From assembly GCA_902628335.1 (NCBI GenBank), contig CACOMO010000003.1:84792-148791 (forward strand): a stretch of 64,000 bases of DNA, in the 5' to 3' direction. Positions 1 to 64,000 of this stretch are shown here, piece by piece. The position numbers were made by a program, and so were the translations under genes. The first letter of the stretch is position 1; every line of letters begins with the position of its first letter. The DNA comes from an uncultured Gammaproteobacteria bacterium (GTDB lineage: Bacteria; Pseudomonadota; Gammaproteobacteria; GCA-002705445; GCA-002716945). A model generated the notes under the pieces. The model had not been told where the DNA came from. It did no database searches and was given only the letters and a program-made list of their open reading frames with translations.

Positions 1-1073
1 GTCAGACTGATATTGTAACCAAAGAAATGTATGTCTTTCGCGACAAAAATGGTGAAAGTGTGTGTTTAAGACCAGAAGGTACATCCTCTATTGTAAGATC
101 TGTTATCCAGAATAATTTGGTATACGATAGAGGGATAAAAAAAAGAAAATACTGGTATTACGGACCGATGTTTAGATACGAAAGACCTCAAAAGGGTAGA
201 CTTAGACAGTTCAATCAGTTTGGTCTTGAATATTTTGGTTATCCCGGTATTAGTAGTGACATTGAATTAATAATTTTGATTAATAAAATATTTACTGCTT
301 TAAAGATAGATGATTGTCAGCTACACATTAACTCTATTGGAAACCAAGTAGACAGGGCACGATACAGTTCAGAGATAAAATCAATAATGAGTAGAAATAC
401 TTCTATCTTAACAGATGGAGAGAAAGTTACATTAGAGAACAATCCATTACGTCTTTTGGATAGCAAGAATTCTCAGATTAAAGATACTCTCTCTTCATTG
501 CCGGTTTTATATAAATCTTTAAATGAAAAATCACAGAAACGATTTGACTCTATAATTAAATTACTTGATCAATTAAATATTAATTATATTCTAGATAATA
601 CGATTGTTAGAGGTCTGGATTATTATAATGATACGGTCATGGAGTGGAAAACAGATAAACTTGGATCACAAGATGCGATTTGTGCAGGTGGAAGATACGA
701 CCAATTAATACAATCAAATTATTCGATTGATGTGCCTGCCGTTGGTGTTGCAGTTGGTGTGGAGAGGTTAGTAGAGATGTTAAAAATCAATCAAGCTTCA
801 TCAGAAAAGACTGTGTATGCGATAGTTAACAATTCTGGTGGAGACATGAATTTGTTTATAGAAAAGTCAGAATTAATAAGGGTCTCATATCCCCAACATT
901 CTTTCATGAATACAGATCCCGAAGGTAGTATATCGTCTCAAATAAAATATGCAAAAAAATTGAATGACAAATTAGCAATCATCATTAATAATAATCAAAT
1001 AAAATTACATAATTTCAAAGACAATAATGAAGTAGAAATTAGTATTCCAGAATTAGAAAAGTACTTATATTAG
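1..1073 (+). CDS. hisS: Histidyl-tRNA synthetase, 5' partial
   Basis: Charges tRNA-His in the cytoplasm. The gene enters from outside the window: the frame is open from base 3 (QTDIVTKEM), so roughly the first 60-70 residues of a protein usually about 420 long are missing, and the ATG at 27 is internal. Class II features visible are motif 2 (FRYERPQKGRLRQF), the histidine-specific RGLDYY stretch and motif 3 (VAVGVERL), then a short C-terminal anticodon-binding domain. yfgM starts 5 bases after the stop, the usual gammaproteobacterial hisS-yfgM-bamB-der order. A HisRS-like paralogue, hisZ, lies at 21.6 kb; this copy carries the catalytic motifs. Confidence 0.97.
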   Translation, partial: QTDIVTKEMYVFRDKNGESVCLRPEGTSSIVRSVIQNNLVYDRGIKKRKYWYYGPMFRYERPQKGRLRQFNQFGLEYFGYPGISSDIELIILINKIFTALKIDDCQLHINSIGNQVDRARYSSEIKSIMSRNTSILTDGEKVTLENNPLRLLDSKNSQIKDTLSSLPVLYKSLNEKSQKRFDSIIKLLDQLNINYILDNTIVRGLDYYNDTVMEWKTDKLGSQDAICAGGRYDQLIQSNYSIDVPAVGVAVGVERLVEMLKINQASSEKTVYAIVNNSGGDMNLFIEKSELIRVSYPQHSFMNTDPEGSISSQIKYAKKLNDKLAIIINNNQIKLHNFKDNNEVEISIPELEKYLY

Positions 1074-1078
1074 TAAAG

Positions 1079-1690
1079 ATGCAGTTCACCGAAGAAGAAG
1101 ATAGACTTATTAGCTGGTTGAGACAGAACTACCTAAATATTATCCTTGGACTTGCCATAGGATTTACTTCTATAGCTGGTTATAATTATTATCAATCTTC
1201 TGCGATGAATGCACAACACCAGATTTCTTTGGATTATCAGGAAATAGTAAAACTTTATCAAGCTGAGAAATTCTCGAGTTTTTCTGATAAAGCTAACATT
1301 TTGGTTAAGAAGAATCCTGAGAATATTTATAGTGCAATGACAAACCTTTACTTAGCAAAGTATCATCATGATAACAATCAACTAGATGAAGCACTGAAGA
1401 GTTTATCGCATATTTTAGCTAATTCTAAATCTCAATCACACGTATATATAGCATCACTCAGACTTGCGAGGATATATATTTTACAAGGTGAGTACGTCTC
1501 CGCTATTGAGGTTTTGTCATCAATAGAAGATGGTTCAACTGATCCTATAGTCTTAGAATTACTGGGAGATATTATGCTGATACAAAATGATAAATTAGAA
1601 GCAATCAAGAACTATGAATCTGCACTTTCTCAAGATCCAACACCAAATAAAGCTAAGTTGATAGAGAGTAAATTAAGTACGATCAGATGA
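1079..1690 (+). CDS. yfgM: YfgM-family membrane TPR protein
   Basis: Ancillary subunit of the SecYEG translocon in the family, involved in handing proteins to periplasmic chaperones. The 203-residue protein has a short cytoplasmic N-terminus with the typical EEEDRLISWLRQN start, one membrane segment (about residues 19-38), and a periplasmic tetratricopeptide region in which the LAKYHHDNNQLDEALKSL and LEAIKNYESAL helices are recognisable. Length matches the family (about 206 in E. coli). The ATG at 1079 is the only reasonable start. Its TGA overlaps the ATG of bamB (ATGA), implying translational coupling. Confidence 0.93.
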   Translation: MQFTEEEDRLISWLRQNYLNIILGLAIGFTSIAGYNYYQSSAMNAQHQISLDYQEIVKLYQAEKFSSFSDKANILVKKNPENIYSAMTNLYLAKYHHDNNQLDEALKSLSHILANSKSQSHVYIASLRLARIYILQGEYVSAIEVLSSIEDGSTDPIVLELLGDIMLIQNDKLEAIKNYESALSQDPTPNKAKLIESKLSTIR

Positions 1691-3018
1691 AATCAACACA
1701 ATTTTTAATATCGATCTTTTTTATTGTTACTTTGACTAATTGCTCAAGTAATCCAGCTGAATACATAGCAGGTGTCTTTACTCCGAAACAGAGAGTATCT
1801 GATGATCCTAAACTATCCAATGAACCTAATGAAACTGATGCACAAGCCGTTAAAAAAGAGTCTCTAATTGATAAAATAGTTTTTTGGGACGCATCAAATT
1901 CTAAATCTAAAATATCGAACTTGAGTATAAATAATATCTGGTCTACTAACATTGGCAAAAAGAGAGATGCATCGTCATCTGTACTACAACCTAGTTTTGA
2001 TGGGAAAAATATGATTTATACGATTGACACGAGTGGGTTAGTCTCGGTCATAGATATTAATAGTGGAGACACCAAATGGAGTTACAAATTAAATCTCGAT
2101 GTGACTTCAGGTTTATACTATTACCAAGGGAGCATCTATTTTGGGACTTCTGATGGTAAAATTTATGGTTTTGAAGTTGATTATTTAAAGAATAATGCAA
2201 GTATCTTTCATACAATTGATTTGGTGGGTTTGATCAATGACGCAGAGGCTCTGCCTACTCTTTCGCTACAGTTACAAAGTGAAGTTGCATCACCAGCAAT
2301 AGGAGCTGGTGATTTAATATTTGTCAAACAAGGGGATGGAGATACCGTTGCTATAAATCTAGTATCTAAACAAGTTGAGTGGATACACAAAGGAAGAAAT
2401 GTTGCTTTGAGCTTGAAAGGTAGTGCTGCAATTACAAGAGATTCAACCAACATCTATGTTGCTAGAGATGATGGAAATTTTGTATCTTTAACAAATGATA
2501 CAGGTAAACTTAATTGGCTTATTAGTATATCCCCTAGATCAGGAAGGAACGAACTCGAATCTCTTCGAGATATTGAGATGTCTCCGTTAATAAAAGATGG
2601 AATAGTGTATGTAGGTTCATTCCAGGGTAACCTAGTATCTGTTGATATTATTTCTGGTGATATACTTTGGAGAAGGCAAATGTCAATACACAGTAACTCT
2701 AGTATAGATGACAATCTTATTTACACATCAAGCAGTAATGGTAATGTCTTAGCACTAGATAGATTTAGTGGCGATGTAGTTTGGTCAACAATAGTAGATG
2801 AAGATATTTTATTTTCACAACCTGTCCTTGTCGATAATTATTTACTAACCATTGGAACAAATGGATACGCTGCCATATTAAATAGAGAAGATGGAACTAA
2901 AATTCACTACCATAAATTATTGAGCCCAATTGATTATCAATCTAATCTCCTTACCATAAATAAAACTGTATATATAGTAACAAAAGATGGTAGACTCAAC
3001 GCAATAAAGTTAAATTAG
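1687..3018 (+). CDS. bamB: Outer membrane assembly lipoprotein BamB
   Basis: Beta-propeller lipoprotein of the BAM complex that folds outer membrane proteins. Residues 1-18 form a signal peptide ending in LTNC, so Cys19 is the probable lipidated residue; Asn at -1 is less usual than Gly, Ala or Ser. The rest carries repeated PQQ-type blades (VIDINSGDTKWSYKL, SVDIISGDILWRRQM, ALDRFSGDVVWST). At 443 residues it is somewhat longer than E. coli BamB (392), with extra sequence between the lipobox and first blade. It starts within the yfgM stop and is followed by der after 6 bases. Confidence 0.95.
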   Translation: MKSTQFLISIFFIVTLTNCSSNPAEYIAGVFTPKQRVSDDPKLSNEPNETDAQAVKKESLIDKIVFWDASNSKSKISNLSINNIWSTNIGKKRDASSSVLQPSFDGKNMIYTIDTSGLVSVIDINSGDTKWSYKLNLDVTSGLYYYQGSIYFGTSDGKIYGFEVDYLKNNASIFHTIDLVGLINDAEALPTLSLQLQSEVASPAIGAGDLIFVKQGDGDTVAINLVSKQVEWIHKGRNVALSLKGSAAITRDSTNIYVARDDGNFVSLTNDTGKLNWLISISPRSGRNELESLRDIEMSPLIKDGIVYVGSFQGNLVSVDIISGDILWRRQMSIHSNSSIDDNLIYTSSSNGNVLALDRFSGDVVWSTIVDEDILFSQPVLVDNYLLTIGTNGYAAILNREDGTKIHYHKLLSPIDYQSNLLTINKTVYIVTKDGRLNAIKLN

Positions 3019-3024
3019 CTGCAT

Positions 3025-4332
3025 ATGAAAAATCAAATCGCAATAGTTGGACGAACCAATGTTGGAAAATCACTATTATTCAATAAACTAACCAAACAAA
3101 AAAAAGCATTAGTTATTGATTTTCATGGGGTTACTAAAGATATTAATTGCGGATATTTAGTGAATCAACAAAAACAATCAATTGAATTATTCGATACTAG
3201 TGGTTTTACAGAATTAACTGATCGAAATGATGAATTCTACAAGAGGACTATTAAATGTATAGATGAATGTAATTTGATACTATATGTTATGTCAATAAAA
3301 AACCTTTTCAATTCATTGGATAAGCAAATTATAAATAACCTAAGAAAAAAAAATAAAAAAATTATACTAATAGTAAACAAAATAGATCTAATGAAAAAGC
3401 ATGATACAATTTATGATGCATTTCAATATGGTATAGAAAATATTTTTGAAATATCTGCTAAAGATAATAAGGGAATAATTGAATTGAAAAAATATTTGAT
3501 CAACCATGTTAGTGGCACAGATATAACACATGAATATTTTAAGAAAGTATCTATTATTGGAAAACCCAATTCTGGAAAGAGTACTTTAATCAATACACTA
3601 ATCAATACTAAAAAAATGATTACATCTGATCATCCAGGAACAACTGTTGACTGTATTGATCATAATTTTACATATAGAAACAAACGTTTTCTTTTAGTAG
3701 ATACAGCTGGTTTAGCAAGGAAAGCTAAAAACAGATCTAAATTACATTCTTATAGTATGCTGAATACACTGAATACAATCAAATTATCAGATATATCTGT
3801 TTTTTTATTGGATGCATCGTTAAGAATATCAAAGCAAGATAAAATTATTCTAGAATACTTAAAGACTTTTAATAAACCTCACATTATTGTATTGAATAAA
3901 ATTGATCTATTGAATAAAAGTCAGATTTATCAATTTAAAAAATACGTAGAATATTTTATCAATATTAGTAGCAATGCTCCGTGTATTTATTTATCTGCTA
4001 GTATGCGACAAAATATAAGTCAACTCAAAAAAGAGGTATATACACTAGCTTCTAAGCTTGATCAGCGTTTTAAATCGTCACTGTTAACAAAAATTCTCAA
4101 TGATGCGGTAGATTCTCACCCATTACCAATGAGTAATAACAAGAAAATTAAACTAAAGTTTGCACAGCAGACAAAATCAGATCAGCTTACTATTACTATA
4201 CACGGCAATAGGGTGAGCAAGATTCCAAAAACATATGACAAATATCTATGTAGTTATTTTGCAGATAAGTTATCTATACGCGGCATCCCTATAAAAATAG
4301 TTTACAGTAAACAAGAAAACCCATTCATATGA
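3025..4332 (+). CDS. der: Ribosome-assembly GTPase Der (EngA)
   Basis: Double-GTPase needed for maturation of the 50S subunit. Two G domains are visible: the first with P-loop GRTNVGKS (residues 8-15), DTSGF and NKID; the second with GKPNSGKS (about 177-184), DTAGL and NKID. A KH-like domain follows to residue 435, within the usual length. The first P-loop departs from the common GRPNVGKST, but the GK-S core is intact. It ends the hisS-yfgM-bamB-der series; a perfect palindrome overlaps its stop codon. Confidence 0.97.
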   Translation: MKNQIAIVGRTNVGKSLLFNKLTKQKKALVIDFHGVTKDINCGYLVNQQKQSIELFDTSGFTELTDRNDEFYKRTIKCIDECNLILYVMSIKNLFNSLDKQIINNLRKKNKKIILIVNKIDLMKKHDTIYDAFQYGIENIFEISAKDNKGIIELKKYLINHVSGTDITHEYFKKVSIIGKPNSGKSTLINTLINTKKMITSDHPGTTVDCIDHNFTYRNKRFLLVDTAGLARKAKNRSKLHSYSMLNTLNTIKLSDISVFLLDASLRISKQDKIILEYLKTFNKPHIIVLNKIDLLNKSQIYQFKKYVEYFINISSNAPCIYLSASMRQNISQLKKEVYTLASKLDQRFKSSLLTKILNDAVDSHPLPMSNNKKIKLKFAQQTKSDQLTITIHGNRVSKIPKTYDKYLCSYFADKLSIRGIPIKIVYSKQENPFI

Positions 4333-4337
4333 ATGGG
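4320..4337. terminator. Palindrome between convergent der and DUF4242 genes
   Basis: CCCATTCATATGAATGGG is a perfect 18-base palindrome that overlaps the der stop codon (4330-4332). On the plus strand it is followed by a T-rich run (TCTCTTTGTTT), and on the minus strand by TTTTCTTG, so it could end transcription from both sides. The T-tracts are imperfect and the hairpin loop would be small, so the terminator role is inferred from position and symmetry. Confidence 0.5.
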
Positions 4338-4362
4338 TCTCTTTGTTTGAGTTAACTATTAC

Positions 4363-4635
4363 TTATCCAGCTGTTTTTGGACTAATAACGTTTTTTACTT
4401 CAGAGATGCTGTTTGCAGGAAATCCACCTGTATCAGCATGTTGTTTAATTAGTTCTTCATTATCTGCATTATAAACGCAGTAAACTTTATCACCAGTTAC
4501 ATAACTATGAACCCACTCAATACCAGTACCCATATCTTTAAGGATACCGCATGATTTCTGAGAAATACCTTGTAAATCATCTTGTGTAAGATCACCAGCC
4601 CCTGGTATCTCTCTCTCTATTACATATTGTGGCAT
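4363..4635 (-). CDS. DUF4242 small protein
   Basis: A 90-residue single-domain protein of the DUF4242 family (ferredoxin-like fold; the family includes the nickel-binding SCO4226 of Streptomyces). Recognisable are the opening PQYVIEREIPGAG, the central WVHSYVTGDKVYCVYNA and the ending in which HADTGGFPAN follows. No signal peptide or membrane segment is seen. The ATG at 4635 is preceded by a strong AAAGGAGG ribosome binding site. It lies downstream of the M23 peptidase gene on the same strand but 63 bases away, so it may have its own promoter. The molecular role is not established. Confidence 0.87.
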   Translation of the reverse strand: MPQYVIEREIPGAGDLTQDDLQGISQKSCGILKDMGTGIEWVHSYVTGDKVYCVYNADNEELIKQHADTGGFPANSISEVKNVISPKTAG

Positions 4636-4698
4636 TTTTTACCTCCTTTATTTAATATTACTATTTTGCTCTTAATTTTATCTATCTTCAAGCGGAAA

Positions 4699-5520
4699 CT
4701 AATGAATAATTCTATTGTTTACAAAGATCATTGGATCAACATATACAGAATTAAGTGTTACAGACCAATGAAGGTGTGGTCCAGTTGACTTCCCTGTATT
4801 CCCAACATGACCTATCACATCTCCTTTATGTACATGATCACCTTTGCTCACTTTTATGCTATCCATGTGAATAAAAATACTCTTAAGATTCATGCCATGA
4901 TCTATATAGACAAATTTACCATTATAAAAAAAATCACCCGTTAATAGTACAATACCAGATGAGGGCGCAACGATATTTGTTCCTGTACTTGCTGCAAAGT
5001 CGACTCCATTATGATAATTTCCTTTTTTATTATTATAAAATCTATCAGTACCAAAGACTCCTGAAATTTGACCAATAACTGGTAATATAAAATCAGTGTC
5101 AATATTACTTGAAACCCATTTATTCCTTGCTGAATTTAAAATATTCTTCTCAGTAATGATCCTGTCTATTACAGTTTCAGATGGATCTGTGAATTTCTTC
5201 GAAATATTAATATATTGTTTACCAAAAGACTTTTCTTTGAGTGTGAATGATAGAATATAATCATCTTCACCATTTTTAAGAGTTATTTCTTTAGTGTCTG
5301 GGTTTATATCTCGTGGAATTCCAAATAGTAAATAGTAACTGTTATTTTTTTTAAGAGTAGGGACTTTAATATCGAGATAATAGAAACCATTACGAAACTG
5401 ATCAATACTAATTTCCTTCACATAAATACCACCAGGATAGGTAAATTCTTGATTATTTTCCGTTGCTAGGACTTGGGTGAACGTGAGGGTTGCAAGACAA
5501 AGAATAATAGACAATTTCAT
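4699..5520 (-). CDS. M23-family murein endopeptidase
   Basis: Periplasmic peptidoglycan hydrolase of the LytM/M23 type. Residues 1-19 form a signal peptide (ending about VLATEN). A beta-rich N-terminal region (about 25-140) precedes the M23 domain (about 150-270). Zinc and catalytic motifs are intact: HNGVDFAA (HxxxD) and HLHWSV (HxH), plus GHVGNTGKSTGPH, so it should be an active enzyme rather than an EnvC-type activator. It overlaps queF by four bases (ATGA), indicating co-transcription with that gene. Confidence 0.93.
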   Translation of the reverse strand: MKLSIILCLATLTFTQVLATENNQEFTYPGGIYVKEISIDQFRNGFYYLDIKVPTLKKNNSYYLLFGIPRDINPDTKEITLKNGEDDYILSFTLKEKSFGKQYINISKKFTDPSETVIDRIITEKNILNSARNKWVSSNIDTDFILPVIGQISGVFGTDRFYNNKKGNYHNGVDFAASTGTNIVAPSSGIVLLTGDFFYNGKFVYIDHGMNLKSIFIHMDSIKVSKGDHVHKGDVIGHVGNTGKSTGPHLHWSVTLNSVYVDPMIFVNNRIIH

Positions 5521-5906
5521 TTACTTTCTAGGATATTATTTTTATCTTTCCAATTTTTCTTATTGTATTTAGCCGTTATGGTTGTAATTATTCCGCCACG
5601 TACTTTCCAATACCCGATTACAGACATATACCGTGGCTTGGTTAGATTTACTAAATCATTGAGAACTTGATTGGTATTGTCCTCATGAAATGCGCCAATG
5701 TCACGGTATGATGCCATGTATAATTTTAGTGATTTCAGTTCCACACATTTTTTGTCAGGTACGTAATTGATCTCAAATTCTGCGAAGTCAGGCTGTCCAG
5801 TCAAGGGGCACAGGCACGTAAATTCAGGTATATCCATAGTAATAAGATAATCATTATTTTGTGATGGATTTTCAAATGTCTCGAGTATATCTTTATGAAG
5901 GGTCAT
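5517..5906 (-). CDS. queF: 7-cyano-7-deazaguanine reductase (type I)
   Basis: Reduces preQ0 to preQ1 with NADPH in queuosine synthesis. At 129 residues it is the short unimodular (B. subtilis-like) type, not the ~280-residue form of E. coli. The active site is complete: Cys33 and Asp40 in CLCPLTGQPDF, the NADPH-site motif ELKSLKLY (56-63) and FHE (73-75). An SD-like GGAGAT precedes the ATG at 5906. It is the first gene of a minus-strand pair with the M23 peptidase. No other queuosine gene is in the window. Confidence 0.95.
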   Translation of the reverse strand: MTLHKDILETFENPSQNNDYLITMDIPEFTCLCPLTGQPDFAEFEINYVPDKKCVELKSLKLYMASYRDIGAFHEDNTNQVLNDLVNLTKPRYMSVIGYWKVRGGIITTITAKYNKKNWKDKNNILESK

Positions 5907-5928
5907 TTTGTTATCTCCTTATAGTAGT

Positions 5929-5953
5929 ATTATAGCGTAGATAATATTATAAT
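5929..5953. promoter_or_regulatory. Divergent -10 boxes for queF and smc
   Basis: The 64-base gap between queF and smc has a perfect TATAAT on each strand: the minus-strand box occupies 5929-5934 (for queF) and the plus-strand box 5948-5953 (for smc, ATG at 5971). I see no good -35 for either, so the call rests on the -10 matches and their placement. Confidence 0.5.
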
Positions 5954-5970
5954 CTATGTAGAGTACTTCA

Positions 5971-8793
5971 ATGCGTTTAACAAAAATTAAATTAGCTGGA
6001 TTTAAAACATTTGTAGACCCTACGACACTTCAGTTTCCCAGTAATCTTACGGGTATTATAGGACCTAACGGATGCGGTAAATCTAATATAATTGATGCAA
6101 TACGTTGGGTAATGGGAGAGTCATCTGCAAGGAATTTAAGAGGCGATTCGATGGAAGACGTGATTTTTTCTGGTTCGTCTGCGAGACATGAGGTAGGTAA
6201 GGCATTTGTAGAGCTAAATTTTGATAATTCTTTAAATTCTCTTGATTCAAAATTCGCTAGATATTCAGAAATAGTAATTAAAAGAGAAGTATCACGTGAT
6301 GGTACCTCGAATTACTACCTAAATAATACTCGTTGCAGGAGAAAAGACATTAGAGAGGTGTTTCTAGGAACAGGCCTTGGTCCAAGAAGTTACGCAATAA
6401 TTGAACAAGGAATGATTAGCAAACTCATTGACGCTAAGCCAGACGAGCTCAGAACATACTTAGAGGAAGCTGCAGGGATAAGTAAGTATAAAGAGAAAAG
6501 AAGAGAAACGGAATTGAGGCTCAGACATACTAGGGATAACTTGGATAGACTCAACGATATAATGAAAGAAATAAACTCTCAGCTCAATAAATTGGAGAGA
6601 CAGGCAAAGATAGCAGGTGAATATAGAGAGCTTAAAGAAAAGGAACGCGAGACTAAAATATTGCTGTTATCTCTAAAGTGGTGTAATTATGATAGCCAAA
6701 TCGAAGAGCTTAACAGTACAATCAGGAAGATAGAGTTAGAGAAAGAGAAAAAACTTGCGCTCCTGTCAACCCATAACAAAGAAGTTGAAAAATTAAGACA
6801 GAAAAGGAATGATGAGCAAACTAATTTTGATGAAATACAAAAAGAATTTTATAGGATAGGCAGTGATATTGCCAGTTGTGAAAAGGATATCGAACATAAT
6901 TTAGAAACTGAAGTCTCTAGAAAAGAGGCGCTGAACGAGTTACTAGATACTATCAAAAACTCTGAGGGTGAGGTTGAAGAAGAAGAAAAGAATTATAATC
7001 ATCTTTTATCATCCATTAAAGAGTTAGAGTCTGATCTAAATAACAATTCTAATGAGTTAGCGTCGCTCGAGAAAGATAAAAAAGATGCTAATTTTGCCAT
7101 GCAGAATCTTCAATCACAAAATAATATCTTCATAACAGAACAATCCGAAACTATTAAAGAAAAAGAGGTTGAAAAAGCTAAACTTGATGCATCTGAAAAA
7201 TCACTAAATCTTTTGTCAAAAAGATTAGGCATTCTGGAAGCATTTTCTATGAATGATAATGAGAAACATGATAATAAAGATGAATTACTGAGCGCAGCTG
7301 CAGATCTCCAAGAAAAAATTTCTGCTTTATTGGTAGACTTTGATCGTCATAGTAACTCAGGAAATAATTTAAGCATTAAAAATTTTAAAATAAGTCTTAA
7401 ATCAATTCTAACACTCTTTAAAGGTCTTTTTAATAACATCAAAGTTCTAGTAAGATCACAGAAAGATGAAATAATAGATATCAAGAAAAAAATAAGTGAT
7501 TATAAAAAAATTAGCTCTGATTGTCTAAATAAAATCAACAATCTTGAGAAAAAGATTAAAGATCATTCAAAAGTAAAAGAAAAATTCGACAAAGAGAGAA
7601 TTGAATTAAAACAGATTATCGATAAAGTTGAATGGAGTTATAATGAATCTCAGAAATCACAAAATGAATTAAATGTAGAAGTATCAAAAAAGACATCTGA
7701 GAAAAAATCTATACAAGCTAATATACAAAAACTCAAGTTAGGCATTAGTGAAATGAATGATAGAAAGTTAGTTCTACTCTCTACTGATGACAAAAAAGAT
7801 AAGCCTACCAGTAATATGAAAGATAAATTAAAAAAACTTTTAAACACTAAAAGTATTAAAGAATTAGAATTAAAAAAATCTAGAGAAGCAATTGAGCGCT
7901 ATGACGAGACAGTATTAAATATAGAAAATACTAAAAATGATATCAATATCGAGATTAACTCTATAAAAGACAATCTTGAGAGTAACAAAATTACTGTAGG
8001 CGAGAAGAAAGCTCAGCGAGACTCACTTCAGGACAATAGTGATTTGCCAGCAGATGATATATCCGAAGGAATTAAGAAAATTGACACAAAATTGAAACAG
8101 GATGATATTGAAAAAAATTTAGAGAAAATACAATCAAAGATAACATCTATGGGCGCAATTAATTTAGCTGCAATTAATGAATTGGAAGACCAACAAGAAA
8201 GAAAAAAATATTTAGACTTACAATATAATGATTTATCTGAATCGATAACTACACTTGATAATGCAATTAAGAAAATTGATCATGAAACTAAGACAAAATT
8301 CAAAGAGATATTTGATAGCATTAATTCTAATTTAAATAGTTTCTTCAATAAAATATTTGGTGGCGGTAAAGCATATCTTGAGCTGACGGATAATGATCTA
8401 CTTAATACAGGAGTCAACATTATGGCCAGACCGCCAGGGAAGTTAGTGAAAAATATTAACCTACTATCTGGTGGTGAAAAAGCAGGGACTGGTATAGCAT
8501 TTGTTTTCTCTATCTTTAAGACAAATCCAGCTCCATTTTGTCTACTTGATGAGGTTGATGCACCACTAGATGATGCTAACAATAATAGATTCTGTAACGT
8601 TGTTAAAGAGATGTCTAAAGATGTTCAGTTTATTTTTATAACTCATAATAAACTTACTATGGAACTAGCAGATATTTTAAGTGGCGTGACAATGAGAGAG
8701 GCAGGTGTATCTAAGCTTGTATCTGTGAATATTAATGATGCAGTTAAAATCGTATCAACAAGAGATAATAATATATCATCAAGACCATCGTAA
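5971..8793 (+). CDS. smc: Chromosome condensation ATPase SMC, hinge apparently missing
   Basis: Structural maintenance of chromosomes protein, which loops and separates DNA. The N-terminal head has the Walker A GPNGCGKS (31-38) and the gammaproteobacterial opening; the C-terminal head has the signature LLSGGEKAGTGIAF and Walker B LLDEVDAPLDDAN. The signature helix departs from the usual EKALTALAL. At 940 residues it is about 220 shorter than the common ~1160. Between the two long coiled coils, where the globular hinge is expected, there is only a short, helical, lysine-rich stretch (about residues 425-510) with no hinge-like motif. The frame is uninterrupted. Its TAA overlaps the ligA ATG (TAATG). 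zipA, often between smc and ligA, is absent. Confidence 0.93.
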   Translation: MRLTKIKLAGFKTFVDPTTLQFPSNLTGIIGPNGCGKSNIIDAIRWVMGESSARNLRGDSMEDVIFSGSSARHEVGKAFVELNFDNSLNSLDSKFARYSEIVIKREVSRDGTSNYYLNNTRCRRKDIREVFLGTGLGPRSYAIIEQGMISKLIDAKPDELRTYLEEAAGISKYKEKRRETELRLRHTRDNLDRLNDIMKEINSQLNKLERQAKIAGEYRELKEKERETKILLLSLKWCNYDSQIEELNSTIRKIELEKEKKLALLSTHNKEVEKLRQKRNDEQTNFDEIQKEFYRIGSDIASCEKDIEHNLETEVSRKEALNELLDTIKNSEGEVEEEEKNYNHLLSSIKELESDLNNNSNELASLEKDKKDANFAMQNLQSQNNIFITEQSETIKEKEVEKAKLDASEKSLNLLSKRLGILEAFSMNDNEKHDNKDELLSAAADLQEKISALLVDFDRHSNSGNNLSIKNFKISLKSILTLFKGLFNNIKVLVRSQKDEIIDIKKKISDYKKISSDCLNKINNLEKKIKDHSKVKEKFDKERIELKQIIDKVEWSYNESQKSQNELNVEVSKKTSEKKSIQANIQKLKLGISEMNDRKLVLLSTDDKKDKPTSNMKDKLKKLLNTKSIKELELKKSREAIERYDETVLNIENTKNDINIEINSIKDNLESNKITVGEKKAQRDSLQDNSDLPADDISEGIKKIDTKLKQDDIEKNLEKIQSKITSMGAINLAAINELEDQQERKKYLDLQYNDLSESITTLDNAIKKIDHETKTKFKEIFDSINSNLNSFFNKIFGGGKAYLELTDNDLLNTGVNIMARPPGKLVKNINLLSGGEKAGTGIAFVFSIFKTNPAPFCLLDEVDAPLDDANNNRFCNVVKEMSKDVQFIFITHNKLTMELADILSGVTMREAGVSKLVSVNINDAVKIVSTRDNNISSRPS

Positions 8794-10790
8794 TGTCACA
8801 AAAGAAAATTACGAAAAAGTACTATCAAATACTTAAGAAAAAAATACAAATGTTCTCCAAGCAGTACTATACATATGATTCACCAACCATATCTGATCAT
8901 GAATTTGATGAGCTCTATAAAGAGTTGAAATTTATTGAGGAGGAAAACCCAAGCTTCATTTCGTCAGATTCACCCACTCAAGTCATAGGATCAAAAATAA
9001 GAGGTGGTTTCAAAAAAGTTAGACATACTAAACCAATGATGTCTCTTAATAATGCATCTAATATTGATGAGTTTAATTCTTTTTATGAAAAAATCATTAC
9101 TGAATTCTCTAAAAAAGTTGTAATGTATGCTGAACCTAAATTTGATGGCTTAGCTATTGCACTAACATATAATAATGGTGTTTTACTATCAGCAGTCACA
9201 CGTGGTGATGGCAATGAGGGTGAGGATGTCACCTCTAATATAAAAACTATTCAAGGTTTGCCTCTCAAGCTACTTACAGAAAAAACTCCAAAGAGGCTAG
9301 TAGTTGCTGCTGAAGTATATTCATTAATAACGGATTTTCAACGGATCAATGAAACACTGAAAAAGTCAAAGATGAAAAAATTTGCTAACCCTAGGAATTT
9401 TGCAGCAGGAACGGTTCGTCAATTAGATCCAGTAGTTGCGTTTAAGAGAAACCTGCAGATTTATATACATGGCGTTATAGACATAGATTCGCATTTATCA
9501 TTACCTACACACTCAGAATCTATGGCTTATCTGAGCAAGATTGGCTTTCCAACATGTAATTTAAATAAAAAAATTAACGATATAAATGAAGCGATTAACT
9601 ATTTTGATGATATATCAAATAAACGAGTCAAACTACCTTATGAGATAGACGGGATAGTTTATAAGGTAAATAGCTATGAACTTCGTGATCTTATTGGATA
9701 TACTTCTAAAGCACCAAAATGGTCGATTGCATTTAAATTCCCGTCTCAAATATCACAGACAAAAATCGTCGATGTGACATTTCAAGTTGGTCGTACGGGC
9801 ACACTAACACCTGTAGCAGAATTAGAGCCTTTAAGTATTGGAGGTGTAAATGTAACCAGGGCTACTCTGCATAATTTAGATGATATCAGAAAAAAAGATA
9901 TTAGAATTAATGATTATGTATATGTAAAAAGAGCAGGCGATGTAATACCTGAAGTTGAAAAAGTGAATTTATCAAAAAGAGAAAAAACTACCGAAATATC
10001 TATGCCTATGAAATGTCCAGCATGCGGTGAAACAATTATCAAAATATCCAATCAATCAATTTACAAATGTCCGAATGAATCATCATGTAAACCTCAGATA
10101 GTACAGAGTATTGGGCATTTTGCTTCTAGAAAAGCAATGAACATCTCAGGCTTAGGAGAAAACATAATCATTACACTTGTAGATAGTGCCCTTGTTAAAA
10201 ATTACTCAGATTTATATTATTTAACCTATGATCATTTAATTAAGTTAGATAGAATGGCAAGGACTTCTGTAAATAATCTTATTGACTCTATTAATAAAAG
10301 TAAACAACCGAATTTTGATAAATTCATATACTCTTTAGGCATAAGAGAAGTAGGGCTCTCGACAGCACGTGTTTTATCACAAAACTTTAACACATTAGAT
10401 GAACTAATGAATGCCAAAAGAGAATTTCTAGAAAGCATAAAAGATATTGGCCCCATTGTCGCTGACAATATCACTAATTTTTTTTCAATGTCAAGTAATG
10501 TAAAAAAAATTAAAAAATTAATTTCATCAGGTATTGAAGTAAATTATTTAGAACATTTAGCTAATAAATTACTATCAAATAGATCGTTTGTTGTCACAGG
10601 CTCTTTTAATAAAATATCAAGACGCGAAATAGAGGAAATTATAATATCTAATGGAGGAAAGGTCTCAAGTTCTATATCTAAAAAAACAGAATTTTTAGTA
10701 TGTGGAGAAAAACCAGGCAGTAAACTTGATAAAGCTAAGAAAATTGGCACTAAAATATTAACTGAAGAGGAATTTTTTAAGATTCTCTAA
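8793..10790 (+). CDS. ligA: NAD-dependent DNA ligase
   Basis: Seals nicks during replication and repair using NAD+. The adenylation lysine is Lys116 in EPKFDG; the N-terminal NAD-binding Ia domain (YYTYDSPTISDHEFDELY), OB fold, four-cysteine zinc finger (CPACG... and CPNESSC), helix-hairpin-helix region (around FIYSLGIREVGLSTARVL) and C-terminal BRCT domain (from FVVTGSF) are all in order. Its 665 residues match the family. It starts within the smc stop, so the two are coupled. The last 24 bases of the gene are repeated exactly just after the stop. Confidence 0.97.
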   Translation: MSQKKITKKYYQILKKKIQMFSKQYYTYDSPTISDHEFDELYKELKFIEEENPSFISSDSPTQVIGSKIRGGFKKVRHTKPMMSLNNASNIDEFNSFYEKIITEFSKKVVMYAEPKFDGLAIALTYNNGVLLSAVTRGDGNEGEDVTSNIKTIQGLPLKLLTEKTPKRLVVAAEVYSLITDFQRINETLKKSKMKKFANPRNFAAGTVRQLDPVVAFKRNLQIYIHGVIDIDSHLSLPTHSESMAYLSKIGFPTCNLNKKINDINEAINYFDDISNKRVKLPYEIDGIVYKVNSYELRDLIGYTSKAPKWSIAFKFPSQISQTKIVDVTFQVGRTGTLTPVAELEPLSIGGVNVTRATLHNLDDIRKKDIRINDYVYVKRAGDVIPEVEKVNLSKREKTTEISMPMKCPACGETIIKISNQSIYKCPNESSCKPQIVQSIGHFASRKAMNISGLGENIIITLVDSALVKNYSDLYYLTYDHLIKLDRMARTSVNNLIDSINKSKQPNFDKFIYSLGIREVGLSTARVLSQNFNTLDELMNAKREFLESIKDIGPIVADNITNFFSMSSNVKKIKKLISSGIEVNYLEHLANKLLSNRSFVVTGSFNKISRREIEEIIISNGGKVSSSISKKTEFLVCGEKPGSKLDKAKKIGTKILTEEEFFKIL

Positions 10791-10814
10791 GAGGAATTTT
10801 TTAAGATTCTCTAA
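10767..10814. repeat. 24-bp exact tandem duplication at the ligA/dapD junction
   Basis: The 24 bases at 10767-10790 (gaggaatttt...ctctaa, the last seven sense codons and the stop of ligA) are followed at once by an identical copy at 10791-10814. The second copy holds the 3' end and stop codon of dapD, which is on the other strand. The two convergent genes therefore end in the same duplicated sequence. Confidence 0.95.
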
Positions 10815-11616
10815 GAAGTTCATTGATTCCGACTTTACTTCTCGTCTTTTCATCAACTTTCTTTACGATTACTGCACAATAGAGATTATACTTACCATCT
10901 TTTGAAGGTAATGATCCAGACACAACAACTGATCCTTCAGGCACGACACCATAGCTCACTGTATCACTATCACGATCATAAATTTTTGTACTTTTACCTA
11001 TGAACACTCCCATTGAAATGACTGAATTTTTCTTAACTATGACACCCTCGACAATTTCAGATCTCGCTCCTATGAAACAATTATCTTCAATTATAGTCGG
11101 ATTAGCCTGTAGGGGCTCCAGTACACCACCTATACCAACACCTCCTGAGAGGTGAACATTTTTCCCAATTTGTGCGCAAGATCCTACTGTAGCCCAGGTA
11201 TCAACCATAGTCCCAGAATCTACATATGCACCAATATTAACAAATGATGGCATTAGAACGACATTTTCTCCGATAAATGTCCCTTCTCTTGCAATAGCTT
11301 GTGGCACAACTCTGATATTTTTATCCGATAAATGCTCTTTTGTCGAATTAAGGAATCTTGATGAAAGCTTGTCAAAGAACTTCGTATATCCTGTGTCTAT
11401 AATTTTATTTACTTTTAGCTTGAAGGAGAGTAATATCGCTTTCTTTATCCACTCATTGACCACCCAATCATTATTCACAAATTCTGCGACTCTAATTTCA
11501 CCTGTATTTAGTGCATTAAAGACATATTCTATTGATTCGATGAGTTTATTTTTTTCAGAAGCCTCAATACCATTAGCAAAGGATTTTTCAATTAGGTCTA
11601 TATCTATATTACTCAT
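10801..11616 (-). CDS. dapD: Tetrahydrodipicolinate N-succinyltransferase
   Basis: Transfers succinyl from succinyl-CoA to tetrahydrodipicolinate in the lysine and diaminopimelate pathway. The protein has a helical N-terminal domain and a left-handed beta-helix with hexapeptide repeats ([47 protein letters not shown]). Its 271 residues match E. coli DapD (274). The start overlaps the mltF stop by four bases, making a dapD-last rne-mltF-dapD run. Its final codons lie within the second copy of the ligA tandem duplication, so its C-terminus (ELLRES) may have been reshaped by that event. Confidence 0.97.
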
Positions 11617-13016
11617 AGTGTTTTAGGAATCTCCTGATCTTTTTCATCGACCTCTCTATCCTGTGAATCCAAGAAAACTATTATATCATAGTATTGTTTT
11701 ATGTTCTGCACATACTTAACCGTTTCCCAGCCTCTGGCATAACCATATTTTGTCTGTCGATAGTATTCTGATTGACTTAACATTAAGATATAAGGCTCTA
11801 TATCTGACCATTTTCTGATTTCAACACCATTCTTTCTAGCAAGTTTTACGGCATCCTCAACATGACCTAATCCAATATTATATGCAGCTATGGCAAACCA
11901 TTTCTTCTCGTTATCATCCAAGTTATAGTCTATTCGATTATAGATACTACGGAGATATTTTGTTCCACCAAAAATACTATTTCTTGGATCAATTCTATTC
12001 TCAACACCAACTTCTTTAGCAGTATCTTTAGTGAGCATCATAATCCCTTTTACTCCTGTATACGATACAGCATCTTTCTTCCATCTAGATTCCTGATAAC
12101 CAATACTTGCAATTAGTCTCCAATCAAAATTAAATAATTTAGAAGCTTCTTTGAAAAAGAACTCATAAGTAGGGAAAATATCAATAAGGTCTTTTATAAA
12201 AATTTTGGAACCAACAAACGTATGCTGTTGTTGTCCAAAAAAATTTTGATATATTATCGCTAATCTATTTTTGTTAATCATATAATTGAAAAACTCTGAT
12301 ATTTTATTCTGCATTTCATTCCCAACATCATTTGGTAAAATCCAATATTCTGCCTCATTGATAGAATGTCGCTGTATAACTTTAATATCACGGTAGTATT
12401 TTGACAAAATCTTAAATTCATCTGAAGACATAAATAAAAAAGAGATTTCATTATCATTTAGCATCTTTAATAAATCATCTATATTTTTATCCTCCCAAAC
12501 TTTATAAGAGTATTTTAATTTCTTCTCCTTATTTACGTCAATTTTGGTAATTACATGAGATTCGATGGCGTGAATATCATTATTATTGAGTAAATCTTCA
12601 ATATTTGATCTGCGTGAAATATTTGATTTAGCAACTATTACATAGTCAACCCTGTTGTATGGATAGCTAGTTTTAAAATTTTTTTCCAAATCGGTTATAT
12701 TCCACCCTGATATAATGTCTGCCTCACGTGATGAAATCATTTTCTTAGCCTCTGCAATGTTATTCACGACTTTAACTGACAGCTCAACATCAATATATTC
12801 TGCAAATTCTTTCATAATAGAATAGTGGTATCCAAATTTTTTATTCTTTATTTCATAGTATGTGGTTGGTCCAAGTCTAGTAACAAATGTTATTTTATTT
12901 TCGTTAAGAACTCTTTTAAGGTCATTTTTGAAGAAAATTGAATGAGATTGAAAGAAGTATAAAAGGATTGATACAAATAAGGTTACTAAGATAATTCTGA
13001 TTAAAAATTTAATCAT
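11613..13016 (-). CDS. mltF: Membrane-bound lytic murein transglycosylase F
   Basis: Cleaves peptidoglycan glycan strands to 1,6-anhydro products. One N-terminal membrane anchor (residues 5-22) is followed by a solute-binding-like regulatory module (about 40-260) and an SLT catalytic domain with Glu309 in GYQESRW as the general acid, then GVKGIMMLT and [13 protein letters not shown]. Its 467 residues are near the family's usual ~480-520. There is no lipobox, so it is probably held by the uncleaved helix. It shares the ATG/stop junction with the RNase gene upstream and overlaps dapD. Confidence 0.95.
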
Positions 13017-14821
13017 TAATTATGAGGCTTATTATTACTTCTACGTGAGTTATTTTTTTTCTTGTTATAGGATTTATATTTATTATATTTTGGATTATAC
13101 GATCTACTATATCTTTTCCTATTGTTAGTTCTGAATCTCGCGGTTCTTTTTTCTTTGGTAGAAAAAATTGATTTGATTTTCTTAATTATCCCAATTAAAA
13201 GCCCATCAGCTGCCCCATGATTAGATACTTTAGGCTTTGGCGGTTGTGTTTTTGGCGCGACTGCTGAAACTAGCGGTTTTTCGAGCTTATAGCTTGATGG
13301 TTGCGGACTGGTAACTTTTGATTCTCTTGAATTATCTCTCTGGCTAGCTGATGCCTTGAAATCTGCTTGACTTCTATTTTCTCTATCTATTAGATAGCTT
13401 GTTACCTCAACTTCTGGATCAGGAACTATTTTGATTGAGATTTTATGCCTTTCTTCAATCCCTTGAACTAAATCTCTTTTTTCATTCAATAAGTATGTAG
13501 CCAATCTCACCGGAAGATATACAGTGATTGGCTTGTTGCTTTTGACTGCCTCTTCTTCTAGCATTCTCACAAAAGATATTGATTGAGACGATAATGATTT
13601 AATGTAACCTGATCCCGAGCATGTTGGACATGAATCATCTGTATTGTCTATAATAGAGGCTCTTAATTTCTGTCTTGAAATTTCCATTAACCCGAATTTT
13701 GAAATCCTACTAAACTGTATTTTTGCTTTGTCTACTTTTGCTAACTCTGCCATTTTACGCATAACTGTCTTCTGAGAATTTATTGACATCATATCAATAA
13801 AATCAACAACAATAAGCCCACCAATATCTCTTAGTTTCAATTGTGTTGAAAGAGACACAGCAGCTTCTAGGTTTGTATTCAGCGCTGTTTCTTCAATATC
13901 CCCGCCTTTGGTAGATTTTGCAGAGTTTACGTCAATACTAGTGAGTGCCTCTGTTGAATCAAAAACAATATTACCGCCCGATGGAAGTGTTATCTTCCTT
14001 CTGTATACGCTTTGAACTTGTGTTTCGACTCTGTATTCACTAAATAACGGCGTTGATTTTTTGTACTGCTCTATCTTAATTTTACTATGTGGTATGAAAT
14101 ATTTCTTAGCATTCATGAAATCATCATAAAAAGCTTGATCATCAATAATAATTGAGTCGGTCTCTTCATCGATGTAATCTCTTATTATTCTTGCAAGCAT
14201 ACTGCTTTCCTCATAAACAAGGTAGGGTGCTTTTTTGAGCACGGAGTTTTCAACAATATTCTCATAAATCTGGATTAGATAATTCATATCCCACTCTAAT
14301 GTTTCTTTACTTGTGTTTAAGCCAGATGTTCTTAGAATAACGCTCATTTTCTCAGGGATATTAATGGCATCAAGCATCTTTTTTGCATTGAGTCTATCAT
14401 CACCTTCAAGACGTCTGGAAATGCCACCGGTGTTTGGATTTTTAGGGAGCAAAACTAGATATTTCCCAGCTAACTTTAAATATGTTGTGAGAGCAGCACC
14501 TTTGGTGCCTCTCTCTTCTTTATCTACTTGAACAACTACTTCTTTCCCACTCTCTATACAATCCCTGAGTGTTCTAGGTTTGCCTGATGTGAATATTTCA
14601 GGGGAAATTTCCTTGAATGGAAGGAAACCATGTCTAGTTCGACCAAAATTTACAAATGCTGCTTCTAGACCAGGCTCAACCCTGGAAATAGTGCCTTTGT
14701 AAATGTTCGATTTGATATTTTTTGATGGAAGGTCTATGTCTAGCTCCACCAAATTTTTGTTCTCTACTATAGCTAAGCGCACCTCTTCTCTCTGAGAGGC
14801 ATTTAATAAAATCTGTTTCAT
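13016..14821 (-). CDS. rne: Ribonuclease E/G
   Basis: Endoribonuclease of mRNA decay and rRNA/tRNA maturation. The catalytic region has an S1 domain (about 35-120), the DNase I-like core with the Mg-binding VVDFIDMM, and the Zn-link CPTCSGSG. At 601 residues it is longer than RNase G (489) but far shorter than E. coli RNase E (1061). The C-terminal ~110 residues are low-complexity: a proline-rich linker, an amphipathic hydrophobic segment (GLLIGIIKKIKSIFS, 540-554) that could contact the membrane, and a strongly basic Arg/Lys/Asn/Tyr tail. I call it rne because it is divergent from rluC, as in other gammaproteobacteria. AGGA precedes the ATG. Confidence 0.92.
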   Translation of the reverse strand: MKQILLNASQREEVRLAIVENKNLVELDIDLPSKNIKSNIYKGTISRVEPGLEAAFVNFGRTRHGFLPFKEISPEIFTSGKPRTLRDCIESGKEVVVQVDKEERGTKGAALTTYLKLAGKYLVLLPKNPNTGGISRRLEGDDRLNAKKMLDAINIPEKMSVILRTSGLNTSKETLEWDMNYLIQIYENIVENSVLKKAPYLVYEESSMLARIIRDYIDEETDSIIIDDQAFYDDFMNAKKYFIPHSKIKIEQYKKSTPLFSEYRVETQVQSVYRRKITLPSGGNIVFDSTEALTSIDVNSAKSTKGGDIEETALNTNLEAAVSLSTQLKLRDIGGLIVVDFIDMMSINSQKTVMRKMAELAKVDKAKIQFSRISKFGLMEISRQKLRASIIDNTDDSCPTCSGSGYIKSLSSQSISFVRMLEEEAVKSNKPITVYLPVRLATYLLNEKRDLVQGIEERHKISIKIVPDPEVEVTSYLIDRENRSQADFKASASQRDNSRESKVTSPQPSSYKLEKPLVSAVAPKTQPPKPKVSNHGAADGLLIGIIKKIKSIFSTKEKRTARFRTNNRKRYSRSYNPKYNKYKSYNKKKNNSRRSNNKPHN

Positions 14822-15031
14822 TTAGAATCCTGTAATACATATGTTTTACCGATCAACCGATCTCTGTTATCTATACTTAGTATGAGACTGATGCACGCAC
14901 TTATTTGTTAAAAGGTCTATATATGTGCTTTTTATGTCACTTTGGACTTAATTACTTATATTTTAGTCTCTACTAATATGTAAATCTTTGGGTTAATATA
15001 TCAATGATTCGTATTTTCTTCAAATGATATC
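14822..15031. other. Divergent leader region between rne and rluC
   Basis: A 210-base AT-rich gap, the longest non-coding stretch apart from the tmRNA gene. It must hold the promoter and 5' leader of the RNase gene (minus) and the promoter of rluC (plus). It contains a direct repeat ACCGATC-A-ACCGATC (about 14848-14862) close to the rne start. For rluC, TTGGGT and TATTTT spaced 18 apart just upstream of the GTG form a possible weak promoter. rne leaders in other gammaproteobacteria are long and autoregulatory; no convincing hairpin match could be established here by eye. Confidence 0.4.
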
Positions 15032-15964
15032 GTGGATAAAATTGCTAAAAGTCACCAAAAATGTAGGAATATCACCATTAACACTGATGGACAGCGTATT
15101 GATAATTTCCTGTTGAAAACCGTAAAAGGTGTACCAAGAAGCCTAATATATAAAGTGATAAGAGACGGACAAGTAAGAGTAAATAGTAAACGAGTCAAAC
15201 CTAGTTATAGATTAATTGCTAGAGATATCGTAAGAATTCCACCAATATCACCACAAATCAAGGAGGCATCAAGCAATAAGAAATTTCTTGAAAATATGGA
15301 TGATTATATTATCTTCGAAAATAAGGATTTTTTCGTAATAGATAAACCAGCAGGATTAGCTGTGCATGGTGGGACTAATGTGAAATATGATATTATCTCA
15401 TCGCTCAAAAAATTAAAAAATAATCTTAATATCGCGCCTGTAAATAGATTAGATAAAAATACGAGTGGATGTATGCTCATATCAAAAAACTACCAATCAG
15501 CAAAAGACTTGGGAAATTGTTTCAAGACAAATAATGTGAAGAAAACATATATGGCATTGTTGTCGGGAAAGTTAGAGAAAACAAAAATAGTTGTGGACTC
15601 ATCATTAAAGATTGATAAGCGAAAAAAAAATAGCAGTGTTTCAACAGATAGTTCCGGTAAACATGCTCTATCTACTTTCAGTGTAAAGAGATATTTTACA
15701 AGGTGTACATTAGTTAATATTTTAATTCAAACAGGAAGAACTCATCAGATAAGAGTACATGCTTCATCAATTAACCATCCAATTTGTGGTGATACAAAGT
15801 ATGGTAATAAATCGGTAAATTCTCTTTTTAGAAAAATTGGATTAAGTCGAATTTTTCTTCATGCATCGGATCTATCGTTCTATTATAAAAAATTTTATAG
15901 TTTTCAATCATCACTACCTGAAGACCTATCTATTCTTGTTGAAAACTTAGAAAAGGAACTATAG
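15032..15964 (+). CDS. rluC: 23S rRNA pseudouridine synthase RluC
   Basis: Makes pseudouridines in 23S rRNA (positions 955, 2504 and 2580 in E. coli). An S4 RNA-binding domain (about 20-70, IDNFLLKTVKGVPRSLIYK) precedes the RsuA/RluA-type catalytic domain, with nucleophile Asp141 in NRLDKNTSG and the conserved GRTHQIRVH motif. The start is GTG at 15032; no in-frame ATG gives a better N-terminus. 310 residues is typical. It is divergent from rne and followed by sppA after 21 bases. Confidence 0.95.
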   Translation: MDKIAKSHQKCRNITINTDGQRIDNFLLKTVKGVPRSLIYKVIRDGQVRVNSKRVKPSYRLIARDIVRIPPISPQIKEASSNKKFLENMDDYIIFENKDFFVIDKPAGLAVHGGTNVKYDIISSLKKLKNNLNIAPVNRLDKNTSGCMLISKNYQSAKDLGNCFKTNNVKKTYMALLSGKLEKTKIVVDSSLKIDKRKKNSSVSTDSSGKHALSTFSVKRYFTRCTLVNILIQTGRTHQIRVHASSINHPICGDTKYGNKSVNSLFRKIGLSRIFLHASDLSFYYKKFYSFQSSLPEDLSILVENLEKEL

Positions 15965-15985
15965 AATCTTATTAGGTGATTAATT

Positions 15986-16876
15986 ATGGATGAAAAAACT
16001 TTAAAAGATCTAATTGATGCATTAATAGAAGACAAAAAATCAGAGAGAAGATTTAAGACTATATCTAGATTAACAATTTTGTTACTATTTCTTATTGTAC
16101 TCAGTCTTCCTTTTGTATCCTCTGATAAGATATATAAAACAGGCAATCATACAGCTGTAATTAATATCAATGGGGTTATTTCGCCTGGGGGTGATAGTAC
16201 TAAAAAGACAATTGATTTAATCACTAAGGCTGTGAATAATGATCTTTGTGAACATATCATATTGAATATTAATAGTCCTGGTGGCAGTGCAACCCAGTCT
16301 AAAATCATATTTGATCAAGTTAGTAGAATCAAAAAGACTTCAGATAAAACTTTTTATGCGATTATAGATGACGTGGGAGCATCTGGTGGTTATTATATTG
16401 CTGCTAGTGGAGATAAAGTGATTGCGAATTCGTCAAGCATTGTTGGCTCCATCGGAGTTAGACTAGATAGTATTAATATTGAGTCTCTCGCAAAAAAACT
16501 TGGTATAGAATCTCAAACTATTTCATCAGGCAAGGATAAAACAATATTGGACCCATTCAAGACGTTATCTAAAAACCAGAGAGAACATCTTAATAAACTA
16601 GTAACTGATATTCATGATGAATTCATACAAGATATAAAAACTGCACGTGGAGAAAAAATTACAGATAATACAGTGTTTACTGGATTATTTTGGACAGGGA
16701 AGCAGGCTTTACAACTTGGGCTCATCGATGAGATCGGGTCTATTTATGATATCAACCAGAAATATTTAAATAACTCTAATTTGGTGATATACAATAAGAG
16801 CCCATCTTTGATCGAGGAATTGATGCAATCTGTTGTCTCTAATTACTCAAGTATGCTTATTGGCATATCTTATTAA
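15986..16876 (+). CDS. sppA: Signal peptide peptidase SppA (S49, short type)
   Basis: Membrane-bound serine protease that degrades cleaved signal peptides. A cytoplasmic N-terminus is followed by one membrane segment (about 28-45) and a periplasmic S49 domain: NINSPGGS oxyanion region, nucleophile Ser133 in GASGGYY, and a general-base lysine in the SSGKDKTILDP stretch (Lys183 or Lys185). Its 296 residues fit the short 36K type, half the size of E. coli SppA. AGGTGA lies at a good distance before the ATG. rne, rluC and sppA are often neighbours in pseudomonads. Its stop overlaps the ATG of nnrD. Confidence 0.92.
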   Translation: MDEKTLKDLIDALIEDKKSERRFKTISRLTILLLFLIVLSLPFVSSDKIYKTGNHTAVININGVISPGGDSTKKTIDLITKAVNNDLCEHIILNINSPGGSATQSKIIFDQVSRIKKTSDKTFYAIIDDVGASGGYYIAASGDKVIANSSSIVGSIGVRLDSINIESLAKKLGIESQTISSGKDKTILDPFKTLSKNQREHLNKLVTDIHDEFIQDIKTARGEKITDNTVFTGLFWTGKQALQLGLIDEIGSIYDINQKYLNNSNLVIYNKSPSLIEELMQSVVSNYSSMLIGISY

Positions 16877-17796
16877 TGTCTTTTAGTGTCTATTTAAAGA
16901 AAAACGAGAATAGAAGTTTTCAAGACTTTTCAATAAGAAATTTTTCACTAGAAAAAAATCCTTCTTTTAATAATGAGATAATATTAAGTCATGAGTTCTC
17001 TATTACAGACCACAAAAAAACCTATGGAAAAAATATCATCATAGGTGGAACAGACGGTTTCCTTGGATCAATCCTATTATCAGCTAAAGCTGCAGTCCAT
17101 ACCGGCTCAAGATATTTTGTGGTTTGTACAAATAAACTTCATACTGAGACTGTCTCAATGTTTCAAAATGAATTAATAACATTAGAGTATAGTAGAAACA
17201 TACTGAAAAAATTAAATAACTATCAAGTTGCAATAATTGGTCCGGGTTTGTCTACTGACATTTGGTCTGAATCTATATTTATTGATTTAGTAGACCAAAT
17301 TACTCAGAAATCTATATCTACGAAATTGATTGTTGATGCTGGTTTTCTTCTTTTCTTGAGTGATAACCCGCATAAGTATGATAATTGGGTGTTGACTCCT
17401 CATGAGGGTGAGGCATCAATGTTATTAAATAAATCTAAGTCTTGGGTCAGAGAAAATAGAATTGAGGCCGCATGTTTAATACAGGAACGATATTCAGGGA
17501 CCGTTGTGCTAAAAGGACCAAAAACAATTATTTTTGATGGGAACGAGATATATATCTGTAATCATGGTGGGCACTACATGGGGACGGCTGGCATGGGAGA
17601 TACCCTAACCGGAGTGATGGCGTCTATTATTCATTTAATACAAAGAAGCAATTCTACCAATGCCATCTTATTCGCTGTAGGGTTGCACTCACTGTCAGCT
17701 GATAGAATCCAAATACAAAAAGGCCCAATAGGAATCTTACCATCAGATGTAATTGAAAAAATGTCAGAATTAGTAAATACTTTTTATCATGGCTGA
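16876..17796 (+). CDS. nnrD: ADP-dependent NAD(P)HX dehydratase
   Basis: Repairs hydrated NAD(P)H using ADP. The ribokinase-like domain shows GTDGFLGSILLSAKAAVHTG, IGPGLS, LTPHEGEAS and the catalytic GMGDTLTG. In most gammaproteobacteria this is the C-terminal half of a bifunctional ~500-residue protein with an N-terminal NnrE epimerase; here only about 50 residues precede the dehydratase domain, so the epimerase half is missing. It overlaps sppA upstream and tsaE downstream, the order known from yjeF-yjeE. Confidence 0.9.
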   Translation: MSFSVYLKKNENRSFQDFSIRNFSLEKNPSFNNEIILSHEFSITDHKKTYGKNIIIGGTDGFLGSILLSAKAAVHTGSRYFVVCTNKLHTETVSMFQNELITLEYSRNILKKLNNYQVAIIGPGLSTDIWSESIFIDLVDQITQKSISTKLIVDAGFLLFLSDNPHKYDNWVLTPHEGEASMLLNKSKSWVRENRIEAACLIQERYSGTVVLKGPKTIIFDGNEIYICNHGGHYMGTAGMGDTLTGVMASIIHLIQRSNSTNAILFAVGLHSLSADRIQIQKGPIGILPSDVIEKMSELVNTFYHG

Positions 17797-18229
17797 TAAA
17801 TTTAAATTTTGTAATCAACATTTTATTATTAGTTCAGAAGAGAGTTATAGACTTTTATTCAAGTATCTAGACGGAATAAGTGCTAAAAAACTAATCATAT
17901 TTTTGTCTGGGAATATTGGTGTTGGTAAAACGACATTTGTAAAATATTATATTAAAAATTTAGATTCCGAAAAAAATGCATATAGCCCAACATTCTCTCT
18001 AATTAATCAATATGCTCTACCAGACTTGAAGATTTATCATTATGATCTATATAGGTTGAATTCTTACAGAGAATTGCAAGAGATAGGAGTAGATTATAGC
18101 TTAGATTCGAATGGGATTCACTTTATTGAGTGGCCAAATAATTTTATAAAGGAATTGCCTTCACCTGATATCCATATAAATTTCAGATCATTCGAGTACG
18201 GAACATTCATAACTATTAATAATGAGTAA
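17789..18229 (+). CDS. tsaE: tRNA t6A-modification ATPase TsaE
   Basis: ATPase that works with TsaB, TsaC and TsaD in making threonylcarbamoyladenosine at position 37 of ANN-reading tRNAs. The P-loop LSGNIGVGKTTF lies near residues 38-50, followed by the family motifs SPTFSLINQY, YHYDLYRL and FIEWPNNF. 146 residues is normal. Both ends overlap neighbours (nnrD by 8 bases, miaA by 8). amiB and mutL, which commonly separate it from miaA in related genomes, are not here. Confidence 0.95.
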   Translation: MADKFKFCNQHFIISSEESYRLLFKYLDGISAKKLIIFLSGNIGVGKTTFVKYYIKNLDSEKNAYSPTFSLINQYALPDLKIYHYDLYRLNSYRELQEIGVDYSLDSNGIHFIEWPNNFIKELPSPDIHINFRSFEYGTFITINNE

Positions 18230-19160
18230 TAAAAAAGAAATATTATTTCTTGTTGGACCTACTTGCACTGGTAAGAGTAAAATTGCCATTGCGTTACTAA
18301 AAAAGTATCCATTTGAAGTCATTTATATGGATGCGAGTACGGTATATAAAAATCTAAACATTGGAACTGATAAACCAGAAAAAGAAATTCTTGAAAAGCA
18401 CCATCATCACATGGTAGATATAGTTGAGCCTGATGAGTCTTTTAATGTCAACTCTTATTGTAAATCTGTCGAGGGTATATTGGATCTCATTTTATCAAAA
18501 GGAAAGGTGCCATTAATTGTTGGTGGCACCATGATGTATTTCAACAGACTTTTACAAGGCATCGATTCCTTACCAGAAAGAGATACAATGGAACGTAAGT
18601 TCATAAATTATTTGATTGTCAGATACAGTCTGAGTGCAATTCATAGTTGCTTGAAGATAATTGATTACGACTCCTACAAGAGGATTAATGTAAATGATTT
18701 ACAAAGAATTGAGAGAGCTATTGAAGTATACTTATTAACAGGTAAACCAATGAGCCATTTTTTCACCAAGAGCAAATCAATTACTGGCAAATATAACCCA
18801 AAAATTGTTTTTCTCTTTCCTCAAAATAGAGATAGTTATCACAGAAAAATAGAACAAAGAACTTCTAAAATTTTCAACGATGGTCTTATTGATGAAGTAA
18901 TTGATTTGAAAAAAAAATATCAAATAAACTCCAAATCACAATCTATGAAATCTATCGGGTACAGACAAACAATGGAATATTTAGATGGCAATATATCCGA
19001 AAAACAACTCTATGAAAAATGTCTGTATGCTACAAGGCAACTAGCAAAGCGACAAATTACTTGGATGAAAAAATTTAAAGCTGATTTACAAATTGATATA
19101 GACCACAAATCCTATAGGGAAATTATCGAGTATATAGAGACAAATTTACATTTCCCATAA
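18222..19160 (+). CDS. miaA: tRNA dimethylallyltransferase
   Basis: Adds the dimethylallyl group to A37 of tRNAs reading U-starting codons. The P-loop is GPTCTGKS (commonly GPTASGKT), followed by a variant of the DSxQVY motif ([17 protein letters not shown]), [16 protein letters not shown], and [13 protein letters not shown]. Its 312 residues match the family. The Gln of the substrate-recognition motif reads Thr here, a minor departure. It lies 26 bases before hfq, as in E. coli. Confidence 0.95.
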
Positions 19161-19186
19161 ATAGTGTCACTATATTAGTATATAAT

Positions 19187-19420
19187 ATGATGGATTTTTC
19201 AATGCCAGATAACTTACAAGATAAGTTCCTAAATAAGCTACGTAAGGATAAAATCCAAGTATCTATATTCCTAGTTAATGGTATCAAGCTTGATGGTATT
19301 ATTGAAGCGTTTGATCCATATACTATTCTGTTAAAGAGCAAAGTAACTCAAAGTATTTATAAACATGCTATTTCTACCATTGTACCATCTCAAGTTGTAA
19401 AATTAGAATTTGATGAGTAG
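19187..19420 (+). CDS. hfq: RNA chaperone Hfq
   Basis: Sm-like hexameric protein that pairs small RNAs with mRNAs. Sm1 ([18 protein letters not shown]) and the Sm2 motif YKHAIST are well conserved. The protein is short (77 residues) with almost no C-terminal tail after the Sm fold, unlike E. coli Hfq (102). Two starts are possible: ATG at 19187, or ATG at 19202, which gives an N-terminus ([11 protein letters not shown]) closer to the family. A TATAAT sits at 19181-19186, directly against the first ATG; if it is a promoter, that transcript could only use the second. hflX is absent between hfq and hflK. Confidence 0.96.
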
Positions 19421-19458
19421 GTCACTTTGTATTACTATTATTGTCGTAGGAGTACATT

Positions 19459-20589
19459 ATGGCATGGAATGAACCAAATGGTAATAAAGACCCATGGGGT
19501 CGAAAAAGAGATAGTAACTCAGAGCTTGATGATGTATTGAAGAGCTTTTCTAAGTTCGTTAATGATCTTTTCAAATCATCTGGTGGATCTAACAATACAC
19601 CTAATAAGAAGAATGTTGGTATATTAGGCGGAATTATTGTAGCGATATATTTCTTGTCAGGTGTTTATATTGTTAACGATGGAGAAAGAGGGGTAGTATT
19701 ACAGTTCGGGAAGTTTGTATCTATAACCGGCCCCGGTCCACACTGGGTGCCAAGGGTTATCCAAAAATACGAAATAGTAGACATATCGAAAATTAGATCT
19801 GTCCAACAGAGAGCAGTCATGCTTACAGAAGATGAAAATATTGTCAGTGTCAATTTTGCCATACAATACGACATTAAGGATGCTAGTAACTTCATTTTCA
19901 ATTTACGAGATCCAGACGAAACGCTCAGAGCTTCAGGTGAGAGCGCAATAAGAGAAGTCCTCGGTAAAAATAAAATGGATTTTGTCATCACCGAAGGTCG
20001 TGAATCGATTGCATCGTCAACTAAAGACCTTCTTCAAAAGGTTCTTGATGATTACGAGTCCGGTATTAATGTTCAATCAGTTAACATTCTTGAAGCACAG
20101 CCACCAGAGCAAGTTCAAGACGCTTTTGCAGACGCAATAAGAGCTCGTGAAGACGAGCAAAGATATATTAACGAAGCAGTCGCATATAGTAACGAGATAA
20201 TACCTCTCGCTAGAGGAGAAGCAAAACAGATTCTTGAGGAAGCAAAAGCATATAAGGTCAAATTAATTAAATCTGCAGAAGGTGAAGCATTAAGATTTAA
20301 ACAACTTTTTTCAGAATACGAGAAATCACCTGTCGTTACAAGGGAGCGCTTATATCTTGAATCTGTGGAATCAGTCCTTGGTAATACAACTAAAGTAATG
20401 ATAGATTTAGAGGGTGGAAACAATCTGCTCTACTTACCACTAGATAAAATACTGGAAGACAAAAGAAATGATGAAGCTAAATCATCAACGACAGAGAATC
20501 TTTCCAACCAGAATTCTTTAGTTGATAAAATTAGAATGAACAGAGATAGTTTTAATAATAGAAAGAGAGATTTATACAGTGAACAATAG
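19459..20589 (+). CDS. hflK: HflK, membrane regulator of FtsH
   Basis: SPFH/prohibitin-family membrane protein that forms a large cage with HflC around the FtsH protease. The Gly/Asn-rich N-terminus (AWNEPNGNKDPWGRKRD) is typical, followed by a membrane segment (about 52-70), the SPFH domain (from VNDGERGVVLQFG) and a long helical region with REDEQRYINEAVAY. 376 residues is close to the family length. TAGGAG precedes the ATG. The last 11 bases overlap hflC, indicating coupled translation of the two partners. Confidence 0.96.
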   Translation: MAWNEPNGNKDPWGRKRDSNSELDDVLKSFSKFVNDLFKSSGGSNNTPNKKNVGILGGIIVAIYFLSGVYIVNDGERGVVLQFGKFVSITGPGPHWVPRVIQKYEIVDISKIRSVQQRAVMLTEDENIVSVNFAIQYDIKDASNFIFNLRDPDETLRASGESAIREVLGKNKMDFVITEGRESIASSTKDLLQKVLDDYESGINVQSVNILEAQPPEQVQDAFADAIRAREDEQRYINEAVAYSNEIIPLARGEAKQILEEAKAYKVKLIKSAEGEALRFKQLFSEYEKSPVVTRERLYLESVESVLGNTTKVMIDLEGGNNLLYLPLDKILEDKRNDEAKSSTTENLSNQNSLVDKIRMNRDSFNNRKRDLYSEQ

Positions 20590-21448
20590 AAATTTACTCA
20601 CTATACTAATTGCAGCAATCATACTTATAAGTTCATCGACATTTATTGTTGATGAGAGAGAAGTTGCAATCAAATTTAGATTAGGTGAGATCGTAAGATC
20701 ATACGAGGTCCCAGGATTATACTTGATGATCCCATTTATAAATAATGTAAAAAAATACGATTCAAGATTATTAACAATGGATTCCAAACCGGAACAATTC
20801 TTGACTAGTGAGAAAAAGAACGTAATCGTAGATTCATTTGTCAAATGGAGAATTACTAGCCCTGAAAATTTTTACAGAGCCTCCAAAGGTGATGAAAGAA
20901 TTGGCATCAATCGCTTATCACAAATCATCAACGACCTCACAAAAAGTGAGTTTAGTAAAAGAACGATCAATGAAGTAGTATCGGGAGATAGAGAGAAACT
21001 AATGGAGATAGTAAAAACAGAGGCAAATAATTCTGCAGGTGCCCTTGGTATTACAGTCATTGATGTTAGATTGAAAAAAGTTGATTTACCAGATGAAGTA
21101 AGTGACTCAGTTTATGCAAGAATGGTGAAAGAACGTGCTACCGTAGCAAAAGCTTTTAGATCAAAGGGAAAAGAAGAAGCACAAGGTATCAGTGCAACAG
21201 CCGAGAGAGAATCAGCAACAATAATAGCGGAGGCATATAAAGAGGCTCAAAAAATTAAAGGTGAGGGTGATGCTATATCAACAGAGACGTATGCTGCCGC
21301 GTACAATTTAAGTCCAGAATTTTATTCTTTTTACAGAAGCTTGACGGCATACAGGGAATCATTTAATGCCAAACAAGACGTTTTGGTAATCAAGCCTGAT
21401 TCAGATTTTTTTAAATACTTCACCGATCCTGAAGGTAGTTTAAAATAG
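20579..21448 (+). CDS. hflC: HflC, membrane regulator of FtsH
   Basis: Partner of HflK. A GTG start at 20579 lies inside the end of hflK. An N-terminal membrane segment (about 5-21) precedes the SPFH domain (VDEREVAIKFRLGEIV) and a long helix region with KGKEEAQGISATAERE and AYKEAQKIKGEGDA. 289 residues is normal for a short HflC. The final sense codons, TTA AAA TAG preceded by T, form a U UUA AAA heptamer followed at once by the stop, and the next gene (yjeT) continues in the -1 frame. Confidence 0.96.
   Translation: MNNRNLLTILIAAIILISSSTFIVDEREVAIKFRLGEIVRSYEVPGLYLMIPFINNVKKYDSRLLTMDSKPEQFLTSEKKNVIVDSFVKWRITSPENFYRASKGDERIGINRLSQIINDLTKSEFSKRTINEVVSGDREKLMEIVKTEANNSAGALGITVIDVRLKKVDLPDEVSDSVYARMVKERATVAKAFRSKGKEEAQGISATAERESATIIAEAYKEAQKIKGEGDAISTETYAAAYNLSPEFYSFYRSLTAYRESFNAKQDVLVIKPDSDFFKYFTDPEGSLK
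21439..21448 (+). promoter_or_regulatory. Possible -1 frameshift signal at the hflC stop
   Basis: Read in the hflC frame, T TTA AAA (21439-21445) is an X XXY YYZ slippery heptamer directly before TAG (21446-21448). A -1 slip would read TTT AAA ATA GAT and enter the yjeT frame, which has no ATG, GTG or TTG start of its own near its N-terminus. The alternative is initiation at the ATA (21445) behind GAAGG at 21431-21435. Sequence alone does not separate these. Confidence 0.45.
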
Positions 21449-21639
21449 ATACATTTTCCCTAATCTTAATAACAATTTCTATAATTCTGATTCTTGAAGG
21501 TATTTTACCCCTTTTAAATCCTAGACTATTTAGGTCTATTGCATCCTATATCCTTGAATTAGAAAATAATACCATTAGAATGATTGGTGGAATAAGTTTT
21601 ATAGTAGGCAGTATCTTGTTAGCATTTTTAATATATTAA
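21445..21639 (+). CDS. yjeT: DUF2065 membrane protein YjeT, no standard start codon
   Basis: About 64 residues reading IDTFSLILITISIILILEG and so on, ending at TAA 21637-21639. It matches the DUF2065/YjeT family: a first membrane helix ending in LEGILPLLNPRLF, the middle RMIGGISFIVG, and a second helix. Position after hflC and before the hisZ-purA pair is the standard one. No ATG, GTG or TTG is available; the stop upstream in this frame is at 21436-21438. So it must start at an AUA or another AUN codon, be made as an HflC fusion by -1 frameshifting, or be untranslated. The frame is otherwise intact. Function of the family is unknown. Confidence 0.85.
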   Translation: MDTFSLILITISIILILEGILPLLNPRLFRSIASYILELENNTIRMIGGISFIVGSILLAFLIY

Positions 21640-21644
21640 TCAAA

Positions 21645-23888
<2,244 letters not shown>

Positions 23889-23889
<1 letters not shown>

Positions 23890-24641
23890 TGAGTAAAAAC
23901 TATTATATCTATGGCCTCCATACATGTCTTGCTGAATTAGAATCTTCACAAAAAGCAATTAGAGAAATATTTATATCTAGAAAATCGAAAAATAGATTAC
24001 TCAAGAGAATTGAAGATCATGCTTTACATAACAAGATCAAAATCTCATTTATAGATAAAGACAAGCTGACTATTATGTGTCAAGCATCTAATCATCAAGG
24101 TGTAGCTATGAAATTACACTCTCCATCCATCAATGGTCCTTTTGATATTGAAAAATTTTTACAAATCTCACAAAAACCTATCATCTTAATAATAGACAAT
24201 ATTCAAGATCCTCATAATTTTGGCGCATGTATCAGAACTGCCAACGCAGCAGGAGTGTCTTTAATCATAAAAAGAAGAACTAATTCTGTAGGTCTTACAC
24301 CCACTGTCCAGAAAGTAGCATCTGGAGGATGTCATAATGTTATTATTCATGAGAGTAATAACGTAATCCAGTTGATGAAGATATTAAAAAAATCAAATAT
24401 CCCAATAATTGGAACGGCTGATTCTAGTATGGAAAATATTTATTCAAAACGAAAATTCCCAAATGGGTTCGCACTTGTTGTCGGGTCTGAAGATGAGGGC
24501 ATAAGAAAGTCAGTAATGGAATACTGCGATTTTGTTCTCAGAATACCTATCTATGGAAGTGTAGATTGTTTGAATTTATCAGTAGCAACAGGTGTAGCCT
24601 TATATCAATTAAGGGAACACTTGAAAAATCCCTCTGACTAA
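23889..24641 (+). CDS. rlmB: 23S rRNA (Gm2251) 2'-O-methyltransferase
   Basis: SPOUT-class methyltransferase of the SpoU/TrmH family. An N-terminal RNA-binding domain (about 1-75, YIYGLHTCLAELE) precedes the knotted domain: DNIQDPHNFGACIRTA (motif 1), LVVGSEDEGIR (motif 2) and IPIYGSVDCLNLSVATGVAL (motif 3). 250 residues matches E. coli RlmB (243). It follows purA directly and leads into the ribosomal protein genes rpsF-rpsR-rplI. Confidence 0.95.
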
Positions 24642-24656
24642 AGTAATATCCGCTTA

Positions 24657-25007
24657 ATGAATACTATTAATAGATATTATGAATTATTATTGATGTTTGA
24701 TGTAAATCAGGATGATTCAGAGACCACTTCAACAGTAGACAAATACAAATCTATCATTGAGGCTAAAGGAGGTTCATTAGATCGACATGAGGATTGGGGT
24801 GTGATCAAAATGGCCTATATGATCGATAAAAACAATAAAGCTAGATATATTCTACTCAATTTCCAATCAACACCTGATGTTTTAGAAGAGCTCGGAAATC
24901 TAATCAAATTTAACGATAGTATCATTCGCCATTTATTTACTTTACAATCTGGAAAAATCACTGAGCCATCTATTATGATGCAATCTAGAGAGAGGTCGGC
25001 TTCATGA
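24657..25007 (+). CDS. rpsF: 30S ribosomal protein S6
   Basis: Small-subunit protein that pairs with S18. The ferredoxin-like fold is visible ([45 protein letters not shown]). The tail after residue 100 is short and lacks the poly-Glu stretch of E. coli S6. It overlaps rpsR by four bases. priB, between rpsF and rpsR in E. coli, is missing. Confidence 0.97.
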
Positions 25008-25219
25008 ATTCTGTGAAAGATAATAAAAAAGCAGTAAAAATTTTTGATATTGACTATAAAAATATCGGAATTCTCAAAAAATTTATTTCGGAGTCGGGTA
25101 AGATTTCACCTAGAAGGATTGCAGGGACTACTGCCAAAGAACAGCGGCAAATCAATAAAGCTATTAAAATTGCAAGATATGTGGCTCTGCTACCTTTTTG
25201 TGATAATCACAAAAAATAA
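25004..25219 (+). CDS. rpsR: 30S ribosomal protein S18
   Basis: Binds S6 and 16S rRNA on the platform. The core [19 protein letters not shown] and [19 protein letters not shown], then ARYVALLPF, are diagnostic. The usual basic N-terminus with RRRKFC is replaced by a shorter one without that cysteine. Start ATG 25004 follows AGAGAGAGG. The stop overlaps rplI's ATG (TAATG). Confidence 0.96.
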
Positions 25220-25704
25220 TGAACGTTCTTCTCCTTAAAAAAATTAAGAAACTTGGTGATGTAGGTCAAGAGGTATCTGTGAAAGCAGGTTATGCGAGAA
25301 ATTTTCTATTCCCAAAAGAGTTCGCGCTTCCAATGACGAAAGAGAACATTGAAATAGTCGAACAGAAGAAGCAAGAATTATTTAAAATTGAAAAAGAGCT
25401 AAAAGATAAAGCTTTAGAGAAACAAAAACAGTTTGAAAACTATGAGTTAGCATTTGATGTCAATATTCACGAAGAGAACAAATTATTTGGATCTATTACA
25501 TTACAGAATATTCTTGATAAACTTGTAGCTGATGGTATTGAAGTACAAAAAAGAGACATCAATATGCCTTTTGGCCCTATAAAAGAGCTATCTGATAAGA
25601 ATATTGCAACTATTAGTTTGCATCCAGAGATAAAAGTCACTATACCTATCAAATTAAATGTAGTTAAGGCTGATAACACAGAAGAATCATCTAGTAAAGA
25701 CTAA
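25219..25704 (+). CDS. rplI: 50S ribosomal protein L9
   Basis: Binds 23S rRNA at the base of the L1 stalk. The N-terminal domain (VLLLKKIKKLGDVGQEVSVK, GYARNFLFPKEFALP) is followed by the long connecting helix (about 41-75) and the C-terminal domain ending near residue 150, with a short acidic and Ser-rich tail. 161 residues; E. coli has 149. The last gene before a probable promoter of dnaB. Confidence 0.97.
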   Translation: MNVLLLKKIKKLGDVGQEVSVKAGYARNFLFPKEFALPMTKENIEIVEQKKQELFKIEKELKDKALEKQKQFENYELAFDVNIHEENKLFGSITLQNILDKLVADGIEVQKRDINMPFGPIKELSDKNIATISLHPEIKVTIPIKLNVVKADNTEESSSKD

Positions 25705-25705
25705 G

Positions 25706-25734
25706 TTGTCAAACATAAAAAATTTTTTTAAGAT
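25706..25734 (+). promoter_or_regulatory. Probable dnaB promoter
   Basis: TTGTCA (25706-25711) and TAAGAT (25729-25734) are separated by 17 bases in the 41-base gap before dnaB. The predicted start would fall a few bases upstream of the ATG at 25746, giving a very short leader. Confidence 0.45.
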
Positions 25735-25745
25735 ACAATGTATAG

Positions 25746-27101
25746 ATGGCTACATCTATTCCATCAACCCCAAAAGCAATAGAAGCGGAGCAAGCTCTCC
25801 TTGGCTCGCTCATTATGGAGTCTACGTCTTGGGAGAAAATCTCAGATAGACTTTTACCTACTGACTTCTTTGATGTAAAAAATAGAACTATTTTCAATGA
25901 GATCTTTGAACTAGCATCTAATGAACAAGTAGTAGATTTGTTAGTTTTAGAGGAAGCGCTAAAGAGTAAGGGGAAGCTGGAGAGCATAGGTGGCAGAGAC
26001 TATCTCGCAGAACTAACAAAGATTGTACCTACCCATGCGCATATTACTCAATACGCTGATATTATAAAAGAAAAGTCTATTTTGAGAGAGTTGATTACTA
26101 TAAGTACCAAAACAATTAATAGTGCTAATCAAACTGATTTAGGTGATGTAAGGGAAGTTCTTGATAAAGCAGAGCAAGATATTTTTAATATAGCTGGCAA
26201 AACGAGTACTAATTTTGATCTACAAAAAATAGGCCCAGTTGTTAAATCATATATTGATAAAATTTACCTTAAGAAAAATAATAATGAACTAGATTATTTA
26301 CTTACTGGGTATGGTGAATTAGATAAACTACTCTCAGGTCTTCAAAAATCTGATTTAATCGTTATTGCTGGTAGACCCTCAATGGGAAAAACTGCATTTG
26401 CTATGAATCTTGCTCAAGATATCGTTTTTAATCAGAAGAAAAAAGTAGGGTTTTTTAGTTTAGAAATGTCAGCTGAGTCTATAGCACTTAGAATGCTATC
26501 CTCATTAAGTACGGTCTCACAGCAAAAGATTAGAACAGGTGACTACGAAGCATCACCCAAGGATACTAAATCTGTAACCTCTGCCATTGAAATGATGCAT
26601 GATTGTGATTTTTTTATCGATGATACTGCAGCAATTTCCCCAATGGAGTTAAGAGCTAAAGCAAGACGTATGAAACGGAGTTCGGGAATTGATGTGATCA
26701 TGGTTGACTATCTCCAGCTTATGTCAATCCCTAAGTATTCTGAAAATAGGGTCAATGAGATTGCCGAAGTCACGAGAGCTCTTAAAGCTCTAGCAAAAGA
26801 GTTGGATATACCCGTTATTGCACTATCTCAGTTAAATAGAAGTGTTGAAACTAGAACAGATAAGAGACCTTTTTTATCAGATTTAAGAGAATCAGGTTCG
26901 ATCGAGCAAGACGCCGATATGATAATATTTCTATATAGAGATGAGGTTTATAACGAAGACTCAGATCAGAAGGGTATTGCTGAAATAAGAGTTGAAAAAC
27001 ACAGAAATGGACCAATTGGTGTTGTGAAACTTACTTGGGTACCACACTGTACAAGGTTTGAGGATTACATTCCTCAGATTTACGATGGTGGTGTTTTGTA
27101 A
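25746..27101 (+). CDS. dnaB: Replicative DNA helicase DnaB
   Basis: Hexameric 5'-3' helicase of the replication fork. The N-terminal DnaG-interacting domain (PKAIEAEQALLGSLI) and linker lead to a RecA-like domain with Walker A GRPSMGKTAFA (about residues 210-220), Walker B DVIMVDYLQLM, and LSQLNRSVETRTDKRP with the arginine finger region. 451 residues, slightly short of E. coli's 471. It is the usual neighbour of rplI. It ends 3 bases from the convergent ferredoxin gene, with no room for a separate terminator. Confidence 0.97.
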   Translation: MATSIPSTPKAIEAEQALLGSLIMESTSWEKISDRLLPTDFFDVKNRTIFNEIFELASNEQVVDLLVLEEALKSKGKLESIGGRDYLAELTKIVPTHAHITQYADIIKEKSILRELITISTKTINSANQTDLGDVREVLDKAEQDIFNIAGKTSTNFDLQKIGPVVKSYIDKIYLKKNNNELDYLLTGYGELDKLLSGLQKSDLIVIAGRPSMGKTAFAMNLAQDIVFNQKKKVGFFSLEMSAESIALRMLSSLSTVSQQKIRTGDYEASPKDTKSVTSAIEMMHDCDFFIDDTAAISPMELRAKARRMKRSSGIDVIMVDYLQLMSIPKYSENRVNEIAEVTRALKALAKELDIPVIALSQLNRSVETRTDKRPFLSDLRESGSIEQDADMIIFLYRDEVYNEDSDQKGIAEIRVEKHRNGPIGVVKLTWVPHCTRFEDYIPQIYDGGVL

Positions 27102-27104
27102 TCT

Positions 27105-27431
27105 TTATTCTTCTTCCAGTAGTTCTTTTTTATTAGGCTTTCCTTCCCATTCTTTTGCATCACTCGGTGGCTCTTTGATTTCGGTTATAATAGGCCACTT
27201 TTCAGATAATCTTCTATTAATTTCTAGGAAGTCTTTATTGTTATCGTCTAAATCATCCTCTGAGACTATGGCTTCAATAGGGCATTCAGGTTCACATAAG
27301 CTACAATCAATACATTCTTCAGGGTTTATTACAAGAAAGTTTGGACCCTCATGAAAACAATCAACAGGACATACTTCTACACAATCAGTATATTTACACT
27401 TTATACAGTTTTCTGTGATAACATAAGCCAT
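27105..27431 (-). CDS. fdxA: 7-Fe ferredoxin (3Fe-4S and 4Fe-4S)
   Basis: Small electron carrier of the Azotobacter ferredoxin I type. Ligands are in standard places: Cys9, Cys17 and Cys50 for the 3Fe-4S cluster, Cys21, Cys40, Cys43 and Cys46 for the 4Fe-4S cluster, with [17 protein letters not shown] at 9-25 and [12 protein letters not shown] at 40-51. A C-terminal extension of about 55 residues, charged and ending in LLEEE, is typical of this class. Partner proteins are not evident nearby. Confidence 0.96.
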
Positions 27432-27440
27432 TGGGTACTA

Positions 27441-27468
27441 TTTTGCACCAATTGTTGATTTTTTGCAC
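27441..27468. repeat. Direct repeats TTTTGCAC upstream of galU
   Basis: TTTTGCAC occurs at 27441-27448 and 27461-27468, exactly 20 bases apart (about two helical turns), in the gap between fdxA and galU. The second copy abuts the galU ATG. This could be a binding site or chance in AT-rich DNA. Confidence 0.4.
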
Positions 27469-28335
27469 ATGAAAAATTTAAAAAAAATTATATTACCTGT
27501 AGCGGGTTTGGGTACACGGTTTTTACCCGCAAGCAAATCTGTTCCAAAAGAAATGTTTCCGATTGTTGATAAGCCATTAATTCACTTTGCAGTTGAAGAG
27601 GCTGTATTATCTGGATTTAAAGAAATAATATTTGTAATTAATAATTTTAAACAGTCGATAATTGATTATTTTGATACATCATCCAACTCTTCAAAGGAGC
27701 TTCTAAAGAAAAATAAAAGTTATATAAAACATATAAACAAAATAGCAAAAAAAAATGTTAAATTTCATTTTGTATATCAAAAAAGACCTAAAGGTGTTGG
27801 ACATGCTATATTACAAGCTGAAAATATTATTAAAAAAGAACCATTTGCGGTAATTTTTCCTGATGATCTAATTAAATCTAAATCACCTTGTATATTACAA
27901 ATGATGAAAATGTATCGTAAATATAAATCATCTATTATTGCCGTCGAAGAAGTGAGCAAAAAAGATGTATCAAGTTATGGTATAATCGATTACTCAAAGA
28001 AAATAAATAGCATTTATAAGATTAAATCTATTGATGAAAAACCAAGCTTGAAATATGCAAAATCAAATCTTGCTGTTGTGGGTAGATTTATACTTTCTCC
28101 ATCAATATTACTACATCTTAAAAAAATAAAGCCAGGTTATGGAAATGAAATTCAATTAACAGATGCAATTGATTCTCTTCTCATCGATGAAGATGTATTT
28201 GCTTATGACTTTAATGGAGAAAGATTTGATTGTGGTAGCAAAATGGGTTTTCTTAAGGCAACTATTGATTTTGCAAAAAATCATTCTCAATTAAAAAAGG
28301 AATTTTTAAATTATATGAGAACAAATAAATTTTGA
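27469..28335 (+). CDS. galU: UTP-glucose-1-phosphate uridylyltransferase
   Basis: Makes UDP-glucose for surface polysaccharides. The nucleotidyltransferase signature GLGTRFLPASKSVPKEMFP and VDKPLI are near the N-terminus, with GVGHAILQA and FPDDLI further on. I place the start at ATG 27469 (288 residues) rather than a TTG two codons earlier, since the former gives the family N-terminus. There is no clear ribosome binding site. The codon use is notably A/T-rich (many AAA, ATT), like der. Confidence 0.95.
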   Translation: MKNLKKIILPVAGLGTRFLPASKSVPKEMFPIVDKPLIHFAVEEAVLSGFKEIIFVINNFKQSIIDYFDTSSNSSKELLKKNKSYIKHINKIAKKNVKFHFVYQKRPKGVGHAILQAENIIKKEPFAVIFPDDLIKSKSPCILQMMKMYRKYKSSIIAVEEVSKKDVSSYGIIDYSKKINSIYKIKSIDEKPSLKYAKSNLAVVGRFILSPSILLHLKKIKPGYGNEIQLTDAIDSLLIDEDVFAYDFNGERFDCGSKMGFLKATIDFAKNHSQLKKEFLNYMRTNKF

Positions 28336-28356
28336 GAGATTATATTGATGGCTAAC

Positions 28357-28375
28357 GCATAATCGTTTATTATGC
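28357..28375. terminator. Small hairpin between galU and tRNA-Asn
   Basis: GCATAAT-CGTTT-ATTATGC is a perfect 7-bp stem with a 5-base loop, 22 bases after the galU stop. It has no U-tract, so it may be a weak terminator or a processing site upstream of the tRNA. Confidence 0.35.
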
Positions 28376-28386
28376 ACATAGTTTAT

Positions 28387-28459
28387 TCCCCGGTAGCTCA
28401 GTTGGTAGAGCGAGTGACTGTTAATCACCAGGTCGGCGGTTCGAGTCCGTCCCGGGGAG
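28387..28459 (+). tRNA. tRNA-Asn (GTT)
   Basis: Cloverleaf of 73 bases: acceptor TCCCCGG/CCGGGGA, D arm with AGCTCAGTTGGTAGAGC, anticodon loop CTGTTAA with GTT, and T arm GGTTCGAGTCC. The discriminator is G. The following bases are CAC, so the 3' CCA is not encoded and must be added after transcription. Confidence 0.97.
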
Positions 28460-28486
28460 CACTAAATAAATTGAATTTCAAATATT

Positions 28487-28963
28487 ATGCAAAATTTTAA
28501 AAATACCTCTAATACTACTTCCGTGGAAGTAGATGCATACAAGATATTTAAACCAGCTTTAACACCAAGAGAGATGCTAGAAGCAGGTGTATTTGGAGGA
28601 TATTATTTTAGAGGAAAAATAGAAGAGTATCCTAGATCATGGTTCAAAGCAGCCAAACTAAGTAATAATGGTTTTGATGTAAATCTTAATTATTTTAGAG
28701 TAAAGGCGGGTTTACCTATGTCTCACTGGATTTCAAAGGGCTGGATTTTTAAGGAGGACCCATTAGGTTGGTTTCAGTGGTATTGTAGATTCTCTCTTGG
28801 AAGAAGAATCCAAAATATGGATCAAATACAAATTATGAGATGGTATAATTTTGGCCCAAGACATATTGGAGCTATAAAGAAAAACTGTAAAAAAAATGAC
28901 TTAGCATGCAGAGCAAAACAGAGACAGGCTCTTCTTCAATGGGCGTATGATCCATTTTTCTAG
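28487..28963 (+). CDS. Conserved protein of unknown function
   Basis: A 158-residue soluble protein, rich in Trp, Tyr and Arg. It reads like a conserved family that I know only as hypothetical: LEAGVFGGYYF, YPRSWFKAAKL, LNYFRVKAGLPMSHWISKGW, DPLGWFQWYCRFSLGRRI, and a C-terminus with NCKKNDLACRAKQRQALLQWAYD. No signal peptide, membrane segment or known catalytic motif is visible. It lies between tRNA-Asn and the convergent cutA. The strong aromatic conservation suggests a compact ligand- or nucleic-acid-binding fold, but that is a guess. Confidence 0.85.
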   Translation: MQNFKNTSNTTSVEVDAYKIFKPALTPREMLEAGVFGGYYFRGKIEEYPRSWFKAAKLSNNGFDVNLNYFRVKAGLPMSHWISKGWIFKEDPLGWFQWYCRFSLGRRIQNMDQIQIMRWYNFGPRHIGAIKKNCKKNDLACRAKQRQALLQWAYDPFF

Positions 28964-28986
28964 ACAAGTTTTTATATTGTTTCTTT

Positions 28987-29307
28987 TCACATCATGTTAT
29001 TTGAAATCCATTTGCCGTACTCAACCGATGCATCAGTAATATTGATACATATTATTTCAGGGAGCTTATACGAATGATTTTTTTTGATTAGTCTCTCTAT
29101 GTTTTTAAAATAACCTTTTTTTGTTTTAATCATTAATATTATCTCACTTGTACTTTGCAATTTGTCGTCCCAGATGAATTTACTTTTGATATTAGGTATT
29201 ATGTTTACACAAGCAGTATATTTTGATCTTATTAAAACATCACTTAAAAAGTCAGCATCTTTATCATTACTTACAGCTGTAAGGACTATTACTAAGGCTT
29301 GATCCAT
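28987..29307 (-). CDS. cutA: CutA1 family protein
   Basis: Small trimeric signal-like protein linked to divalent cation tolerance; its real function is unclear. Family motifs are present: ACVNIIPNIKSKFIWDDKL, SEIILMIKTKK, and SYKLPEIICINI (usually HPYEVPEI). 106 residues is standard. It lies 4 bases downstream of the aminotransferase gene and is probably co-transcribed. Confidence 0.9.
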   Translation of the reverse strand: MDQALVIVLTAVSNDKDADFLSDVLIRSKYTACVNIIPNIKSKFIWDDKLQSTSEIILMIKTKKGYFKNIERLIKKNHSYKLPEIICINITDASVEYGKWISNNMM

Positions 29308-29311
29308 ACGT

Positions 29312-30490
29312 TTACGATAATACTGACTTAATTCTCGTCATTGCGTCTTCTAATGATTTTATATCTACAGCAATTGACAGTCTTACATGACCATCCATCC
29401 CAAAAGCACTACCAGGAACAACCGCAACCTTTGCTTCGTTAAGTAGCTTCATAGCCAAATCATTATCATCTGAAAGATCACTATTGGTGATATATTCTTT
29501 GAAAGAGGGGAAAACATAAAAAGTGCCATCAGTTTCTTTACACAGAACACCTTCGATCTGATTTAGCTGACTAACAACAAAATCGTGTCTTTTTTTATAC
29601 TGAGCTTTCATTTGAGGTAATTCTTTACATTCGAAAGTCAAAGCAGCACAAGCAGCTGCTTGAGAAATGGAGCTAGCACACGATGTACTCTGAGATTGCA
29701 ATGTTTTCATCTTTTTAATGATATCTGCACTACCTGCAGCATAACCAATTCTCCACCCTGTCATTGAGTAAGCTTTAGAAACGCCATTTAAGACGATTGT
29801 CCTTTCCTTCAAATCAGGGCAAACATTCACTATATTGTGAAATTCTTCTTGATGCCAATGAATATGTTCATAGATGTCATCTGATGAAATGTATATATTC
29901 TCGTGATATCTCTGTAAAATATCTGAGACGGATTCAAGTGTGTTGCTATCAAAATATTTTCCACTCGGATTATTCGGACTGTTTATCATAAGTAATTTAG
30001 TATTATTAGAAATTTTAGTTTCTAACTCACTCATATTAATATCAAAATTTTCTTCATAGGAAGTGTGAAGCATGATAGGACTTCCACCTGCATATACAAC
30101 CATATCTGCATAAGATACCCAGTAAGGTTCAGGAATAAGGACTTCATCTCCTTCATCTATCAATACCTGTAACATGTTAAATATAGATTGTTTACAGCCA
30201 GCAGATACGATGATTTCATCAGGTTGATAAGAAAGATTATTCTCCCTTTTGAATTTTTCAATGATTGCTTTTTTTAGCTCTGGCGTACCATCAACTGATG
30301 TATATTTTGTCAGACCAGCATCGATAGCATCCTTAGCCGCATTTTTTATATATTCAGGTGTATCAAAATCTGGTTCGCCTACAGTCAAAACTATCACATC
30401 CTCACCGTTTTGCCGCATTTCATTAGCTTTAGATGTTAGCGCCATGGTTGAGGAAGGTTTAATTAATTTTATTCTATTTGAGAAAGTCAA
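29312..30490 (-). CDS. Aspartate/prephenate-type class I aminotransferase
   Basis: PLP-dependent transaminase of the Ib group (bacterial aspartate aminotransferases), which moves amino groups between aspartate and 2-oxoglutarate. The core motifs are LTVGEPDFDTP, NSPNNPSG, and the PLP lysine in SKAYSMTGWRIG. I place the start at a TTG (30490) that has AAGGA six to seven bases before it and gives the family N-terminus (TFSNRIKLIKPSST). An ATG at 30520, also with an SD-like AAGGT, would add ten residues. Substrate range cannot be read from sequence. It is divergent from uvrB. Confidence 0.92.
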   Translation of the reverse strand: MTFSNRIKLIKPSSTMALTSKANEMRQNGEDVIVLTVGEPDFDTPEYIKNAAKDAIDAGLTKYTSVDGTPELKKAIIEKFKRENNLSYQPDEIIVSAGCKQSIFNMLQVLIDEGDEVLIPEPYWVSYADMVVYAGGSPIMLHTSYEENFDINMSELETKISNNTKLLMINSPNNPSGKYFDSNTLESVSDILQRYHENIYISSDDIYEHIHWHQEEFHNIVNVCPDLKERTIVLNGVSKAYSMTGWRIGYAAGSADIIKKMKTLQSQSTSCASSISQAAACAALTFECKELPQMKAQYKKRHDFVVSQLNQIEGVLCKETDGTFYVFPSFKEYITNSDLSDDNDLAMKLLNEAKVAVVPGSAFGMDGHVRLSIAVDIKSLEDAMTRIKSVLS

Positions 30491-30539
30491 TTTATTTCCT
30501 TGATGATAATATGGTATCATATATGGACCTTTCAAGTAA

Positions 30540-30567
30540 ACTTCATGTTAATATAACAACATGAAGT
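30540..30567. promoter_or_regulatory. 10-bp perfect inverted repeat over the uvrB start codon
   Basis: ACTTCATGTT (30540-30549), an 8-base AT-rich spacer AATATAAC, and AACATGAAGT (30558-30567). The uvrB ATG (30561-30563) lies in the right arm. As DNA it resembles an operator with an 8-base centre like a LexA box, though the half-sites are not CTGT/ACAG. As RNA, it would form a 10-bp hairpin hiding the start codon. Role inferred. Confidence 0.6.
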
Positions 30568-32594
30568 CTTTTAAAATTTCATCTAATTACACACCATCAG
30601 GAGATCAACCTACTGCGATTGAGGCCCTAGTGAGTGGAGTAACAGAAAATCAGAGACACCAGACACTGCTTGGTGTTACTGGTTCAGGTAAAACATTTAC
30701 CATGGCAAAAATAATTGAAAGCACTAACAAAACAACTCTTATTATGGCCCCCAATAAAACGCTTGCAGCTCAATTGTATACTGAAATGAGAGATTTTTTT
30801 CCTTCAAATTCAGTAGAATATTTTGTGTCCTACTATGACTATTATCAACCTGAGGCCTATGTGCCAGTATCTGATACATATATAGCAAAAGATGCGTCTC
30901 TCAATGAGCATATTGAACAAATGAGACTCTCTGCAACTAAGTCTTTGGTCGAGAGGAAGGATGCGATAGTCGTGGCCAGTGTTTCTGCTATATACGGGCT
31001 TGGTGACCCAAAAACATATTTAAAAATGATACTTCATCTTGTACAAGGAGATGTTATTAATAGAAAAGCAATCCAAGATCGATTAGTTGAACTACAATAT
31101 GAAAGAAATGATACTGAGTTAAGGCGTGGGACTTTTTCAACAAAAGGAGAAATAATTGATATTTTTCCAGCAGATTCGGAAAAAGATGCTTTACGAATTG
31201 AACTTTATGATGACGAAATTGAAAACTTATATATTTTCGATCCTTTAACAGGCACTGTAAACAAAAATATAAAAAGATTTACAGTATATCCAAAGTCACA
31301 TTATGTGACACCACAGTCAATAATCGATAATGCGATAGTAGAAATTAAACAAGAGTTAAAGAGCCAACTTACACATTTCTCTAAACTTAATAAGCAGCTA
31401 GAAGCACAGCGGCTGAGAGAAAGAACAAATTATGATCTAGAAATGATGTCGGAAATGGGATACTGTTCTGGTATTGAAAATTATTCACGTTATATAGCAG
31501 GAACTAAACCAGGTGAGCACCCGCCATGCTTGCTAGACTATATGCCTAGAGATGGACTTATCATTATTGATGAGAGTCATGTTGGTGTACCTCAAATAGG
31601 CGGGATGTTTAGAGGAGATAGATCTCGTAAAGAAACGCTTGTAAATTATGGTTTTAGGCTACCCTCAGCATTAGATAATAGACCATTGAAGTTCGAAGAA
31701 TTTGAGGCATACAATTTTCAAACAATTTATGTTTCAGCCACTCCTGGAGATTACGAATTAAAAAAATCAAAAAGTATCATTGAGCAAGTTATAAGACCAA
31801 CTGGACTAATTGATCCAACTGTTCAAGTTAAACCCTCTACCAATCAAGTCGAAGATGTTATTTCAGAAATACAAACGACAATTAAGAATAATAATCGAGT
31901 TTTGATAACTACTCTTACGAAAAAATCAGCAGAAGATTTAACGGAGCACATTGAAAACTTTGATATAAATGTAAGGTACCTTCACTCAGATATTAATACT
32001 GTGGAGAGAGTGGAAATTATCCGAGATCTAAGAAAAGGAGATTTTGATGTTCTTGTCGGCATAAATCTGTTGCGTGAAGGTCTGGATATTCCAGAGGTTG
32101 AGCTTGTAGCAATATTAGATGCAGACATGGAAGGTTTTTTGCGCTCAGATAGATCACTCATTCAAACTATTGGAAGAGCTGCAAGAAATATTAACGGCAG
32201 AGTTATCCTATACGCCGATACGGTGACACCTTCGATGGAAAGAGCTATTAACGAGACCGATAGACGTAGAGGGATTCAGTCAAAATATAATAAAGTAAAT
32301 GATATAAAACCAACGTCTATTAAAAAAGCAATTAGAGATACGCTAGATGATGATAATTATATTTCCAATAAAAAACTTGAAAAAATATCTTTCACTCCAA
32401 GAGTGAAGAAAAAATTCCCACAAATTGATCAATCGAACGTGATCAATGTTGTAAAAGAGCTCGAAAAGGAAATGTTTAGATATGCGAAAGATCTTGAGTT
32501 TGAGCAAGCTGCTAAAATTCGTGATCAGATAACATCGTTGCAAGATAATTTTCTCGATATGCCTAATAAACAGAGTAAAAAGTCGAGAATTTAG
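30561..32594 (+). CDS. uvrB: Excinuclease ABC subunit B
   Basis: DNA damage verification helicase-like subunit of nucleotide excision repair. Walker A GVTGSGKT (38-45), the beta-hairpin region [16 protein letters not shown] box (IIDESHV), helicase motifs V/VI ([23 protein letters not shown]) and the C-terminal UVR domain ([11 protein letters not shown]) are complete. 677 residues matches E. coli (673). There is no clear ribosome binding site; the start codon is embedded in an inverted repeat. uvrA and uvrC are not in the window. Confidence 0.97.
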
Positions 32595-32646
32595 GAATAT
32601 ATTTGGGCTTGTTAAAAGATTAGCTGCGTGTTAATTTTACATTTTT

Positions 32647-32720
32647 AGGCGCGTAGCTCAGCTGGTTAGAGCGCCACCTTGACATGGTGGAGGTCGTTGG
32701 TTCGAGTCCAATCGTGCCTA
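32647..32720 (+). tRNA. tRNA-Val (GAC)
   Basis: 74-base cloverleaf: acceptor AGGCGCG/CGTGCCT with one G-T pair, D arm AGCTCAGCTGGTTAGAGC, anticodon GAC in CTTGACAT, and T arm GGTTCGAGTCC. Discriminator A; the next bases are ATT, so the 3' CCA is not encoded. It lies 13 bases before thrS and is probably part of the same transcript. Confidence 0.97.
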
Positions 32721-32733
32721 ATTTGAGGAGTTT

Positions 32734-34641
32734 ATGTTTAATATAAGTGTGGGTGATAAAGAGATTAGGATTGATGAGAGTCTCTCAATTAGAGATTTTT
32801 CTAAAAAATACTTCAATAATAATAAAATTATAGCTGCAAAAGTTAATGGTAATTTAAAAGATCTCAGCGATGACATATCTGAAGATTGCGAAATATCATT
32901 TATTACTGTAGATCAAATCGAAGGATTAGAAATATTAAGACATTCGTGTGCACATTTACTTGGACATGCTTTAAAACAGATATATCCAGAAGTAAAGATG
33001 GTTATAGGTCCTGTGATAAACAATGGGTTTTATTATGATGTTTTGGCAGAAAAACCTATATCGGAGAGTGAACTTCCAAAAATAGAAAAGTTGATGAAAA
33101 AACTCTCGAAAAAAAATTATAGTATTGTAAGGGAAGTTGTTTCAAGAGATAAAGCAATTCAAGTTTTTAAGGATAGACATGAAGATTACAAACTAAAATT
33201 AATTGATGATATCCCACACGATGAGATTATTGCTATATATCATCATGAAGAATACATCGATATGTGCCGTGGACCACATTTAGTAAATACTAATTTACTA
33301 AAGCATTTTAAACTAATGAAAGTTTCTGGATCTTATTGGCGTGGTGACTCTAAAAATCAAAGCCTGCAAAGAATTTATGGGACTGCTTGGGATACTGAAA
33401 AATCACTCGATGATCACCTAAAAAAATTAGAAGAAGCTGATAAGAGAGATCACAGAAAATTGGGTCAACGTCTAGACCTGTTTCATTTTCAAGAAGAGTC
33501 ACCAGGAATGGTTTTTTGGCATAGTAATGGATGGTTTATTTTTGACACTGTCAAAACATTTATCACTGATTATCTAATCGAGAATGACTATGAAATAATT
33601 GATACACCACAGATACTTGATAAATCATTGTGGAAAAAATCCGGCCATCTAGATAAATTTTCTGATTTAATTTATGAGGTTTCTTCTGAAGACAAAAGCT
33701 ATGCTATCAAACCCATGAGTTGCCCTGGCCATATTCAAGTCTTTAATCAGGGTTTAAAAAGCTATAAAGATCTTCCTATAAAATATGCTGAATTTGGAAA
33801 AGTTCATAGAGATGAGCCATCTGGAACACTTCACGGATTACTAAGAATACGAGGGTTCACACAAGATGATGCACATATTTTTTGTACAATTGAACAGATT
33901 GAAAATGAAATAGGATCATTAATTGATAATATATATTCTATTTATAGTGTATTCGGTTTCAATAGGATCAAAGTCGAACTATCTACACGACCAGAAAAAA
34001 GAGTAGGAGCTGATGAAATTTGGGATACGTCTGAGGATGCACTAAAAAAGGCTCTTGGTAAAAATAAAGTTGACTGGTCTATTAATGAAGGTGACGGTGC
34101 TTTTTATGGACCTAAAATAGATTTTTCATTGACCGATTCCTTAGATAGGGAATGGCAGTTAGGAACTATCCAGCTAGATTTTTCTATGCCTGAAAGGTTG
34201 AGTGCGAGTTATGTTGATAAAGATGGCACTAAAAAAGTACCGGTAATGATACACAGGGCTATTTTGGGTTCAATTGAGAGATTTGTTGGTATAATTATAG
34301 AGGAGTATGCGGGCAATATGCCACTGTGGTTGGCACCCACTCAAATAGCATTAATGAACATCACCTCGAGTCAAGATAGCTATATAGTGAATCTTGCTCA
34401 AATACTTAGGAAAAAAGGATTCAGGGTCACTTGTGATAATAGAAACGAAAAAATAAGCTTGAAGATAAGAGAGAATACAATTGCAAAAATCCCATATTTA
34501 GTGATTGTAGGCGATAAGGAGATGGACAGTAACACAATTGCTGTGAGGACTAGATCGGGCCATGATATCGGTCAGATGTCTGTTGATAAATTTGTTAAAA
34601 TGTTAGAAACTCTTGTAAGAGATAAAAGTTTAACTACATAG
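32734..34641 (+). CDS. thrS: Threonyl-tRNA synthetase
   Basis: Charges tRNA-Thr and edits serine. Domains in order: TGS (1-60), editing domain with HSCAHLLGHAL, class II catalytic core with zinc ligands in MSCPGHI and later His, motif 2 (FGKVHRDEPSG), motif 3 (HRAILGSIERF), and anticodon-binding domain. 635 residues matches the family (642). GAGGAG precedes the ATG. It opens the thrS-infC-rpmI-rplT-pheS-pheT-ihfA run known from E. coli, and infC starts nine bases after its stop. Confidence 0.97.
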   Translation: MFNISVGDKEIRIDESLSIRDFSKKYFNNNKIIAAKVNGNLKDLSDDISEDCEISFITVDQIEGLEILRHSCAHLLGHALKQIYPEVKMVIGPVINNGFYYDVLAEKPISESELPKIEKLMKKLSKKNYSIVREVVSRDKAIQVFKDRHEDYKLKLIDDIPHDEIIAIYHHEEYIDMCRGPHLVNTNLLKHFKLMKVSGSYWRGDSKNQSLQRIYGTAWDTEKSLDDHLKKLEEADKRDHRKLGQRLDLFHFQEESPGMVFWHSNGWFIFDTVKTFITDYLIENDYEIIDTPQILDKSLWKKSGHLDKFSDLIYEVSSEDKSYAIKPMSCPGHIQVFNQGLKSYKDLPIKYAEFGKVHRDEPSGTLHGLLRIRGFTQDDAHIFCTIEQIENEIGSLIDNIYSIYSVFGFNRIKVELSTRPEKRVGADEIWDTSEDALKKALGKNKVDWSINEGDGAFYGPKIDFSLTDSLDREWQLGTIQLDFSMPERLSASYVDKDGTKKVPVMIHRAILGSIERFVGIIIEEYAGNMPLWLAPTQIALMNITSSQDSYIVNLAQILRKKGFRVTCDNRNEKISLKIRENTIAKIPYLVIVGDKEMDSNTIAVRTRSGHDIGQMSVDKFVKMLETLVRDKSLTT

Positions 34642-34650
34642 GAGAATATA

Positions 34651-35166
34651 ATAGCAAATAGTAGAAAACTTCGAATGAATTCACGAATAAATGTTCAGGA
34701 AGTCCGATTAATAGCATCAAATGGCGATCAAGTGGGTGTTGTGAAAACTTCGAAAGCACTGGAACTCGCACAGAATGAAGATCTAGACCTGGTCGAAATA
34801 GTACCTAATCAATCTCCCCCAGTTTGTCGAATTATGGATTACGGTAAATTTAAATTCGAACAATCAAAGAAAGCTCATTCTGCAAAGAAAAAACAGAGAC
34901 AAATTCAAGTTAAAGAAATTAAATTTAGACCCAATACTGAAGAAGCAGATTACCAGGTCAAATTAAAGAGCTTAAAGAAGTTTCTTAAAGCAGGCGATAA
35001 AGCCAAAGTAACAATGCGTTTCAGAGGTCGAGAGATAGCCCATCAAGTGATCGGCAGAGACTTTCTGACTAGAGTCCAAACTGACTTAGATGAATACGCT
35101 GTTGTCGAGCAAATGCCGTCATTTGAGGGAAGGCAAATGATAATGGTCATGGCACCAAAGAAATAA
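34651..35166 (+). CDS. infC: Translation initiation factor IF-3, AUA start
   Basis: Controls start-codon fidelity and subunit dissociation. The N domain ([34 protein letters not shown]), lysine-rich linker, and C domain ([43 protein letters not shown]) are intact. An ATG at 34675 gives a shortened N-terminus. The better start is ATA at 34651, six bases after GGAG (34641-34644), giving 171 residues; E. coli infC uses AUU, a rare start that lets IF-3 repress itself. The stop in this frame at 34639 rules out an earlier start. Confidence 0.9.
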
Positions 35167-35196
35167 TTATCATATTTTAAATAATTACTGTATAAT
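35167..35196 (+). promoter_or_regulatory. Probable internal promoter before rpmI
   Basis: TTATCA (35167-35172) and a perfect TATAAT (35191-35196) are 18 bases apart in the gap between infC and rpmI. It would let rpmI-rplT and later genes be made apart from thrS-infC. Confidence 0.5.
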
Positions 35197-35229
35197 TTAA
35201 ACGTTTTTACAAGTGTAATAGAGGTCTTT

Positions 35230-35421
35230 ATGCCAAAAATGAAAAGCAACAGTGGCGCTGCCAAACGATTTTCCAAGTCTTCATCAGGAGAATATAAGAG
35301 AGCACAATCACACAGGCGTCATATATTGACTAAAAAAAGCACTAAACGGAAACGCCATTTAAGAGATTATATGACGGTGAGTAAAGCTGATAAATCTCTT
35401 GTTAAGCGCATGTTACCATAA
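35230..35421 (+). CDS. rpmI: 50S ribosomal protein L35
   Basis: Small basic protein of the large subunit. [14 protein letters not shown] at the start, [18 protein letters not shown] in the middle and a [14 protein letters not shown] end are diagnostic. 63 residues. It is followed by rplT after 19 bases, as in E. coli. Confidence 0.97.
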
Positions 35422-35440
35422 ATTACACGAGGATTATTGA

Positions 35441-35794
35441 ATGGCAAGAATAAAACGAGGTGTTGTAGCACACTCAAAGCATAAAAAAGTTATGAAATTA
35501 GCAAAAGGCTATAAAGGAGCAAGAAGTCGTGTATTCAGAGTAGCCAAACAAGCAGTAATCAAGGCTGGCCAATATGCTTTTCGTGACCGTCGTCAAAGAA
35601 AAAGACAAATAAGAGCGCTATGGATTGCTAAAATAAATGCGGCAGCGCGTCTACATAACACGTCCTATAGTCAGTTAATGGGAAAGCTTGCAAAATCTAG
35701 TAATCCAATTAACAGAAAAATGTTGGCAGATATAGCTGTCAATAACGCAGAAAGCTTTGCAGCTATTGTAAATTCAGTGAATTCACCCAAATAA
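35441..35794 (+). CDS. rplT: 50S ribosomal protein L20
   Basis: Early-assembly 23S rRNA-binding protein; in E. coli it also represses its own operon. [37 protein letters not shown] and [15 protein letters not shown] are strongly conserved. 117 residues is normal. Followed by pheS after 12 bases. Confidence 0.98.
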
Positions 35795-35806
35795 CAGTAC
35801 TCTTCA

Positions 35807-36781
35807 GTGGAAACACAATACTCTTCACTTATTCAAAACCTAAAAGAAAGATTAAACACTTGTAAAAATGAAAACGAACTCTTAAAAGTTAAATCTGATT
35901 TCTTAGGTAAAAATGGCTTAATAACAAAGGAATTTTTAGGTATACGTAATGCCAAGGATAAAAAGTATACTGGTCAACAGCTTAATTTGCTCAAAAAGCA
36001 AGCAGAAAATTTGATAATTCAAACTTCACTTGAAATTCAAAATCGACAAGTCTCCGTTGATGCAATTGACATATCGCTACCAGGTAGAAATGTTGCTGAA
36101 GGAACAAGACATCCTATCTCAATAACTATAAATCACATATCTAATATTATGAGAGGATATGGTTTCAGAGTAGAGCAAGGTAATGAAATAGAGACTGAAT
36201 TTTATAACTTTGAGGCATTAAATATTCCGCCTAATCACCCTGCAAGAGATATGCATGATACATTTTATATTAATGCAAAAAACTTATTAAGAACACATAC
36301 ATCATCAGTACAAATTCATACAATGATGAAAACAGGTGTGCCATTAAAAATCATTGCACCTGGTAAAGTTTACAGATGTGACTCAGATCCAACACATTCA
36401 CCAATGTTTCATCAGCTAGAGGGTTTATACATTGATGAAGACATAAACTTTTGTCATCTTAAAGGTATTCTTGAAAAATTTATAATGGATTATTTCCAAA
36501 AAGAAATTGAAATGAGGTTTAGACCATCTTATTTCCCTTTTACAGAACCATCTGCTGAACTTGATATTAAATTTAGAGGGAAGTGGCTGGAAGTACTTGG
36601 TTGCGGCATGGTTCATGACAATGTTCTCAAAAATGTTGGTATTAATCCTGAGAAATACTCAGGGTTTGCATTTGGTTTAGGAATTGAGAGATTCGCAATG
36701 CTAAAGTTTGATATTCGTGACCTTCGATCTTTCTATGAGAACGATTTGAGTTTTCTGAGACAGTTTAGAGGTTTAACTTAG
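35807..36781 (+). CDS. pheS: Phenylalanyl-tRNA synthetase alpha chain
   Basis: Catalytic subunit of the (alpha-beta)2 enzyme. A GTG start (35807) gives the expected short coiled-coil N-terminus (FLGKNGLITKEF); class II motifs include HPISITINHI, motif 2 (VYRCDSDPTHSPMFHQLEG), FTEPSAELDI and motif 3 (FGLGIERFAML). 324 residues, a little below E. coli's 327. pheT starts 2 bases after the stop. Confidence 0.97.
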   Translation: METQYSSLIQNLKERLNTCKNENELLKVKSDFLGKNGLITKEFLGIRNAKDKKYTGQQLNLLKKQAENLIIQTSLEIQNRQVSVDAIDISLPGRNVAEGTRHPISITINHISNIMRGYGFRVEQGNEIETEFYNFEALNIPPNHPARDMHDTFYINAKNLLRTHTSSVQIHTMMKTGVPLKIIAPGKVYRCDSDPTHSPMFHQLEGLYIDEDINFCHLKGILEKFIMDYFQKEIEMRFRPSYFPFTEPSAELDIKFRGKWLEVLGCGMVHDNVLKNVGINPEKYSGFAFGLGIERFAMLKFDIRDLRSFYENDLSFLRQFRGLT

Positions 36782-36783
36782 AG

Positions 36784-38796
36784 ATGAAAATTACCATTGG
36801 TTGGTTGCATGAGTACCTAAACAAGTCAAAAAATCTAGATTTAGTTGACAGCATGACGTCTATAGGTCTTGAGGTCGAAAGCAGTAAAAAATATCGCAAA
36901 GAATCGGTCATTGATATTGATATAACTCCAAATAGGCCCGATTGTTTATCGGTTTATGGCATTGCTAGAGATCTCTCGGCTAAACACAATCTCAGGCTTA
37001 TACCTATAAAAACATCTAAATTAGAGGTAAAAAATAGCTCTAATCTAATATCTAAGATTGATCATAAGATTGCACCAGTCTATTCTGCTTTAATTCTTAC
37101 TAATTTTAATAATAAGATTAAAACGCCTGCATCGATAGCCAATAAGCTTAGAGCTTGTGGTATAAGTAGGATTAATTTTATTGTTGACTTAATAAATTAC
37201 GTTATGATTGAGATTGGCCAACCAATGCACGCATTCGATGTCGATAAACTATCAGGAAAAATTAATATTAGAAATTCGAAAAAAGGTGAGACAATCTCCT
37301 GTTTAGACGGAAAATCATATGAGTTAACTATCAATACGCCGGTAATAGCTGACACTTCAGGCCCAGTTGCCATAGCCGGCGTGATTGGCGGTCAATCAAC
37401 CGCTGTTGATATAAATACAAAATCAATACTTATTGAGTCGGCTTACTTTTTACCTGATTGCGTTAGGTTGTCTTCGAAAAATCATCGAATTCAGACTGAC
37501 TCATCACACAGATTTGAGCGTGGCGTTGATCCATTATTACCAAACACTGCCTTGAAACGACTAGTTTATCTGATGTCAAAGGAGTTTAATATTAAGATGG
37601 TAAATATGGCCGCATTCAGTAAAAATAAATTATCAAAAAAAGATAAAGGTAAAATAAATTTATCCTTAGAGACTGTGAGAAAAAGTCTAGGAGTCGAAAT
37701 TAACGAAAAATATATCATTAACACTCTCAGGAAGTTATGTTTTAGTCCAAAAAAAATAAAGGGCGATACATTGCAAATTACTATCCCAACACACAGGTTT
37801 GATATCACACATCAAAAGGATCTTATAGAAGAGATAGCCAGAATTTATGGTTATGATAATTTTCCCTCAAGTCTCCCCAACAAAATAGTTGATTATGAGA
37901 CATATAAGATACCTATAAGTGAGAAAATAGCTAATGCTTTAGTATCTCGTGGTTACAATGAGGTAATAAATTATACTTTTATTTCTAAAGATAGCCAAAT
38001 TAAAACTACTAAGTCAGATCAAATTGTAAAATTAATCAATCCAATTTCAGAGGATAAAGCTGAAATGAGAGCCAGCTTGATACATTCATTACTTAAAAAC
38101 ATATCCTATAACAAGAATAGACAAAAATCATCAGTAAAATTTTTTGAGATTGGGAGAGCTTACTCAATTTCAAACAAAAAAAAGATATTTGAAAAAAATA
38201 TTATAGCAGGAGTGGTGACTGGTTTCAGTTACCCTGATAATCTTAAAAATGATAAATTACTTGCAACTTTTTATGATGTTAAGGGTGATCTCTTATCTGT
38301 TCTACCGAATCTTCAAATAGAGCGCGTATCCAAAGAATCATATTTAAGTAGTAATTGTCAGTCTCATATTAAGCAGGGGGCTAGAACAATTGGAATTGTA
38401 GGACAAATTAATCACAAGCTTTTATCTCAATACTCTCTTAAAGGTAATATTATATATTTTGAGATAGACTCAGATCAGATCGATCAGACTCAGTCGTTTA
38501 AGATGAGTGAATTTTCGATTTATCCTAAAGTACAGAGAGATCTTACTGTAATCTGCGATTATTCATACATAAGCTCTACGCTTATTAATAAAATTAGAGA
38601 AAAATCTTATAAACACATGATTAATATTAGGATTAGTGATATATTTTATAGTGAAAATAATGATTCTAAGAGTATTACTCTGGAATTAACATTTCAAGCT
38701 AAGGATCGAACCTTAGTAGATAAGGATGTGTCAGACGAGATGAAGCACATTATTTCAAGAATTGAGAGTGAACTTAAGCTAAGTATTAAAACGTAG
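36784..38796 (+). CDS. pheT: Phenylalanyl-tRNA synthetase beta chain lacking the tRNA-binding insert
   Basis: Editing and tRNA-binding subunit. Present are the N-terminal MKITIGWLHEYL, B3/B4 editing domain (FIVDLINYVMIEIGQPMHAFD, VAIAGVIGG), B5 (IPTHRFDITHQKDLIEEIARIYGYD), the catalytic-like domain and the C-terminal anticodon-binding fold (FSIYPKVQRDLT). At 670 residues it is about 125 shorter than usual: after GLEVESSKKYRKE the sequence passes directly into DIDITPNRPDC, so the EMAP-type tRNA-binding domain, normally about residues 40-150, is gone. The frame is continuous with no sign of decay. It is followed at once by ihfA. Confidence 0.95.
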   Translation: MKITIGWLHEYLNKSKNLDLVDSMTSIGLEVESSKKYRKESVIDIDITPNRPDCLSVYGIARDLSAKHNLRLIPIKTSKLEVKNSSNLISKIDHKIAPVYSALILTNFNNKIKTPASIANKLRACGISRINFIVDLINYVMIEIGQPMHAFDVDKLSGKINIRNSKKGETISCLDGKSYELTINTPVIADTSGPVAIAGVIGGQSTAVDINTKSILIESAYFLPDCVRLSSKNHRIQTDSSHRFERGVDPLLPNTALKRLVYLMSKEFNIKMVNMAAFSKNKLSKKDKGKINLSLETVRKSLGVEINEKYIINTLRKLCFSPKKIKGDTLQITIPTHRFDITHQKDLIEEIARIYGYDNFPSSLPNKIVDYETYKIPISEKIANALVSRGYNEVINYTFISKDSQIKTTKSDQIVKLINPISEDKAEMRASLIHSLLKNISYNKNRQKSSVKFFEIGRAYSISNKKKIFEKNIIAGVVTGFSYPDNLKNDKLLATFYDVKGDLLSVLPNLQIERVSKESYLSSNCQSHIKQGARTIGIVGQINHKLLSQYSLKGNIIYFEIDSDQIDQTQSFKMSEFSIYPKVQRDLTVICDYSYISSTLINKIREKSYKHMINIRISDIFYSENNDSKSITLELTFQAKDRTLVDKDVSDEMKHIISRIESELKLSIKT

Positions 38797-39108
38797 ATGA
38801 CTATAACTAAAAATACACTTGTTGAGATGTTACATAATGAAGTTGGACTTAATAAGCGTGAAGCAAAAGAATTTATTGAAATGTTTTTTGAGTCACTTAA
38901 GAAAAATCTAGAAAATGGCAATGATATAAAAATTTCTGGATTTGGTAATTTCACACTTAGAGAGAAAAATGCTCGACCAGGGAGAAATCCTAAGACTGGC
39001 GAGGAGGTTATAATAAAAGAAAGACGAGTTGTAACATTTAAATCCGGACTTAAACTCAAAAATAAACTTGAGGGTTATGAAGCAAAAATAGATGAGCAAT
39101 CAGGTTAA
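38797..39108 (+). CDS. ihfA: Integration host factor alpha subunit
   Basis: DNA-bending histone-like protein. Typical features are [43 protein letters not shown] (split: GFGNF then [11 protein letters not shown]) and the beta-arm proline. 103 residues. It directly abuts the pheT stop, as in E. coli, and its end overlaps the MerR-type gene by 17 bases. Confidence 0.97.
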
Positions 39109-39433
39109 CATACCTAATAAAAGATATTTCACGATCGGTGAAGTCTCTAAGATTTGTGATTTGAAGACTCACGTCCTGAGATACTGGGAGCAAGAATTCT
39201 CTCAACTTGATCCTATTAAAAGGAGAGGTAATCGAAGATACTATCAACAAAAAGACTTGATCTTAGTTCTAGAGATAAAAGATCTTCTTCAGAACCAAGG
39301 TTATACAATTGAGGGAGCAAAAACTAAGATAAATAATCCTGAAACAACTAGGAGTTCATACAACACTGGTAATCCAGTCATTACTCAATTAAAAAAGGAT
39401 TTAGAGGAATTACTAGCACTACTGAATAAATAA
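39092..39433 (+). CDS. MerR-family regulator
   Basis: DNA-binding protein with an N-terminal winged helix-turn-helix of the MerR type ([25 protein letters not shown], with [19 protein letters not shown]). 113 residues; the tail has no cysteines, so a metal sensor is unlikely. A short MerR-like gene after ihfA is a common gammaproteobacterial arrangement, but its targets are unknown. It overlaps ihfA and shares TAATG with the nuclease gene. Confidence 0.92.
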
Positions 39434-40095
39434 TGTCATCTAAAATTATACAAAAATATAACTATCAGAAGTATCAGACCAACAAAGTAAATAATCTCAG
39501 GTATTACTGTCTCTCCGAAGATTTAAATGTTCCAAGTGTAACATCAATAATTAGAGCTTCAAAAGCAGAACATTATAGTCCAACGCAAAATAAAATTACA
39601 ACTCCAATGGAAATAGGAGATATGATGCATAAATATTTACAACATTATCTTACAGATACCCCGCATTCAATTATAAAGACATCTAACTCATTTCTCGCTG
39701 AATCATTGGCACAAATAGTGATTGATAATTTAATAGTAAAATTAGATGAGATATGGGGGTCAGAGGTATCTGTTTACTACATGGACAAATATGCAGGAAC
39801 AATTGATCTTATCGGATTATATGCTGGGAAAATATTTATAATAGATTATAAATCTTCATATAAAACTAGATCTATAGAAGAGTTAAATGATTACTTTATA
39901 CAGTGTGCCGCATACGCAATCGCTCATGATTGGCAGTATAATACAAAAATTGATTCCATAATGATTTTCCAAGTTACACGTGACGGCGATTTTGAGCAGA
40001 ATATTATGAATTCTAATCAGATGGAAATGTACAAGCGTAAATGGTTTAATAAATTAGAATTATTTTATTCGGAGTCATCTCTAAATGGCAACTAA
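39433..40095 (+). CDS. MGME1-like PD-(D/E)XK exonuclease
   Basis: A 220-residue nuclease of the RecB/Cas4 type. Motifs seen: PSVTSIIRASK near residue 34, GDMMHKYL with His66, GTID (Asp125), IIDYKS (Asp138, Lys140) and QCAAY (Gln157, Tyr161). The PSVT-then-GxxxH pattern is that of the mitochondrial single-strand exonuclease MGME1. No other domain is visible. It sits between the MerR-type gene and prfB, overlapping both ends by 1 and 11 bases, so it belongs to the translation operon by position. A role in single-strand end trimming is inferred. Confidence 0.82.
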   Translation: MSSKIIQKYNYQKYQTNKVNNLRYYCLSEDLNVPSVTSIIRASKAEHYSPTQNKITTPMEIGDMMHKYLQHYLTDTPHSIIKTSNSFLAESLAQIVIDNLIVKLDEIWGSEVSVYYMDKYAGTIDLIGLYAGKIFIIDYKSSYKTRSIEELNDYFIQCAAYAIAHDWQYNTKIDSIMIFQVTRDGDFEQNIMNSNQMEMYKRKWFNKLELFYSESSLNGN

Positions 40096-41198
40096 TCCTA
40101 GCGACCTACTCGAGGAAAGCAAACAATTATCTCAAAAAATCGTCGAGATTAGGGGGTTAGTTTGACCTTTCTAAAATTGAGAGAGAAATTAGCGTTATCA
40201 ATAAGAAGCTTGAGGATGAAAATAATTGGAATAACAAAAACTTTATGCTCAATCTGCAACGTGAGCATAAAAACAAAACCAAGTTAAAAGACGAAATATT
40301 AAAAATTACAGAAAACATCAATCTCATAGACTATACGCTTAAGAGTATTATAGAAGATGATGATGTGGAGGAAAGCACTTCTTTAATTCTAGAAATGGAG
40401 ACATTATTGTCAACAACAAGCAAAAGTTTGAGGTCATTTACAACCTCTCTTATGTTTAAAAATAAAGAGGATTCGTATGATGCTTTTTTAGACATTCAAT
40501 CCGGCTCAGGTGGCACTGAGGCTCAAGATTGGGTTGAGATGTTAATGAGAATGTATATAAAATGGATAGAATCTCATAATTTTAAGTGTGAAATAATTGA
40601 GGTTACTGAAGGTGATGTTGCAGGTTTGAAGAGCACAACATTAAAAATTTCTGGTGATTATGCATACGGTTGGCTCAGAACGGAAACTGGAATACATCGT
40701 CTGGTGAGAAAGTCACCTTTTGATTCTGGCAGCAGAAGACACACATCATTTGCATCTGTCTTTGTCTATCCTAAAGTAGAAGATGATATAGATGTCGAAA
40801 TAAACCCAGCAGATCTTCGTATTGACGTTTACAGAGCAAGTGGAGCAGGAGGTCAGCATGTGAATACCACTGAATCTGCAGTTAGAATTACACACCTCCC
40901 GACTAAGATTGTTACTCAATGTCAGAACGATCGATCACAACATAAGAACAAAGATAATGCGATGAAACAACTTCATGCTAAACTATATTTATACGAACAA
41001 GCAAAGAAAAATGAAATTAAAAATAAAGTTGAATCAGAAAAATCGGATATATCATGGGGGAATCAAATAAGATCATATATTCTCGATGATTCTCGAATCA
41101 AAGATTTAAGAACGAAATATGAAACTAGTAATACTCAAGGTGTGTTAGATGGCGATTTGGATCCTTTTATAGAGGAATGTTTAAAGAAAGGTTTTTAA
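40085..41198 (+). CDS. prfB: Peptide chain release factor 2, programmed +1 frameshift
   Basis: Releases chains at UGA and UAA. The first 26 codons from ATG 40085 ([20 protein letters not shown], then EIRGLV) end at an in-frame TGA (40163-40165); a +1 shift at GTT TGA C continues as DLSKIEREI into the main frame from 40164. Total about 370 residues, the family length. SPF ([12 protein letters not shown]) and GGQ ([15 protein letters not shown]) motifs are intact. The start overlaps the end of the nuclease gene by 11 bases; lysS follows after 1 base, the usual order. Confidence 0.96.
40151..40166 (+). promoter_or_regulatory. prfB programmed frameshift site
   Basis: AGGGGG (40151-40156), 3 bases, then GTT TGA C (40160-40166). 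Spacing between the internal SD and the slip codon matches E. coli (AGGGGG, 3 bases, CTT TGA C). The slip codon is GTT rather than the near-universal CTT; re-pairing on TTT stays possible. Confidence 0.93.
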
Positions 41199-41199
41199 A

Positions 41200-42672
41200 A
41201 TGACAGATGAGAATAAACTAATTACAGAAAGAAAAAATAAGCTCAATGAGTCAAGAGAGTATCAATCAATTTATCCAAACAATTTCAATAAAACTGATTC
41301 TGCGAATGATATTTATAATCAGTTTAATTCTAAAACGAAAGAGGAGATTGCGCTTGATAAGAAAGAGGTCTCTATCGCAGGGAGATTATTAACCATAAGA
41401 TTAATGGGAAACTCTGCTTTTGCAAATCTCCATGAAGATTCAGGCAAGATACAAATTTACCTCCAAAAAAAACAAGTTGGCGATAGTGCGTATAAGCTCT
41501 TTAAGATTTTAGATCTTGGTGATATTGTAGGAGTAAAAGGTGAGTTGTTTAAAACAAAAACAGGTGAACTTACTGTCAACGTACACTCAATCGTGCTTCT
41601 CTCGAAATCGCTGAGACCATTGCCTGAAAAATTCCACGGTATTGCTGATGTTGAGATCAAGTATCGTCAAAGGTACCTTGATTTAATGACTAATCCACAG
41701 AGTAAAGATGTATTTTTAAAGAGATCATTGATAATTACTCATATCAGAAATTTTTTCGTTGATCACAACTATACCGAAGTAGAGACGCCAATGATGCATC
41801 AGATACCAGGTGGAGCTAATGCGAAACCTTTTGTGACTCATCACAATTCATTAGATATTGATTTATATTTGAGAATAGCACCTGAATTATTTCTAAAAAG
41901 ATGCATTATTGGTGGATTTGAAAACGTTTTTGAGATAAACAGAAGCTTCCGTAATGAAGGGTTGTCGGTAAAACATAATCCTGAGTTTACTATGATTGAA
42001 TTTTACTCTGCTTATAAAAACTATGAATATCTAATTAATCTTATAGAACAGCTTTTCAAATCCCTTTGCAAATTACTTTCGATTAGTCAAACTTACGAAT
42101 ATCAAGATAATAATATCCAATTCAGCATCCCTTTTAATAGACTAACATTCCATCAATCGATTATTGAGAATGTTGATGTAATCAATATAGATAATATAAG
42201 CAATAATGTTTTTTTAGACGAATATTGTGCGACAAATAAATATCATCAAGATCTTGGATCTCATACAGTAGATGAGTTACTACTAAAGATTTTTGAGAAA
42301 GAGGTGGAAAAAAAGTTGATTCAACCTACTTTTGTTACACATTATCCTACATCTGTGTCACCTTTAGCTAGATCTCTAGAGGATAATGCTGACTTATGTG
42401 AGAGATTTGAGTTATTTATTGCTGGTAGAGAGATAGCCAATGGTTTTTCAGAATTAAATGACCCCGAAGAGCAAGCAATAAGATTTAAGAATCAAGTTGG
42501 TGAGCAAGATGAGTTAATGAAGTATGACGAGGATTTCATCAAAGCACTCGAATATGGTATGCCTCCTACAGCCGGCGCAGGAATAGGTATAGATAGATTA
42601 GTAATGCTGTTGACAAATACACCATCAATTAGAGATGTGTTACTTTTTCCTCAAATGAGACCTAAAAAGTAA
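41200..42672 (+). CDS. lysS: Lysyl-tRNA synthetase, class II
   Basis: Charges tRNA-Lys. N-terminal OB-fold anticodon-binding domain (VSIAGRLLTIRLMG, FANLHEDSGKIQIY), then the class II core: motif 1 (FFVDHNYTEVETPMMHQIPGG), motif 2 (INRSFRNEGLSVKHNPEFTMIEFY), motif 3 (GAGIGIDRLVMLLTNTPSIR split after LLT). 490 residues, near E. coli's 505. Its 3' end overlaps the convergent 85-residue reading frame by 33 bases. Confidence 0.97.
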   Translation: MTDENKLITERKNKLNESREYQSIYPNNFNKTDSANDIYNQFNSKTKEEIALDKKEVSIAGRLLTIRLMGNSAFANLHEDSGKIQIYLQKKQVGDSAYKLFKILDLGDIVGVKGELFKTKTGELTVNVHSIVLLSKSLRPLPEKFHGIADVEIKYRQRYLDLMTNPQSKDVFLKRSLIITHIRNFFVDHNYTEVETPMMHQIPGGANAKPFVTHHNSLDIDLYLRIAPELFLKRCIIGGFENVFEINRSFRNEGLSVKHNPEFTMIEFYSAYKNYEYLINLIEQLFKSLCKLLSISQTYEYQDNNIQFSIPFNRLTFHQSIIENVDVINIDNISNNVFLDEYCATNKYHQDLGSHTVDELLLKIFEKEVEKKLIQPTFVTHYPTSVSPLARSLEDNADLCERFELFIAGREIANGFSELNDPEEQAIRFKNQVGEQDELMKYDEDFIKALEYGMPPTAGAGIGIDRLVMLLTNTPSIRDVLLFPQMRPKK

Positions 42673-42897
42673 ATCTTCGAATGATGAGAGAAAATCCTCA
42701 ATCCTATGAAAAATTAATTTAGTTTCACAGTTATTTTTGTCAACAAATTGCACCTCAATATTATCCTCTATCACAAGAAGCATATAATCATCATCATTCG
42801 GATAAATTTTTACTTGGTTATCTATAATTTGAATCTCAATGTTTTTTTTAGAAAAAAAATCCTCAATATCAGCAAGAGTCTCATTCAAATCAGGCAT
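42640..42897 (-). CDS. Small acidic protein of unknown function
   Basis: An 85-residue reading frame, Asp/Glu-rich and soluble, with predicted beta strands (IEIQIIDNQVKIYP, YMLLVIEDNIEVQFVD) and a C-terminal helix (FHRIEDFLSSFEDLLF). I do not recognise it. It starts 3 bases after the purB stop on the same strand, so it would be the second gene of a purB operon, and its last 33 bases overlap lysS. Position and protein-like composition argue that it is real, but no homologue is known to me. Confidence 0.6.
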   Translation of the reverse strand: MPDLNETLADIEDFFSKKNIEIQIIDNQVKIYPNDDDYMLLVIEDNIEVQFVDKNNCETKLIFHRIEDFLSSFEDLLFRSHLRKK

Positions 42898-42900
42898 TAT

Positions 42901-44262
42901 TTAAGATTTACTTAGTATCTCTGACATCCCAATGTAATCGCAAGGCTTAAGTTTTAATAACTTAGCTTTTTCTTTTATAGGGATATCTAATTCAGAAATA
43001 ATTGCCTCTATACTCTTTTTATCTAATTTTTTACCCCTAGTATGTTTTTTTAAAAGTTCATAAGGATCTTTCTGATTAAATTTTCGTGCTATCATCTGAA
43101 TAGGCTCAGCTAAAATTTCCCAGCATTCATCCAAATCATTTTTTATTTTTTCTCTATTTAGTATTATTTTTTTCTGACCTACTAGAATATTTTTATAACT
43201 AATAATGGCATAACCAAAAGCTACACCAATATTTCTTAATACAGTTGAATCTGATAAATCTCTTTGGAGTCTACTTATAACTAATTTTGAAGAAAAAAAT
43301 GTTAATAAGCTATTTGACAAACCTAAATTGCCTTCAGCATTCTCATAGTTTATAGGATTAATCTTGTGCGGCATTGTCGATGACCCAACTTCACTTTTAA
43401 TATTTTTTTGAGAGAAATAACCTTTAGATATATAACCCCACATATCTTGCGAAAAGCCCAATAAAATTGAATTCGCATGAGATAAAAAATTGCAAATTTG
43501 TGATATATAATCATGTGATTCAATTTGCGTAGTGTGGCTATTCTGCTTAAGTCCAAGACTAGCAATAAATTCCTCAGTAATTTTAGGCCATTGAATATTT
43601 GGATACGCGATTATATGTGATGAATAATTACCAGTCGCACCATTAAACTTACCCATAATTTTTACATTAGCTACATCTGTAATCAATTGATGTATCCTCT
43701 TATAAAAAATTCTCATTTCTTTACCCATTGTTGTTGGTGTAGCTGGTTGACCATGAGTATGTGATATCATTGCTATATTAGAATATTGAATTGATTTTTT
43801 ATCAAGATCATTTGCTATAAGTTTTAACTGCTCTAATAGGAGAGCTAATCCGTCCTTAATCATCAGTGCGTATGATAGATTGTTTATATCCTCAGATGTA
43901 CAGAAAATATGGACAAATTCTGAATACTTTTTTAAGGATTTATTTTTCTTTAGCTTATCCTTTATATAGTATTCTACAGCCTTAACATCATGCTTGGTGA
44001 TGCTTTCAATTTTCTTGACTTTCATTGCTTCTGTTATTGTGAAATCCCGCACTAAATTAGTTAAAAAGCTTTTATCTTTACTAGACAAGCTTGGCAACTC
44101 TTTAATCTTTTTTTCTTTTGAAAGATGCAAGAACCATGATATTTCAACATATAATCTACTTTTTATTAGATTATATTCCGAGAAAATACTGGATATTTCT
44201 GTGCATTCCTTGGCGTATCTGCCATCAAGAGGTGAGATTGATAGTAATTGATCTTTTTTCAT
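42901..44262 (-). CDS. purB: Adenylosuccinate lyase
   Basis: Splits SAICAR and adenylosuccinate in purine synthesis. The superfamily signature GSSTMPHKINPINYENAEGN (reported in part: SSTMPHKINP) carries the flexible catalytic loop; SISPLDGRYA at the start and SHTHGQPATPTTMGKE in the middle are typical of the E. coli-type enzyme. I start it at ATG 44262 (453 residues, E. coli 456); an upstream TTG would add 12 unlike residues. It is divergent from fumC. In many relatives purB follows hflD; here four other genes separate them. Confidence 0.96.
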   Translation of the reverse strand: MKKDQLLSISPLDGRYAKECTEISSIFSEYNLIKSRLYVEISWFLHLSKEKKIKELPSLSSKDKSFLTNLVRDFTITEAMKVKKIESITKHDVKAVEYYIKDKLKKNKSLKKYSEFVHIFCTSEDINNLSYALMIKDGLALLLEQLKLIANDLDKKSIQYSNIAMISHTHGQPATPTTMGKEMRIFYKRIHQLITDVANVKIMGKFNGATGNYSSHIIAYPNIQWPKITEEFIASLGLKQNSHTTQIESHDYISQICNFLSHANSILLGFSQDMWGYISKGYFSQKNIKSEVGSSTMPHKINPINYENAEGNLGLSNSLLTFFSSKLVISRLQRDLSDSTVLRNIGVAFGYAIISYKNILVGQKKIILNREKIKNDLDECWEILAEPIQMIARKFNQKDPYELLKKHTRGKKLDKKSIEAIISELDIPIKEKAKLLKLKPCDYIGMSEILSKS

Positions 44263-44285
44263 TCTAATCTTTATCTCAAAAATGA

Positions 44286-44291
44286 TATAAT
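44286..44291 (+). promoter_or_regulatory. -10 box before fumC
   Basis: A perfect TATAAT lies 34 bases before the fumC ATG in the 63-base divergent gap with purB. No good -35 is apparent. Confidence 0.4.
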
Positions 44292-44325
44292 ACCACAAAA
44301 TTAATTAATATTGAATTGCCACACT

Positions 44326-45705
44326 ATGAAGAAGCTAAGTTATAGAATAGAGACCGACTCACTCGGGAAAGTACGAGTACCTAAAACTGCTTTATATGGC
44401 GCCCAGACACAGCGTGCAGTAGATAATTTTAAAATCAGTTGGTATAGATTTGACCCAATTTTTATTGAATCACTTGCAGCTCTAAAAGCATCTTGTTCAC
44501 ATGCAAATAAGAGTGCAAAGTTAATACCTTCAAAGAAAGCAAATGCTATTTTTCAAAGCGCAATTTTGATAATGAATAATATTGAAGATTATTACGATCA
44601 ATTCCCTATAGATATTTTTCAAACAGGGTCAGGGACCAGCACCAATATGAATATGAACGAGGTTCTTTCAACGCTCGCATCGAAGAAATCAAAAATTAAA
44701 GTGCACCCTAATGACGATGTAAACATGTCTCAAAGTTCAAATGATGTTATCCCATCAACAATAAATATCTCATCTGTCTTATTGGCAACAGAGCTTAGTG
44801 CTGTAGTTGATTTTCTTGTTATGAAAATGATAGAAAAAGAGTGGGAATATAAAGATATAATTAAGACGGGTAGAACGCATCTAATGGATGCTGTTCCATT
44901 GACTCTTGGATATGAGATAGAGTCATGGAGAGAACAATTGGTACATGCGAATGATTCGTTAGAAGTAAGTAAGGAAGAGTGCCAATATTTACCCATAGGT
45001 GGGACCGCAATAGGTACAGGCATTAATGCACCAAAAACATTTCCTAAAAATGTATGTAAAGAGCTTAATAAAATTTTCAAAAAACAAAAGGTAAAGTTTA
45101 TGCCTAATGTTAACAAATCCGAGATGATAAGCTCACAAAATCATATACTTGGTATCTCAAGCTCTCTTTTGCGCTTAGCATCTTGCCTTACGAAAATAGC
45201 AAATGATCTAAGATGGATGAATTCGGGTCCTATTTCAGGTTTGTCAGAAATTAAACTTAAAGCACTTCAACCAGGGAGTAGCATAATGCCAGGTAAAATT
45301 AATCCAGTGATACCTGAGGCTGTCCTTATGGCTACTGCGCAGATTACCGGGAATCACTCCACAATAAATTTATCTTGTTTATCTGGTGCTTTTCAATTAA
45401 ATACTATGTTACCTATAATTGCTCATAACGTTATTGAGTCATTCAATATTCTTATTAGTTCAGTAGTGTCTATTACCGAGACCCTTGACACACTCACATT
45501 GAATCATGCATCAATTAGAGAATCATTAGACAGGAACCCTATCATAGCAACTAAGTTAAATGAGGTAGTGGGTTACGATAAAGCAGCACAAATAGTAAAA
45601 GAAGCATATAAAACAAATAAACCGATACTTGAAGTAGCTGAGAGTATGACTGAGTTAAGTAAAACTCAACTTCAAAAATTACTCGATCCTAAAAAACTAG
45701 TTTAG
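44326..45705 (+). CDS. fumC: Fumarate hydratase class II
   Basis: Interconverts fumarate and malate in the citric acid cycle, without an iron-sulfur cluster. Signature GSSIMPGKINPV, plus TGSGTSTNMNMNEV, SQSSNDVIPS and GRTHLMDAVPLTLG. I use ATG 44326 (459 residues), which gives the family N-terminus (YRIETDSLGKVRVP), rather than an upstream TTG. The next gene starts 3 bases after the stop, so the ExbB/ExbD-like operon may be co-transcribed with it. Confidence 0.97.
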   Translation: MKKLSYRIETDSLGKVRVPKTALYGAQTQRAVDNFKISWYRFDPIFIESLAALKASCSHANKSAKLIPSKKANAIFQSAILIMNNIEDYYDQFPIDIFQTGSGTSTNMNMNEVLSTLASKKSKIKVHPNDDVNMSQSSNDVIPSTINISSVLLATELSAVVDFLVMKMIEKEWEYKDIIKTGRTHLMDAVPLTLGYEIESWREQLVHANDSLEVSKEECQYLPIGGTAIGTGINAPKTFPKNVCKELNKIFKKQKVKFMPNVNKSEMISSQNHILGISSSLLRLASCLTKIANDLRWMNSGPISGLSEIKLKALQPGSSIMPGKINPVIPEAVLMATAQITGNHSTINLSCLSGAFQLNTMLPIIAHNVIESFNILISSVVSITETLDTLTLNHASIRESLDRNPIIATKLNEVVGYDKAAQIVKEAYKTNKPILEVAESMTELSKTQLQKLLDPKKLV

Positions 45706-45708
45706 ATA

Positions 45709-46374
45709 GTGAAAAATATTAATTTTCAAGCCAATAATATTTTTATTAAATGGTTATTTGGTTTCATCCTAATAGTGTCTATATTCTATTTATTATTCTA
45801 TTATGGATTTATTTATGAATTATTTGAAAACGATGTTAGTTTTATATCACCAATCATTTTATTAATATTTATGATCAGTACCATATTTGTTGGCTATCAA
45901 GTTAATTCACTTCAAATTTGTATCAACACACTTAAAGCGTCAAATGATGACTTAAATATTGAAACTGTTAATAAAGATAAGCGTCAAAATTACTATCTAA
46001 CATGCATTTATGAGCTATATGAGCTAACAAATACATCAAATTTATCAAATATGCATGAAGTACTAGAACTCAGGCTATCAAAGTACCTTAGAATCTTGTC
46101 ATTAGTTGTTGATCTACTCATAAGGCTTGGGTTAGTTGGCACAGTCATTGGTTTTATATTAATGCTTCAGTCAGTCACTCTCATCGAAGATTTTGATATT
46201 GGATTAATGCAGGATCTTATGAAAAACATGAGTGGCGGAATGATGGTTGCTTTATACACTACATTGACAGGACTTATAACTGCGATCGTATTAATGTTTC
46301 AAAATAAGTATCTGGAATTATTATTAATCGATTTATATTCATTAGCATCTGAAAAATTAAGAGTTTGGACATGA
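45709..46374 (+). CDS. MotA/TolQ/ExbB-like proton channel protein
   Basis: A 221-residue membrane protein with four predicted helices (about 13-34, 46-64, 132-153, 176-197). The second pair matches the MotA/TolQ/ExbB core: GLVGTVIGFILML followed by NMSGGMMVALYTTLTGLITA. The N-terminal pair and a cytoplasmic stretch (about 66-128, CINTLKASNDDLNIE) differ from TolQ and ExbB. GTG start at 45709. It overlaps the next gene by four bases (ATGA). It should form a proton-driven motor stator or energiser with the next protein. The specific system is not recognised. Confidence 0.82.
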   Translation: MKNINFQANNIFIKWLFGFILIVSIFYLLFYYGFIYELFENDVSFISPIILLIFMISTIFVGYQVNSLQICINTLKASNDDLNIETVNKDKRQNYYLTCIYELYELTNTSNLSNMHEVLELRLSKYLRILSLVVDLLIRLGLVGTVIGFILMLQSVTLIEDFDIGLMQDLMKNMSGGMMVALYTTLTGLITAIVLMFQNKYLELLLIDLYSLASEKLRVWT

Positions 46375-46979
46375 AATTTAAGACTTTGAATACTAGCACT
46401 GATCCATTCACAGATCTTTTATTTAATATTCTTCTTGGCTTTGTATTCCTCTTTTTCATTACAATTTTATTCATCAATCCAATAAGTAAACTTGGAAATA
46501 TCAATATGAAAGCTGAATTTATCATAACCATAGATTGGCCAGATAATTTACCTGATGATGTAGATATATGGGTAAAAGATCCAAATGGAGAGGTTGTTTC
46601 TTATCTGAAGAAAGAGGCTGGATGGCTTCACCTTGATAGAGATGATCAAGGCACAACTAATGATACAGTTTTGATAGGCACCAGAGAAGTGATATATCCA
46701 ATTAACAGGGAGGTAGTGACTCTAAGGGGCATCATACCTGGTGAGTATACAGTAAATGTTTATCTGTACTCTCACAATAGCAATGAACCTGTCGATGTTA
46801 ATCTTACGATAGAAAAAGTAAATCCTACGTTAAAATTAGTTTACTTCAATGATGCTTCCTTGATAAAGAAAGATGTAGAACTCACACTAGCAAGATTCAA
46901 TTTAGATAGTCTTGGAAAGTATACCCCTCTTAGAAATAGTCAAACCATTCTTACCCCGTATAAACTGGAGGGATTATAG
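46371..46979 (+). CDS. ExbD-like membrane protein with a periplasmic beta domain
   Basis: A 202-residue protein that follows the ExbB-like gene in ATGA overlap. A single N-terminal membrane helix (about 16-36) carries Asp15 in TDPFTDLLFN, the place of the proton-binding Asp of ExbD/TolR/MotB. The rest is probably periplasmic: DDVDIWVKDPNGEVVSYL and LHLDRDDQG, followed by GIIPGEYTVNVYLYSHN, resemble DUF2135/YfaP-type beta-sandwich repeats. There is no peptidoglycan-binding OmpA-like domain. I start it at ATG 46371, not the TTG two codons earlier. Role unknown. Confidence 0.75.
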   Translation: MKFKTLNTSTDPFTDLLFNILLGFVFLFFITILFINPISKLGNINMKAEFIITIDWPDNLPDDVDIWVKDPNGEVVSYLKKEAGWLHLDRDDQGTTNDTVLIGTREVIYPINREVVTLRGIIPGEYTVNVYLYSHNSNEPVDVNLTIEKVNPTLKLVYFNDASLIKKDVELTLARFNLDSLGKYTPLRNSQTILTPYKLEGL

Positions 46980-47416
46980 TGACAATTCAAATAATCATTT
47001 TAGTTTTTTTCTTAAGCTCAATATATGCTCTATTTATATATAGATTGATTAAGGTGAATCAATTTAACAGACCTATTTTGAGTATTTTATCTATTTTGTT
47101 AGTATTTGTGGTAGTACATTTTGTATTTCACAACAATATGGGTTATCCGATAAACAACGATTTACCCAGTACTTTTAAATTATTACATTTCCATAAATCA
47201 AAAAATAAGATCATAATGTTGGTAACTAACGATGATGAAAATGCACCGAGGCTTCATCGCCTAGATTATAATTTAGAGTTAGAAGAGTTACTTATGGAAG
47301 CGATAGATGATCAAAGGGCTGGCAAACTTCTGCTTGGTGTTATGAAAAAAAATAGATCAAATGGAGTTCCAAGTATAACTTTTAGAGAAATTAAGAGAAA
47401 TTTACCAACGAAATAG
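46979..47416 (+). CDS. Third protein of the ExbB/ExbD-like operon, unknown
   Basis: A 145-residue protein with two membrane helices (about 3-22 and 33-50) and a soluble C-terminal region (51-145) that has mixed charged helices (ELEELLMEAIDDQRAGKLLL) and ends in FREIKRNLPTK. GTG start at 46979, within the stop of the gene before. Not recognised. Its tight coupling to the two previous genes suggests that it is a third component of the same membrane complex. Confidence 0.7.
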   Translation: MTIQIIILVFFLSSIYALFIYRLIKVNQFNRPILSILSILLVFVVVHFVFHNNMGYPINNDLPSTFKLLHFHKSKNKIIMLVTNDDENAPRLHRLDYNLELEELLMEAIDDQRAGKLLLGVMKKNRSNGVPSITFREIKRNLPTK

Positions 47417-47438
47417 TGATATATTTAACTGTTTTCTG

Positions 47439-47447
47439 TGCTAGAAT
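47439..47447 (+). promoter_or_regulatory. Extended -10 before acnA
   Basis: TGC followed by TAGAAT (47442-47447), an extended -10 with a one-base departure, 25 bases before the acnA ATG. No clear -35, as allowed for extended -10 promoters. Confidence 0.45.
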
Positions 47448-47472
47448 ATTCTCAACTTAGTAATGGACAGTT

Positions 47473-50073
47473 ATGAAATTTAAAGATTCTCTTTCTCACC
47501 AAGATGAAACAAAGACAATCTATAATATAAGCAAGGTAGATATTTCACATTTACCATATTCACTAAGGGTGCTTCTAGAGAATTATGTAAGGAATACCCC
47601 TACAAATAAGCTGGATAAAAATATAATTAATAAATTCACTAGTTGGAATGGCGAAGTGAAGGACCAGACAGAGCTCACATTTTATCCAAGTAGAGTAATT
47701 ATGCAAGATTTTACTGGTGTTCCAGCTGTAGTTGACCTTGCCTCAATGCGCGATGCTGTTAAAAAATTGAATGGAGATCCATCACTAATCAATCCTCAAT
47801 GCCAGACAGACTTAGTTATAGATCATTCAGTTATGGTAGATCATTATGGTAGTGACGATTCTCGAGATTTAAATACAAAACTTGAATACAAAAGAAACAT
47901 TGAGAGATATAGATTATTAAAATGGGGTCAAGGTGCCTTCAAAAATTTAAGAATAGTTCCACCCAATAATGGAATCATTCATCAGATAAACATCGAATAT
48001 ATTTCGAGAGTAATATTTGAAAAGCAAGAATTTGTTTATCCTGATACTGTTGTAGGAACTGATTCACATACAACTATGGTCAATGGCCTCGGAGTTCTTG
48101 GTTGGGGTGTAGGAGGAATTGAAGCCGAAGCAGCAATGCTTGGTCAGCCAATACCCATGCTGTTACCTGAGGTAATCGGGTTTGAGTTAAGTGGTGATTT
48201 AGAGGGATCTACAACTGCAACAGACCTTGTGCTTACAATAGTAGAACATCTAAGGAATGCAAATGTCGTTGGAAAATTTGTTGAGTTTCATGGAGTGGCG
48301 CTGGACCATCTATCAATTGCAGATAGATGTACTATCGCAAATATGGCTCCAGAGTACGGGGCTACTTGTGGGTTCTTCCCTGTTGACAAGATGACACTTG
48401 ATTATTTATCAACTACAGGGAAAGATGTGGAGCATGTAAATCTTGTCGAGAAGTATGCAAAGATTGTGTCACTTTTTAGAGATCCATCAGATAAAATTAA
48501 ATACACAAAAAATTTACATCTAGATATTAGTACTATCAAGGCATGCGTATCTGGACCGAAACGTCCTGAGGATAGAGTAGACTTAACCGATGTAAAAACT
48601 GCTGTTCAAGAGGAAATTAAAAAATTAAAGAAAGAAAAATCATCGGATACATCATCTGAGATAAGAGATGGATCAATCATGATTGCTGCTATTACAAGTT
48701 GCACCAATACGTCAAACCCTAATGTAATAATAGGAGCAGGCTTAGTAGCTAAAAAAGCTGTGGAACTTGGGTTAAATGTCAAAAAATGGGTAAAGACTTC
48801 ATTGGCACCGGGATCAAGAGTTGTTGAAAATTATCTTAAACAAGCTAATTTATTAACATATTTTGACAAATTAGGTTTTAACATTATTGGCTATGGTTGC
48901 ACTACATGTATTGGTAATTCAGGACCACTAGATGATAAATATGTACAGGAGATTAATAGCAAAGATCTAATTGTAAGCTCAATTTTATCAGGAAACAGAA
49001 ATTTTGAAGGGAGAATACACCCTGACATTAAAATGAATTTTCTGGCATCTCCAATGTTGGTAATAGCTTATTCGCTTGTGGGAACTATGGACTTTGACAT
49101 AACAACAGATCCAATTGGCATAGGGCGTAATGGAGAAAATGTATATCTAGAGGACATCTGGCCATCTATAAATGAAATTAACGATATTGTATCTGCTAAT
49201 ATAACAAAAGAAATGTTCACTCAATCATACCGTAATCTGTTCCAAGGAGATTCTAATTGGCAAAAAATAGACACAGAGCAATCTGAGTATTTTGATTGGG
49301 AGGAATCTTCAACTTATATTCAGCCTTCTCCTTTCTTTGATAGCTTGAATGACAATAATTCAAAATTAGTAGAAATTTCTGATGCATATCCATTGTTAGT
49401 TTTAGGCGATAGTGTTACTACTGATCATATATCCCCGGCAGGGTCTTTTAAAGAGACAACTCCAGCTGGAAAGTTTTTAGTCTCAAGAGGGACCGATATT
49501 ATCGATTTCAATTCATATGGATCTAGGCGAGGAAATTACCAGATAATGCAAAGAGGTACATTTGCGAATATCAGAATACAAAATAAGCTAGTTCCAAATA
49601 GAACAGGTGGCTTCACAAAACATATCCCATCAGATGAAGAAATGTCAATTTACGATGCTTCTCAAAAATATATTTCTGATGGTAATGACCTAGTCGTTTT
49701 TGCTGGAAAAAACTACGGTTGTGGATCCTCAAGAGATTGGGCAGCGAAAGGAACGAAGTTACTTGGAGTGAAAGCAGTAATCGCAGAGAGCTTTGAGAGA
49801 ATCCACCGCTCTAATCTTGTTGGAATGGGAGTGTTACCACTGGAATTTTTGGATGGCGATAGTTTCGACAGCTTGGAGTTAGATCTCTATTCAAAATATT
49901 CTATTGATCAAATAAATGAAAATGCTAAGGAAACTATAATTAGTACCACTAAGAATTCTAAACCTTTTAAATTCAAGACAAAAATTAGGATAGATACAGC
50001 TATGGAATGGAACTATTTTTTGAATGATGGCATACTTAATTATGTTTTAAAAAATATAGCTAGTTCCGCATAG
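47473..50073 (+). CDS. acnA: Aconitate hydratase A
   Basis: Interconverts citrate and isocitrate using a 4Fe-4S cluster. Cluster ligands lie in SCTNTSNP and GCTTCIG; VGTDSHTTMVNGLGVLGWGVGG and the swivel-domain LGDSVTTDHISPAG, GRNGENVYLEDIWPS and YGCGSSRDWAAKGTKLLGV are all present. 866 residues, near E. coli AcnA (891). It follows the ExbB/ExbD-like operon and its last 14 bases overlap the convergent hflD. With fumC, aceA and icd, it makes a citric acid cycle and glyoxylate cluster. Confidence 0.97.
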   Translation: MKFKDSLSHQDETKTIYNISKVDISHLPYSLRVLLENYVRNTPTNKLDKNIINKFTSWNGEVKDQTELTFYPSRVIMQDFTGVPAVVDLASMRDAVKKLNGDPSLINPQCQTDLVIDHSVMVDHYGSDDSRDLNTKLEYKRNIERYRLLKWGQGAFKNLRIVPPNNGIIHQINIEYISRVIFEKQEFVYPDTVVGTDSHTTMVNGLGVLGWGVGGIEAEAAMLGQPIPMLLPEVIGFELSGDLEGSTTATDLVLTIVEHLRNANVVGKFVEFHGVALDHLSIADRCTIANMAPEYGATCGFFPVDKMTLDYLSTTGKDVEHVNLVEKYAKIVSLFRDPSDKIKYTKNLHLDISTIKACVSGPKRPEDRVDLTDVKTAVQEEIKKLKKEKSSDTSSEIRDGSIMIAAITSCTNTSNPNVIIGAGLVAKKAVELGLNVKKWVKTSLAPGSRVVENYLKQANLLTYFDKLGFNIIGYGCTTCIGNSGPLDDKYVQEINSKDLIVSSILSGNRNFEGRIHPDIKMNFLASPMLVIAYSLVGTMDFDITTDPIGIGRNGENVYLEDIWPSINEINDIVSANITKEMFTQSYRNLFQGDSNWQKIDTEQSEYFDWEESSTYIQPSPFFDSLNDNNSKLVEISDAYPLLVLGDSVTTDHISPAGSFKETTPAGKFLVSRGTDIIDFNSYGSRRGNYQIMQRGTFANIRIQNKLVPNRTGGFTKHIPSDEEMSIYDASQKYISDGNDLVVFAGKNYGCGSSRDWAAKGTKLLGVKAVIAESFERIHRSNLVGMGVLPLEFLDGDSFDSLELDLYSKYSIDQINENAKETIISTTKNSKPFKFKTKIRIDTAMEWNYFLNDGILNYVLKNIASSA

Positions 50074-50680
50074 CTTCAATAATTTCCCTTATCCTTTTAA
50101 CATATCTTCTTTTATATAGAAAAAATTTTAAGTCCGATCCATTACAACTCTTCCATAAATACACTGAGCGTATCCCAGCCATGAGGGCAGTCCTAATTCT
50201 CGCAGCATTTAAATCTTCTTGGAGATATTGATTATCACCGCTTATCACTATTCTTGGCTCGACTTTACTGAACGTATCTTTGTATAATTGACCAATCTCT
50301 AATACTACATCATCAAAAGTTTTCTCATGTTCAGTCTCACTAAGTTTATCTATTCTCTCTCTAAACTTTTTGTTAATTGCACTTGAAGTGTCAATTCTTT
50401 TGACTAGATCTTTAATTGAGGAAATGTATCTCCTTGTTTCACTGCTTCTTGTAAATATATCATCCACTACTTGTTTTTTTAAAAAGTCAAACCCTGATCT
50501 CAACAATAGAGATTCTCTATATATTACTAGTGGATCATCAGAATTAACATCAAGAATAGATTTAATCAGAGGTTTAAAATCAGTCTCATTATATTGACCT
50601 TCCCAAGCAATTCTAGATATTGCATTGCATGACTGATATAAAGCCGCGAGTGCATAAAGTTGTCTGTCAATAGTACTCAT
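50060..50680 (-). CDS. hflD: HflD homologue (DUF489)
   Basis: Membrane-associated protein of uncertain role (YcfC; linked to lambda CII stability in E. coli). 206 residues, helical; DRQLYALAALYQSCNAISRIA at the start and an end with QYLQEDLNAARIRTALMAGIRSVYLWKSCNG (middle omitted: NAARIRTALMAGIR) are family-like. It overlaps mnmA by four bases on the same strand, the universal gammaproteobacterial pair, and its 3' end overlaps acnA by 14 bases. Confidence 0.93.
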   Translation of the reverse strand: MSTIDRQLYALAALYQSCNAISRIAWEGQYNETDFKPLIKSILDVNSDDPLVIYRESLLLRSGFDFLKKQVVDDIFTRSSETRRYISSIKDLVKRIDTSSAINKKFRERIDKLSETEHEKTFDDVVLEIGQLYKDTFSKVEPRIVISGDNQYLQEDLNAARIRTALMAGIRSVYLWKSCNGSDLKFFLYKRRYVKRIREIIEAMRN

Positions 50681-51759
50681 TCAAATAGTTGTTCTATTAT
50701 ACCTCCACCAAGACATTCATCATTATGGTAGATAACAGCACTCTGACCAATCGTAATGGCACGTTCATGATCTTGAAGTATCAGATAATGTCTCTTCTTT
50801 TTTTCTTCTATCATTACAGGAATAAGATTTCCTCCATGTCTGAAACGAGCTTTATACATCTCGTTTGATGACGGTGCATCATGTACCCAACTAGTTGAGG
50901 ATAGTAGCACTCTCCCTTTATAAAAAAGATTTGCTTCATTTTGAGTAACAACTAGATTGTTGTTAGATACATCTTTGCTTATAACAAACCACGGATCGTT
51001 ATTAGTATCTGAAATTCCTCCAATACCTAATCCTTTGCGTTGACCAATGGTGTAATTAAATAAACCTTCATGTTTGCCTATCATAGTACCATTTTCACTA
51101 ACTATATTACCAGGCTGAATTCTTAGATACTTTTTGATAAATTTCGTAAAATTTTTCTTCCCGATGAAACATATACCCATGCTCTCTTTTTTTTCCGAAA
51201 TTTTTAGGTCAAATTCTTTAGCTAATTTCTTTACTTCAACTTTAGTTATATTCTCTAGTGGGAAGATTATATTTTTTAGAACATGTTGCTGTAACATATA
51301 TAAAAAATAAGTTTGATCTTTAGTCTGATCACTTGCAATTTTTAATTTATACGTATCATCTTTATTCTCTACTTTGGCATAATGACCTGTAGCTAAATGA
51401 TCGTATCCAAGTGATAAAACATGATGATAAAAATAGTTAAACTTTATTTCTTTATTACAGAAAATATCAGGATTTGGTGTAATCCCAGATCGAAGACCAT
51501 CTATAAATTTTTGAAAAACTAAATGCCAATATTTATCTGAAAAATTGACTGTTAATAAATCAATGCCAAGTTTATTAGCAACTCTTTTTGCATCCTTGTA
51601 ATCATCTGCTACGTTACAGTTTCTATCATCATCATCCTCTTCCCAGTTTTTCATAAAAATGCCAGTTACTCTATAGCCCATTTCTTTCAGCAATACTGCT
51701 GAAATGGATGAATCAACACCTCCGGACATAGCTACAGCAACATTTTTCGCATTATTCAT
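50677..51759 (-). CDS. mnmA: tRNA 2-thiouridylase MnmA
   Basis: Puts sulfur on U34 of tRNA-Lys, Glu and Gln. PP-loop AMSGGVDSSISA (10-21), and the catalytic cysteines Cys101 (PNPDIFCNKEIKF) and Cys197 (MGICFIGKKNF), are in place. 360 residues is normal. It takes sulfur through the Tus relay in E. coli; two TusE-like genes lie at 58 kb in this window, though no other Tus gene does. Confidence 0.97.
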   Translation of the reverse strand: MNNAKNVAVAMSGGVDSSISAVLLKEMGYRVTGIFMKNWEEDDDDRNCNVADDYKDAKRVANKLGIDLLTVNFSDKYWHLVFQKFIDGLRSGITPNPDIFCNKEIKFNYFYHHVLSLGYDHLATGHYAKVENKDDTYKLKIASDQTKDQTYFLYMLQQHVLKNIIFPLENITKVEVKKLAKEFDLKISEKKESMGICFIGKKNFTKFIKKYLRIQPGNIVSENGTMIGKHEGLFNYTIGQRKGLGIGGISDTNNDPWFVISKDVSNNNLVVTQNEANLFYKGRVLLSSTSWVHDAPSSNEMYKARFRHGGNLIPVMIEEKKKRHYLILQDHERAITIGQSAVIYHNDECLGGGIIEQLFE

Positions 51760-51784
51760 GATTTATAATTGTTAATTTTTTCTG

Positions 51785-51814
51785 TTAATAGTATTATCTA
51801 CGCTAAATTATAAT
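51785..51814 (+). promoter_or_regulatory. Probable aceA promoter
   Basis: TTAATA (51785-51790) and a perfect TATAAT (51809-51814), 18 bases apart, 24 bases upstream of the aceA ATG, which is preceded by AGAGGT. Confidence 0.5.
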
Positions 51815-51837
51815 ATATCCATTTCCAAGAGGTAACA

Positions 51838-53118
51838 ATGAATAAACTAAGATCTGCAAGTGATATCCAGAAAGATTGGGATACAAATCCAAGATGGAAA
51901 AATGTAAAAAGAGACTATTCTGCTGAAGAAGTAGCAAGATGTAGTGGAAGTGTGAGAATAGAGCATACTTTAGCTAGAAATGGTGCTGAAAAACTATGGA
52001 ATTTAATAAATACAGAGGATTTTGTTAACGCTCTTGGTGCATTAACTGGCAACCAAGCTTTGCAACAAGCTAAAGCTGGTCTAAAAGCAGTTTATCTATC
52101 TGGCTGGCAAGTTGCTGGAGATGCTAATACCGGTATGCAAATGTACCCTGATCAATCCCTATATCCTGTAGATAGTGTTCCGAGCGTAGTTAAGAGAATC
52201 AACAATGCACTTCGTAGAGCAGATCAATTGAATATTGCAGAAGGAAATGACATTGTCGATTATATGTTGCCGATAGTTGCCGACGCCGAGGCCGGATTTG
52301 GTGGCGTATTAAACGCTTTCGAGTTAATGAAAGCGATGATTGAAGCTGGTGCAGCCGGTGTTCATTTTGAAGATCAGTTAGCTTCAGCGAAAAAATGTGG
52401 ACATATGGGTGGGAAAGTTCTCGTTCCAACACAAGAAGCTGTTCAAAAACTTGCAGCAGCAAGGTTAGCGGCAGATGTGTCAGAAGTACCGACTGTTCTT
52501 TTAGCACGAACAGACGCAGAGGCAGCTAACTTAATTACAAGCGACATTGATTCGAGAGACAAGGAATTCTGTACGGGTGAGAGGACCGCAGAAGGATTCT
52601 ATAGAGTGAAAAATGGAATTGAGCAAGCCATCTCTCGTGGATTAGCATATGCTCCATATGCAGATTTAGTTTGGTGTGAAACTGGAGTGCCAGATTTAGC
52701 ATTTGCAAAACAGTTTGCAGAGGCTTTAAAAAAAGAACATCCTGAGCAATTACTAGCATATAACTGCTCTCCTTCATTTAATTGGAAGAAGAAATTAGAT
52801 GATTCTCAAATTGCAAAGTTTCAGAAAGAGCTAGGAGCGATGGGTTATAAATTTCAATTCATTACACTTGCTGGGTTCCATGCGTTAAATCATAGTATGT
52901 TTGAATTAGCAAAAGGTTATAACTCAAGTCAAATGACCGCATATGTAAAACTACAAGAAGCAGAATTTGCGTCAGAGAAAGATGGGTACACTGCTACTAA
53001 ACATCAAAGAGAGGTTGGCACAGGTTATTTTGACACAGTGACTCAAGTCATCCAAGGCGGCACATCGTCTACTACAGCACTTACAGGTTCTACAGAAGAA
53101 GAACAGTTTGAAAAGTAA
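51838..53118 (+). CDS. aceA: Isocitrate lyase
   Basis: Splits isocitrate to succinate and glyoxylate, the first step of the glyoxylate shunt. The active-site signature KKCGHMGGK has the catalytic cysteine; [26 protein letters not shown] and [19 protein letters not shown] are typical. 426 residues, close to E. coli's 434. No malate synthase (aceB/glcB) lies in this window. It is divergent from mnmA and followed by icd after 29 bases. Confidence 0.97.
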
Positions 53119-53147
53119 ACTTTATAGCACTTACTGCGTAAATTGTT

Positions 53148-54467
53148 ATGATAAAATATAACGAACCTACTGATGGTCAAATAATATCATTTAAGAACGG
53201 AGTGATACAAACGCCTGATAAGCCTATAATTCCCTATATAATTGGGGATGGCATTGGCATTGATGTTACACCTGTAATGAAAAGAGTTCTGAACTATGCA
53301 ATCGGTAAAGCTTATGGTGTTTCTAAAGAGATTAAATGGATGGAAATATATGCCGGGCAGCAAGCGATCGATATATGTGGAGAATTACTCCCGCAAGAAA
53401 CAATAGATGCAATGAAAAAATACAGAGTCTCAATAAAAGGGCCTCTTACAACTCCTATTGGTAATGGATTTAAATCTATTAACGTTAGCATTAGACAAAA
53501 ACTAGATTTATTTGCGTGTGTCAGACCAATTAGATATTTTCCTGGTACGACCAGCCCGATGGTAGAATCAAATCTAACCGATATGGTTGTTTTTAGAGAG
53601 AACACAGAAGATTTATACACTGGTATAGAGTGGGAGCCTGATTCAGAGGGGGCAAAAAAAATTATTGAATTTATAACAAAAGAGCTTGGAGAATCTCCAT
53701 TTCGCTTTGAGAAAGAATGCGGTATTGGTATCAAGCCTGTTTCTCGTGAGGGGTCTGAAAGATTGATAACCATGGCAATAGAATTTGCCTTAAGTGAAAA
53801 GAAAGAGATTCTCACCATTGTGCACAAGGGAAATATCATGAAATATACAGAGGGTGCATTCAGAGATTGGGCATACAATCTAGTTAAGCATAAATATCAA
53901 GGTTTGATTAATGATGATGGAACCTATTCTATCAGATGTTCCAAATCTGGACATACTCTTACAATCAAAGATTGTATAGCTGACAATTTCCTTCAACAAA
54001 TAATACTAGTTCCCGAGCAACATGAAGTTATAGCAACACTTAATCTAAATGGAGACTATATTTCAGATGCATTAGCAGCACAAGTTGGTGGAATAGGCAT
54101 TGCTCCAGGAGCAAACATTGGTGACGGCTATGCAGTCTTTGAAGCAACACATGGATCTGCAGAGACTTTCGCTGGAAAAAATAGAGTAAATCCAAGTTCT
54201 ATAATTTTATCCGGAGAAATGATGTTAAGGCATATAGGATGGGACGATGCTGCAGATTATGTGCTTAAAGGAGTAAAAGGTGCTATACAGAAAAAACAAT
54301 TAACGTTTGATTTGGCTAGAGCTAGAGCAGGGAAAAAATTCATCAGACCTAAATCAAAAGAGAAGCATACTGCTGAAGAGATTAAACAAGAACTCATGAA
54401 GCTCGTCCCTGGTGCAACATTAGTCAGCACTCAAGGTTTCGGTGATGCTGTTATAGATAATATGTAG
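53148..54467 (+). CDS. icd: Isocitrate dehydrogenase (NADP), E. coli type
   Basis: Oxidises isocitrate to 2-oxoglutarate. IPYIIGDGIGIDVTPVM, the substrate-binding and phospho-serine region FKSINVSIRQKLDLFACVRP, NTEDLYTGIEW and GDYISDALAAQVGGIGIAPG are present. 439 residues. The Ser-containing loop matches that modified by AceK in E. coli, so control of the branch point with isocitrate lyase by phosphorylation is possible; aceK is not in the window. Confidence 0.97.
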   Translation: MIKYNEPTDGQIISFKNGVIQTPDKPIIPYIIGDGIGIDVTPVMKRVLNYAIGKAYGVSKEIKWMEIYAGQQAIDICGELLPQETIDAMKKYRVSIKGPLTTPIGNGFKSINVSIRQKLDLFACVRPIRYFPGTTSPMVESNLTDMVVFRENTEDLYTGIEWEPDSEGAKKIIEFITKELGESPFRFEKECGIGIKPVSREGSERLITMAIEFALSEKKEILTIVHKGNIMKYTEGAFRDWAYNLVKHKYQGLINDDGTYSIRCSKSGHTLTIKDCIADNFLQQIILVPEQHEVIATLNLNGDYISDALAAQVGGIGIAPGANIGDGYAVFEATHGSAETFAGKNRVNPSSIILSGEMMLRHIGWDDAADYVLKGVKGAIQKKQLTFDLARARAGKKFIRPKSKEKHTAEEIKQELMKLVPGATLVSTQGFGDAVIDNM

Positions 54468-54471
54468 TTTA

Positions 54472-54690
54472 TTATTTGTCTCTGAATATTATTCTACCTT
54501 TAGATAAATCGTAGGGAGTAAGAGCAACCATAACTGAGTCACCCCTCAAAATTCTTATATAATGTTTTCGTATTTTTCCTGATATATGAGCAGTTACAAT
54601 GTGTCCATTTTCTAGCTCAACCCTGAACATAGTGTTAGGAAGAGTCTCAATAACTTTACCTGACATCTCGATTTGTTCATCTTTTGACAT
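54472..54690 (-). CDS. infA: Translation initiation factor IF-1
   Basis: Essential OB-fold factor binding the 30S A site. 72 residues with [39 protein letters not shown] and [14 protein letters not shown]. No SD-like sequence precedes the ATG. It ends 4 bases from the convergent icd gene. infA and icd are near one another in pseudomonads, with clpA and others between; those genes are gone here. Confidence 0.97.
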
Positions 54691-54746
54691 AATATATTTT
54701 AAATTGTAAATTATTATTAGTATAACAAATATTTTATTAAATACTT

Positions 54747-55175
54747 ATGGATATATCGGTTAATCAATATAGATCAAACTACAAACTGTTAAACTTTAAT
54801 CATCTTATGCAGATTTATGAGAAAAACTATCAATTATTCATGATTGCACTAGAGTTCATTGCCGATCAACAGAAAACATCTACTATTCTTCTGAAAGATA
54901 ATTTAGTTCTATACGAGCCCATATCAATATCTAAGTATACGAATATATTTAGACTTCACCATAAATTTAGAAATCCAGCTAATAGTGTTCAAGCAACATA
55001 TTCTCTTAAACCACACTTAATATACACTCTTTACAGAGATGCTAGGTTATTGGAGGTGAAAACACTCAGAGAGTCCAAGGAATTCCATGCTCAAATAGAT
55101 AATAAAATTGCCATAAATTTAAATGTATATAATTGGCTGAAGCACATGATTGAAAAAAATGATATTTATCAATAG
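54747..55175 (+). CDS. DUF1249 family protein (YqiB-like)
   Basis: A 142-residue soluble protein of the DUF1249 family, whose function is unknown. The N-terminal helix (LMQIYEKNYQLFMIAL), a beta-rich middle (RLHHKFRN), YTLYRDARLLEVKT, and a C-terminal INLNVYNWLKHMIE match the YqiB arrangement. There is no clear ribosome binding site. It is divergent from infA and is not near the parE/nudF genes where YqiB lies in E. coli. Confidence 0.8.
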   Translation: MDISVNQYRSNYKLLNFNHLMQIYEKNYQLFMIALEFIADQQKTSTILLKDNLVLYEPISISKYTNIFRLHHKFRNPANSVQATYSLKPHLIYTLYRDARLLEVKTLRESKEFHAQIDNKIAINLNVYNWLKHMIEKNDIYQ

Positions 55176-55248
55176 TTTATATGATAAATACTTATTAAGT
55201 CTAGGATTAACACTTTAATCAGCAAATACTGGCTTAGTTATCCCATAC

Positions 55249-55277
55249 TTGAAATAATGGATACTATACCATACTAT
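55249..55277 (+). promoter_or_regulatory. Possible iscR promoter
   Basis: TTGAAA (55249-55254), 17 bases, then TACTAT (55272-55277). The -10 overlaps the candidate IscR site, as expected for an autorepressed promoter. The match is modest. Confidence 0.4.
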
Positions 55278-55290
55278 ATTGATAAGGTAT
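55266..55290. promoter_or_regulatory. Candidate type 1 IscR operator
   Basis: The 25-base imperfect palindrome ATACC-N15-GGTAT, whose full sequence fits about 20 of 25 positions of the E. coli type 1 IscR consensus (ATASYYGACTRWWWYAGTCRRSTAT when degeneracy is allowed). It is 21 bases upstream of the iscR ATG. Inference from known biology, since IscR represses its own operon. Confidence 0.5.
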
Positions 55291-55311
55291 TAACTACTAT
55301 GGAGAGAAATG

Positions 55312-55773
55312 ATGAAATTATCAGCAAAAGGAAGATATGCTATTAGAGCTATGATTAATATTGCGTTGAATGATACTAATGCGCCTAAAACGTTATTAGA
55401 GATTTCAAGACATCAAGGAATATCACTTTCATATCTTGAGCAACTTTTTGCGTTGTTACGTAAAAACAATCTAGTTGCAGGTGTAAGAGGACCTGGTGGA
55501 GGTTATAGACTTTCAGCAGATCCAAGTGAGATTACAATTGCTCAAATCATAAAAGCAATTAATTCAGACACAACAAGAGTATCAGATCATTCGAAACAGG
55601 ATGAGATGATATGGGAGAGGTTCAGTGACAAGTTATGCAAATATCTAGAGACAGTTACTTTGAGCTCGCTTATAGACGACAGTGGAAATGCTGTTATGGA
55701 AAATGAGTCAGTGACTGAAGAGTCTTTGATTACTGAAAAATCTTTAGTAAAAGAAGAATGGGACGCTGCCTAA
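55312..55773 (+). CDS. iscR: IscR-like Rrf2 regulator without cluster ligands
   Basis: Rrf2-family regulator of iron-sulfur cluster genes. The winged helix (MKLSAKGRYAIRAM, ISLSYLEQLFALLRKN, VRGPGGGYRLS) is close to E. coli IscR. The cluster-binding loop is not: E. coli ligands Cys92, Cys98, Cys104 and His107 fall in a stretch that here reads NSDTTRVSDHSKQDEMIW, nine residues shorter and with no cysteine. The only Cys is at about 109, after that loop. I start it at the second of two adjacent ATGs (55312), 7 bases after GGAG. It is followed by iscU after 23 bases; iscS is absent. Confidence 0.9.
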   Translation: MKLSAKGRYAIRAMINIALNDTNAPKTLLEISRHQGISLSYLEQLFALLRKNNLVAGVRGPGGGYRLSADPSEITIAQIIKAINSDTTRVSDHSKQDEMIWERFSDKLCKYLETVTLSSLIDDSGNAVMENESVTEESLITEKSLVKEEWDAA

Positions 55774-55796
55774 AGCGTGATTAAGAGGAGAACTTA

Positions 55797-56177
55797 ATGG
55801 CATATAGCAATAAAGTCCTTGATCATTACGAGAATCCTAGGAACGTTGGTTCGTTCGATAAGGATGATGGTTCTGTCGGCACAGGTATGGTGGGAGCACC
55901 AGCCTGTGGCGACGTAATGAAGCTTCAAATTAAAGTTAATGATGAAGGAATCATAGAAGACGCTAAATTTAAAACTTATGGCTGTGGATCTGCTATTGCA
56001 TCTAGCTCACTCCTAACAGAGTGGGTAAAAGGCAAGAGTCTGACAGAAGCATCATTGATAAAAAATACAGATATCGCAGAAGAACTGGCTTTACCACCTG
56101 TAAAGATCCACTGTTCTGTTTTAGCTGAAGATGCTATCAGTGCAGCCATAGATGATTACAAGAAAAAGCGCAAGTAA
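55797..56177 (+). CDS. iscU: Iron-sulfur cluster scaffold IscU
   Basis: Scaffold on which 2Fe-2S clusters are made. Ligand cysteines are Cys37 (GAPACGDV), Cys63 (YGCGSAIASSS) and Cys106 (HCSVLAEDA), with Asp39. The chaperone-binding LPPVK motif (99-103) is kept although hscA and hscB are not next door. 126 residues is standard. AAGAGGAG precedes the ATG. The operon is reduced to iscR-iscU; iscS, iscA, hscB, hscA and fdx do not follow. Confidence 0.97.
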   Translation: MAYSNKVLDHYENPRNVGSFDKDDGSVGTGMVGAPACGDVMKLQIKVNDEGIIEDAKFKTYGCGSAIASSSLLTEWVKGKSLTEASLIKNTDIAEELALPPVKIHCSVLAEDAISAAIDDYKKKRK

Positions 56178-56261
56178 ATAAGATTAATTTATTGAAATTT
56201 TAATAATTATTTCATATATTAATTGTATTATTGAATTATTAATATTCGAGGAGGCCTCAAT

Positions 56262-56471
56262 ATGGCAACAACACCAAAGACAATGCCGACAAATGTTGGT
56301 GGAATGGAACGTATGCTGAGAATCATAGCTGGAATCGCAATTCTATATATAGGTATGGGAATGGGTATGCCACTATGGGCATGGATTGGTATCATTCCAA
56401 TTCTTACTGGTTCACTAGGATGGTGTCCACTTTATTTACCTTTCGGTATAAACACTAACAAAGGTCAGTAA
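56262..56471 (+). CDS. DUF2892 membrane protein
   Basis: A 69-residue protein with two predicted helices (about 20-34 and 37-52). NVGGMERMLRIIAGIAILYIG and TGSLGWCPLYLPFGINT are typical of DUF2892, the membrane part of YgaP-type rhodanese proteins, found here alone. GAGGAGG is a strong ribosome binding site. The Cys in the GWCPLY motif is conserved in the family. Function unknown; a terminator follows. Confidence 0.88.
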   Translation: MATTPKTMPTNVGGMERMLRIIAGIAILYIGMGMGMPLWAWIGIIPILTGSLGWCPLYLPFGINTNKGQ

Positions 56472-56492
56472 AAAAAATTAACAATACAATTT

Positions 56493-56520
56493 AAGAGACG
56501 CATACTGCGTCTCTTTTTTT
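56493..56520 (+). terminator. Rho-independent terminator after the DUF2892 gene
   Basis: AAGAGACGCA-TAC-TGCGTCTCTT is a perfect 10-bp stem with a 3-base loop, followed by a run of Ts to 56520. It is the clearest terminator in the window. The next ATG is at 56524, only three bases beyond the T-run. Confidence 0.93.
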
Positions 56521-56523
56521 AAT

Positions 56524-57159
56524 ATGACAGTGAAGAAAAGGACCAAGCCAGAGTACTGGGAAGATGCAAAAAAATTCTTAAGATCTAAAGACAGTATATT
56601 GAAATCTATTATAGATAACACTGATAACTTCAATCACCTTCAAAAAACCTGCACACCCTTCCAAACCGTCGCGAATGCGATTATTGGTCAACAAATATCT
56701 ATTGCGGCAGCAGAGAGTATTACTAAGAGAATCAAAAAAGCATGCGGTGTTATAAATAAAGACAATATTTTGAGATCCTCATCTGTAGTACTGAAAAAAA
56801 CCGGTTTATCAAGTCAAAAGATTAAATATCTAAAGGGACTTGCCAATCATGTAGAGAAAAATAAAAATTTTTTTAAAATTTTAGAAACAAAGAGCGATCT
56901 TGAAGTCAGCGGGAAATTGTGTGAACTTTATGGAGTAGGAGTTTGGACAGCTGAGATGTATTTGATATTCCAACTCCTTAGACCAAATGTATTACCTTTA
57001 GGAGATATTGGTTTAATAAATAGCATCAATAAAGCTTATAATATTAAAAACTCTTCTATAGATAAAATCAAAAAGATATCAAAGTGTTGGGAGCCATATA
57101 GAACTGTTGCTGTTTGGTACATGTGGAGAGTGATCGATAGTGATATAGTTGAATATTGA
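56524..57159 (+). CDS. AlkA-like DNA-3-methyladenine glycosylase
   Basis: HhH-GPD base-excision enzyme that removes alkylated purines. A helix-hairpin-helix with VGVWTAEMYLIF precedes the catalytic Asp161 in LPLGDIGL; TPFQTVANAIIGQQISIAAA near residue 44 is the family start. At 211 residues it lacks the N-terminal beta domain and the Ada part of E. coli AlkA. Start ATG 56524 lies right behind a strong terminator with no ribosome binding site, so translation of a leaderless or read-through transcript seems likely. Confidence 0.9.
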   Translation: MTVKKRTKPEYWEDAKKFLRSKDSILKSIIDNTDNFNHLQKTCTPFQTVANAIIGQQISIAAAESITKRIKKACGVINKDNILRSSSVVLKKTGLSSQKIKYLKGLANHVEKNKNFFKILETKSDLEVSGKLCELYGVGVWTAEMYLIFQLLRPNVLPLGDIGLINSINKAYNIKNSSIDKIKKISKCWEPYRTVAVWYMWRVIDSDIVEY

Positions 57160-57202
57160 TAATGGTAAAGTTAAAATTATACAATTTATGGAAATGAACT
57201 AA

Positions 57203-58201
57203 ATGGATCCGCTCTCTCAAGGCTTAGTAGGTACTTCTATTAGTCACTTGTACATAAAAAACAGAAGACTGATTTTATTGAGTATTATTGCATTTCTGTC
57301 TGCAATGAGCCCAGATCTCGATGTTCTTTTTAGATCAGATGAAGACCCATTAATATTCCTCGAATACCACAGACAATTTACACATTCGCTAATTTTTATT
57401 CCGTTTGGAGGACTTATATGTACAATATTTTTTTACTATGTTTTTGCTAAAAGATACGAGGTAGATTTCAAGACTGTATATATAGTCTCAACAATCTCAT
57501 ATGCGACACATGGTTTAGTGGATGCAACAACATCTTATGGTACTCAGTTGTATTGGCCTTTCAGTAATGAGAGGGTTGCTTTCAATTTGGTATCTGTCAT
57601 TGACCCACTATTCACATTGCCTATTTTATTGTTTTTATTTTTTTCAATCTTGAAAAAAAATTACTTACTATCAATCTTATCGGTGGTATGGATGCTTTCC
57701 TATTACTCACTTAGTAAATATCAAGAACAGCGAGTAACTCAGTATATGAATGGAGTAATTTTAGAGAGGGAGCATGAGCCTAATGCATTTCTCATAAAGC
57801 CTAGCTTTGCAAATATAATTGTTTGGAAGAGTATATACGAACACAGCGGAAAATATTATGTGGATGCAATAAAAGTAGGTGTAGAAGAGAACTATCTCGG
57901 AGGTACGTCTATAGAAAAACTAGATATTGATAAATCTTTCCCGTGGCTAGATAAAACTTCTCAGCAGGCTAGAGACATTGAGAGGTTTAGATGGTTTGCT
58001 AATGGTTATTTATCTGTATCGCCAGTGGATTCGATGCAAATAATTGATGTAAGATATTCAACATTACCAAATAAAGTTCTACCATTGTGGTCGATAGCAT
58101 TAGATAAGAGAGCGAGTAATAAAGATCATATCAAGTATGTAACATCTCGAAGCACGTCATCAAGAAATTATAAAGAATTGATAAAAATGATTTTTTTCTA
58201 A
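57203..58201 (+). CDS. YdjM-like membrane-bound metal-dependent hydrolase
   Basis: DUF457/YdjM-family membrane protein. MDPLSQGLVGTSISH, FLSAMSPDLDVLF, HRQFTHSLIF and HGLVDATTSYGTQLYWPF give the conserved His/Asp residues of a putative metal site. Four predicted helices lie at about 22-40, 63-85, 95-110 and 130-165. The C-terminal half (about 175-332) is beta-rich and probably periplasmic. In E. coli, ydjM is LexA-controlled; no such box is visible here. It starts 43 bases after the glycosylase gene. Confidence 0.88.
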   Translation: MDPLSQGLVGTSISHLYIKNRRLILLSIIAFLSAMSPDLDVLFRSDEDPLIFLEYHRQFTHSLIFIPFGGLICTIFFYYVFAKRYEVDFKTVYIVSTISYATHGLVDATTSYGTQLYWPFSNERVAFNLVSVIDPLFTLPILLFLFFSILKKNYLLSILSVVWMLSYYSLSKYQEQRVTQYMNGVILEREHEPNAFLIKPSFANIIVWKSIYEHSGKYYVDAIKVGVEENYLGGTSIEKLDIDKSFPWLDKTSQQARDIERFRWFANGYLSVSPVDSMQIIDVRYSTLPNKVLPLWSIALDKRASNKDHIKYVTSRSTSSRNYKELIKMIFF

Positions 58202-58210
58202 AAATAAAAC

Positions 58211-58220
58211 TTGCTATAAT
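58211..58220 (+). promoter_or_regulatory. Extended -10 promoter of the first TusE-like gene
   Basis: TTGC followed by a perfect TATAAT (58215-58220); the TG one base upstream makes an extended -10. It is six bases before the ATG at 58227, so the transcript should start at or within a base or so of the ATG, and no ribosome binding site is seen. Confidence 0.55.
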
Positions 58221-58226
58221 ACTAGA

Positions 58227-58517
58227 ATGAATAGAGATGGCGATGGTTTTTTAGTTAATACAAGCGATTGGTCAGAAGAAGTAATGTATCAGATGGCTAA
58301 AGATGACGATTTTCAAATTACTGATGAAATTCGAGATTTCATTATGAAAGCACGTGAGATGTATAATGAAACAGGTACTGTGCCTGCAATTAGAGTTTTT
58401 GCTAAAGAATACGGGATGGATCGAAAAGCATCGAAACTTTACGATATTTTTGAATCTGGCCCAATGAAAAAAATTGCTAAATACGGAGGACTACCAAAAC
58501 CAACTGGATGTGTGTAG
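58227..58517 (+). CDS. TusE/DsrC-like sulfur carrier, copy 1
   Basis: A 96-residue protein of the TusE/DsrC family, which carries persulfide on a C-terminal cysteine. DGDGFLVNTSDWSEEVM, AREMYNETGTVPAIRVFAKEYG (cut at VPAIR) and the end GGLPKPTGCV with Cys95 second from last. The second cysteine of DsrC proper (11 residues earlier) is an alanine, so it resembles TusE, the relay protein for 2-thiouridine synthesis by MnmA. It forms a tandem pair with the next gene. No dsr genes or other tus genes are nearby. Confidence 0.88.
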   Translation: MNRDGDGFLVNTSDWSEEVMYQMAKDDDFQITDEIRDFIMKAREMYNETGTVPAIRVFAKEYGMDRKASKLYDIFESGPMKKIAKYGGLPKPTGCV

Positions 58518-58525
58518 TTTTAAAT

Positions 58526-58816
58526 ATGGATAGAGATGGAGATGGATTTTTACTTAATATAAATGACTGGTCTGAAGAATTAATGTATCAAATGGCAGAG
58601 GAGGATGATTTCGAAATAACAGATGAAATCAAAGAATACATATTGAAAGCAAGAGAAATGTTCAGTCAATCAGGAACTGTCCCAGCAATGCGAGACTTTG
58701 CAAAAGAGTTCGGAATGGATAGAAAAGCGACTAAACTTTACGATATTTTCAAATCAGGGCCTATGAAAAAAATTGCAAAATATGGCGGACTGCCCAAACC
58801 TACTGGTTGCGTGTAA
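58526..58816 (+). CDS. TusE/DsrC-like sulfur carrier, copy 2
   Basis: A close paralogue of the gene before, also 96 residues when started at ATG 58526. An ATG at 58508 would overlap copy 1 and add six residues with no match in copy 1. Conserved: MDRDGDGFLLNINDWSEELM and GGLPKPTGCV, with the single Cys95. Differences are spread across the protein and mostly conservative, consistent with an old duplication under selection. It ends 15 bases before the 3' end of the convergent tmRNA gene. Confidence 0.87.
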   Translation: MDRDGDGFLLNINDWSEELMYQMAEEDDFEITDEIKEYILKAREMFSQSGTVPAMRDFAKEFGMDRKATKLYDIFKSGPMKKIAKYGGLPKPTGCV

Positions 58817-58831
58817 ACCTTTGCTTATCAT

Positions 58832-59174
58832 TGGAGGCGGCGGGAATCGAACCCGCGTCCGATAGCACTTCGCTATTGGCGCTACATGTTTAGTTTGTTA
58901 TAAATTTAACTAGAGAGCCAATAACAAACAATCTACTCACTAGCTGTCTTACTTAAATTTAACAATACAATAGCAAGCTTATGTATTGCGGTCTTATCAT
59001 AATGACTTCAGTACAGAGCATATAAGCCTACTCTGAGTGAAGCTAGCGGCAGTTAGGCTGCTAGTGCTAAAGGTTTATTTTCAGCGTTTATTGTTTTTCA
59101 GCAGATTTACGAGTTACTGAAAGCTCGACATGCTCCTCAAGTTCTGCAACCAACGTCGAAACCAGGTCGCCCCC
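58832..59174 (-). ncRNA. ssrA: tmRNA (trans-translation RNA)
   Basis: 343-base gene on the minus strand. The 5' and 3' ends pair as GGGGGCG/CGCCTCC, with T-arm GCGGGTTCGATTCCCGC at the 3' end and discriminator A; CCA is not encoded. The tag frame reads A-E-N-K-P-L-A-L-A-A and stop at 59085-59053, with the usual LALAA-type end recognised by ClpXP. It fills most of the 430-base gap between the TusE-like genes and purL; the rest (59175-59246) holds its promoter and the purL leader. Together with SmpB it rescues stalled ribosomes. Confidence 0.96.
59053..59085 (-). other. tmRNA tag reading frame
   Basis: Eleven codons (GCT GAA AAT AAA CCT TTA GCA and three more, then TAA) encode AENKPLALAA. The resume codon is taken as GCT, preceded by AATAAAC, by analogy with E. 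coli. Confidence 0.85.
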
Positions 59175-59246
59175 GATATATGTCCAATGAGTGTATCGCT
59201 AAGTGATACTATTATCAATCATAATGTATTATCATATGAATAGAAA

Positions 59247-62200
59247 ATGACAAAAAATCGCCATATTTTCAGATCAATAACACGAAACCAAGATACTTCA
59301 ATAGCAGAGTTTATAAATGAAAATAGTAATGATGTCTCTTTTTCAGAGATATATCTAATTGATTCACCCGATGATTTTACTAAATTTGAGATTAGTAAAC
59401 TATGTGCAATTTTAGATGCAGCATCGATCTCAAATATAACGAATAAATATTCAAATAGCATTATTGTAGTACATAGAACCGCTCAGCTCTCTCCATGGTC
59501 TGAAAAAGCAAGTCAAATACTCATTTCGTGTGGCTTCAGTGAAGATACAACAATAGAAAAAATAAATCTCATAAATTTCAATAATACTCAACTCTATAAG
59601 AAATTTTTAAAATGTAAAAATTCTATAATAGATAAAATGACTCAGTCTATTATTAGTCATCCACAAGACATTAAAATATATCTTGATGGAATTTCAAGAG
59701 ATATTAAGCAAAAGAAATTTACTCATGTGCCTCTGAAAAATATTAATAGTTACAATAAAAAAATGGGACTTGCCTTAAATACTTTTGAGATAAATTATTT
59801 AAAAGATATTTATACGAAAATCAAGAGAAATCCCACAGATATTGAGATGATGATGTTCTCACAGATAAATTCAGAGCATTGCAGACATAAAATATTTAAT
59901 TCCCCTTTAATACGTAACAAACAATATCATAGAACTCTTTTTCAGATGATCAAGGATACATATTTGAATTATAAAAAAGAAATTGTTTCTGCATATACAG
60001 ATAACTGCTCTGCGATATCATCATTTACAAGACAATTTCTTTACGTAAAAGACAGAGTGTATAAAACTAAATATGTTGATAGTTGTTATATTATAAAAGC
60101 TGAAACACATAACCATCCGACAGCAATAGCTCCATTTGAAGGAGCTGCAACTGGCGCAGGTGGAGAATTAAGAGATGAGGGTGCAACAGGAGTGGGATCA
60201 ATTCCTAAAGCAGGGTTTTCTGGTTTTACTTTGTCCAATCTGAATATAAAAAATGATTTAAAGGTTTGGGAAAAAATATCTGTACCAGTACCAGGTAGAA
60301 TCAAAACACCGCTTGAGATAATTATTCATGGACCCATTGGCTCTGCAAGATACAATAATGAATTTGGTAGGCCAAATATTTTTGGTTACTTTAGAACTTT
60401 TGAATATAAGAAGCACAAAGATGCCAAAGTCAATAAATCTTTCGGATATCATAAACCAATTATGATTGCTGGAGGTATAGGAAGCCTTCATAAAAAACAT
60501 GCTTTTAAGAGAAAACTAAGTCATGACGATAAGATTATTGTTATAGGTGGACCATCTTATTTGATTGGAATTGGAGGTGGGGCTGCGTCATCTGTTTCAT
60601 CTGGTCTCAGTAGTGAAGACCTGGATTATGCATCTGTTCAACGAGATAACCCTGAAATGGAGAGAAGATGCCAAGAGGTTATCAACCAATGTGTCTATCT
60701 GGATGATTTGAATCCAATTAAAAGTATCCATGATGTAGGCGCTGGTGGTCTGAGTAACGCTGTTCCAGAAATAGTCAACGAATCGAATATGGGTGCTGAT
60801 ATTTATCTAGAGAAAATACCCCAAGGACAAGAGGGCATGAGTCCACTTGAAATATGGTGCAATGAATCACAAGAAAGATATGTATTGGTGTTATCAAAAA
60901 ATAACTATGACGCTTTTAAAAAAATATGCATTAGAGAAAACTGCCCATTTGCACACATAGGTACAGTTACGAAATCCAAAATCTTACGTGTATTTGATAG
61001 TGATTCAAATAAAGTAGTAAACCTGAGAATGGAAAATTTACTAGGAAAACCACCTATACCAGATATAGACATTAGAGAGATATCGCAATATGAAAATACA
61101 AAATATAAGCACATAAAAGATTTTAAGAAAACTGCCAAACATATTCTCGAACTACCGAGCGTGTCGGATAAAAGCTTTCTAATAACAATAGGTGATAGAT
61201 CTGTTTCTGGCCTAGTTTCCAGGGATCAAATGATAGGAGATTATCAGGTGCCTGTCTCTAATGTTGCTGCGACATTAACCGATATAAATTCAAAATCCGG
61301 TGAGGTCATCACAATGGGAGAGAGACCTATACCAAGCATATACAACGTAAGTTCGTCCATAGATCTAAGTTTAGGTGAAATCATTACTAATATCTCTTGT
61401 TGCAATATAAAAAAACTCGAGAACATTAAGCTTTCAGCAAATTGGATGGGATCCTCTTCAAGTAAAGATGAAATGAGCAAACTATTTTTTGGAGTAAGAC
61501 GTTTATCAGAATTATGCAAAGAGCTAAATTTAACAATTCCAGTTGGTAAAGACTCTTTATCAATGAAAACATCTTGGAGAACAGGTAAGAGAGATTTTGA
61601 GGTGGAGAGTCCTGTTAGTTTGGTCCTGTCAGCTTTTTCAAAAATTAGAGATACTAGCGATATCGTGACACCAGATTTACAAGGTAATGGAGAAATTTAT
61701 TTAATTGATTTAGGTGGCAATAATCAAAGACTGGGTGGATCAGCATTCGAACAAATCAAGTCGTCTATATCATCTGATGTTCCTAAAATAGATGATATTA
61801 ACTTAATAAAAAAATTTTTTAAATTGAGTCAAATGCTAATAAGTAAAGAGATAATTTCTGCTTATCATGATAAATCAGATGGTGGTCTATTTGCAACACT
61901 TTCAGAGATGGCTTTTTCTGGCAATAAATCACTTAAAATAGATAAAATATTATCTTATGTTAATACTGATAAAAAATTAAATAAATTTTTCTTTAATGAG
62001 GAATTAGGGGTTGTAGTCGAAGTTCCTAAGAAAAAGAAAAGTATGTTTGAGAAGGTTTGTAGCAAGTATTTAGTCAAAAGTTCTGTTATTCATCTTGGAA
62101 GTAGCCTATCGAGAAAAAATCAATCTATTGATATAAAATCATATTATCCAATCTCTTTTCAGTTAAGTGATTTACGTAGATCGTGGAGTAAGCTTTCGTA

Positions 62201-63080
62201 TAATATCCAACGGTTGAGAGATAATCCTAAAACTGCATTAGAGGAGTATAAGTCTAAAATCGATGTACATAAAAGCAACACAAAGCCAAAATTTAAATAT
62301 AGAAGTACAGCAATAAGGAAAGTTTTTAAAAGAAGAAAACCAAAAGTTGCTATCTTTAGAGAGCAGGGTGTTAATGGGCATAAGGAAATGGCAAACGCAT
62401 TTGTTAATTCTGGGTTCGAATGTCACGATATTACAACTAATGATTTGTCTGATTCTCTCAGTGGATTTAGTGGACTTATTGCATGCGGAGGTTTTTCATA
62501 CGGAGATGTTTTAGGAGCTGGTAGGGGCTGGTCACAAAAAATACTTCAGAATAATCAATACAGAGATATACTAGAGAATTTTTTTAATGATAAAACTAAA
62601 TTCGCATTAGGGGTATGTAATGGTTGTCAGATGCTATCTTATTTAACCGACTTAATCCCCGGTAGTCATTTATGGCCATCATTCTCTCAAAATACATCCA
62701 GACAATTTGAAGCAAGACTATCACGAGTTATGATTAACAAATCTAATTCAATTTTCCTGAGAAATATGGGAGGAAGCGTTCTACCATTGATTGTTTCTCA
62801 TGGAGAGGGTAGAGCTAGATTCAAAAATAAAAAAGATATAAATAATGCTATAATTAATTATGTTGATTTAACAAATAAAAAAACTAATTCTTATCCTTTC
62901 AATCCTAATGGATCGAAAGAGGGCGCAACAGGTTTTAGTAACACTGACGGGAGAGTAACTATAATGATGCCACATCCAGAGAGGTTGTATCGCTTAACAA
63001 CATATTCGTCTAAGCCAGATAATTGGATAAGTTCACCATGGAAACAGTTTTTTGATAATGCCAGAGCGTGGTTAGAATAA
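59247..63080 (+). CDS. purL: Phosphoribosylformylglycinamidine synthase
   Basis: Large single-chain FGAM synthase of purine synthesis. Domains in order: N-terminal PurS-like (1-150), linker, two AIRS-like ATP-binding halves ([32 protein letters not shown], later [20 protein letters not shown]), and a C-terminal glutamine amidotransferase (from about 1030) with nucleophile in [10 protein letters not shown], and SHGEGRARF and PHPERLYR. 1277 residues against 1295 in E. coli. The stop overlaps the ATG of msrP. Confidence 0.97.
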
Positions 63081-64000
63081 TGAAAAGGAAATATAGTTTA
63101 GATAAAGAAAATAAAATTACAGATCAAAGACTTTTTATAAGAAGAAGGGAAATTATAGCAGGAATATTATCAGCACCTTTTGTGCTTAATTCATCGAACC
63201 TATTCGCTAAAGAAGAAAAATATTTGTCATTTAAAAAAGATATGAAATTTAGCACGAATGAGCAAACTAATACTATCAAACAGATAACCTCATACAACAA
63301 TTTTTATGAATTGGGGAGCGGAAAAAGAGATCCAATGATAAATGCTGAAAAGCTAAAAACTGAAAACTGGAAACTTATAGTTGATGGTTTAGTAGAAAAC
63401 CCATTCACATTGGACGTAGAGGATCTCATAAAAAACTTTGATTTGGAAGAGAGGATTTATAGACTTAGGTGTGTCGAGGCTTGGTCAATGGTAATTCCAT
63501 GGATTGGTTTTGAATTAAATCAATTAATTAAAAAATCTAAACCATTATCCTCTGCAAAATACGTTGCATTTGAATCCATCTTAGATAAAGACAATTTACC
63601 CGGACAAAGAAGAAATACGTTGAACTGGCCGTATCGCGAGGGATTGAGATTAGATGAAGCAATGAACCCGCTTACTATAATTTCTTTGGGTTTATATGGA
63701 CGCGTCTTACCGAATCAGAATGGATCACCAATAAGATTAGTTGTGCCATGGAAATATGGTTTTAAGAGCATAAAATCTATAGTTAAAATATCTTTAGTGT
63801 CTGAAGAACCTAGAACATCCTGGAATGAGCAATCACCAAGTGAATATGGATTTTACTCTAATGTTAACCCTAATGTCAGTCACCCACGATGGAGTCAAAA
63901 AAGAGAAAGAAGGATTGGAGAATTTAGAAAAAGAGATACAGAAATGTTTAACGGTTATGCTAAATTTGTGAGGCATATGTATAGTAACATGGATTTGAAA
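63080..64000 (+). CDS. msrP: Methionine sulfoxide reductase catalytic subunit MsrP, 3' partial
   Basis: Periplasmic molybdopterin enzyme (YedY) that repairs oxidised methionines. A twin-arginine signal (FIRRREIIAGIL) leads the protein. The Mo-binding cysteine is in YRLRCVEAWSMVIPW; NAKYVAFE-like, PYREGLRLDEAM, LVVPWKYGFKSIKSI and NPNVSHPRWSQ are conserved. The window ends inside the frame at about residue 307; by comparison with E. coli (ending LDLRENF) only a few codons are missing. The membrane partner MsrQ may follow outside. purL and msrP share TAATG, an unusual pairing. Confidence 0.95.
   Translation, partial: MKRKYSLDKENKITDQRLFIRRREIIAGILSAPFVLNSSNLFAKEEKYLSFKKDMKFSTNEQTNTIKQITSYNNFYELGSGKRDPMINAEKLKTENWKLIVDGLVENPFTLDVEDLIKNFDLEERIYRLRCVEAWSMVIPWIGFELNQLIKKSKPLSSAKYVAFESILDKDNLPGQRRNTLNWPYREGLRLDEAMNPLTIISLGLYGRVLPNQNGSPIRLVVPWKYGFKSIKSIVKISLVSEEPRTSWNEQSPSEYGFYSNVNPNVSHPRWSQKRERRIGEFRKRDTEMFNGYAKFVRHMYSNMDLK

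Follow-up and report, generated by a model that had tools for sequence, protein, structure and literature searches.

A three-gene operon (A-B-C, hereafter the trio) of an uncultured gammaproteobacterium probably encodes an ion-driven inner-membrane motor, in which A and B are joined by a third subunit, C, that would act in the periplasm directly, with neither a TonB or TolA arm nor an OmpA anchor. The operon lies in the window, by which we mean the whole stretch of 64,000 nucleotides that was analysed. To our knowledge, the ion-driven 5:2 motors described so far are few, comprising those of Ton, Tol, Mot, gliding and Zorya, and the trio would add to them a distinct three-gene lineage, characterized by a new axle head, a new third subunit and strong selection. 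Its putative partnership with PQQ alcohol dehydrogenases provides a concrete hypothesis for the periplasmic job of such a motor. If these readings are true, the trio would be the first of the ExbBD/TolQR/MotAB motors to be carried by phages, and also the first motor of this type tied to quinoprotein metabolism, as far as the literature was searched. That search, with preprints and most subscription journals outside its scope, returned no description of the trio operon, of a link between PQQ and ExbB, or of a phage-borne ExbB. Since the trio is carried by cultured phages and by soil-type bacteria with complete genomes, the proposal is testable by gene deletion.

Three membrane proteins between fumC and acnA

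A first-pass annotation of this DNA had placed three overlapping genes at positions 45709-47416, between fumC and acnA, and we recovered the same coordinates (Table 1). All three genes are on the same strand. Gene A starts with a GTG codon, 3 bases past the fumC stop, while A and B overlap by ATGA and B and C by TAGTG. The helix counts proposed at that time also stood, as the hydropathy analysis gave four helices in A, one in B and two in C. For the loci compared below, genes were called with a simple script and neighbour clusters were made by BLAST, and all of the structure models are of single chains.

Table 1. Positions in the window of the trio, its two neighbours and the conserved residues discussed in the text
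Feature	Position	Strand	Evidence
Gene A, channel subunit of the MotA/ExbB/TolQ family with four helices, 221 aa	45709-46374	+	PF01618 match
Gene B, one helix and periplasmic beta-sandwich, 202 aa counted from ATG	46371-46979	+	AlphaFold2 model
Gene C, two helices and periplasmic domain, 145 aa	46979-47416	+	Model, neighbour counts
fumC, upstream neighbour (context, outside the system)	44311-45705	+	Adjoins the trio in 21/21 family loci
acnA, downstream neighbour (context)	47473-50073	+	Adjoins the trio wherever the family contig reaches it
A Thr145 (GT.IGF), third helix, position of the conserved ExbB/TolQ channel Thr	46141-46143	+	61/61 cellular, 90/95 viral
A Thr185 (ALYTT..GL), the other conserved channel Thr, in the fourth helix	46261-46263	+	61/61 cellular, 94/95 viral
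B Asp15, candidate ion carrier in the transmembrane helix, at the ExbD/TolR/MotB position	46413-46415	+	46/50 cellular, 96/96 viral
B Asp63/Asp65 (DDVDIW), periplasmic domain	46557-46565	+	50/50 cellular, 96/96 viral
B Asp89-Arg90-Asp91-Asp92 (LDRDD), acidic patch, periplasmic domain	46635-46646	+	50/50 cellular, 92-96/96 viral

By sequence, A is a member of the MotA/ExbB/TolQ superfamily. It matches the Pfam family MotA_ExbB (PF01618) with an E-value of 2.2e-12 and 47.3 bits, as compared to a cut-off of 22.9, and hhalign aligned its profile with that of the canonical ExbB encoded in this bacterial family (E=5e-7). Against the sequences of solved structures, the A profile gave TolQ matches that were marginal only. 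The four helices span residues ~11-29, 38-67, 129-147 and 179-197 in the hydropathy analysis, where the raw scan splits the second helix into two overlapping windows. A charged loop sits between helices 2 and 3, which is the layout of MotA. Among 61 homologues, T145, T185, G141, G144 and G148 are invariant.

The AlphaFold2 model of B (mean pLDDT 84) consists of a helix at residues 12-34, followed by about ten strands. The Asp residue that had been noted at the ExbD position is Asp15, within DPFTDLLFN (TPFID in ExbD), and it is kept in 142 of the 146 aligned cellular and viral B proteins. In two separate lineages, Asp15 is replaced by Ala or Val jointly with the replacement of Asn19 by Lys; the first comprises loci L082, L084, L092 and L135, and the second L208 and L209, with the B of family f216. 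In the first lineage, where Asp15 has become Ala, A also bears Gly188 to Ser and/or Gln198 to Pro. Because Asp15 is replaced in these two lineages, ion coupling there may have changed or disappeared, and coupling may thus not be uniform among the carriers.

The periplasmic head of B contains the DxDIWVxDPxGE pattern of the first-pass annotation, at residues 63-74. The resemblance of this domain to DUF2135, also claimed there, is weak but probably real. PF09906 (DUF2135) matched 18 of the 50 B members at E<=1, with a best value of 9e-5; the one member with a printed score reached 14.7 bits, below the cut-off of 22 bits, and the Pfam search detected no PF09906 in the B of the window itself. DUF2135 was the sole recurring plausible match for the head. 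A fold search returned no solved fold for B at E<=0.001. The top match was TTHA1873 (7wwo), which was weak (E=0.11), and for which the literature search retrieved no describing paper. The B profile gave no useful match among the sequences of solved structures, and the fold search among viral models gave two matches below 0.001, both with low TM-scores and without a named function. Given the conserved acidic residues D63, D65, D89, D91 and D92, our guess is that the head might bind an ion or a ligand.

In the model of C (mean pLDDT 85), the periplasmic domain is arranged as strand-strand-strand-helix-strand-strand. The loop between the two helices is positively charged, and the C-terminal domain is therefore assigned to the periplasm according to the positive-inside rule. 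C matched no Pfam family over the cut-off, and no solved fold was found for it at E<=0.001 in the fold search. It adjoins B in ~106 of 111 cellular loci and in all 96 viral loci. In L084 and L088, B is followed by two tandem C genes.

Distribution, selection and the association with PQQ dehydrogenases

As compared to two close relatives, A had a dN/dS of 0.10-0.17, B of 0.05-0.06 and C of 0.16-0.17, revealing that all three genes are under purifying selection. In 21 of the 25 genomes of the window's family (f1), contig ends aside, the trio is flanked by fumC and acnA; the window's own genome is very small. The B profile matched 41 of the 369 genomes sampled across the class, 37 of them with a strong or clear match, and 16 of the 398 sampled across the phylum. 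The trio occurs in ~10% of the sampled gammaproteobacterial genomes, nearly always in the order A-B-C. It is also found together outside the window, as the earlier reading needed: A adjoins B in 104 of the 111 loci with B. The dN/dS values of 0.05-0.17 for all three genes, together with the position of A and C beside B in most loci, indicate that the trio is more than a chance arrangement.

In many of the larger genomes, the order is an L,D-transpeptidase (YkuD match, E=2e-23), a DUF302 protein, A, B, C and a VWA-FHA protein. The last of these has an N-terminus secreted by sequence, and then a VWA domain, a helix and a C-terminal FHA domain. Among the 80 named loci, the transpeptidase was present in 50, the DUF302 protein in 41, the VWA-FHA protein in 36 and another lipoprotein in 21. 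None of these four genes stands beside the trio in the window's family. The megaplasmid p1 of Azospirillum brasilense Sp7 (L220) carries a B homologue of ~30% identity with A- and C-like neighbours, and B homologues like this one occur in seven Azospirillum records.

The presence of the trio is associated with that of a PQQ alcohol dehydrogenase. In the class sample, a genome was counted as PQQ-positive when it had an E<=1e-80 match to the PQQ alcohol dehydrogenase family TIGR03075. The full-length dehydrogenase was found in 27 of 37 genomes with the trio and 36 of 332 without it (odds ratio 22, Fisher p=8e-16, phylogeny ignored). When the window's family was excluded, 27 of the 33 trio genomes were PQQ-positive (odds ratio 37, p=5e-18, phylogeny again ignored). 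In families f52, f69, f75, f108 and f142, the sampled genomes with the trio are those with the dehydrogenase. In a second, partly overlapping set, all 10 genomes of the large-genome alphaproteobacteria of f216 were PQQ-positive, as were 42 of 46 named trio genomes at E<=1e-100. The two loci also tend to be close: they lie within 30 kb of each other in 8 of 27 genomes, where a rough uniform model expects ~4% per genome (p ~5e-6). PQQ-accessory families were located within 10 kb of the trio in 16 of the 80 named loci, with five of the six family types scoring over the curated cut-off. On the basis of these gene associations, we take PQQ-dependent periplasmic alcohol oxidation to be the usual field of work of the trio in most of its carriers.

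This link cannot be the function of the trio in the window's organism, because its family contains neither the PQQ dehydrogenase (0/16 genomes) nor pqqC (0/10 genomes). In the B tree, the window's family forms a clade with f43, f94 and f127 (support 100/100), most of which is without PQQ genes; two genomes from families of this clade, G155 and G237, are PQQ-positive. The window's clade has kept the putative motor without the PQQ enzymes; among the trio carriers outside it, nearly all encode a PQQ alcohol dehydrogenase, in many cases close to the trio.

The trio in phages

B homologues were detected in 27 Rhizobium and Sinorhizobium phage records, at ~32-39% identity among the matches listed and with E-values down to 4e-33. 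A and C were near B in all five phage genomes examined, and the carriers include isolated, cultured Rhizobium phages. An IMG/VR scan yielded 202 stretches encoding relatives, 80 of which were kept (a first scan had given 10). The viral set comprises 96 loci, in which a few contigs appear twice and the prophage-like region L213 is included. The A-B-C order is intact in 95 of them; B and C are present in the remaining one, which a contig end truncates. The 53 cellular B proteins form one group among the viral ones (support 1.0) in a quick tree with midpoint rooting, and several of the deeper viral splits are weakly supported. The viral B proteins are more diverse than the cellular group.

No phage gene was found to be a conserved neighbour of the viral trio; the cassettes stand alone, in varied surroundings. 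PHROGs assigned no function to the viral or the cellular trio proteins. In L213, the trio occupies positions 6714-8702 within the prophage-like region of a bacterial genome, and holin-like, endolysin-like and trypsin-like protease genes are near. In the Rhizobium phage RHph_I1_18 (L219, 8829-10262), a VWA-domain protein is encoded ~2 kb downstream of the trio, an echo of the cellular VWA-FHA gene.

A possible, still tentative history is that the trio diversified in tailed phages and was captured once by Proteobacteria, where a tie to PQQ-dependent periplasmic alcohol oxidation developed, and that it was later released from this tie in the window's clade, being an autonomous ion-driven motor.

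Proposed mechanism and relation to known motors

In the mechanism that we propose, A, B and C would assemble into a single complex of the inner membrane and operate in the manner of ExbBD, TolQR and MotAB. A would form a ring-shaped channel and B would be the axle, putatively with a 5:2 stoichiometry, so that Asp15 of B would face Thr145 and Thr185 of A. The flow of ions past Asp15, most likely protons, would move B and its acidic, DUF2135-like periplasmic head. C, with a periplasmic domain of its own, would be the stationary third subunit, and would probably either receive this movement or act as a partner in it. Given that neither a TonB/TolA arm nor an OmpA anchor is present, the predicted force would act within the periplasm or via lineage-specific partners, namely the L,D-transpeptidase, the VWA-FHA protein or the lipoprotein. 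Several observations point to such a motor: the MotA_ExbB match of A and its profile match to canonical ExbB; the retention of the channel residues, Thr145 and Thr185 of A and Asp15 of B, in both cells and viruses; the constant three-gene order in both; the purifying selection on all three genes; the joint changes in A and B within a single clade, where Asp15 and Asn19 are replaced along with Gly188 and/or Gln198; and the co-occurrence with the PQQ dehydrogenase. Speaking against it are the lack of sequence similarity between B and ExbD outside the short motif, the replacement of Asp15 in two lineages and the absence of the PQQ dehydrogenase from the window's own family.

Rather unlikely, in our judgement, is that the trio acts chiefly as a regulated channel or leak for ions, such as a membrane-potential sensor or valve, with the B head gating on a metal ion or ligand, and that in phages it serves as a membrane or superinfection device. 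The viral cassettes, which have varied neighbours and lack a conserved arm, anchor or receptor partner, would suit such a device, as would the invariant acidic residues in the B head, which point to ion or ligand binding, and the dispensability of Asp15 in some lineages. However, the characterised relatives of A function as motors (PMC9389320), and the conserved C and the lineage-specific envelope partners better fit mechanical coupling.

A motor with a general role in envelope maintenance, doing Tol-Pal-like work in tethering the outer membrane or peptidoglycan and partnered at the cell wall by the L,D-transpeptidase, seems improbable. The frequency of the transpeptidase gene among the named loci is in its favour. 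So is the gene content of the window's family, whose reduced genomes have apparently lost Pal and the Tol system: OmpA-domain proteins (Pal, MotB) were found in 0 of 25 genomes, in line with the lack of an OmpA-like anchor noted in the first reading, and TolB in 0 of the 9 genomes tested, yet the trio is present in 21 of 25. On the other hand, TolB is present in all 33 of the other trio genomes tested, which rules out the trio as a general replacement of Tol-Pal. A link to the single L,D-transpeptidase of the window's family was also rejected, as this gene is unlinked to the trio and its product is 25-31% like the operon enzyme where any match was found.

The trio was originally described as fitting none of Mot, Tol-Pal, Ton and Zorya, a view upheld in every test made, namely the searches for an anchor, TolB, TonB, ExbD and effectors. 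With respect to Zorya, the best named matches of A are ZorA models, in NCBIfam (E=5.5e-5) and PADLOC (E=2.7e-5), both far below the curated cut-offs, and its top PDB sequence match is 8vvn chain C (E=0.012). Nevertheless, an anti-phage defence system related to ZorA/ZorB is very hard to credit: B has no ZorB-type OmpA domain, A lacks the long cytoplasmic tail of ZorA, no Zorya effector genes adjoin the trio, and B and C match no PADLOC model. The identity was rejected on these missing parts, and the constant housekeeping position at fumC/acnA in the window's family and the carriage of the trio by phages themselves also speak against it.

With ExbB-ExbD of the Ton system and TolQ-TolR of Tol-Pal, the trio shares the channel helices of A and both of their threonines, the single helix of B with the PF.D Asp at the same place, and the adjacency of the two genes in the order A-B. 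In contrast, A has four helices in a MotA-like layout, the periplasmic domain of B is a DUF2135-like beta-sandwich rather than an ExbD/TolR fold, and C takes the place of TonB or TolA as the third gene. The profile searches accordingly do not place all three proteins in either system: ExbD (PF02472) matched 0 of the 50 B members and not the B of the window, the comparison of B with the ExbD profile gave E=0.16, with homology beyond the short motif undetected, and C has no match, including to TonB_C, and is not TonB or TolA by sequence or fold. The absence of TonB from the locus, as first reported, is matched by its presence beside another ExbB and ExbD: contig C2 of the window's genome encodes at ~209-217 kb (L180) an ExbB, two ExbD, TonB and two TonB-dependent receptors, and the ExbD matches of this genome are confined to this Ton locus. 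The ExbB of L180 is apparently the sole other ExbB-family gene of the genome. That the trio is an ordinary second ExbB-ExbD-TonB or TolQRA system, under-recognised by profile searches, is scarcely believable despite the superfamily membership of A and the PF.D motif in the sole helix of B, since no B protein matches PF02472, C is neither TonB nor TolA, and the real ExbB, ExbD and TonB genes are elsewhere.

The flagellar stator MotA-MotB resembles the trio in its four-helix A subunit and in a single-helix B subunit with an Asp residue, and differs in that the OmpA-like peptidoglycan anchor is nowhere in the genomes of the window's family. The YfaP-like DUF2135 (PF09906) may correspond to the periplasmic domain of B, which, unlike that family, is fused to a motor helix; no DUF2135 match was found in the window's own B. 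Finally, VWA proteins encoded beside TolQ-like genes have been described as force transducers, the VWA protein itself being the arm or axle (PMC12204202, Mol Biol Evol 2025). These are likewise uncharacterised TolQ relatives with unusual periplasmic partners, and many of the cellular A-B-C operons have a VWA protein; in the trio, however, the axle would be B, with the VWA-FHA protein as an optional addition.
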